A stretch of 32,448 nt of DNA from Acidipila sp. GTDB lineage: Bacteria > Acidobacteriota > Terriglobia > Acidiferrales > UBA7541. The stretch lies in assembly GCA_010365215.1 (NCBI GenBank), contig JAAFGT010000049.1, positions 1 to 32,448 on the forward strand, in the 5' to 3' direction. Shown one piece after another: positions 1 to 32,448 of the stretch. The notes under the pieces were generated by a model. It was given only the letters and a program-made list of their open reading frames with translations. It was not told the DNA's origin and did not search any database. The translations under genes and the position numbers were made by a program. The first letter of the stretch is position 1, and every line of letters starts with the position of its first letter.

Positions 1-1
1 C

Positions 2-979
<978 letters not shown>

Positions 980-1011
980 GCTCCGGGAAAGAGAGCAACT
1001 TCACCGCGCAG

Positions 1012-1455
1012 ATGTTACCCAAAAATCTGATCCTCGAAATGGTCGCCCCGGAGCGCCAGGTACTTCGCGAGACGGTGGATTCTGTCCAACTGCCGGGCCT
1101 CGATGGGGAGCTGGGTATTCTGCCCGGACACGCGCCGCTGCTCACCGAACTGGGCGTGGGCAAACTCAGCTACCGGCAGGGCAGCGAGGTCCATACGGCG
1201 ACGGTGATGCGCGGGTTCGCCGAAGTTCTGGCGGGCCGCGTGATCGTGCTGGCGGAGCGCTCCGAACGCGCCGAGGAAATCGATGTGACTCGCGCGCGGG
1301 CTGCGCTCGAACGCGCCGAAAAGCGCCTTATTCCCGCGGCCGATTCCGACGTGGACTTCGCTCGCGCGCAAGACGCCTTGCGCCGCGCACTGCTCCGCGT
1401 GCAGGTAGGCGAAACGCGAGGCATGCTCACCGGCGCTACCGTAAAACACGGATAA
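1012..1455 (+). CDS. atpC: F1Fo ATP synthase subunit epsilon
   Basis: Epsilon subunit of the central stalk, which couples rotor and catalytic head and can restrain ATP hydrolysis. The 147-residue protein has the N-terminal beta-sandwich signature: LEMVAPERQVL, then LPGLDGELGILPGHAPLLTELGVG. The C-terminal half (about residues 85-135) is an Ala/Arg/Glu-rich helical hairpin. The start ATG lies 33 bases after the atpD stop, and the length is normal for the family. It is in the standard beta-epsilon order and should be cotranscribed with atpD. The C-terminal helices are slightly longer than in E. coli. Confidence 0.95.
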   Translation: MLPKNLILEMVAPERQVLRETVDSVQLPGLDGELGILPGHAPLLTELGVGKLSYRQGSEVHTATVMRGFAEVLAGRVIVLAERSERAEEIDVTRARAALERAEKRLIPAADSDVDFARAQDALRRALLRVQVGETRGMLTGATVKHG

Positions 1456-1498
1456 GAATCAATACGGCGGCGCTACAAGGAAAGTCGCGAAAACTTCG

Positions 1499-1753
1499 AT
1501 GGCAGACATTGTGATGTACTCGTCACCGTGGTGCGGCGATTGCCGCCAGGCGCAGAAGTTTTTGACGGAGCGCGGCGTGGCCTTCCGCGAAATTAACGTG
1601 GACGAAGACCCTGACGCGGAAGATCTGGTCCTCAAGGTCAATAAGGGGCGCCGCAAAGTCCCTACGTTTGCCGTAGACGGCCGTTACTTTTCTTGCAGCC
1701 CGTTCGATCCCCATCAGCTTTCGCGCGAACTGAATATTGCTGCTAAGTCGTAG
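1499..1753 (+). CDS. Glutaredoxin/mycoredoxin-like thioredoxin-fold protein
   Basis: Small cytoplasmic thiol-disulfide oxidoreductase of 84 residues. The active site is WCGDC (Cys12 and Cys15) right after the first beta strand, the position expected for glutaredoxin. The cis-proline motif KVPTF and the segment FAVDGRYFSC follow. The length and the CxxC with a short C-terminal helix fit the mycoredoxin/NrdH-like group. It begins 43 bases after atpC on the same strand, so it may be read through from the atp operon, but nothing indicates a role in ATP synthase function. An extra cysteine (FSCSP, near residue 66) follows the cis-Pro region. The substrate cannot be inferred. Confidence 0.85.
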   Translation: MADIVMYSSPWCGDCRQAQKFLTERGVAFREINVDEDPDAEDLVLKVNKGRRKVPTFAVDGRYFSCSPFDPHQLSRELNIAAKS

Positions 1754-1801
1754 TTCTTCCCGGTTTCAATGCGCGAGACGGTTTTCAGGCGCGGTTTAAA
1801 T

Positions 1802-2974
1802 CTACAAACCCACGCCGCGAGTCATCACGCCGGTCACTCGCAATTCCGAATCCAGCAGCACAATATCCGCATCGGCGCCGGGAATCAGCGCGCCCTTTCT
1901 TCCCTCCATACCCAATAGGCGCGCCGGATTGAGCGTGGCCATTTGCACCGCAGCGTTAAGTGGCGCGCCCAGAGCCACAATATTCCGCACGGCGCGATCC
2001 AGCGTCAGTGTGCTTCCAGCCAGGCGGCCTTCGGAATTTCTCGACACACCGCGCGCAACGCTGACTTCAAGATTGCCCAGCAGATAATTTCCGTCGGGCA
2101 TCCCCGTGGCCGCGGTAGCGTCGCTCACCAGCAGGACGCTGTTGAATCCCTTGGCCGCCAGCAGCAACCGGATGGCCGGTCCGTCCACGTGCACGCCATC
2201 CGCGATCACCTCCGCGGTCATGCGCGGGTCGGTGAGCGCGGCTCCCAGGACGCCGGTCTCGCGATGCGAGAAGGGACGCATGGCATTAAAGATGTGGACG
2301 GCGTGCCGGGCGCCGCGATCTACCGCCGCCTCGGCCTCTGCGTAGGTGGCGTTGGTGTGCCCCAGGGCCACCACCAGCCCTGCCGCGCGAGCCGCCGCAA
2401 CGCATTCCAGCGCTCCAGGCAGCTCGGGGGCGATGGTGAGAATCTTTGCGCAGCCATCGGCTGCAGCCAGCAATTTTTTCAACCCTTCGCGAGTTGGCTC
2501 CGCCAGCCATTCGGGAGGGTGCACGCCGCGCTGCTGCGGACTCAGGAACGGACCCTCCAGGTGGATACCCAAAATTTCGGCTGAGGTGCCGCCATGTTCG
2601 CCTGACACGGAATTTTCGCGCACAAAACGCGCGATGCCTTCGAGGCTGCGTGAGGTAACTTCGGCGCTGGCTGTGATTGTAGTGGCTACCAGCGACGTTG
2701 TGCCATGCTGCGCCACCTTCTGTGTCACCTGGCTGAGCGCTGCTGCAGTGGCTTCCATTACGTCGCGCCCGCCGGCGCCATGAATGTGCGCATCGACGAA
2801 GCCGGGAACAGCGGTCATACCGCGCGCGTGAATTTCGCGGGCGCCTGGCGGCGCAGTCATCGCCTCGCGGCGACCTACTGCGGTAATCCTCCCGTCTTCC
2901 ACGATCACCGCGCCGCCGGGAATTTCTTCCAGCGGGGTGAGCAGACGGTCCGCAGTCAACATCAGCCAAGTCAC
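1802..2974 (-). CDS. nagA: N-acetylglucosamine-6-phosphate deacetylase
   Basis: Amidohydrolase-family enzyme that removes acetate from N-acetylglucosamine-6-phosphate, feeding amino sugars from cell-wall recycling or chitin into glycolysis. The 390-residue protein has the metal-binding HIH in PGFVDAHIHGAGG (about residues 58-69). The motifs HLEGPF, GHTNATY, HIFNAM and the catalytic-Asp segment LVSDATAATG follow in the family order. The start is a GTG at 2974; an ATG four codons in (2962) is also possible. No nagB, transporter or regulator adjoins it; it stands alone, convergent with the atp-glutaredoxin block. No terminator is obvious in the 48-base gap between them. Confidence 0.93.
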   Translation of the reverse strand: MTWLMLTADRLLTPLEEIPGGAVIVEDGRITAVGRREAMTAPPGAREIHARGMTAVPGFVDAHIHGAGGRDVMEATAAALSQVTQKVAQHGTTSLVATTITASAEVTSRSLEGIARFVRENSVSGEHGGTSAEILGIHLEGPFLSPQQRGVHPPEWLAEPTREGLKKLLAAADGCAKILTIAPELPGALECVAAARAAGLVVALGHTNATYAEAEAAVDRGARHAVHIFNAMRPFSHRETGVLGAALTDPRMTAEVIADGVHVDGPAIRLLLAAKGFNSVLLVSDATAATGMPDGNYLLGNLEVSVARGVSRNSEGRLAGSTLTLDRAVRNIVALGAPLNAAVQMATLNPARLLGMEGRKGALIPGADADIVLLDSELRVTGVMTRGVGL

Positions 2975-3130
2975 GCCTCATCCTACTGCAAAATTTACCG
3001 CGCACACACGGAGTTTCAGTGCGCTCGGCTCAGGCAGGAAATAAAACAACGGCAGGCGAACCATTTCTTCGTGACGGGCTCAGGAATGTTAGAATAATGC
3101 CCGAACCTAAATTAACCGGGAGGAACCCGA

Positions 3131-3301
3131 ATGGCGCATGAAAAGCGCTTTGTGGCCTGGAAGCGCCACCACCGCCGAAAGAAGTCTTCCAAGGCCAAGG
3201 TAAAGCTCTACGAAGAAGGGAAGCTGGCTCACGAAAAGCTTCCGGCGCTGGCGAAGGAATTTCTGCGCCGCAAGCGCCGCTTCCTGTTGCGCTCCGCCTG
3301 A
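3131..3301 (+). CDS. Very basic 56-residue protein, unknown function
   Basis: ORF of 56 codons starting MAHEKRFVAWKRHHRRKK and ending RRKRRFLLRSA. About 20 of the 56 residues are Lys or Arg, with three His as well, so the protein should bind nucleic acid or the ribosome. That is an inference from composition only; I recognise no family. A strong Shine-Dalgarno site (GGGAGGA, 3118-3124) sits six bases before the ATG. A plausible -10 (TAGAAT, 3090-3095) lies upstream with a weak -35. It is divergent from nagA and ends just before a strong hairpin at 3324-3346. The good ribosome site, own promoter region and flanking terminator argue that it is real. Confidence 0.7.
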   Translation: MAHEKRFVAWKRHHRRKKSSKAKVKLYEEGKLAHEKLPALAKEFLRRKRRFLLRSA

Positions 3302-3323
3302 GAAGTCCCTGCGAAAAGCAAAA

Positions 3324-3346
3324 GGGCAAGGCTAGTGGCCTTGCCC
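3324..3346 (-). terminator. Intrinsic terminator, minus strand (possibly bidirectional)
   Basis: Perfect 9-bp stem GGGCAAGGC/GCCTTGCCC with a 5-base loop. Read on the minus strand it is followed by TTTTGCTTTT, which suits the exported-protein gene whose stop is at 3386. It also lies 23 bases after the stop of the small plus-strand gene at 3131-3301 and could end that transcript, though without a clear T-tract on that side. Confidence 0.85.
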
Positions 3347-3385
3347 TCTTGCCGATCCGATGGTTATCTTGCCTGAAGCTTTCCC

Positions 3386-3712
3386 TTACTTTGCCGGCGC
3401 TGCTTCGATCTTGGTGACTTTGATGGTCGAACCATCCATGGTGCCGGTGACCTTTACGCTCTCGTTGGCGTGTGCGGCGGCGTCTGTCTGCGGATCGAGG
3501 ATGTAAACTTTCTTATCGACCACCAGGCCGTACTTGGCGCCGTGATCCTTAACGCACTTGCTGACGCACGCTGCGGAGTGATTCTCTTTGGCGCCGCAAT
3601 GATCGTCGGTGATCACTCCGGTCCACGAGCCGGCGGTGTCCTTTGCGACGGCCGCTCCGAACCCTCCGACCAGCGATAGTGCCAGCATCCAGAATACAAT
3701 TCGCTTGCTCAT
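3386..3712 (-). CDS. Small exported protein, acidobacterial GxxxDxxCG type
   Basis: A 108-residue protein with a clear signal peptide: MSKR, a hydrophobic core, and a likely cleavage after AAVA near residue 23. The mature part has SWTGVITDDHCGAK, then a Cys-rich stretch (HSAACVSKCVKDHGAKYGL), then a small beta domain ending VKVTGTMDGSTIKVTKIE. This layout matches a group of small secreted proteins common in Acidobacteriota and usually left as hypothetical (I believe DUF5818-like, from memory). The four cysteines suggest disulfides or metal binding outside the cytoplasm. No catalytic motif is visible. It has its own terminator at 3324-3346 and no operon partner. Confidence 0.8.
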   Translation of the reverse strand: MSKRIVFWMLALSLVGGFGAAVAKDTAGSWTGVITDDHCGAKENHSAACVSKCVKDHGAKYGLVVDKKVYILDPQTDAAAHANESVKVTGTMDGSTIKVTKIEAAPAK

Positions 3713-3844
3713 TTTTCCCCCTAGAATTCCTTAGAATTTGTCTCGGGCCCCGAATTGGCCGCCACTACCGCTACTTTTTCATACTGACACCCGCCTGTCC
3801 AGCGGATTCGTTTCCAGTTTATTGCCCTGCTTCGCTGCAAAAAA

Positions 3845-3878
3845 ACAGAGCGGGGACTCGCAGGAGTCCCCGCTCTGT
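3845..3878 (-). terminator. Strong intrinsic terminator, minus strand
   Basis: Perfect 15-bp inverted repeat (arms 3845-3859 and 3864-3878) with a GCAG loop. On the minus strand it is followed by seven T residues. It lies 22 bases beyond the stop of the coiled-coil gene (3900-4754). Confidence 0.93.
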
Positions 3879-3899
3879 CGTGTTGCGTCGTGAAAGAAC

Positions 3900-4754
3900 T
3901 TACTTGCCGGCGACCTGCGTTCCCGCTTTCTGGGTGCTCAGGTATCCGGTCACGGTGTTCTTGCCGATCTTGTTTACCACCATCTCGAGCTTGGAGCGGC
4001 TGCCATTGGTATAGAAGAAAATCGGCTCGTTGACCGAGCGGTTCTTCTTTTCCAAGTTCATGTCGTCCACGCCCATGCGCACGGTGTAGAGCCCTTTCTT
4101 CAGGTTGGTGCTGCGGAGCTCCAGGGTGACGTTGCCCACTTTCTGGCGATCCCCTTTGCCGGTGAGGGTGAATTCGTAATAATCACGCTCGCCCAGGCGG
4201 CGGAGTTGTTCGATTTCTTCGTGATTTTTGGCGATCAGCGTCCCAAACTCACTGCGAGCCATTTGCAGGCCCTGTTTGGTTGACTCCAGATCGGTGCGGA
4301 CACCGGTGACGTCTCCGCTGACGGACTTCAGTTCATCCGAGCTAGCCTTGGTAGCGAGCTCGCCTTTGACGATCTTGACGTTATCCGCCACGTCGGCGAT
4401 CTGCTTGCCGTACTGTTCCTTGATCTGTTTAGTTTCCTTGCGCTCGTGGCCCAAGGCGCCTTGGGTCTTCTTTACCCGGTCGTTGATTGCCACCAAATCG
4501 CTCTGTGCCTGCACGCGAGCCTGTTCGCTCTCCACCAGGCGCTGCTGAAGCTTGTCGACATTGGCATTGAGCGCCTGCACCTGCGTGCTGGCGTTCTGCT
4601 CGGCCGATTGAGCCTTGTGATTGGCATTCGAGCTCGACCAAAGTGCCCACCCCGCGAGCAGCGTCGGGACCAGAAGCCCTGCCACCAGCCAACGCGGCGT
4701 CCCACTGGTCTCTGTACGTACTACGTGTTCTTCGTTCACGTGATCAATAGACAT
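3900..4754 (-). CDS. Membrane-anchored coiled-coil protein, unknown function
   Basis: A 284-residue protein not recognised as a named family. Residues 1-20 are cytoplasmic. One transmembrane segment follows at about 22-40 (WLVAGLLVPTLLAGWALW). Residues about 45-185 are rich in Gln, Glu, Lys and Ala with heptad-like spacing, consistent with a long coiled coil. A beta-rich C-terminal domain (about 190-284; YYEFTLTGKGDRQKVGNVTLEL) completes it. The topology suggests an inner-membrane anchor with a periplasmic rod and a globular head. The start ATG has GGGAGGA about 10 bases upstream. It is a single-gene unit with a strong terminator; I assign no function. Confidence 0.8.
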   Translation of the reverse strand: MSIDHVNEEHVVRTETSGTPRWLVAGLLVPTLLAGWALWSSSNANHKAQSAEQNASTQVQALNANVDKLQQRLVESEQARVQAQSDLVAINDRVKKTQGALGHERKETKQIKEQYGKQIADVADNVKIVKGELATKASSDELKSVSGDVTGVRTDLESTKQGLQMARSEFGTLIAKNHEEIEQLRRLGERDYYEFTLTGKGDRQKVGNVTLELRSTNLKKGLYTVRMGVDDMNLEKKNRSVNEPIFFYTNGSRSKLEMVVNKIGKNTVTGYLSTQKAGTQVAGK

Positions 4755-5029
4755 AGTTATTTAGTCCTCCCACCTACCATCCATAGTGGCACGCTGGCGG
4801 CCAAACTCGCCCCAATCACGATTGTCCTGTAAAGTGCTTAAACTTATGGCTTTGGACACTGTTACGGTTTCTTGTATGTGAATTATGGCCAGGTTGGCAG
4901 GGAAAACTTTACGCAGTGCCACTATTTTCTGCTGGCCTAAGCTCTCCCCAAAACTGGCCCTTGGTACAGGTTTCAGACCTCTCCTACCTGGCCAAAAGGA
5001 CAGTTAGCGGCGGATCTTAACGATGAACT

Positions 5030-5893
5030 TTAATGGGCCACAGGCAACATGCTGCGAAGTGCGGCAATGCGCGCTTCGAGGGGCGGGTGGGTGCTGAAGA
5101 GGCCGGAAAGGAGCTGTCCCGCACTGAAAGGCGCAACGATATAGAGCGGCGCCGTGGCCGGAGTGGCTTCCATGGGAATACGTTTGTTGTAGGCGCCCAG
5201 TTTTTCGAGCGCGCTGATCAATCCCTCGGGATGGCCGACGATACGCGCGGCGGATTCATCGGCGGCGAATTCGCGCCGGCGCGAGATCATCAGCTGCAGC
5301 AGCAGGGCGGCGATGGGAGCGATGAAGATCATCAACAACGCCACAAGCGGGCTGGCGCCGCGGTCTTCGTCATCGCGCGAACCGCCCAGGCCGAAAAGCA
5401 TGGTAAAGCGGCCCATTTGCGCGAGATACGTAATCGTCCCGGCCAGGGTGGCGGCCACTGACGTGGTGAGAATGTCGTAGTTGCGCACATGCGAAAGCTC
5501 GTGGGCCAGCACGCCCTCAATCTCGTCGTCATTCATGTATTCGAGCAGTCCGGCGGTCACCGCTACCGATGCATGCCGCGGATTGCGTCCAGTGGCAAAC
5601 GCGTTGGGAGCCTGTTCCGGGATCACGAAAAGCTGCGGCATTTGCGGCAGATTAGCCTTGGCGGTGAGGCGTTCCACGATCTGATATAGCCGCGGCGCCT
5701 GCTCGCGGGTCACTGGTTGCGCGCCGCTCGAGGCCAAAGCGATGCGGTCGGAGAAAAAATATGCCCCTCCGTTCATCAACACCGCAAAGAACAGCGCGAA
5801 AGTGAAGCCGCTCTGTCCGCCAATCGCCTGGCCGACAAACAGCAGCAGCATGGTAAGACCGATCAGCCACAGGGCCGTTTTCAACGCATTCAT
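5030..5893 (-). CDS. htpX: HtpX-family membrane zinc metalloprotease
   Basis: M48B peptidase that degrades misfolded inner-membrane proteins, with its active site facing the cytoplasm. The 287-residue protein has N-terminal membrane segments (about 6-25 and 30-48), the zinc site HELSH at 131-135, and a further hydrophobic pair at about 145-200. The third zinc ligand is probably the Glu in REFAADESAA. The start ATG has GAGG upstream. It begins 25 bases after the clpB stop on the same strand, so hsp20, clpB and htpX form a quality-control run. Confidence in the family is high. Confidence 0.94.
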   Translation of the reverse strand: MNALKTALWLIGLTMLLLFVGQAIGGQSGFTFALFFAVLMNGGAYFFSDRIALASSGAQPVTREQAPRLYQIVERLTAKANLPQMPQLFVIPEQAPNAFATGRNPRHASVAVTAGLLEYMNDDEIEGVLAHELSHVRNYDILTTSVAATLAGTITYLAQMGRFTMLFGLGGSRDDEDRGASPLVALLMIFIAPIAALLLQLMISRRREFAADESAARIVGHPEGLISALEKLGAYNKRIPMEATPATAPLYIVAPFSAGQLLSGLFSTHPPLEARIAALRSMLPVAH

Positions 5894-5918
5894 AGGGCCT
5901 CGATTTCGCTCTACTTCA

Positions 5919-8531
5919 TTAAGATGCGGTGACGGCTTCTTTCGCTGCGTGCGTAAAGGTGAGTGCTCCCGAGCGATCGCGATTTACGGTCACGTGTTCG
6001 CCCGGAAGGATTTTGCCCTCCAGAATTTCCAGCGCAAGAGGATCCTGGATCAAACGCTGAATGGCGCGCCGCAGTGGCCGCGCGCCGTACACCGGATCGT
6101 AGCCTTCCTTGAAGAGCGCTTCGCGGGCCGCAGGCGTAAGCTCCAGGGTGATGTGGCGCGCCTCCAGCAGCTTGTCGACTTCCTTGATCTGCAACTCCAC
6201 GATCCTCTCCAGCTGTGCTTTGCCCAGCGGCCGGAACAGCACAATTTCATCCACGCGGTTCAGGAATTCCGGCCGGAAGATGGCGCGTAGAGCTTCGAGT
6301 GCCTGCTCGCGGGCGCGCGCAAAATCGGTTCCGGCAAATTCTGCGATGGCCGCGGAGCCGGCATTGCTGGTCATGACAATCACGGAATTACGGAAGTTGA
6401 CCACGCGGCCCTTGCCATCGGTGAGCCTGCCGTCTTCGAGCACCTGCAGCAGCGCGCCGAAAACGTCTGGATGGGCCTTCTCAATTTCGTCGAAGAGCAC
6501 CACCGAGTACGGGCGACGCCGCACCTGCTCGGTGAGCTGGCCGCCTTCTTCGTAACCCACGTACCCTGGGGGAGCGCCGATCAGCCGCGCCACGGAGTGC
6601 TTCTCCATGTATTCGGACATGTCCAGGCGGATCATGGCGTGCTCGTCGTCGAAAAGAAATTCCGCGAGCGCACGCGCCAGCTCGGTCTTGCCGACACCGG
6701 TTGGTCCCAGAAAGATGAACGACCCGATCGGCCGCCGCGGGTCCGCCAGGCCGGCACGGCTGCGGCGGATGGCGCTGGCCACTTTCCCGAGGGCGTCGTC
6801 CTGTCCCACCACCCGCTGCCGCAGCCGCTCTTCCATGGTGACCAGTTTCTGTACTTCACCTTCGAGCAGGCGGCCTGCGGGGATACCCGTCCACTTGCTC
6901 ACGACTCGCGCGATATCCTCTTCGTCTACTTCTTCTTTGAGCATGCGCCCGGATTTTTGGAGTTCCCCGAGTTTCTGCTGCGCCGCAGCCATCTCGCGTT
7001 CCTTGGCGGCCAGCAGGCCGTAGCGAATCTCCGCCACTTTGGCCAGGTTGCCCTCGCGTTCATAGCGCTGCTCGTCGGTCTTGGCTTGTTCGATCTCCTC
7101 TTTCACCTTTCGCAGGCGCGCGATAGCGTCCTTTTCCAGCTGCCACCGCGCTTTGCGGCCTTGCGACTCCTCTTTGAGCGCACCCAAATCTTTTTCGATC
7201 ACATTCAGCCGCTCGCGCGAGTGTTTATCCGTTTCGCGCAGCAGCGCCTGGCGTTCAATCTCCAGCTGCAGCACCTGGCGCTCGAGTTCGTCGATTTCAA
7301 CGGGCAGGGAATCGATCTCCATACGCAAACCGGCGGCGGCTTCGTCCACCAGGTCGATGGCTTTATCGGGAAGAAAGCGGTCGGCGATATAACGCTGCGA
7401 AAGTGTGGCCGCCGCGACAATCGCCGCGTCCTTGATGCGCACGCCGTGGTGCACTTCATAACGTTCTTTGAGGCCCCGCAGAATGGCAATGGTGTCTTCT
7501 ACGGAAGGCTCGCCCACCTGCACGGGCTGGAAGCGGCGCTCCAGTGCCGGATCTTTCTCGATGTATTTGCGGTATTCGTTGAGCGTGGTGGCGCCGATGG
7601 CGCGAAGCTCGCCGCGCGCCAGCGCCGGCTTCAGCATATTGGAGGCGTCCATGGCGCCTTCGGCGGCGCCCGCGCCCACCAGGGTATGCAGCTCGTCGAT
7701 GAAGAGAATGATCTGGCCACTGGCCTCGGTGACCTCTTTCAGGACGGCCTTAAGGCGGTCTTCGAATTCGCCGCGATATTTGGTTCCCGCAATCATCGAC
7801 GCCAGGTCCAAGGAGACGATGCGCTTCGGGCGGAGCACTTCAGACACATCGCCCGAAGCGATCCGCTGCGCCAGGCCCTCGACAATGGCCGTCTTGCCCA
7901 CGCCGGGCTCGCCGATCAATACCGGATTGTTTTTTGTGCGACGCGCCAGGATCTGCATCACGCGGCGAATCTCGTCATCGCGCCCAATGACTGGATCGAG
8001 CTTTCCCTGGCGAGCTTGCTCGGTCAGGTCACGCGCATATTTTTCCAGCGCCTGGTAGCTCGCCTCCGGAACCGCGGAGGTCACCCGGTGGCTGCCGCGT
8101 ACCGCCGCCAGGGCCTGCAACAACGCCTCGCGGGTCACCTGCTGCCGGGCCAGCACCTGCGCTGCGGCGTCGCGCCCGCCGCCCGCCAGCGCGAGCAGTA
8201 AATGTTCGGTCGAAACATATTCATCTTTGAACTGAGCGGCTTCCTCAAAGCTGCGCTTCAAGACGTCATTCGATGCTTTACTTAAATACTGCTCGCCGGC
8301 GCCGCTGACTTTAGGCAGATGCGCCAGATCTTTCTCAATCTCCGCGGCAACCGATTCGCCGCGCACACCGAGTTTGCCAAGCAGGGGTGGGACTACGCCC
8401 TCCTGCTGCTGCAGGAGTGCGGCCAACAAGTGCAGGGGTTCGACCTGCTGGTGGCCGTGAGTTGCGGCAAACTCTTGCGCGGCGGATAGGGCTTCTTGGG
8501 CTTTGAGAGTTAATTTGTCGAGGCGCATCAT
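5919..8531 (-). CDS. clpB: ATP-dependent disaggregase ClpB
   Basis: AAA+ chaperone that extracts polypeptides from aggregates together with DnaK. The 870-residue length is typical. An N-terminal Clp repeat domain (about 1-145) is followed by NBD1 with Walker A GEPGVGKT (207-214) and Walker B FIDE (277-280). The coiled-coil M-domain spans roughly 405-530, and NBD2 has Walker A GPTGVGKT (609-616) and the Walker B motif LFDEIEKAH. The M-domain together with the absence of a ClpP-binding loop distinguishes ClpB from ClpA/C. The start may be either of two adjacent ATGs at 8531 and 8528, with GGGAG about eight bases upstream. It lies 118 bases after hsp20 and 25 bases before htpX, so heat-shock co-regulation is likely. 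Confidence 0.97.
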
Positions 8532-8577
8532 TTGGATTCTCCCGAGGCTTCTCGTCGCGGTTCACCGGAGATAACAA

Positions 8578-8637
8578 GGGGCCGGATGATCCAACCCGGC
8601 CCCAGTGGTTACCGGCACCAGCGTGACATGACGCTGG
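8578..8637 (-). other. Two hairpins between hsp20 and clpB
   Basis: Two inverted repeats lie just after the hsp20 stop. CCAGCGT/ACGCTGG has arms 8618-8624 and 8631-8637. GGGGCCGG/CCGGCCCC has arms 8578-8585 and 8596-8603 and is followed on the minus strand by the weak T-tract TTGTTA. They could partly terminate the hsp20 transcript, or stabilise its 3' end so that hsp20 is expressed above clpB. Neither has a strong U-run, so read-through into clpB is plausible. Confidence 0.5.
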
Positions 8638-8649
8638 ATATTGACGGAT

Positions 8650-9108
8650 TTACTTTCCGTTCGAAGAGACCGCCACCTTGATCTGCTTGGGTCGCGACTC
8701 TTCCCGCTTGGCCATTTTCACGGTCAGCACGCCGTTTCGATATTCAGCATCGATTCGCTCGGGGTTTACCGTGTTTGGGAGCGCGAAGCTGCGGCTAAAT
8801 GTGCCGTAGGCCCGTTCCACGCGCAGGTAGTTGTCCTGTCGTTCGCTCTGCTCGAACTTGCGTTCGCCAGAGATAGTCAGCATGTTGTTTTCGACGCGAA
8901 CGTCAATTTCCCTTTCGTCAAGGTCCGGCAGATCGGCTTTGAGCACTAACTCCTGCGCAGTTTCAAAAATATCTACAAGCGGAGCCCAAGCCGTCAGATT
9001 CGACGCTGAGCGATTGCCACGATTCACGCCGTTCTCGAAGAGTCGGTTTACTTCATCTTGCAAAGAAGTCAAGGTTCTGATGGGATCCCAGTGAGTGATA
9101 GTGTTCAT
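8650..9108 (-). CDS. Hsp20 / alpha-crystallin small heat-shock protein
   Basis: ATP-independent holdase that keeps unfolding proteins in a refoldable state for ClpB and DnaK. The 152-residue protein has a short N-terminal arm (HWDPIRTLTSLQDEVNRLFE). The alpha-crystallin domain runs from about 45 to 135 and includes LKADLPDLDEREIDVRVENNML and the diagnostic EYRNGVLTVKMAK. A short C-terminal extension ends it. The ATG has GGAGG seven bases upstream. A good promoter and a HAIR-like palindrome lie upstream. It leads the block hsp20, clpB, htpX on the minus strand. Confidence 0.95.
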   Translation of the reverse strand: MNTITHWDPIRTLTSLQDEVNRLFENGVNRGNRSASNLTAWAPLVDIFETAQELVLKADLPDLDEREIDVRVENNMLTISGERKFEQSERQDNYLRVERAYGTFSRSFALPNTVNPERIDAEYRNGVLTVKMAKREESRPKQIKVAVSSNGK

Positions 9109-9143
9109 CGTACGTCCTCCAAGAAGTGTCTACTGCGATAAGC

Positions 9144-9172
9144 AGCATATTATATGAGTGTATGAATGTCAA
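9144..9172 (-). promoter_or_regulatory. Sigma70-type promoter of hsp20
   Basis: On the minus strand a perfect -35 TTGACA (9167-9172) is followed after 17 bases by TATGCT (9144-9149). The predicted start of transcription is near 9137, giving a leader of about 29 bases with GGAGG. An inverted repeat AGTGT-N10-ACACT (9157-9176) overlaps the -35 and could be a repressor site. The surrounding 80 bases are much more AT-rich than the rest of the window. Confidence 0.65.
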
Positions 9173-9187
9173 CACTAATCTTGAATT

Positions 9188-10351
9188 CTATAATCTCTTA
9201 AGTATGAAACACTTAAGATAGTATGTCTCCGGAACTGCAAGCAGTATGGGGTGGTCCAAAGCCTGCGTTCTCCTCTCCAGCACTGCTGTAGTTGCCTTCA
9301 CATCTTGGCTGGCCTCCAGCAGTATCTCAGCGAACAGGCCTTCCGGAATATGGTGAGAGCAGGAACAGGTAATCAAGACCCCGCCCGGGCGCAGAAGTTT
9401 CAAACTGCGGAGGTTGATCTCTTTATATCCCCGGCTCGCGGCCTCGACGGCGTCGCGAGTTTTGGCGAAAGCCGGGGGGTCGAGCACGATGGTGTCAAAT
9501 TTCCGTCCTACATCGTCGTACTGTTTCAGGATATCGAAGGCGTTGCCTTCGCGAAACGTGACGTTGGCTATGCCGTTCAGCTCCTGGTTTCTTCGTCCCA
9601 CAGCGAGGGCATCCGCCGACTGGTCGACTGCTTCGACATTCTGGCAGCGCCCGGCCAGCGCCAGCGCGAAGCCCCCGTGATAGGCAAAGCAGTCCAGCAC
9701 ATCTCCTCGCGCATAGCGCGCCGCCGCGACCTGATTCTCCCGCTGGTCCAGAAACCCTCCGGTCTTCTGCCCTTTCCGTAAATCCAAAAGGAATCGCACG
9801 CCGTTGATCTCGGTGGTGATCTGCTCCGGCACTTCGCCGTGGAGGACGGAGACTTTTTGCTCGAGTCCTTCATTGCGGCGCGATTTCGGGTCGTTGCGTT
9901 CCAGAATTCCGCGCGGCGAAAACAGCTCCACAAGAATCTCCACCAGCTCGTCCTTGCGCCGGTCGCTGCCCTGGCTCAAGGTTTGCAGCACCAGATATTC
10001 GCCGTAACGGTCGACGATGAATGACGGCAGCAGGTCGCCTTCGCCATAGACCACGCGCCAAGCCTGGGTATTTTCGACCACGCGCTCGCGCCAGGCTGCG
10101 GCTGCGCGAATTCGCTCGAAGAAAAATCCGCGGTCCACGGGCACGTCCTGACGGGTCAGAAAGCGGAGAGTGATCTGCGAGCTGTCGCTGTAAAAAGCGC
10201 GTCCCATGAACTTGCCGCGTTCGTCGCGCACGCGCACCACTTCGCCGGCCGCGGCCTGCGCGCTGCGCACGTCGCTCTTGAAGATCCAGGGGTGTCCGGC
10301 ATCCAGGCGTTGCGCCCCACGAGAGTTGATCACAGCGTTCGGCTCGGTCAT
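9188..10351 (-). CDS. Class I SAM-dependent 23S rRNA methyltransferase, RlmI-like
   Basis: Probable 5-methylcytosine methyltransferase of the RlmI (YccW) family, acting on 23S rRNA in the cytoplasm. The N-terminal PUA-type RNA-binding domain contains SRGAQRLDAGHPWIFKSDV. The Rossmann domain has motif I VLDCFAYHGGFALALAG, the acidic residue in VEAVDQSADAL, and motif IV VLDPPAFAK. CSCSHH contains the conserved cysteines near the C terminus. I chose the ATG at 10351 over a TTG two codons upstream. The length (387) is close to the E. coli protein (396). It is divergent from queA, another RNA-modification gene, with 69 bases between starts. The last codons contain the HAIR-like palindrome. Confidence 0.9.
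   Translation of the reverse strand: MTEPNAVINSRGAQRLDAGHPWIFKSDVRSAQAAAGEVVRVRDERGKFMGRAFYSDSSQITLRFLTRQDVPVDRGFFFERIRAAAAWRERVVENTQAWRVVYGEGDLLPSFIVDRYGEYLVLQTLSQGSDRRKDELVEILVELFSPRGILERNDPKSRRNEGLEQKVSVLHGEVPEQITTEINGVRFLLDLRKGQKTGGFLDQRENQVAAARYARGDVLDCFAYHGGFALALAGRCQNVEAVDQSADALAVGRRNQELNGIANVTFREGNAFDILKQYDDVGRKFDTIVLDPPAFAKTRDAVEAASRGYKEINLRSLKLLRPGGVLITCSCSHHIPEGLFAEILLEASQDVKATTAVLERRTQALDHPILLAVPETYYLKCFILKRL
9197..9217. promoter_or_regulatory. HAIR-like palindrome (candidate HspR operator)
   Basis: CTTAAGT-N7-ACTTAAG is a perfect inverted repeat with the arm length and spacing of HAIR, the HspR operator (consensus CTTGAGT-N7-ACTCAAG, from Streptomyces). The fourth base of each arm differs symmetrically, so the dyad is kept. 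It lies about 25 bases upstream of the hsp20 -35, within the last codons of the methyltransferase gene. hsp20 and clpB are known HspR targets in actinobacteria. No hspR gene is in the window. Confidence 0.45.
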
Positions 10352-10420
10352 GATCAAGTTCTAACACAAGGGCGGCGCGAGGACGATGCGTTTCGCGGAC
10401 GCGAGCAGGAAAATAACTCC

Positions 10421-11512
10421 GTGCGATTGACAGAATTCGATTACGAATTGCCGGGCGACCGGATCGCGCAGCGTCCCCCCGCAGAGCGTGATGCCGCGCG
10501 GATGCTGGTTCTCGACCGCGTCGCGCGGGTGTGGGACGACCGCACTTTTCTGGAATTCCCGAGCCTGCTGCGAGGTGATGAACTTCTGGTGGTCAATAAC
10601 ACCCGGGTGATACCTGCGCGGCTTTATGGGCAACGCGTGGTTGCTCATACCGGGCTGCTGCCCGGACCTGGTGGGACCGAGCCTAAGCCCCCGGCCTCCA
10701 TCGAAATTCTGCTGACGCGTGAGATCGAACCGGGCCTATGGGACGTGCTGGCTCGTCCCGGACGCAAGATCCGCGTCGGCGACTGGATCGCTTTCGGCGA
10801 CGGCGCACTGCAAGCCGAGGTGATGGCCAGCGGGGAATTCGGCGCGCGACGAATGCGCTTCTCCAACGCTAAGGATTTGCCAGAGCTGCTCGAGCGCTTC
10901 GGACACATACCCTTGCCGCCGTACATCGGCCGCGAAGATGAGCCTGCGGACCGCGACCGTTATCAGACGGTATTTGCTTCCTCGCCGGGAGCCGTGGCGG
11001 CGCCTACGGCCGGGCTGCATTTCACGGAAAGAATCCTGCGCGCGATTCACGAGCGCGGTGTGGAGACTTGCGAAATTACGCTGCATGTGGGGCCGGGAAC
11101 ATTCCGGCCGGTGCGCGCAGAAAATATCGAAGAGCATGCCATGCACGCGGAGCGTTACGAAATCTCCGCGCCGACGGCGGAAAAAATCAACGCGGCACGC
11201 GCCGCCGGGCGCCCCGTGCTGGCCGTGGGGACGACGGTAGTGCGCGCACTCGAGGACGCAGCACGCAAGGCCGCAGGCCGGGGCGCACAGGACATCGCGG
11301 CCGGGCCGGGCGAGGCGGAGCTATTTATGTATCCGGGCCAGCCTTTCCTGGTGGTCGATCAGATGTTGACGAACTTTCATCTCCCCAAGTCCACGCTGCT
11401 CATGCTAGTCTGCGCCCTCGCGGGGCGCGAGTTTATTCTGCAGGCTTACCGGCACGCTATAGAGGCGGGCTACATGTTCTACAGCTACGGTGATTGCATG
11501 CTGATTCGTTAA
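10421..11512 (+). CDS. queA: S-adenosylmethionine:tRNA ribosyltransferase-isomerase
   Basis: Transfers and isomerises the ribosyl group of SAM onto 7-aminomethyl-7-deazaguanine in tRNA, giving epoxyqueuosine. The frame stays open upstream, but the conserved N terminus LTEFDYELPGDRIAQRPPAERDAARML begins at a GTG at 10421. AGGA lies ten bases before it, giving 363 residues, close to the family norm of about 350. Diagnostic segments include VNNTRVIPARLYG, PTAGLHFTERIL, LHVGPGTFRPV, MHAERYEI, and the C-terminal MLTNFHLPKSTLLMLVCALAG. An Ala/Gly-rich insertion (ARKAAGRGAQDIAAGPGEA, about 280-300) is slightly longer than usual. Other queuosine genes are not in the window. Confidence 0.96.
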   Translation: MRLTEFDYELPGDRIAQRPPAERDAARMLVLDRVARVWDDRTFLEFPSLLRGDELLVVNNTRVIPARLYGQRVVAHTGLLPGPGGTEPKPPASIEILLTREIEPGLWDVLARPGRKIRVGDWIAFGDGALQAEVMASGEFGARRMRFSNAKDLPELLERFGHIPLPPYIGREDEPADRDRYQTVFASSPGAVAAPTAGLHFTERILRAIHERGVETCEITLHVGPGTFRPVRAENIEEHAMHAERYEISAPTAEKINAARAAGRPVLAVGTTVVRALEDAARKAAGRGAQDIAAGPGEAELFMYPGQPFLVVDQMLTNFHLPKSTLLMLVCALAGREFILQAYRHAIEAGYMFYSYGDCMLIR

Positions 11513-11626
11513 GCGGCGCAGTTCCCAGGATTTTTCGTCCGGGCGTTTCTATCGGCTCACGTCGAGCAGACCGCTTCGTACTATCGGCCAACGCCTCAGC
11601 CAGTCTATAATCTCAAACTCATTGCT

Positions 11627-12370
11627 ATGCGCTATCTGATCCTCAGCGATATACATGCCAATGCCACTGCGCTCGACGCGGCGCTGGCGGCGGCCGATGG
11701 CCGATGGGATCGCGTGGCCTGCCTGGGTGATCTGGTAGGTTACGGTCCCGACCCCAACGACGTGGTGGAGCGCATCCGCGCTCTCGATTCCGCGGCTATT
11801 CGCGGGAATCATGACCGCGCCGGATCCGGCCTGGCGGACGCGGAAGATTTCAATCCCATCGCGCGCGCTGCCGCGCTGTGGACGCGCGATCAGCTGCGCC
11901 CCGAAAATCTGGCTTACCTGCGCGATCTTCCGCCGGGCCCGGTGCAGGTAAACGGAATTTCGCTGATTCACGGCGCCGCGCGCGATGAGGACGAATACGT
12001 GGTGGCCCCCGGGCAGGCTTTGGCCTGCCTCCTCGAAACCTCTTCCGCGGTAAATTTTTTTGGGCACACCCATTTGCAGGGCGGATTCAGCTTTCACGAC
12101 AACAGACTCGAAGCAATTCAGCCTCGCCCGGAGCCAGGCGCATCGTTTTCGGCGCTGCGCCTGGAGAAGGACTGGCGGTATCTGCTCAACCCCGGTTCCG
12201 TGGGGCAGCCCCGCGATGGCGACCCTCGCGCGGCCTTTGCCATTTCAGACCTGGAGCACCAGGTAGTGGAATTCTGGCGCGTACCCTACGAAATTCCCGC
12301 GGTGCAGAAGCGTATGGTGAGCGCCGGGCTGCACGATTCACTGGTCCACCGGCTTGCGCTGGGGCGTTGA
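11627..12370 (+). CDS. Calcineurin-like metallophosphoesterase
   Basis: A 247-residue cytoplasmic phosphoesterase with two divalent metals. All metal motifs are present in order: SDIH (Asp8, His10), CLGDLVGYGPDP, IRGNHDRA, LIHGAARDED and FFGHTHLQGGF. The closest general type is the YfcE/diadenosine tetraphosphatase-like group, but the natural substrate cannot be read from sequence. A TATAAT at 11606-11611 lies 15 bases before the ATG, and no Shine-Dalgarno is evident, so the leader may be very short. It is followed 57 bases later by a small membrane-anchored protein on the same strand. Confidence 0.9.
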   Translation: MRYLILSDIHANATALDAALAAADGRWDRVACLGDLVGYGPDPNDVVERIRALDSAAIRGNHDRAGSGLADAEDFNPIARAAALWTRDQLRPENLAYLRDLPPGPVQVNGISLIHGAARDEDEYVVAPGQALACLLETSSAVNFFGHTHLQGGFSFHDNRLEAIQPRPEPGASFSALRLEKDWRYLLNPGSVGQPRDGDPRAAFAISDLEHQVVEFWRVPYEIPAVQKRMVSAGLHDSLVHRLALGR

Positions 12371-12427
12371 GATGACCCGGCATTACCCAACATTGAATAT
12401 CAAGGACCGCGCGCTAAGCGAGTAATC

Positions 12428-12907
12428 ATGTCTCTGCCCACCGAATCCGAATCGAGCCGGTTTCCGCTGGCGTTGGTGGCCGGGGCCGTGGTGGTAGTTG
12501 TTGTCCTGGGAGGACTGTTTTTCCTGGGACGGCAAAAGCCCTCCAACGCCGCGGCCACTGAACAGCCGCTTCCTTTCGCGGACGCCGAGCAGGCTTACGC
12601 GGCGAACATCCGCTTCTCCAACCCGCAGATGAGCCGAGCCGCGAATGCGCTGAACCAGGAAGTGACCTTCGTCGTCGGCACGGTGGAAAATTCCGGCGCG
12701 AGGGTAGTCCGCCAGGTGGAAGTGACCGTGGAGTTCCACGACCTGATCAATCAGGTGATCCTGCGGGACTCGCACCGCCTGTTGCGGCCGGACGCGCATC
12801 TTGGCCCTGGGCAGCACCAGGATTTTCAGATCAACTTCGACCGCGTGCCCAACGACTGGAACCGGCGGTACCCCTCCGTTCGCGTCACTGGTCTGCAACT
12901 GGAATAA
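12428..12907 (+). CDS. Small membrane-anchored protein with a beta-sandwich domain
   Basis: A 159-residue protein of unknown function. A single strong transmembrane helix (about 14-36, LALVAGAVVVVVVLGGLFFLG) leaves a short cytoplasmic N terminus. The outside domain (about 65-159) has the pattern VTFVVGTVENSGARVVRQVEVTVEF, then LRDSHRLLRPDAHLGPGQ, then VRVTGLQLE. That resembles FxLYD or DUF2393-type domains, in which a transition to the free protein begins with G-x-V-x-N. The assignment to a named family is tentative. It could be cotranscribed with the metallophosphoesterase before it. Confidence 0.75.
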   Translation: MSLPTESESSRFPLALVAGAVVVVVVLGGLFFLGRQKPSNAAATEQPLPFADAEQAYAANIRFSNPQMSRAANALNQEVTFVVGTVENSGARVVRQVEVTVEFHDLINQVILRDSHRLLRPDAHLGPGQHQDFQINFDRVPNDWNRRYPSVRVTGLQLE

Positions 12908-12966
12908 ATTCTTCGGAGCCACGACCCTTTCGCCAGGCCCCTTTCGTTGCCGCCGGCCGGCCCTAT

Positions 12967-12994
12967 TCGACATTCCGAATCTACCAAGTATAAT
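12967..12994 (+). promoter_or_regulatory. Promoter predicted to give a leaderless mRNA
   Basis: TCGACA (12967-12972), a 16-base spacer and a perfect TATAAT (12989-12994) precede the ATG at 13003 by only eight bases. Transcription would begin at or within two bases of the A of the start codon. There is no Shine-Dalgarno sequence before the ATG. Confidence 0.6.
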
Positions 12995-13002
12995 TCGCGT
13001 TA

Positions 13003-14559
13003 ATGACCACAGCCGCCAATCTGTCGCATGCCCTGGCTGACCTCCTGGAACAAGGACAGGTGGACATCCTCGAAGATGGCCGGCCGCTGGCGGGCCTCGC
13101 CGAACCGCGCTGCGAAGTAACCGAGCAGGGAGGGCGCGTGATGCTGCATCTCTGGTCGAGCGAAAAAAATCTGGTGCGGCGCGTTCTAAGCGTTACGGAG
13201 CAGACCGCGGAACACCTGCTGCTCGAGATCGAGCGTTTTGGACGCCCCAAGCCGGGGCGATTGGAGCTGCGTGCGCGCAAAAGCCAGCGCGGAATAGGCC
13301 GCCTGACGCGGGAAAAAGTTCTCGAGCGATTCCGCCAGCTTCTTGCCGAACAGTTTCCCGACGAGGACGTGTATTCCTTAACCGCCTCGCCTGATCTGGA
13401 GCATTCCTTTTCCAGCCGTTATCCCCGCGGCGTAATGGGCCGTGGGCGGAGAACCGCGGCCGTTCTGGGAGTGTCGCCCGCGGACGATGCCGCGGCGGTG
13501 GATGCCGCGCTCACGTTCGGCTTGTTGTGGCTGGCTTGGACGCGGGAACGCTCTTCGCCGGGCAGCCGGCGGGTCTCCCCGCGAGGCGCTCACAAAGTCA
13601 TTCAGAAAAATTCCTCGTCACCGCAGATGGTGGAGGGTTTGCGGCTTTTTCTACCCGCGGGAAGCAGCGCGGTGACCGCGCACCGCCTGCACGGGCTTTC
13701 CCCTGACGCGCGCATTGAAATTTACGAAGTGGACGCGGAGCGCTGGCGCGTCCGCCGCGTCGAGCCGCAGGATCTGGGCAACATCGCTTCGCACTTATCG
13801 CTGCGCCGTGAGAGCGACTCGCTGCTGGCATCCGCCGCGGAAGCGACCGCGCGCCTGAAAGCGCTCGCCCGGGAAGCGGCGAGCGCGGTCGACGCAGTAG
13901 TGGTTCCGGGGGCGCGCGACGTAGCTTTCCGTTTTCGCGGATTGGAGTTTGCCCGCTGGAGAGGCGGCGCGCTACTCGAGGTGACGCCGGAAGGCCGCCT
14001 GCTGGCTTCCAGTGTGGATTCGCCGCGGTGGCGCGAGCGCTTCGACCAGCTTGCGGCACACCGCAATCCCGCTGCGAAAGATGTGAACCACCCGCTATAC
14101 CGCGCGCAAGGCGAGCGCTGGCTGGAAAGCCTGATCCTCGGGTATCCCGCGCGCATCGAGCCGCGGCTGGACCCGCGTTTTCTCTACCCGCAGCTTCCCG
14201 CATTTTCCTCCGGCGATCGCGCCGTTCTCGATCTGCTCGGGGCCACACGGGAGGGCCGCCTGGTGATCATGGAGCTCAAGGTCAGCGAAGACATCCAACT
14301 CATTTTGCAGGCGCTGGATTACTGGCTGCGCGTACGCTGGCACCAGCTTCACGGAGATTTCGAAAGCTTGGGCTATTTCCCGGGTCTCCCGCTGCAGGAA
14401 AAACCTCCGCTGCTATACGTCGTGGCGCCGGGGCTGCGGTTTCATTCTACAGGCGAGATCATCCAGCGATTCCTGTCCCCTGAGGTGGAGCTTATTCGCG
14501 TGGGACTGAATGAACACTGGCGAAAGGACGTGCAGGTGGTGCTGCGGCAGGAGAGGTGA
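13003..14559 (+). CDS. Uncharacterised 518-residue protein with PD-(D/E)XK nuclease-like C terminus
   Basis: I do not recognise this protein as a named family. The N-terminal third (1-130) is a mixed domain starting LSHALADLLEQGQVDILEDGRP. A central part (about 150-390) is Arg/Ala-rich. The C-terminal part holds VLDLLGATREGRLVIMELK then VSEDIQLILQALDYWLRVRWH. Asp410, Glu424 and Lys426 give the D-x13-E-x-K pattern of PD-(D/E)XK nucleases, and the Gln-Ala-x-x-Tyr-Trp helix after it is typical of the NucS/DUF91-like branch. A DNA- or RNA-processing role is therefore an inference. The frame is intact and long. It has its own promoter with TATAAT eight bases before the ATG, and ends before a convergent terminator. 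Confidence 0.8.
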   Translation: MTTAANLSHALADLLEQGQVDILEDGRPLAGLAEPRCEVTEQGGRVMLHLWSSEKNLVRRVLSVTEQTAEHLLLEIERFGRPKPGRLELRARKSQRGIGRLTREKVLERFRQLLAEQFPDEDVYSLTASPDLEHSFSSRYPRGVMGRGRRTAAVLGVSPADDAAAVDAALTFGLLWLAWTRERSSPGSRRVSPRGAHKVIQKNSSSPQMVEGLRLFLPAGSSAVTAHRLHGLSPDARIEIYEVDAERWRVRRVEPQDLGNIASHLSLRRESDSLLASAAEATARLKALAREAASAVDAVVVPGARDVAFRFRGLEFARWRGGALLEVTPEGRLLASSVDSPRWRERFDQLAAHRNPAAKDVNHPLYRAQGERWLESLILGYPARIEPRLDPRFLYPQLPAFSSGDRAVLDLLGATREGRLVIMELKVSEDIQLILQALDYWLRVRWHQLHGDFESLGYFPGLPLQEKPPLLYVVAPGLRFHSTGEIIQRFLSPEVELIRVGLNEHWRKDVQVVLRQER

Positions 14560-14630
14560 AACGTTAAAGCAGTCAAGAGAACGCACGGGGAGCCAGGTTT
14601 GCGGAAAACAGTTGGGTAAATCAGCGGCAC

Positions 14631-14669
14631 AAAAAAAAGAAGCAGCTTTGGCAGAGCCGCCGCTGCTTC
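14631..14669 (-). terminator. Intrinsic terminator of the HNH gene
   Basis: Stem GAAGCAGC/GCTGCTTC (arms 14639-14646 and 14662-14669) with an inner GGC/GCC pair of triplets. On the minus strand it is followed by eight T residues (14631-14638). It lies in the 232-base gap between the convergent PD-(D/E)XK and HNH genes; I see nothing else in that gap. Confidence 0.9.
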
Positions 14670-14791
14670 CCGGGGTGTGTCTTGGTGGTGCTTATTAAGT
14701 ATGATGCGCCAAATCGCGCAGAGTTGCCAGAAAGTTTTGCGGCGTTTTAGGGAGTCCGGTCAGGTAGGCAACCACGCTGCCGAGCCGCAGC

Positions 14792-15439
14792 CTAATAGAA
14801 CAGGTACTTGCGCCATTTTTCGTCGTGGCGGCCGATCAGCCTCATCAGTTGCCGCGAGGTATGCAGCGTAAAGGGCCGTGGCCGGCGCTGCAGGCGAATT
14901 CCGGCTTCCTCGGGCGTGCGGTCGCCCTTCCTGTTATTGCACTGGTAGCAGCAGGCCACCAGGTTTTCCCAGGACGATGGTCCCCCGCGAGACCGTGGCA
15001 TTACGTGATCCAGCGTCAACTCGCCCGCCGAAAACTGCTGTGCGCAGAATTGGCAGGTGTTACGGTCGCGCAGCAGGATGTTTTTTCGCGAAAGCGCGCG
15101 GCTCTGCTGGGGGATGTGGCGGTAGGACAGCAGGCGAATTACGGATGGCACCGGCAGTGTGTGCGAGGGCGAATGAACCTTGGTGGCGTTCAACTCTTCC
15201 ACCTGGGCCACGCCTTTCAAGGTCAGCACCAGCGCCCGGCGCACAGCCGTCACATGAATAGGCTCGAACGTGGAGTTCAGTACTAGAACCGGGTCCTGGA
15301 GGATGGACCGTTTCGGGGCAGCGACAGGTTCGGAGGACACACCCGGCAGCGACGCGGGAGAATGAACCTTAGGCGGTCGTGGGCGCAATTCACCCCACTT
15401 TTCGGAAGCCTTGTGGTCTTTTCTTCCCCGCTTAATCAT
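14792..15439 (-). CDS. HNH endonuclease
   Basis: A 215-residue protein with an HNH/McrA-type nuclease domain at about 120-185. The signature is CQFCAQQF, then [34 protein letters not shown]. The catalytic His is in LDHV, and two CxxC pairs hold the structural zinc. The N-terminal 50 residues are basic and low in complexity, then a conserved segment [24 protein letters not shown] follows. This architecture is widespread as a stand-alone bacterial gene with no methylase partner, so a restriction role is not supported here. I prefer the ATG at 15439, with GGAG five bases upstream, over a GTG at 15445. It ends at a strong terminator. Confidence 0.9.
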
Positions 15440-15521
15440 CTTCACTCCGCTTACCGCTGACCGTTAGATGCAAAGTCTGGTCTTGCAGGTGGTTAGATTA
15501 AATCCGTTCTCGGCCAGCCGG

Positions 15522-16379
15522 CTAACGGCTCTTCACCAGGCCTGTATCTCCTCCCAGATTAAATTCTGTCCAAGCTTCCGCGGTGCGCGCGATGGTAACG
15601 GCAAACACGTGCTTTGCGCCCGCTTTCCGTAACGCCCGCGAGCAGGCATCCAAGGTCGCCCCGGACGTAAACACATCATCTACCAGCATTATACGGAGGT
15701 TGTCAATTCGCGCGCCCGGGGATGGGGCATAAGCGCCACGAACGGTAGTCCAGCGTTCCTTGCGCGAGAGCTTCAATTTATCCGGGCGCGGCCTGGTGCG
15801 GACCAGCAAGGCGTCGCGTAAAGGCAGTTTCAACCGGCGAGAAAGCGGCCGGGCGATCAGCTCAGCCTGGTTGTATCCCCGTTCCCGGCGTCGAGCGGGA
15901 TGGAGTGGTACCGGAACCACCACGTCGGCCGCGAGCATTTCCGGCGAACTGCGGACGAGCTCTTCGAGCCGGGCGCCAAACCACTCTCCCAATGGGGTCA
16001 CTGCCTCGTATTTAAGCAGGATAACGGCGCGGGACATTGCCTGGTCATAGATCGCGTAGCTGCGGGCCAAGCTGAAGGCGTAAGTGTCCTTGCGGCACAG
16101 GTGGCAGCGCGGAGGGTCCTGCCCCGCCGTGACCCACGGCCCAAGAGGGCGCCCACAGACGGTGCAGATGGGCGGGCTGATTTTCTGGAACGATTCGAGG
16201 CAGGTGCTGCAGACCGGCAGGCGGCTGGCATCGGCGAGCGGCTGTTCGCACACACGGCATGCCCCTGGCAAGAACAGTCCGAGCAATGCACCCGCCGCCC
16301 GCGAGGCTTCGTCGCGCAGGGTGCGCGCAAGCCCATGCCCAGCCAGTTGCAGGCGAGGAAAGTTAACGGGTCCAGACAA
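15522..16379 (-). CDS. ComF-family phosphoribosyltransferase-like protein
   Basis: ComF/GntX-like protein, linked in some bacteria to DNA uptake and in others to DNA repair. The 285-residue protein starts with a zinc-finger region of four CxxC-type pairs (CRVC 41-44, C57/C60, C72/C75, C92/C95). The phosphoribosyltransferase fold follows, with VVVPVPLHPARRRERGYNQAELIARPLS and the PRPP loop LVDDVFTSGAT (232-242). The start is a TTG at 16379 with GGAG six bases upstream. It follows 76 bases after the neighbouring HNH gene's start and is transcribed in the same direction. No other competence genes are in view. Confidence 0.92.
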   Translation of the reverse strand: MSGPVNFPRLQLAGHGLARTLRDEASRAAGALLGLFLPGACRVCEQPLADASRLPVCSTCLESFQKISPPICTVCGRPLGPWVTAGQDPPRCHLCRKDTYAFSLARSYAIYDQAMSRAVILLKYEAVTPLGEWFGARLEELVRSSPEMLAADVVVPVPLHPARRRERGYNQAELIARPLSRRLKLPLRDALLVRTRPRPDKLKLSRKERWTTVRGAYAPSPGARIDNLRIMLVDDVFTSGATLDACSRALRKAGAKHVFAVTIARTAEAWTEFNLGGDTGLVKSR

Positions 16380-16504
16380 GTATCACTCCAATGAATATAG
16401 AGGGGAGCATGGGCTAGCTATTATCACAACTGGGGCGGGAAATCAGGAGGGATCTAAAACTTCGGCACAAAGCGAGAAGAACCAGATTTGCAAATTCTTG
16501 CCGG

Positions 16505-16532
16505 GCTCGGTTCGGGGAGCTCGGTACGGGGA
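16505..16532. repeat. 14-bp tandem repeat, two copies
   Basis: GCTCGGTTCGGGGA (16505-16518) is followed directly by GCTCGGTACGGGGA (16519-16532), one mismatch. It lies in the 225-base gap between the ComF and DksA-like genes (16380-16604), where I find no convincing ORF or terminator. Confidence 0.7.
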
Positions 16533-16604
16533 ACAGAGAGGCGCCGGCCCAGCCCTGTTCGTCGGGAGGATAAATGTAAAACGGCCAGTGGGCGTCGATC
16601 CGCG

Positions 16605-16958
16605 CTACAACAGACCCTGTTCGTGCTTTTCCTGGCAGGAGATGCAATGACGCGCCCAGGGAACCGCTTCCAGGCGCTTCTGCTGGATTTCGCTCTGGCA
16701 GTTCGCGCACAGGCCGAAATTAGGAGTTTTAGAGCGTTCCAGCGCGCCATCGATCAATGCCAGCACGGAACGGTCCGTATCCGTCTGGCCGAAGAGGAAC
16801 TCCTTGGTATAGGAGTTGGCAGCCTTGTCGGCAAGATCCACGGTGGTGTCCTCATCCGCAGTCCGGCCAGCCTCTTCGGTGCGAGCGATAACCTTCAACA
16901 GCTCTTCGCGGCGCACCTGCAGTTTCTTCTTAAAGTATTCGAGTCGCTTCTTATCCAT
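16605..16958 (-). CDS. DksA/TraR-family zinc-finger protein
   Basis: RNA polymerase secondary-channel regulator of the DksA/TraR type, 117 residues. The N-terminal coiled coil (1-60) starts DKKRLEYFKKKLQVRREELL and leads into the DLADKA motif that matches the DxxDxA tip of DksA. The C-terminal zinc finger is CANC-x17-CISC (about 87-110). This length, shorter than E. coli DksA (151), is usual for stand-alone family members in many phyla. It is expected to modulate transcription, possibly with ppGpp, but the target genes are unknown. It stands between gaps of 225 and 146 bases and has no obvious partner. Confidence 0.92.
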   Translation of the reverse strand: MDKKRLEYFKKKLQVRREELLKVIARTEEAGRTADEDTTVDLADKAANSYTKEFLFGQTDTDRSVLALIDGALERSKTPNFGLCANCQSEIQQKRLEAVPWARHCISCQEKHEQGLL

Positions 16959-17104
16959 TGCCAGCCTATACAGAGAGGGATATTGGCGCTAACAAAAACA
17001 TTAATCCTACACAGTTCGTTGCGGGCTGTCAATTCGAGCGGATGCGGGAATCGTGGCCGAACCGGTTGCAGCTGATTTTGTTCGTAGCGCAAAGCTTGGC
17101 CGTT

Positions 17105-18580
17105 TTATTGGGGTAAGCCGTGAGGGCGCAGTTTCACGCGTAGCTTCACGGAACCGGCCACCTGGCCGGGCGCATCGATCTTGCAAATAATCTCGTGAAA
17201 TTCGCTGGTGGCCTTGGCCGGCGTGGTCACGTTCGTGGGTGTGGTCACGCTCGCCGGCGTGGTCACATTAACCTGCACGGGAACCGTGGCACCCGGCGCA
17301 ACCGTATATTTTCCTGACCCGTTCTGTTCAGCCCAGCCTTCGGGCAGCGAGATAGAGAGCGTAACTTCGCGCGAAACCGCGCCGGCATTGAAAATACGCA
17401 ATGGAATTTGCAGCGGTTTGCCCGCCTCGATGCCAATTTCCGGTACGGCAGCTTCCGGCAACGCCGTCAGGTCGTGCGCCCGGCGGAAGTCGCGGTAAAA
17501 ACCCCACGGCCCGGCAAGCTCCAGGGAGATTTGAGGTTCGTGCGGCTTTTTCACATACCCAGCCGCGCGGGTGTAGGGGATCGCGGTGGAGGTTACTCCT
17601 TCGAAGATATCGCCGGTAATGCTGGAGGCCACCAGCGATTTTCCAAAAATAAACGGCAGGGGATTGCTCCACCATTCCTGCGCGTGCGAGGCAAGTTTCT
17701 CGATCTCTTCTTTGTTGCCACGGTCAACGGTATCGGCGAAGGATTTGAATTGGCTGCGATAGTAGCGCACCTGCGCCAGCCCCAGCCGCCAGTAGGGCAG
17801 ATGGCGCGAAGGAGAAATTTCCGTGGTCGAGTAAGCCGGGCCCGTGAAGAACGCATCGTCATCGGCGTCGGAGAAGTAATAGATCTTTTTTGGCTGCCAG
17901 GGGTGCAGGCCTTCGAGAAACGGCTCCAGACGCCTGGCCGGTTCGGCGACCTGTGCAGGGAAGGCCGTGGCATCTCCAGCCAGGTCGAAAGCCTCGGTGG
18001 CGATTACACCGGAGGCCTGGTGATCGCCGTGATTTTCTCCCACGAACACACCGGGCAACCAGGTAATGATCACCTCGGGGCGAGTGAGCCGAATGAATCG
18101 CACCATTTCTTCCAGCACATTGCCGTGATTCCAGTGCGCCAGCGATTGCAGAACATTCTGGCTGGCGGTGTCGCGCCCGGAGGCGAACCACACGTTATGG
18201 ATCCCTGCATCGGCCAGGCCGTGCCTTGCTTCGACTTCGCGCACCAGGCCCAGCGCAGCGGCGTGCTCGCTGCCGGCTTCGTTCGCTCCACCGTCTCCGC
18301 GCGTGCACAGTACGACGGCGACGCGTTTGCCCTGGTCGATTGCCCTAGCCAGATACGGCGCGGCGTAGGATTCATCGTCGGGGTGCGCCACGACGATGAG
18401 GATATCCGCCTTAAACCGCTCGTCGGACTCCTGAACAAATGCAGGTTTCTGTTGTGCGCCGCAAAAACAGCAGCAGGCCAGCAACAACGCAAGCACGCCG
18501 CACGATTTCAACGGCAGCCCATGCGCACCGTAAACTCCTGCTCGCAGCAGGCGGCCCGGCAGAATCATGAAGGGTGGCAT
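17105..18580 (-). CDS. Exported PIG-L/LmbE deacetylase with C-terminal NEW3-like domain
   Basis: Zinc-dependent deacetylase of the PIG-L family, which removes acetyl groups from N-acetylglucosaminyl-type substrates. The 491-residue protein has a signal peptide (hydrophobic and Cys-rich, LALLLACCCFCGA, about 29-42), so it acts outside the cytoplasm. The metal motif AHPDDE is at 65-70 and HGDH at 184-187. A beta-sandwich domain (about 375-485) resembles the NPCBM/NEW3 type that accompanies glycan-active enzymes. Near its end a short repeat has three VTTP units. The ATG overlaps the stop of the bicupin gene by one base (TAATG), showing coupling. The true substrate is unknown. Confidence 0.88.
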   Translation of the reverse strand: MPPFMILPGRLLRAGVYGAHGLPLKSCGVLALLLACCCFCGAQQKPAFVQESDERFKADILIVVAHPDDESYAAPYLARAIDQGKRVAVVLCTRGDGGANEAGSEHAAALGLVREVEARHGLADAGIHNVWFASGRDTASQNVLQSLAHWNHGNVLEEMVRFIRLTRPEVIITWLPGVFVGENHGDHQASGVIATEAFDLAGDATAFPAQVAEPARRLEPFLEGLHPWQPKKIYYFSDADDDAFFTGPAYSTTEISPSRHLPYWRLGLAQVRYYRSQFKSFADTVDRGNKEEIEKLASHAQEWWSNPLPFIFGKSLVASSITGDIFEGVTSTAIPYTRAAGYVKKPHEPQISLELAGPWGFYRDFRRAHDLTALPEAAVPEIGIEAGKPLQIPLRIFNAGAVSREVTLSISLPEGWAEQNGSGKYTVAPGATVPVQVNVTTPASVTTPTNVTTPAKATSEFHEIICKIDAPGQVAGSVKLRVKLRPHGLPQ

Positions 18581-19263
18581 TACTTGAGCTCGATATCTAG
18601 GGTGATGGAACCGTTCTTCCCGGTGTTGGTGATGGAATGAGTAACCGGATCGGGCGACCAGGAGATAGTGGCCGGTTTCACCTGGGCAGCGCGCGCAGGC
18701 TGCCCGTGGATCTCGTAGAGAAAGTCGCCTCCAGCCACATTTACGCCGAGATAGGGCCGATGATGCGTGTGCGACCCCGAGGTCTCGCCGGGAGCGAGCA
18801 TGCGGCGGAAGACGCGCACGCGGTCATTGTCCAGGACCTGTTTGTAAGTTGGGCCCTCCGGTTGGAACGGCGTCTGTGGTGGCGCCGGTGATGGTGAAAG
18901 AAGTTCCACCTCGAGAATGTGCAGGGCAGATGTGCCCAGATTTTTGATCCGATGCGTAACCGGCGATTTGGAGAAGGGGACATAACCGACATCACCAGGC
19001 TTTCTTGCGGGAACGGTCACCGGCGGCTTTCCCGGGACTTCGATCTTCATTGGAGAAGGCGCCACCATCACCTGCAGGGTGTCCCGCGAATGCCGGTGGT
19101 CGAGAGTTTCCTCGCCCGGTTGGAGGATCATGTCGATTACGCGCACATAAGCATTTTCGAGCACCACGGAATGGTGCGATTCCTTTTCGACGGGCAGGGG
19201 CGCCTGCGCCACCGTGGGAACAATGCAAACTACTGCCATGCTTATAGCCGTGACCAGTCTCAT
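18580..19263 (-). CDS. Exported bicupin protein
   Basis: A 227-residue protein with a signal peptide (MRLVTAISMAVVCIVPTVAQA). Two cupin domains follow. The first holds LQPGEETLDHRHSRDTLQVMV, the second LAPGETSGSHTHHRPYLGVNV. The paired histidines (HRH and HTHH) suit metal binding, but the second cupin motif is degenerate. The frame is open 24 codons further up, but ATG 19263 has GAGGAGG four bases upstream and gives the signal peptide at the right place. It is coupled to the PIG-L gene through TAATG. The two probably work on the same extracytoplasmic carbohydrate or sensor pathway, though that is inferred from coupling alone. Confidence 0.85.
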   Translation of the reverse strand: MRLVTAISMAVVCIVPTVAQAPLPVEKESHHSVVLENAYVRVIDMILQPGEETLDHRHSRDTLQVMVAPSPMKIEVPGKPPVTVPARKPGDVGYVPFSKSPVTHRIKNLGTSALHILEVELLSPSPAPPQTPFQPEGPTYKQVLDNDRVRVFRRMLAPGETSGSHTHHRPYLGVNVAGGDFLYEIHGQPARAAQVKPATISWSPDPVTHSITNTGKNGSITLDIELK

Positions 19264-19314
19264 GCTGCCTCCTCGAACGCGCAATTGTATCCCGGCAGCC
19301 TTGATCTGCTGCGC

Positions 19315-19342
19315 GGCATTTCCCGGCATGGGCATTTCCCGG
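19315..19342. repeat. Direct repeat GGCATTTCCCGG x2 in divergent promoter region
   Basis: GGCATTTCCCGG occurs at 19315-19326 and 19331-19342, separated by CATG, a 16-base period. It lies between the divergent bicupin (start 19263) and lpd (start 19482) genes. Tandem sites like this can bind a regulator. The small palindrome AAGATT-gaa-AATCTT (19380-19394) lies nearby. Confidence 0.5.
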
Positions 19343-19481
19343 GATCGCGTGAGAGTTGCCCCGGCTGGGAGGGGCTGCTAAGATTGAAAATCTTGCGCTG
19401 GTATTTTCGCGGCACCGTGGGGTGTTGGCGAACTCTCCCCGGGCAATCCGCAGGGGACGGCGATTTGCGCGGAGGTATCGC

Positions 19482-20879
19482 TTGGCAAAATACGATCTGG
19501 CGATTGTCGGCAGCGGTCCCGGGGGCTACCAGGCGGCGATTCGCGCCGGGCAGTACGGCCTCAAGACCGTAGTCATCGAAAAAGACGGCCCGGTGGGCGG
19601 CACCTGCCTGTTGGTGGGATGCATTCCCACCAAAGTCCTTCTCCACCACGCTGAAATCTACGACCACTTCCTGCGCGCCGCGGAATTTGGCTTCGAAGTG
19701 AAGGACGTCAAGATCAACTGGGCGGACATCCTGGCGCGTAAAGACAAGATCATCCTCAAGCATTCCAAGGGCATTGAGTTTCTCTTCAAAAAAAATAAGG
19801 TCGAGCGCGTGCAGGGTTTCGCGCGAATCACCGGGCCCGGACGCCTCAGCGTGGAGAAAGACGGAAAGAGCACGGAGATCGAGGCCACCGACATCATACT
19901 GGCGCCGGGCTCGGAAGCGCGCACTCTGCCCGGCGTGGAAATCGACGGCAAGACGGTGGTTTCCAATCGCGAGATCCTGTCGCTGCCGGCCATACCGAAA
20001 ACGATGGTGGTGGTTGGCGCGGGCGCGGTGGGCTCTGAATTCGCCTCTATCTTTCATACCTTTGGCACGGATGTGACCGTGCTGGAAATGCTTCCGCGCA
20101 TGGTGCCGCTGGAAGACGAAGAGATCTCCGCCGAATTTGAAAAGCTGATAAAGAAAAAAGGCGTCAAGGTACAAACCGGCGCCAAGGTGGAATCGGTAAA
20201 GAAAGACGCCAAAGGCGCCACGGTCACCTACCTGGACAAGACCGGTAACCGGCAGAGCGTCGGCGCGGAGAAAGTTTTAATTGGTGTGGGACGCAAACCC
20301 TGCACTGAGGGAATCGGTCTCGAGAAAACCAAAGCCAGGCTGGAGCGGGGATTCGTCCATACCGGCCCATACATGGAAACCGACGAGCCGCACCTCTACG
20401 CCATCGGCGACATCGTGGCGGGGATGCCCCTGCTGGCACACGCCGCTTCCATGGAAGGGATGACCGCGGTGGCCAAGATTGCCGGGAAGAACGTACCCCC
20501 GGTGAACCGCAAGCTGGTGCCGAGTTGCACCTACACCGAGCCGCAGATTGCCTCGATCGGGATGACCGAAAAACAGGCGCGCGATGCCGGGCTCGCCGTT
20601 AAGATAGGAAAATTTCCGTTTCTCGGCAACAGCAAAGCGACCATCCTGGGCGCCCACGACGGCTTCATCAAAGTGGTGGCGGAAGACAAATATGGAGAGA
20701 TTCTCGGCGTGCATATTGTGGGGCCGTTCGCCACGGAGATTATTGCGGAAGCGGTGACCGCGCTGCAGCTGGAGGCCACGGTGGACGATATGATGGCCAT
20801 GATGCATGCCCATCCCACGGTGTGGGAAGCGATGGGTGACGCCTTCGCCGCGGTGCGCAGCCTTAGCATTAATGCTTAA
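19482..20879 (+). CDS. lpdA: Dihydrolipoyl dehydrogenase (E3)
   Basis: Flavoenzyme that reoxidises the dihydrolipoyl groups of E2 with NAD+. The 465-residue protein starts at TTG 19482, with GGAGG six bases upstream; the open frame before it has no conserved sequence. FAD is bound by GSGPGGYQAA (from residue 10), the redox disulfide is Cys42-Cys47 in GGTCLLVGCIPTK, and NAD+ by VVGAGAVGSEFASIF. The second FAD site is ATG-like LYAIGDIV, and the C-terminal catalytic His lies in MMHAHPTVWEA. Most relatives have CLNVGC, so leucine replaces the asparagine here. It is the first gene of the lipB-pdhABC block. Confidence 0.95.
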   Translation: MAKYDLAIVGSGPGGYQAAIRAGQYGLKTVVIEKDGPVGGTCLLVGCIPTKVLLHHAEIYDHFLRAAEFGFEVKDVKINWADILARKDKIILKHSKGIEFLFKKNKVERVQGFARITGPGRLSVEKDGKSTEIEATDIILAPGSEARTLPGVEIDGKTVVSNREILSLPAIPKTMVVVGAGAVGSEFASIFHTFGTDVTVLEMLPRMVPLEDEEISAEFEKLIKKKGVKVQTGAKVESVKKDAKGATVTYLDKTGNRQSVGAEKVLIGVGRKPCTEGIGLEKTKARLERGFVHTGPYMETDEPHLYAIGDIVAGMPLLAHAASMEGMTAVAKIAGKNVPPVNRKLVPSCTYTEPQIASIGMTEKQARDAGLAVKIGKFPFLGNSKATILGAHDGFIKVVAEDKYGEILGVHIVGPFATEIIAEAVTALQLEATVDDMMAMMHAHPTVWEAMGDAFAAVRSLSINA

Positions 20880-20881
20880 TA

Positions 20882-20907
20882 CCGATGTTTAACACCGATG
20901 TTTAATA
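20882..20907 (+). repeat. 13-bp tandem duplication at the lipB start
   Basis: Two 13-base units (CCGATGTTTAACA and CCGATGTTTAATA) run directly one after the other between the lpd stop and lipB. Each carries an ATG followed by the same first codons. The first ATG, at 20885, encodes only MFNTDV before a stop; the second, at 20898, opens lipB as MFNTDKAC. Confidence 0.75.
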
Positions 20908-21647
20908 CCGACAAAGCGTGCCTTGCGGTCGACGTTGGTTTGATCGGCTACGCAGAGGCTTTTGCATTGCAACGCCGGCTGGTGACTGCGCGCAAGGCCG
21001 GCGTAGTGCCGGACCTGCTGCTGCTCTGCCAGCATCCGCACGTGATTACGCTGGGACGCAGCGCCCGGCGCGAGCATCTGTTGGGTACGGCGCGGGTGCT
21101 GGCCGAGCGCGGTGTAACCGTTTGCGAGAGCGATCGAGGCGGAGACGTCACCTATCATGGTCCCGGCCAATTGGTGGGCTATCCTATTTTGAATCTGGCC
21201 GGCCTGCGCAACGACGTAGCGTGGTACGTGCGCCAACTCGAGGAAGTGATGATCGCTGCTACCGCGGATTGCGGCGTGGTCGCGCGGCGCGTGGAAGGCA
21301 GGACCGGTGTGTGGGTGGACCGCGCGCAAGGCGAAACAGAAAAGCTTGCCGCCATCGGTGTGCACCTCAGCCGCTGGGTGACCTCGCACGGCTTCGCCTA
21401 CAACATCAGCACCGACCTCAGCTATTTTGACCTCATCGTGCCGTGCGGGATTGCCGGCTGCCGCGCCGTTTCGCTCGATAAGCTTCTCGGGCGTGCCAGC
21501 GATTTTCCGAACGTTTCGCAAAAAATCGTTTCACGGTTTGGCGAGCTGTTCGGTTTCAAAATGCTCCGCACCTCGCGCGAGGAACTGGAGTCGCAGCTTG
21601 TTTCCGAAAAATACGCTGCGCCCGGCCTGGCCGCCTCCCATGCATAA
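20898..21647 (+). CDS. lipB: Lipoyl(octanoyl) transferase
   Basis: Transfers octanoyl from acyl carrier protein to lipoyl-domain lysines, the first step of lipoylation. The 249-residue protein has LCQHPHVITLGRSAR (about 43-57), GGDVTYHGPGQLVGYPI, the general-base Lys in EKLAAIGVHL, WVTSHGFAYNI, and the nucleophile Cys in LIVPCGIAGC. The start is ambiguous because of the adjacent 13-base duplication; ATG 20898 is the only one that stays open. Its stop overlaps the pdhA start by eight bases. lipA is not in the window. Placement within the E1-E2-E3 operon means its substrate E2 is made from the same transcript. Confidence 0.95.
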   Translation: MFNTDKACLAVDVGLIGYAEAFALQRRLVTARKAGVVPDLLLLCQHPHVITLGRSARREHLLGTARVLAERGVTVCESDRGGDVTYHGPGQLVGYPILNLAGLRNDVAWYVRQLEEVMIAATADCGVVARRVEGRTGVWVDRAQGETEKLAAIGVHLSRWVTSHGFAYNISTDLSYFDLIVPCGIAGCRAVSLDKLLGRASDFPNVSQKIVSRFGELFGFKMLRTSREELESQLVSEKYAAPGLAASHA

Positions 21648-22887
21648 CACCGCAAAAAATAATGGCCGGGCCAAAGTTACCGCGTCCCCGGCGCTGACGC
21701 GCGAGCAGCACCTGGACCTCTATTTCTTCATGGCGCTCAACCGCGCGGTGGAAGAGGCCATGGTCAGGCTCTTTCGCCAAAACAAAATTGTCGGTGGCCT
21801 GTATTCCAGCCTGGGACAGGAAGCTGTCTCCGTGGGAACCGCCTACGCGCTGGAGAAGCGCGACTGGATGGCGCCGATGATCCGCAACATCGGCTCGTTG
21901 CTGGTCAAAGGCGTCCCCCCGCGCGACATCTTCACCCAGCACATGGCGCGCTACACTTCGCCGACGAAAGGGAAAGACGGCACCAGCCATTTCGGCGATT
22001 TGAAAAATCTGCATATCGTTTCGCCGATCTCCATGCTGGGTGACCTGATTCCGGTGATGACCGGCGTGGCCATGGCCGGCCGCTACCTGGGCCAGAAAAT
22101 CGTGGCCATGACCTGGATCGGAGATGGCGGCAGCTCCACCGGTGCGTTTCACGAAGGACTGAATCTCGCCGCCGTGCAGCGCGCGCCGCTGGTGCTCGTT
22201 CTGGAGAATAATCAGTGGGCCTATTCCACGCCGGTGAGCCGCCAGGTTCCTTTGCGCGATCTGGCCGACCGTGCCAGGGCTTACGGAGTTCATTCCGCCA
22301 TCGTGGACGGGAATGACGTGGCCGCGGTCTACCAGACCGCCAAGGCTGCGGTGGATCGCTGCCGCGCGGGCCAGGGACCGGTGCTGATCGAAGCCAAGAC
22401 CATGCGCATGCGCGGCCACGCGCAGCACGATCCCGCGGAATACGTACCCCAGGGAATGTTCGAATACTGGAAGGCGCGCGATCCCATCGAGCGGTGCGAA
22501 AAATTTCTCACCGCCAACAAGCTGTGGGACGCCAAAACGAAATCGGAAATTCACGCCCGGATCGACGGGCTGATCAAGGCCGATCTCGAATTTGCGGAGA
22601 ACTCTCCTCTTCCGCCGCCCGAGTTGGCCGAGCAGGGCGTTTACTGCGAGGGGCCGCTGTGCCTGGAGCCGCGTTGGGAACGCCCGATCGCTGAGGTCAC
22701 TCCGCCGGGCTGCTCGGTGCAGGCAGCCTGGAAGGTGAGCGATCCCGGCTCGATCGAAGCGGGGCAGGCGATGCCCGGCGCCCCCTTGGCTAAATTTACA
22801 CGCATGGAGAAGACTCCCGCGGCACCGAGGTCGCCGGCCAAGGGCTCTACAAAGAAGATTGCTGCGCGCTCCAAAGGGCGGCGATAA
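21640..22887 (+). CDS. pdhA: 2-oxoacid (pyruvate) dehydrogenase E1 subunit alpha
   Basis: Thiamine-diphosphate-binding alpha subunit of the E1 decarboxylase. The TPP motif is complete: GDGGSSTGAFHEGLNLAAVQRAPLVLVLENN (161-191). The stretch SSLGQEAVSVGTAYAL and RMRGHAQHDPAEYVP are also typical. The start at 21640 overlaps the lipB stop by eight bases, consistent with coupling. At 415 residues it is longer than the usual roughly 330-370. About the last 70 residues form an extension ending in a Lys/Arg-rich tail (MEKTPAAPRSPAKGSTKK). The segment NQWAYSTPVSRQ is shared with branched-chain 2-oxoacid dehydrogenases, so pyruvate as substrate is likely but not certain. Confidence 0.9.
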   Translation: MHNTAKNNGRAKVTASPALTREQHLDLYFFMALNRAVEEAMVRLFRQNKIVGGLYSSLGQEAVSVGTAYALEKRDWMAPMIRNIGSLLVKGVPPRDIFTQHMARYTSPTKGKDGTSHFGDLKNLHIVSPISMLGDLIPVMTGVAMAGRYLGQKIVAMTWIGDGGSSTGAFHEGLNLAAVQRAPLVLVLENNQWAYSTPVSRQVPLRDLADRARAYGVHSAIVDGNDVAAVYQTAKAAVDRCRAGQGPVLIEAKTMRMRGHAQHDPAEYVPQGMFEYWKARDPIERCEKFLTANKLWDAKTKSEIHARIDGLIKADLEFAENSPLPPPELAEQGVYCEGPLCLEPRWERPIAEVTPPGCSVQAAWKVSDPGSIEAGQAMPGAPLAKFTRMEKTPAAPRSPAKGSTKKIAARSKGRR

Positions 22888-22889
22888 CC

Positions 22890-23864
22890 GTGGAACCGGT
22901 CACATTTTTGGAAGCCATTCGCCAGGCGCTCTTTGAAGAAATGGACCGGGACCCCGCGGTAATTTGCATCGGCGAAGATATCAGCGTTTATGGCGGCGCA
23001 TTCAAGGTTACCGCGGGCCTGCTCGAGCGCTTTGGATGGGAGCGGGTGATCGACACGCCCATAAGCGAAACGGCCATCATCGGCGCGGCGTGCGGGATGA
23101 GCTATCTGGGACTGCGGCCCGTGGTCGAGCTGCAGTTCGTCGATTTCATCGCCTGCTGCTTCAACCAGCTCACCAATTTCGTAGCCAAGTCAAATTACCG
23201 CTGGGGCGCGCCGGTGCCCATGGTGGTGCGCGCGCCCTCGGGTGGCGGCGTTCATGGCGGGCCGTTTCACTCCGGAAATCCGGAGATGTATTTCATGCAC
23301 ACGCCGGGACTGAAAATCGTCTATCCTTCGACGCCTTATGACGCCAAGGGGCTGATGAAGGCGGCCATTCGCGATAACAATCCGGTGCTGTTTTTCGAGC
23401 ATAAATTTCTTTACCGGAGGATCAAGGAGGCGCTGCCGGCGGAGGATTACGTAGTGCCGCTGGGCCAGGCGATGGTGCGGCGCAAAGGCAGCGACTTGAC
23501 CATTGTGAGCTACGCGGCCATGGCCCACACCTCGCTCGAAGCCGCCGCGGAACTGGCCAAAGAAGGCATCGAGGCCGAAGTTATTGACCTGCGCACGCTG
23601 GTGCCGCTCGACCAGGAGACCATCGTGAATTCGGTGAAAAAGACCAACAAGATTCTGATCGTTCACGAAGACACGCGCACCGGCGGCATAGCCGGCGAAA
23701 TCGCGGCCATCTTAAACGAGCAGGCCTTCGAGCATCTGGACGGGCCGATCACGCGGGTGACCGCGCTGGATACGCCGGTGCCGTATTCTCCGCCGCTCGA
23801 GGAGCGGTTTCTGCCGCAACTCGCCGACATCGTTCGCGCGGCGCGCGATCTGGCGAGATTTTGA
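22890..23864 (+). CDS. pdhB: 2-oxoacid (pyruvate) dehydrogenase E1 subunit beta
   Basis: Beta subunit, which completes the E1 active site with pdhA. The 324-residue protein has ICIGEDISVYGGAFKVTAGLLERFG (near residues 25-50), then IDTPISETAIIGAACGMSYLGLRPVVELQFVDF and GGGVHGGPFHSGNPEMYFMHTPGLKIVYPSTPYDAKGLM. The C-terminal domain holds VIDLRTLVPLDQETI and ILIVHEDTRTGG. The start is a GTG two bases after the pdhA stop, with GGGCGG upstream. Length and order are normal. It is the third member of a five-gene operon. Confidence 0.95.
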   Translation: MEPVTFLEAIRQALFEEMDRDPAVICIGEDISVYGGAFKVTAGLLERFGWERVIDTPISETAIIGAACGMSYLGLRPVVELQFVDFIACCFNQLTNFVAKSNYRWGAPVPMVVRAPSGGGVHGGPFHSGNPEMYFMHTPGLKIVYPSTPYDAKGLMKAAIRDNNPVLFFEHKFLYRRIKEALPAEDYVVPLGQAMVRRKGSDLTIVSYAAMAHTSLEAAAELAKEGIEAEVIDLRTLVPLDQETIVNSVKKTNKILIVHEDTRTGGIAGEIAAILNEQAFEHLDGPITRVTALDTPVPYSPPLEERFLPQLADIVRAARDLARF

Positions 23865-23897
23865 TATTAAGGCGAGATTCGATCTGCGAGGTGAAAC

Positions 23898-25421
23898 ATG
23901 GCCGTTGACGTCATCATGCCCCAGATGGGCGAAAGTATTTTCGAAGGGACGATTACCAAGTGGCTGAAAAAGCCCGGCGACCGCATCGAGCGGGATGAGC
24001 CGCTGTTCGAAATTTCCACCGACAAAGTGGACGCGGAGATTCCCGCGCCATCCGCCGGCACGCTGAAAGAAATTAAAGTGGCCGAGGGGCAGACCGTACC
24101 AATCCAGACCGTGGTGGCGGTCATCGAGGCGGAGGGCGGCGCGGCAGCCCCGTCGAAATCTGCGGCGGCGCCTGCACCGGTTGCAGCATCGGCTCCGGCC
24201 AATACTTCTGCCACTGCTGCCGCTCCGTCCAGCGGTGGAGCTGCCAAGACGGAAGCGGCCGGCGCAAAAAGTAGTACTGCGCCCGCGACGCCGCCGAAGC
24301 CCGAGCCGGCGTCCCCGGCCGAGCCTCGCGGCGCCGCGGCGACTGCTGCTCCGGGTGATACGGCGCTATCCACCAAGCCAGCTCCTGGGGCTGCTGCGCA
24401 GTCTGCCGGCAAGCAGGCTTCCGCGCCGGCACCGGCCGCTGCGCCCGCCGGGGCAAATGCAGCGCGAGATTCAGGTGATGGCCGCAAGATCCGCAGCTCA
24501 CCGCTGGTGCGGCGACTGGCGCGGGAAAGCAACGTCGACCTGGCCGGTGTTCCCGGCACCGGTGCCGGAGGGCGGGTAAGCAAGCACGATATTCTTGGCG
24601 CTATCGAAAGCGGCGGCTCGAGTGCTGCCGCGCCCGCCGCCAGGCCTTCTCCGGCGATGCCCGCCACCGGAGGCACACCAGCCGGAGGGACGCTCGAGAC
24701 CGCTGTGCCGCGCGAAAAAATGTACTTCGGCCACTACGAAGTGCAGCCCATGAGCAACATGCGGCAGAAGATTGCCCAGCACATGGTGGCCTCGAAGCGC
24801 GTTTCGCCGCACGTCTATTCCATCGACGAAGCGGACATGACCAAAATCGCCAAGCTGCGCGGCCAGGTGAAGGACGAGTTCGAAAAGCGTTATGGTGTGA
24901 AGCTCTCCTTCATGCCGTTTTTTGTGCGCGCGACCATTGAGGCGCTGCGCGCCTTTCCGGCGCTGAACACTTCCGTGGACGGCACTTCCGTGGTCATGCA
25001 CCGCGAATTTAATATCGGTATTGCCGTGGCGCTGGACTCCGGACTGATCGTGCCGGTCATTAAGAACGCCGAGGAAAAAAACTTCCTGGGCATCCAGCGC
25101 GCGGTCACCGACCTCGCCGACCGGGCGCGCACGAAAAAACTCAAGCCCGAGGAGGTCACGGAAAGCACCTTCTCCATCACCAATCCGGGCACCTTCGGGG
25201 GCCTGATGGGCCTGCCGGTGATCAATCAACCCAATGTGGGCATCCTGGGGCTGGGGGCCATCCAGAAAAGAGCCGTGGTCGTGGACGATGCCATCGCGAT
25301 CCGTTCCATGGTCTATCTCACGCTGAGTTATGACCACCGCTCGGTAGACGGAGCGATCGCCCACCAGTTTCTGCACAAAGTTAAAACCGTGCTGGAAGAG
25401 TGGAACGAGAATATTCTGTAG
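23898..25421 (+). CDS. pdhC: Dihydrolipoamide acyltransferase (E2)
   Basis: Core acyltransferase of the complex. The 507-residue protein has one N-terminal lipoyl domain (1-80; lipoylated Lys43 in ISTDKVDAE). A long Ala/Pro-rich swinging linker (about 82-195) follows, then an E3/E1-binding domain (198-237, SSPLVRRLARESNVDLAGVPGTGAGGRVSKHDIL). The catalytic domain ends in LSYDHRSVDGAIAHQF, which has the His and Asp of the CAT-like active site. The start ATG has GAGGTGA four bases upstream. Alanine-biased linker codons are GC-rich like the rest of the operon. lipB, two genes upstream, provides its lipoyl precursor. Confidence 0.95.
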   Translation: MAVDVIMPQMGESIFEGTITKWLKKPGDRIERDEPLFEISTDKVDAEIPAPSAGTLKEIKVAEGQTVPIQTVVAVIEAEGGAAAPSKSAAAPAPVAASAPANTSATAAAPSSGGAAKTEAAGAKSSTAPATPPKPEPASPAEPRGAAATAAPGDTALSTKPAPGAAAQSAGKQASAPAPAAAPAGANAARDSGDGRKIRSSPLVRRLARESNVDLAGVPGTGAGGRVSKHDILGAIESGGSSAAAPAARPSPAMPATGGTPAGGTLETAVPREKMYFGHYEVQPMSNMRQKIAQHMVASKRVSPHVYSIDEADMTKIAKLRGQVKDEFEKRYGVKLSFMPFFVRATIEALRAFPALNTSVDGTSVVMHREFNIGIAVALDSGLIVPVIKNAEEKNFLGIQRAVTDLADRARTKKLKPEEVTESTFSITNPGTFGGLMGLPVINQPNVGILGLGAIQKRAVVVDDAIAIRSMVYLTLSYDHRSVDGAIAHQFLHKVKTVLEEWNENIL

Positions 25422-25426
25422 GCGGT

Positions 25427-26242
25427 CTACATCAACCGCGTGCGCAGCTCCCGCGCATATTTGTCGAGACTCGAGAGGGGCACCAGCTTGATGCTCTGCG
25501 ACTCGAGCAGTGCGGCCACGAAGGCGTGCCGCCGGTTGGCCGGCTGCGGCGGAACTTCCGTCACCGCCGCAAACTCCGCATGCGAATTTTTCTCTCGAAT
25601 CTGCTCCGCCGTATAGGCCAGCACCTTGGCTTGTGAAGTGTCCCGGCTCAGCGCCAAGGCATGCAGGTATCCCAGCGTTCCGTTTTTGCGGTAAGCGAAG
25701 TCGAGGCGGAAGGGATCTCCCGGGGTGGTGTACTGGTCCACGCGCACTCCGCGCTCCATCTGGCCCCCCATGCCGGTCCGCCGGAGGATATCGGCAGCGC
25801 GCATGCGGATCGTTCCCCGCGAATATTCCCGCTCGCCTCCCGCCGCGAGCGAATACTGCGGAGGCTCGACGTGGTCGCGGTACAGCCGGTCGATTTCCAT
25901 ATCCGCCTCGCGCGTCAACACCGCCTTCTGCGGGCTCAACTGCAGAACGTTGGAGAGCGTCTCTTCCAGCTTCCCGAGAAATTGGCCCGCGCCGCCCTCC
26001 GCGGCCGCCGCCTGCGCTTCCAGGTCGCTTTGCAGCGCGCGCAGCAGCGGGATATCCGCCAGGGGATGCAATCGTTGGATGCGGCGCTTCAGTTGCGCCT
26101 CGTCTTCCAGCAGGCGAACGCGCAGCCGGCCGCTGTCTGGATGGTAGAGCAGCACGCCGATATTCGCCCACTCGTCGCGCACCAGATTCGGCGTGTAGCG
26201 CAGGATGCGGTAAGTGCAAGTCTGCAGACTGTCAGCGCACAT
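25427..26242 (-). CDS. DUF3037 family protein
   Basis: A 271-residue protein beginning TCTYRILRYTPNLVRDEWANIGVLLYHPDSG, the signature of DUF3037 proteins. These have no established activity. The middle (about 60-130) is charged and helical; the C-terminal half has mixed strands. The start ATG has GAGGAA about eight bases upstream. It begins 56 bases after the stop of the HipA-like gene and is transcribed in the same direction. DUF3037 and HipA-like kinase genes are, as I recall, often adjacent, which suggests they act together. It is convergent with pdhC, with only five bases between the stops. Confidence 0.85.
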   Translation of the reverse strand: MCADSLQTCTYRILRYTPNLVRDEWANIGVLLYHPDSGRLRVRLLEDEAQLKRRIQRLHPLADIPLLRALQSDLEAQAAAAEGGAGQFLGKLEETLSNVLQLSPQKAVLTREADMEIDRLYRDHVEPPQYSLAAGGEREYSRGTIRMRAADILRRTGMGGQMERGVRVDQYTTPGDPFRLDFAYRKNGTLGYLHALALSRDTSQAKVLAYTAEQIREKNSHAEFAAVTEVPPQPANRRHAFVAALLESQSIKLVPLSSLDKYARELRTRLM

Positions 26243-26298
26243 TGTTCATTTCCTCGAGTCGCACCAGGTTCTCGTCCCCGAATCGTGCTGTGGTGTTG

Positions 26299-27086
26299 CT
26301 AGTTCCAGTTGCGGAACGGTTGCCGGTAAGATTTTTTCGCATCCAGAATAAGTTCCGGCAGCCTCTCGGGCCGGCGCCGCAACCGGTCCAGCAGATCATA
26401 GAGCGCTACCGTGTCGCCCTGATACCAGTCCGGCGGGATTTCCGAAGAAAGCTTGTCGAGCTCCTGGGGCTGTGCCAGCCGCGCGATGCGCTCGAACCAC
26501 GGTTCGAAAGCCTCCATGCCTTTCACGCCGTCGTAGACGCGCACGCGGGTGTAGATTCCCCGCAACGGTGCGTCGGGAAAAGTCCACGCGCCGGCGTTGA
26601 AGCAAAATCCCTGATCGATCATCCACGCGCGATACCGCGTCTCGCCGGGGTCCACGAAAAATACCGCCTGGCGGCCGTTTGTATTGCAGACCCATTTATC
26701 GAAAGCCAAAATGCCGGCGAAGTCGTGAAGATTTTCCACTTCGGCGAGCCGCTCCTCCGGCAGAAAGTCGTACACCGCCAGCCGCGCCGGATCGCCCGGA
26801 TAACGCGAACCGAATTGAAACCCGGCCACGCAAGGATTTCGCGCTACGCCCACCTGCATCACCAATTCCGTGGTGTTTTCGATCAGCTCCTTGCGCACCT
26901 CGATTACCGCCGAGGGCGCCGTCGGCAGACCCAGGCGGGGGTACCGAGCAATTCATTTACCAGTACCCGGCGGTGTTGCGGATTGTTTTGGAATTTCACC
27001 ACGTAGTAGCTGCCGTCGTCGCAGCGCATGAGATGCGACTGCGCGCCGCCCCGCATTCGCCGGATATGCTCAAGAGCGAGTGGCAT
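26299..27086 (-). pseudogene. HipA-like kinase gene interrupted by a one-base frameshift
   Basis: The N-terminal piece (27086 down to about 26942) encodes MPLALEHIRRMRGGAQSHLM, then VVKFQNNPQHRRVLVNELLG, with Lys31 as the likely ATP-binding lysine. The frame is lost at a G5 run (26937-26941). After it the frame one base over continues GLPTAPSAVIEVRKELIENTTELV. This holds FDKWVCNTNGR (catalytic loop) and MIDQGFCFNAG (metal-binding Asp), then ends at 26299. Adding one G to the run gives about 262 residues, the normal length of this group of HipA-like kinases. Whether this is a sequencing error, a real mutation or a programmed shift cannot be decided here. It pairs with the downstream DUF3037 gene and is divergent from an XRE regulator. 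Confidence 0.8.
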
Positions 27087-27312
27087 CCTGGCCGTATCGT
27101 ATCCGCCAGCGATTCCCCCGGCAAGCGGTTCATGAAAACCCAGGGCCTTCCTGGGGCTGGAGGAGCGAACGCAATTCCGAAACGGTACGCGGAATTCCCG
27201 CCGCTGTGGTCGAACTCCCAGGAAAGCCGATTTTCGATGAGGGCGCCGTCATGACTGCGGGCTATAGTTTCGGCCGCCAAGAGGCGATTTGCTTGCCTTT
27301 CTTAACTGCGCG

Positions 27313-27327
27313 ATATATGTTGCGCGA
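27313..27327. promoter_or_regulatory. Candidate operator in the XRE/HipA divergent region
   Basis: TGCGCGA is repeated 14 bases apart (start to start, 27307 and 27321) around an AT-rich GATATATG that could be a -10. It sits directly before the XRE start. The whole divergent gap (27087-27327) holds no ORF I believe in. This is a weak, unconfirmed site. Confidence 0.3.
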
Positions 27328-28047
27328 ATGAGTTTCGTGGGGCTGCAGGACCAACTGCGCAGGGAGTTGCTTCGCCGCATCGCGGCCGGCGAGTTGACCG
27401 GGATGGAGCTGGCGCGGCGCACCGGCTTCACCCAGGCGCACATTTCCAACTTTCTCAATCGCAAGCGCGGCCTTAAACTCTCCGCGCTGGACCGCATGCT
27501 GAAAGCCGTCGGCCTCACGGTTTATGATCTGCTCAACCCCCATGAGCTGGTGCGCTTCGCCGCAGTGCCCCCTGGAGTGGATCAGGACTATGCCGACGTC
27601 CCCGTGGTGAGTGCCGCGACCGCCGCATCGAGTGCGGTGATACTCAACGGGGAGGCTGATGAGCTGGTGAAATTTCCGCGAAGCTTTCTCAGCCGCCTGC
27701 GCACGGATCTATCCTTGCCGGCGCGGAAATCGTGGACACGCTTCCTGGTGATTCGCGTCGAACTACGCGACGCAGCCGCCATGTGGCCGCGCCTCGGGCC
27801 GGGCTCCCTGATTCTTGTCGACCGGCACTACAACAGCTTGAAGCCTTACCGCAAGAATGACCGCAACCTCTATGCCGTACGCCGCCGGGAAAGCGTGGTG
27901 GTGCGCTACGCCGAGGCGGCGGATGGTCATTTGATTTTGCGGAGTCACAGTCCGGAAGGCAGCGTGGATGTTTTGGCACTGGACTCGAGCCAGCCGGCAG
28001 GAGACTTACTTATCGGGCGCGTGGCCCACGTAGGCGTGGAAACGTAA
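27328..28047 (+). CDS. XRE-family regulator with degenerate LexA/S24-like domain
   Basis: A 239-residue regulator. The helix-turn-helix is at about 23-70 (GMELARRTGFTQAHISNFLNRKRGLKLSALDRML). A C-terminal domain at about 137-235 has the S24 peptidase layout (FLVIRVELRDAAAMWPRLGPGSLILVDRHY). In autocleaving LexA/CI proteins a Ser precedes the conserved Met; here it is Ala151. The later Lys position reads VVVRYAE, with Arg. So self-cleavage is not expected, and the domain probably only dimerises or senses. ATG 27328 is likely, with a TGCGCGA repeat immediately before it. It is divergent from the HipA-like/DUF3037 pair, which it may control. Confidence 0.85.
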   Translation: MSFVGLQDQLRRELLRRIAAGELTGMELARRTGFTQAHISNFLNRKRGLKLSALDRMLKAVGLTVYDLLNPHELVRFAAVPPGVDQDYADVPVVSAATAASSAVILNGEADELVKFPRSFLSRLRTDLSLPARKSWTRFLVIRVELRDAAAMWPRLGPGSLILVDRHYNSLKPYRKNDRNLYAVRRRESVVVRYAEAADGHLILRSHSPEGSVDVLALDSSQPAGDLLIGRVAHVGVET

Positions 28048-28099
28048 CAGAACCGGCCGCAGTTTTTCAGGCCATCACGATGCGACCGATCTATGAAAA

Positions 28100-28128
28100 A
28101 CGGCCCGGGAGTGGCGCTCCCGGGCCGT
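28100..28128. terminator. Bidirectional intrinsic terminator
   Basis: Perfect 12-bp stem ACGGCCCGGGAG/CTCCCGGGCCGT with loop TGGCG (28112-28116). It is flanked by an A-run (28096-28100) and a T-run (28131-28135). It separates the plus-strand XRE gene from the minus-strand Lys-rich gene, both of which point into it. Confidence 0.92.
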
Positions 28129-28158
28129 AGTTTTTCGAGGCGTAACTGAGCGAACTCG

Positions 28159-28476
28159 CTAGCGTTTTTTGCCGCGCGCTTTTGTCTTCCGGGCTTTTTT
28201 CCTTGCCGGCTTCTTGCTCTTTTTCGATTTCCTCGCCCCGGCTTTCTTGCGTGCTGCCGGTTTGGCCTTGGCTTTTTTCTTCTTGGCCTTCTTCTTCGGA
28301 GCGGGCCGGGCGGTAACGCGCGCGGCACGAGGCGGCGGGACCGCCTTGGAATCCGGCTCATCCCCAATCATGATGTCTTCTTCCTCGTCGTCGGTCACCT
28401 CGGTTCCCTCGCCGGCGGGCTCTTCTTCCTCGAACGGAAACTCTTTGGTCTCTTCGTCGCCGTGTTCCGGTTGCAT
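28159..28476 (-). CDS. Charge-segregated, histone-H1-like protein
   Basis: A 105-residue protein with opposite charge at its two ends. The first 45 residues are strongly acidic (EETKEFPFEEEEPAGEGTEVTDDEEED). The last 60 are Lys/Arg/Ala/Pro-rich with KKAKKKKAKAKPAARKKAG-like repeats, as in bacterial histone-H1-like proteins. The ATG at 28476 has GGGGAGG five bases upstream; an extension of 28 codons further up lacks this and is not conserved in character. A nucleoid- or RNA-binding role is inferred from composition. The tail is low-complexity, so alignment will say little about homology. It ends at the bidirectional terminator. Confidence 0.7.
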   Translation of the reverse strand: MQPEHGDEETKEFPFEEEEPAGEGTEVTDDEEEDIMIGDEPDSKAVPPPRAARVTARPAPKKKAKKKKAKAKPAARKKAGARKSKKSKKPARKKARKTKARGKKR

Positions 28477-28608
28477 CTGGACCTCCCCATGAGTGGCGCG
28501 CCCGTACGGTGGTTGCCCGCGGGCTGATATCACATAGCCGTAGAGTCCGCAGTTTGTCAAGGCGAAGGAAGAAAAAAAGGCAACCTGCCCTGGTTCCTCG
28601 CGAGGTCC

Positions 28609-30555
28609 TTAGCAGGCCGCTTTCAGAGTGGAGGTGGGGCAGCCCATCACTGGCATGGCCAGCCGGTCCCCGATGCGCAACGGGCGGGATTCCAGAAAGG
28701 GGTTTGTGGTGCGCAGGGCGTCTACGGACGTGTTCTGAGTTTGGGCGATCGACCACAGCGTCTCGCCGGGCCGGACGGAATGGAAGCGAGAATCTTCGCG
28801 TGCGTCGAGTCTTGTGGGGTTTTCGTCGTTCACTAATACGCTTACTTTCATGGACTTGTGCCGCTTGCCGGTTTCGGCACGCTGCGGACGGCCGCCCGGG
28901 TAAACTTTCAGTGTGCGGCCCCGCAACACGCTCGCGGTTTTCAGGGCATTCCACTGCCTGAGGTCCGCGGGGGCCACGTTAAATTGTCCGGCGATGCTCG
29001 CCAAGGTGTCTCCCCGCCGCACGCGGTAACGCACCAATTTACCCAACCCCGCAGGTGCGGGATTGCCGGCCGGAATAACCAGCTTGCTGCCTTGCAGGAG
29101 CTGGTCGCCAACGGTAAGTCCATTGGCTTCGGCAATGACGCGCGGCGTCACCCGAAACATGCGGGCGATCCCGGCCAGGGTCTCGCCTTCTTCTACACGA
29201 TGCCTGCGCCAGGACACCCATTTTTGCGGGGGGATCGCGGCGATCTCCGCGAAGAAGCGGTCCGCGGAACCCTCCGGAAGCTGCAGCTCAAACTCAGGGT
29301 CGGCGGGGGTGACCAAGCGCAGGAGCTGGGGGTTCAGCGTTTTCAGGGAGTCCACGCTGGAATCGATGGTCTCGGCCACCAGGCGCAGGTCGATGGGGTA
29401 GCCCGGCTTGATGCGGTCGGTGCGAATGGCCGGTTCGGGTTCGACGTTCACTCCGTAACGCGCGGGATCTTTGGCGATCAGCGTCAGCGCAAGAATGATG
29501 GGCACGTAGTTGCGCGTCTGTTTGGGCAGCACGTTGCGCTTGTGCAGCTCCCAGAAATCGGCGTAACCAGTGCGCGCGATGGCGTGCGCCACGCTGCCCG
29601 CGCCGGAGTTGTAAGCAGCCAGCACCAGATACCAGTCGCCGAAAGTGTGATACAGATCGCGCAGGTAACGCGCTGCCGCGCGTGTGGACTTCTCCGGGTC
29701 TTGCCGCTCGTCCACCCACCAGGTGCGTTGCAGGCCGTAGTCCCGGGCGCAATAGCTCATAAACTGCCAGACGCCCAAGGCTCGGGCGCGCGAGAGGGCC
29801 AACGGCTTAAAGGCGCTCTCCGCCTGCGCGACGTAGATCAGGTCCTGGGGAATTCCTTCTTCGTGGAATATGCGATTGATCATTTCGCGATAACGGCCGG
29901 CGCGCCGCAGCCCGTTCTCCACAATGGCGCGGCCGCGCTGCGTCTGGAAAAAATTGAGGTAACTGAGGACTTCGTCGTTCACGGTGAGTGGCAGATCGTG
30001 AGGAAGGGCGCGGGGCAGTCCAGCCAACTCCTTCGCTACGGTGTCCTTGAGTCGTGTATCGACGGGAAAGGTGAGATCGGCAATCTCGTCGATAGGCGCC
30101 GGCTCGGCCGGCTGCTTCTGTAGAGCTTCGCCCTCGCGGGAGGCTTCCAATTCCCGGGAATGCACGGTGTCGACCAGGCGGTCGAAAAGCGCTTCCAGCC
30201 GCGGATTGGAGCGAATGTCGTAACCGGAGAGCAGCATCCAGTCGAGGGCGCGGTCGAAATGGCGCCGAGCGCTTTCGAAATGCCCCTTCTGATATTCCAG
30301 CTCGCCCGCGGCGAAGGCCGCCTGCACGCGCTCGATCAGAACGTCGGTGGCGGGACGTACATTGAGCAGGGAAGCTGACTCCGTGCGGACCTGGATGGGG
30401 AGCTGAGCCGGGGGAGCTTCGGGAGGCAGCATTTCCACCGGCGGCCGCGCACGCGCCTGGCGCCTGGCGGAGTCGTCGCAACCCGCGGCAAACAGGCCCG
30501 CCAGGGTGGCGGCCAGAACTAGAACGACCCGTGCTGTTTGCCTCTGGGCTTTCAT
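28609..30555 (-). CDS. MltD-like lytic transglycosylase lipoprotein with three LysM domains
   Basis: Membrane-bound murein transglycosylase that cuts between MurNAc and GlcNAc. The lipobox LFAAGC puts the lipid on Cys26. A helical region (about 70-140) comes next. The SLT domain (about 230-345) has the catalytic Glu246 in AQAESAFKPLALSRARALGVWQF and later AAYNSGAGSV. Three LysM repeats (about 452-495, 508-552, 591-635; VEEGETLAGIA, VRRGDTLASIA, VRPGETLWSIA) bind peptidoglycan. The start ATG is at 30555; the frame opens five codons earlier at a TTG. At 648 residues it is longer than E. coli MltD (452) because of the added helical and LysM parts. It has no obvious operon partner. Confidence 0.93.
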   Translation of the reverse strand: MKAQRQTARVVLVLAATLAGLFAAGCDDSARRQARARPPVEMLPPEAPPAQLPIQVRTESASLLNVRPATDVLIERVQAAFAAGELEYQKGHFESARRHFDRALDWMLLSGYDIRSNPRLEALFDRLVDTVHSRELEASREGEALQKQPAEPAPIDEIADLTFPVDTRLKDTVAKELAGLPRALPHDLPLTVNDEVLSYLNFFQTQRGRAIVENGLRRAGRYREMINRIFHEEGIPQDLIYVAQAESAFKPLALSRARALGVWQFMSYCARDYGLQRTWWVDERQDPEKSTRAAARYLRDLYHTFGDWYLVLAAYNSGAGSVAHAIARTGYADFWELHKRNVLPKQTRNYVPIILALTLIAKDPARYGVNVEPEPAIRTDRIKPGYPIDLRLVAETIDSSVDSLKTLNPQLLRLVTPADPEFELQLPEGSADRFFAEIAAIPPQKWVSWRRHRVEEGETLAGIARMFRVTPRVIAEANGLTVGDQLLQGSKLVIPAGNPAPAGLGKLVRYRVRRGDTLASIAGQFNVAPADLRQWNALKTASVLRGRTLKVYPGGRPQRAETGKRHKSMKVSVLVNDENPTRLDAREDSRFHSVRPGETLWSIAQTQNTSVDALRTTNPFLESRPLRIGDRLAMPVMGCPTSTLKAAC

Positions 30556-30842
30556 TGAAAATCGCCACAACTACGGCAACATCGCCAACGGTATTAAAAC
30601 CGTACCGAGCGCTGCGTCGGCAAGTCCGCCGCCCGTCACCGGCCCGTGGTTCGCCTTGGCCGCAATGGCCATCGAAACCGTGTTGCGCAGGACAGTGAAT
30701 TGGGAGGTGTGACTTGTGCCGATTCTAGCGGGATGCCAGCCACGGGTCAACGCCGCCTGAGGAAAAAAATGTCCGGGGGGATAACTGGCCAATAGTACAG
30801 GGACCCGGGGGCAAAGGAACTCTGTGCGAGAAGAACCAATCT
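30556..30842. other. Gap between lytic transglycosylase and PLP enzyme, no gene seen
   Basis: This 287-base stretch has no ORF with coding character, no clear terminator for the PLP enzyme gene that ends at 30843, and only weak promoter-like sequence for the transglycosylase gene. I report it as apparently featureless. Confidence 0.6.
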
Positions 30843-32033
30843 TCAGTCCAGGGCCTGTTTCAAGTCGGCAATCAGGTCGGCGGTGTCTTCGAGGCCTACG
30901 GAGACGCGGATGGTGCCGGGGCTTACGCCGGAGGCGGCCAGTTCTTTGGCGCTCATATTGTAATGGGACGTGTAGATGGGCAGGACGACCAGGGATTCTA
31001 CGCCGCCGAGGCTGGCGGCGAGGAGGAAGAGACGCGCGCGATCGCAGACGCGGCGCGCCGCGGCCACGCCGCCCTTCATGTCGAAGGCCAGCATGGCGCC
31101 GAAACCGCTCATCTGTTGTTTGGCCAGGCGGTGATCGGGATGTGAGGGCAGGCCGGGGTAGTGCACGCGCTCGACGCGCGGATGGCGCGCCAGGAATTTG
31201 GCTACGGCCATGGCGTTCTCGCACTGGCGCTCGACGCGGATGCCCAGGGTCTTGATGCCGCGGTCGAGCAGGAAAGCCGCTTCGGGATCCATGGAGCCGC
31301 CGAGGGAGATGACCATCTCGCGGATGGCGGCGACTCTTTTGCTGCTGCCTACGGCCGCGCCGGCGATGACGTCGCTGTGACCGGCGAGATATTTTGTGGC
31401 GCTGTGCACGACGATGTCCATGCCCAGGTCGAGCGGGCGCTGAAGAACGGGCGAGGCGAAAGTTCCGTCGATGATGGAGACGAGCTTGTGGCGGCGCGCG
31501 ATGGCCGCGGCTTTGCGCACGTCGACCAGGCGCAGCGTGGGGTTGGTGGGCGACTCAATGTAAAAAGCGCGCGTGCGCGGTGATACCAATTCTTCCGCGC
31601 CCGCCAAGGTGTTATCGACGTGATGCACTTTGATTCCGCAGCGCGGGAGAATGTCGCGCATCAGGCGGTACGAACCGCCGTAAAGCTGCGTGGTGGCGAT
31701 GACTTCGTCGCCGGCTTGCAGCACGGACAGTAGCGTGCTGGAAATGGCGGCCATGCCGGATGCGGTGACCACCGCGGCTTCGCCGCCCTCGAGCTGCGCG
31801 AGTTTTTCCTCCACCGCAGCGAGAGTGGGATTTCCGTAGCGCGTATAGATGTAGGCGGAGCTTTTCCCTTCGGCCCACAGCTTCATCTCGCCGGTGCTGG
31901 AAAAAGTGAAATTGGCGGTGCGGTAGATGGATGGCCCCACGCCGGTGGATATGCCGTGTTTTTTATCGGTGCCGTGGATGGAGCGAGTGGATTGCCCGCG
32001 GTTGTCGCTGGGGACTTTCGAAGGAGTTTTCAT
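30843..32033 (-). CDS. PLP-dependent Cys/Met metabolism enzyme (trans-sulfuration family)
   Basis: Member of the cystathionine gamma-synthase / gamma-lyase / methionine gamma-lyase family. The 396-residue protein has YTRYGNPT (63-70), the PLP-phosphate motif VTASGMAAISSTLL, YGGSYRLM (112-125), PTNPTLRLVD and SIIDGTFASPVLQ. The Schiff-base Lys214 is in VVHSATKYLAGHSDV. The conserved STIRVSVG-like end is GTIRVSVGLEDTADLIADL. Which reaction it catalyses cannot be told from these motifs. The start at 32033 gives the family length; an open frame continues 74 codons upstream through a dispersed repeat and is not believed. It has no metabolic neighbours. Confidence 0.92.
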   Translation of the reverse strand: MKTPSKVPSDNRGQSTRSIHGTDKKHGISTGVGPSIYRTANFTFSSTGEMKLWAEGKSSAYIYTRYGNPTLAAVEEKLAQLEGGEAAVVTASGMAAISSTLLSVLQAGDEVIATTQLYGGSYRLMRDILPRCGIKVHHVDNTLAGAEELVSPRTRAFYIESPTNPTLRLVDVRKAAAIARRHKLVSIIDGTFASPVLQRPLDLGMDIVVHSATKYLAGHSDVIAGAAVGSSKRVAAIREMVISLGGSMDPEAAFLLDRGIKTLGIRVERQCENAMAVAKFLARHPRVERVHYPGLPSHPDHRLAKQQMSGFGAMLAFDMKGGVAAARRVCDRARLFLLAASLGGVESLVVLPIYTSHYNMSAKELAASGVSPGTIRVSVGLEDTADLIADLKQALD

Positions 32034-32111
32034 GGCAGGCGAAGAATACGCCAGTGCGGGGCGGCTGCTAAAGAGCCAAATTGGTGGCCAAGGTGGGGCG
32101 TTGGGGAAGAA

Positions 32112-32140
32112 GAGGGATTCCTCGCTGCGCTCGGAATGAC
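32112..32140. repeat. Dispersed repeat copy (HSERSEES-type)
   Basis: AGGGATTCCTCGCTGCGCTC followed by GGAATGAC, read on the other strand as CATTCCGAGCGCAGCGAGGA. It matches a short element found between genes in many bacteria that translates as HSERSEES. It contains the inverted ends ATTCC and GGAAT. It lies between the PLP enzyme and the EF-G-type gene. Confidence 0.65.
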
Positions 32141-32160
32141 GGCGGTGCGGCGAGGGGATT

Positions 32161-32448
32161 CTAGGCGTCCTCTTCTTCTGGCTCGGCCATGCCGGCACGG
32201 GCTGCCTGGGCATGGTCGATAATTTTCTGAGCCTGCTCGCCGGGAACGAAATCATAATGCGAAAATTCCATGGAATAACTGGCGCGCCCCTGCGTCATGG
32301 AGGTGAGCGTGGTGGCGTAGTTGAGCATTTCGGCCAGCGGCGCCTGTCCCTTAACCACCACGTTGGTGCCGCGCGCTTCACTGCCGCTGATGCGGCCCCG
32401 CCGTGAGCTGAGGTCGCCCATGATGTCTCCCGAATACTGTTCGGGCGC
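32161..32448 (-). CDS. Translation elongation factor G-type protein, C-terminal end only
   Basis: Ribosomal translocase of the EF-G family. Only the last 95 residues are in the window: APEQYSGDIMGDLSSRRGRISG (start of domain V), then GQAPLAEMLNYATTLTSMTQGRASYSMEFSHYDFVP, then a helix, and an acidic tail ending EPEEEDA. Domain V packs near the ribosomal A site. The MLNYATTLTSMTQGRAS segment differs from the usual MFGYATSLRSMTQGRA, so this may be the second, EF-G2-type paralogue rather than the main fusA. I therefore give no symbol. The 5' part lies beyond the end of the window. Confidence 0.85.
   Translation of the reverse strand, partial: APEQYSGDIMGDLSSRRGRISGSEARGTNVVVKGQAPLAEMLNYATTLTSMTQGRASYSMEFSHYDFVPGEQAQKIIDHAQAARAGMAEPEEEDA

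Follow-up and report, generated by a model that had tools for sequence, protein, structure and literature searches.

Architecture of the protein and its relatives

The window analysed here, a stretch of 32,448 nucleotides from Acidipila sp. (contig JAAFGT010000049.1), carries at positions 13003-14559 of its forward strand an open reading frame that starts with ATG and encodes 518 residues. This is a genuine protein-coding gene, with relatives of similar length. An original prediction, made from the letters of the window, had singled out the protein for the motif D410-x13-E424-x-K426 and for the helix LQALDYW (residues 435-441), and its length and both motifs are exactly as described there. An AlphaFold2 model of the whole protein (mean pLDDT 90.2, pTM 0.82) suggests a division into four modules. 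By DSSP, M1 (residues 1-95; 13003-13287) is predicted to be a helix with a six-stranded beta-domain, possibly resembling the NucS N-domain. M2 (residues 96-261; 13288-13785) is predicted to be a PD-(D/E)XK fold lacking the catalytic residues, M3 (residues 262-362; 13786-14088) is modelled as two helices, five short strands and a further helix that join both nuclease folds, and M4 (residues 363-518; 14089-14556) is a PD-(D/E)XK nuclease domain of the NucS/EndoMS type with its site intact.

No Pfam or PHROGs family was found for the window protein, and the NCBIfam and PADLOC libraries yielded only weak matches, at residues 405-451, with no NCBIfam model at its cut-off. The suggestion that this might be a new nuclease fusion held up, as none of the four family libraries has a model covering the protein. 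Our literature search, restricted in library and terms, found no publication on this acidobacterial protein. It is uncharacterised, and would combine the chemistry of NucS with a four-module layout that is new.

Relatives were collected from genomes of the phylum and from genome contigs. From 75 matching open reading frames, 8 repeat copies of the same gene and 10 extra members of one family label (f2) were removed. Also left out were a gene in two pieces (L050), a gene piece (L052), a weak match only (L053, from G015) that the profile missed, and a shorter relative of 395 residues (L067), which had been included in an earlier alignment of 53 rows. The 52 relatives kept in the alignment (A1) are 21-54% identical to the window protein, and the most frequent residue of a column accounts on average for a fraction of 0.42 in M1, 0.45 in M2, 0.43 in M3 and 0.61 in M4.

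The NucS-type catalytic domain

According to the excerpted text of PMC7343888, the NucS motif comprises D160, E174, K176, K44, E127, Q187 and Y191 and also occurs in RecB, with Y191 a key active-site residue. In M4, six residues stand at positions expected from this site: E371 (14113-14115), D410 (14230-14232), E424 and K426 within E424-L-K426 (14272-14280), and Q436 and Y440 within the RecB-type motif Q436-x3-Y440 (14308-14322). All six are invariant in 52 of 52 relatives. Because mean column identity across the alignment is just 27%, this invariance stands out; there are only 11 such columns (E371, Q397, D410, E424, K426, Q436, Y440, W441, F459, P476 and W506), and the presence of six NucS-site positions among them indicates that the PD-(D/E)XK motif is more than a chance pattern. 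The original prediction had correctly named D410, E424, K426 and the helix bearing Q436 and Y440, and had missed E371. M4 also has the features of a RecB-type nuclease, namely the D...ExK...QxxxY motif and an alpha-beta-beta-beta-alpha-beta core.

Searched against PDB sequences with HMMER, a profile of the C-terminal half (A3) found P. abyssi NucS (2vld) at E 0.0021, followed by Card1 at 0.012. The alignment pairs E371 with E127, D410 with D160, E424 with E174, K426 with K176 and Q436 with Q187, in a numbering that begins at the first residue of the chain as printed; of the counterpart to Q187-x3-Y191, only the glutamine lies inside the printed alignment. A profile of the whole protein found NucS at E 0.0061, and a search with the single protein returned four chance-level chains, NucS not among them.

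For profile-profile comparison we used nine proteins encoded on plasmids of Deinococcus and haloarchaea, of which eight carry the annotation NucS and one DUF91. The C-terminal half matched this set at E 1.1e-5 with a probability of 82% (9.5e-6 in a rerun), and the lowest E-value that the same profile gave among 49 decoy families was 0.051. These decoys were clusters of neighbouring open reading frames of 150-600 residues from the examined loci, some of them surely shadow frames, and 5 of an initial 54 families had been dropped for overlap with the target gene. As separate observations, a DUF91/NucS gene on a Natrinema thermotolerans plasmid (L086, 496-1986) lies 400 bases from an opposite-strand gene annotated as MutS, and on a Deinococcus peraridilitoris plasmid (L090, 515-1266) NucS is annotated as two adjacent reading frames.

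Structural comparison of the whole model with VIA-align placed 2vld_B at Z 13.4 (rmsd 2.0 Å over 107 residues, 21% identity), 5gke_A at 13.1 and 5gkj_B at 12.2, with the next rows at 9.8. The three NucS/EndoMS entries fit residues 366-509 at an rmsd of 2.0-2.4 over 107-110 residues. Ranked by Foldseek E-value, Card1 came first (4.6e-4, with TM-scores of 0.14-0.25) and EndoMS third (8.5e-3). It had been proposed that a model in which D410, E424 and K426 lie apart would count against a nuclease; the model instead fits NucS at the 2.0 Å given above, and the HMMER alignment sets the three residues on D160, E174 and K176. Invariance, profile comparison and predicted fold agree in supporting the NucS-like catalytic core that had been put forward.

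We also considered whether the protein merely belongs to some known family and had been overlooked, which appears very improbable. Weak NCBIfam matches point that way: NucS PRK04247 was matched in 21 of the 52 members (best 2.2e-4) and Rpn in 19 (best 2e-4). The Pfam model NucS_C (PF01939) stayed below its cut-off, with 6 of the 52 members reaching E-values up to 1 (best 0.03), a result that counts against the reading with two NucS-like halves favoured below. Against an overlooked known family stand the library results for the window protein described above. Moreover, NucS_C was found in 66 of 396 genomes drawn from the phylum, in 39 of them above cut-off, and by eye none of these places coincides with a strong match of the present nuclease. 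Several correspond, again by eye, to weak nuclease-core matches in other proteins (for example in G310, G222 and G160). One genome (G096, contigs C1 and C2) has five weak NucS_C matches in similar frames of about 530-575 residues, three of them within 4 kb, which look like a repeated gene family.

Taken together, the results show that M4 carries a complete NucS-type active site and fold; cleavage itself is predicted. By the known chemistry of NucS and RecB, M4 would cut a phosphodiester bond with a metal held by D410 and E424, and with K426, E371, Q436 and Y440 arranged around it. The catalytic fold and the full active-site set are thus common to M4 and EndoMS/NucS (P. abyssi 2vld, T. kodakarensis 5gke/5gkj). 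The overall design differs: NucS has about 250 residues, with one N-domain and one live nuclease, whereas the 518 residues here appear to hold two nuclease folds, one of them dead.

A predicted pseudo-nuclease in the N-terminal half

It had been stated that the N-terminal 400 residues match nothing recognisable. For the sequence libraries this stood, since no Pfam, NCBIfam, PHROGs or PADLOC domain was found in the N half of the window protein; for predicted folds it did not, because structural comparison finds both PD-(D/E)XK nucleases and EndoMS. Scattered domain matches in the N half, each in a single member among the 52 relatives, were taken as chance, as were the matches of the N-half profile in PDB sequences to erythrocyte membrane proteins (E 0.075-0.16) and TREM-1 (1.4-1.6).

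In the whole model, residues 97-261 matched residues 3-157 of the type IIS restriction endonuclease PaqCI (8em1_B) at Z 9.6. Rows below about Z 8, which can reflect common arrangements, comprised Nt.BspD6I (408-583, Z 7.8), AF2093 (Z 6.7, and 6.7-6.9 across the whole-model and N-half comparisons) and acetyl-CoA carboxylase entries on the same 97-261 stretch (Z 6.0-6.8), and there were weaker fold matches to an ASFV RNA-polymerase subunit and to Cap4. Apart from the carboxylase, we take the matched stretches to be PD-(D/E)XK-type folds, and residues 3-158 of PaqCI are presumably its nuclease domain. A separate model of residues 1-262, built from an alignment of that part, reached a mean pLDDT of 88.7 and a pTM of 0.68. 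The best rows for this model were PaqCI (Z 9.8 for 8epx_A, and 9.3), EndoMS 5gkj_B (9.0) and two XisH-type proteins (8.4 and 8.3), while YojF (1njh) matched residues 1-93 at Z 8.0; Foldseek found nothing at E 0.001 for the N half alone. The likeness of M2 to PaqCI (8em1 and 8epx, Z 9.3-9.8) is one of predicted fold, and M2 differs in being without catalytic residues.

Evidence for the loss of the site comes from comparing M2 with M4. In the model, strand 2 spans residues 142-147 in M2 and 408-415 in M4, and strand 3 spans 150-156 and 420-425. Based on this secondary structure and on the register of the profile alignments, R142 (13426-13428) would occupy the place of D410, where the catalytic aspartate of M2 is expected. 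None of the 52 rows has an acidic residue at position 142, which is arginine in 47, lysine, tryptophan and leucine in one each, and a gap in two; nor does any row have D/E/Q-x-K in the third strand at the three offsets tested. Other positions of M2 are conserved, namely R228 and W176 (45/52 each), R103 (43/52) and E242 (42/52). M2 is therefore predicted to be a second, catalytically dead PD-(D/E)XK fold.

A precedent for such a chain is CRISPR ancillary nuclease 1 (Can1, 6sce), which likewise combines a dead nuclease-like domain and a live PD-(D/E)XK domain in one polypeptide and is a weak fold match (Z 5.8, rmsd 6.2, 231 residues). The excerpted text of PMC6981274 reports that Can1 nicks supercoiled DNA and that R206E/R249E in the nuclease-like domain abolishes activity. 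As suggested for the dead domain of Can1, M2 probably holds DNA through its conserved arginines. Can1 differs in having two CARF domains and in being activated by cA4. Judging from the models, the CARF sensor of Can1 and Card1 is absent here: M1, with one helix and six strands, is not Rossmann-like, and M3, with two helices followed by five strands, lacks alternating beta-alpha units. In the whole-model comparison, the Card1/Can2 rows extend from about residue 262 to 518.

The N half may also resemble EndoMS as a whole. When modelled alone, residues 1-247 aligned with residues 22-239 of EndoMS 5gkj_B, with 182 residues and both EndoMS domains in order, at Z 9.0 and an rmsd of 14.3 Å, a deviation showing that the pair of domains cannot be overlaid as a rigid whole; 5gke_A gave Z 7.4 over 180 residues. 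The half-closed beta-barrel of NucS can be compared with M1 in this N-half alignment and not in the whole model, where the EndoMS rows reach residues 366-509 only and leave M1 and M3 uncovered.

Sequence comparison gave values inside the decoy range, and is no proof of an N half copied from NucS. Profile-profile E-values were 0.27-0.3 for the N half against NucS, 0.078-0.13 for the N half against the C half and 0.099 for M2 against M4, and the lowest decoy value with the N-half profile was 0.089. These non-significant alignments nonetheless fall in the register predicted from structure. An internal repeat sought by profile comparison was likewise in register yet not significant, and was not accepted. 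The profile-profile and structural analysis of the two halves that had been recommended has thus yielded a NucS-like C half and an N half that is matched by fold, with sequence similarity below significance.

A further trace may lie in M1, where column 59 is tryptophan in 17 of the 52 members, all labelled as the same phylum as the window and none as the same class. In many of the 17 it follows a glycine by 15 residues, the spacing that separates N74-W75 from G60 in NucS, and two of them (L044 and L056) have N-W at this site; the window protein has arginine at the column that is equivalent to W75 by spacing. Compared with the NucS N-domain, the subset of 17 gave E 0.056 (the lowest of 49 decoys gave 0.068) and ranked second by raw score (14.92 against 15.92), so that it provides no proof of N-domain homology.

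These data bear on an alternative origin, in which the N half is an unrelated PaqCI-like pseudo-nuclease with a beta-domain that became fused to a NucS-type nuclease; the enzyme would still cut DNA, with a different origin and geometry. PaqCI is the best match of M2, at Z 9.6-9.8 slightly above EndoMS, profile comparison of the N half is non-significant both against the C half and against NucS, and the EndoMS alignment of the whole model is limited to residues 366-509. However, the only entries above Z 4 that span M1 and M2 are the two of EndoMS (180-182 residues in order), with the caveat that two CtpB rows at Z 3.5-3.7 span them too; in addition, the sequence alignments sit in the structure-predicted register, and tryptophan occurs in the 17 members at the column matching W75 by spacing. 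We consider such a fusion possible though doubtful. The models favour an N half that is a dead NucS-like unit, linked to a live one in the C half, and duplication of a NucS unit is its probable origin. The suggestion of a regulatory or DNA-binding N terminus can accordingly be sharpened, being too vague: what is predicted is a beta-domain followed by a dead PD-(D/E)XK fold, perhaps a degenerate NucS-like unit.

In the scheme that we favour, the first half (M1 and M2) would have lost its catalytic residues and probably grips DNA, and the second half (M3 and M4) would carry the only active site. NucS acts as a dimer (PMC8228993, excerpted text) and makes double-strand breaks at mismatches (PMC11551767, excerpted text). 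The canonical dimer has two live sites, and each chain here would have just one, so that the simplest expectation is nicking: a protein with one dead and one live site should cut a single strand, or trim DNA with branches or flaps, and its product would then pass to ordinary repair. The most likely activity is that of a metal-dependent, structure-specific DNA nickase in repair. A more specific history is tentative at best, namely that a tandem NucS duplication in the ancestor of these lineages, followed by loss of one site (aspartate to a conserved arginine), produced a single-chain pseudo-dimer and turned a double-strand cutter of mismatches or branches into a dedicated nickase beside MutSL. 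Should the N half indeed be a dead NucS unit, the protein would represent a natural experiment in converting a double-strand cutter into a nickase, and it would offer a simple genetic test of the role of a NucS-type enzyme beside MutSL.

Inheritance, repair setting and genomic neighbourhood

In the class to which the window belongs, the A1 profile matched 266 of 299 genomes at E 1e-3 or better, 218 of the 239 good-quality ones, and 102 of 106 genera. Among the 266, 11 have a best E-value weaker than 1e-20 (as read from the list) and may represent fragments or other nucleases. No match was found in 33 of the 299 class genomes and 21 of the 239 good ones; among those listed, all five genomes of one genus label (g229) are without the gene, which looks like a true loss. 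In an even draw across the phylum, 137 of 396 genomes matched by profile and 119 with the single protein. By our own count, 21 of the 137 are weak nuclease-core matches only; 116 remain, 47 of them labelled as the own or the same class, and none of the non-matching genomes listed for this draw is from the same class. The window genome has one match. A 44-row tree was checked for the six family labels that at least two rows carry: every one of them makes up one side of a branch, with 5 label changes in total (shuffled mean 15.9).

With tblastn at E 0.01, neither the 72,556 plasmid records nor the 50,697 phage records contained a match, and viral contigs gave none with the single-protein query. 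The C-half profile found one viral contig (IMG/VR, L077), in which a homologue of 447 residues at 181-1524 adjoins genes that read as prophage and a host dtd-like gene; this copy is probably host flank at a prophage edge rather than a viral gene. A search for viral relatives by fold found none at E 0.001 (best 8.3e-3, with several MmcB-like phage proteins), and a scan of genome contigs with the single protein found three loci, all from Acidobacteria. The gene tracks host phylogeny, and appears to be chromosomal and vertically inherited.

This pattern weighs on the idea of an anti-phage nuclease cutting foreign DNA, as is supposed for the PADLOC candidate PDC-S11. Of the 52 members, 51 match a PDC-S11 model at E-values up to 0.1 (best 1.5e-9). 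In the window protein and three members examined, however, the shared part is at most about 80 residues of nuclease core, confined to positions 20-95 of the profiles, which means that the domain order differs: the core lies near the start of the PDC-S11 profiles (347-379 positions) and here is C-terminal, after 360 residues. With a gene that follows host phylogeny, is present in most of the class genomes searched and lacks matches in plasmid and phage records, and with neighbours that vary between lineages and are in many cases housekeeping genes, a defence function seems quite improbable. Inheritance and distribution point instead towards a role in repair by the host. We give about an even chance to the full reading, in which the protein is an acidobacterial DNA endonuclease, encoded on the chromosome and inherited vertically, with two NucS-like halves, one site dead and one live, that would act as a nickase or trimmer.

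A NucS-type catalytic domain is present in most searched genomes of one Acidobacteriota class, and in the one genome checked it occurs together with MutS. MutS_V was found at two places in the window genome, so that NucS-style mismatch repair would fill no obvious gap; NucS_C was not found there, while 7 of 14 control genomes match. Since the NucS_C places are distinct from this nuclease and MutS is present, the protein appears to be neither canonical NucS nor, on the evidence of one genome, a plain substitute for MutS. In its excerpted sections, a 2017 survey (PMC5290159) reports no NucS or NucS-like protein in bacteria beyond Actinobacteria and Deinococcus-Thermus, describes the isolated C-terminal region of NucS in further architectures and in certain other bacteria, and notes that haloarchaea and Deinococcus-Thermus have NucS and MutS-MutL side by side.

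Such coexistence would allow the protein to do the work of EndoMS in Acidobacteriota, cutting at mismatches as a backup to MutSL, and the NucS-type catalytic domain, the possible homology of the N-domain and the failure to find NucS_C in the window genome are all compatible with this. The presence of MutS argues against it, as does the counterpart of W75: if the alignment by spacing is right, the window protein and those class members that were read have arginine there. We regard this function as unlikely, and retain the predicted nickase or trimmer as the preferred reading.

Two copies of the gene are broken. At 8783-10446 of one locus (L050, G352) it is split near the M3/M4 border into two overlapping frames in different phases, and other genomes of the same genus label have it intact. 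At 8311-9637 of another (L052, G267) the N half and the nuclease domain form separate open reading frames between rsmB-like and truB-like genes, the former matching the N-half profile at 8.9e-10; this may be a natural fission or an assembly error, and the break in L050 may likewise be natural or not.

No partner gene is constant across lineages at the loci examined. Reading of translations gave a truB-like gene that overlaps the 3' end of the homologue on the same strand in five loci with four family labels (L041, L042, L044, L052 and L056), and selB-like and thiolase-like genes near the homologue in other lineages. By Pfam, ten immediate neighbours comprise topoisomerase I, two TonB-type barrels, a kinase, DUF4139, GGDEF, ferritin-like and NlpE proteins, and two without a family. 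The neighbours in the window are M48, Clp ATPase, HSP20, methyltransferase, QueA, metallophosphatase, HNH, zinc ribbon with phosphoribosyltransferase and PIG-L proteins, and one without a family. Upstream of the nuclease gene, at 12428-12907 on the forward strand, is an uncharacterised frame of 159 residues with no Pfam match; similar frames occur in six loci (L002, L036, L038, L050, L054 and L055), near the nuclease gene only in L002. On the other side, at 14792-15445 on the reverse strand, an HNH endonuclease gene is convergent with the nuclease gene and adjoins a gene whose product combines a double zinc ribbon with a phosphoribosyltransferase domain.
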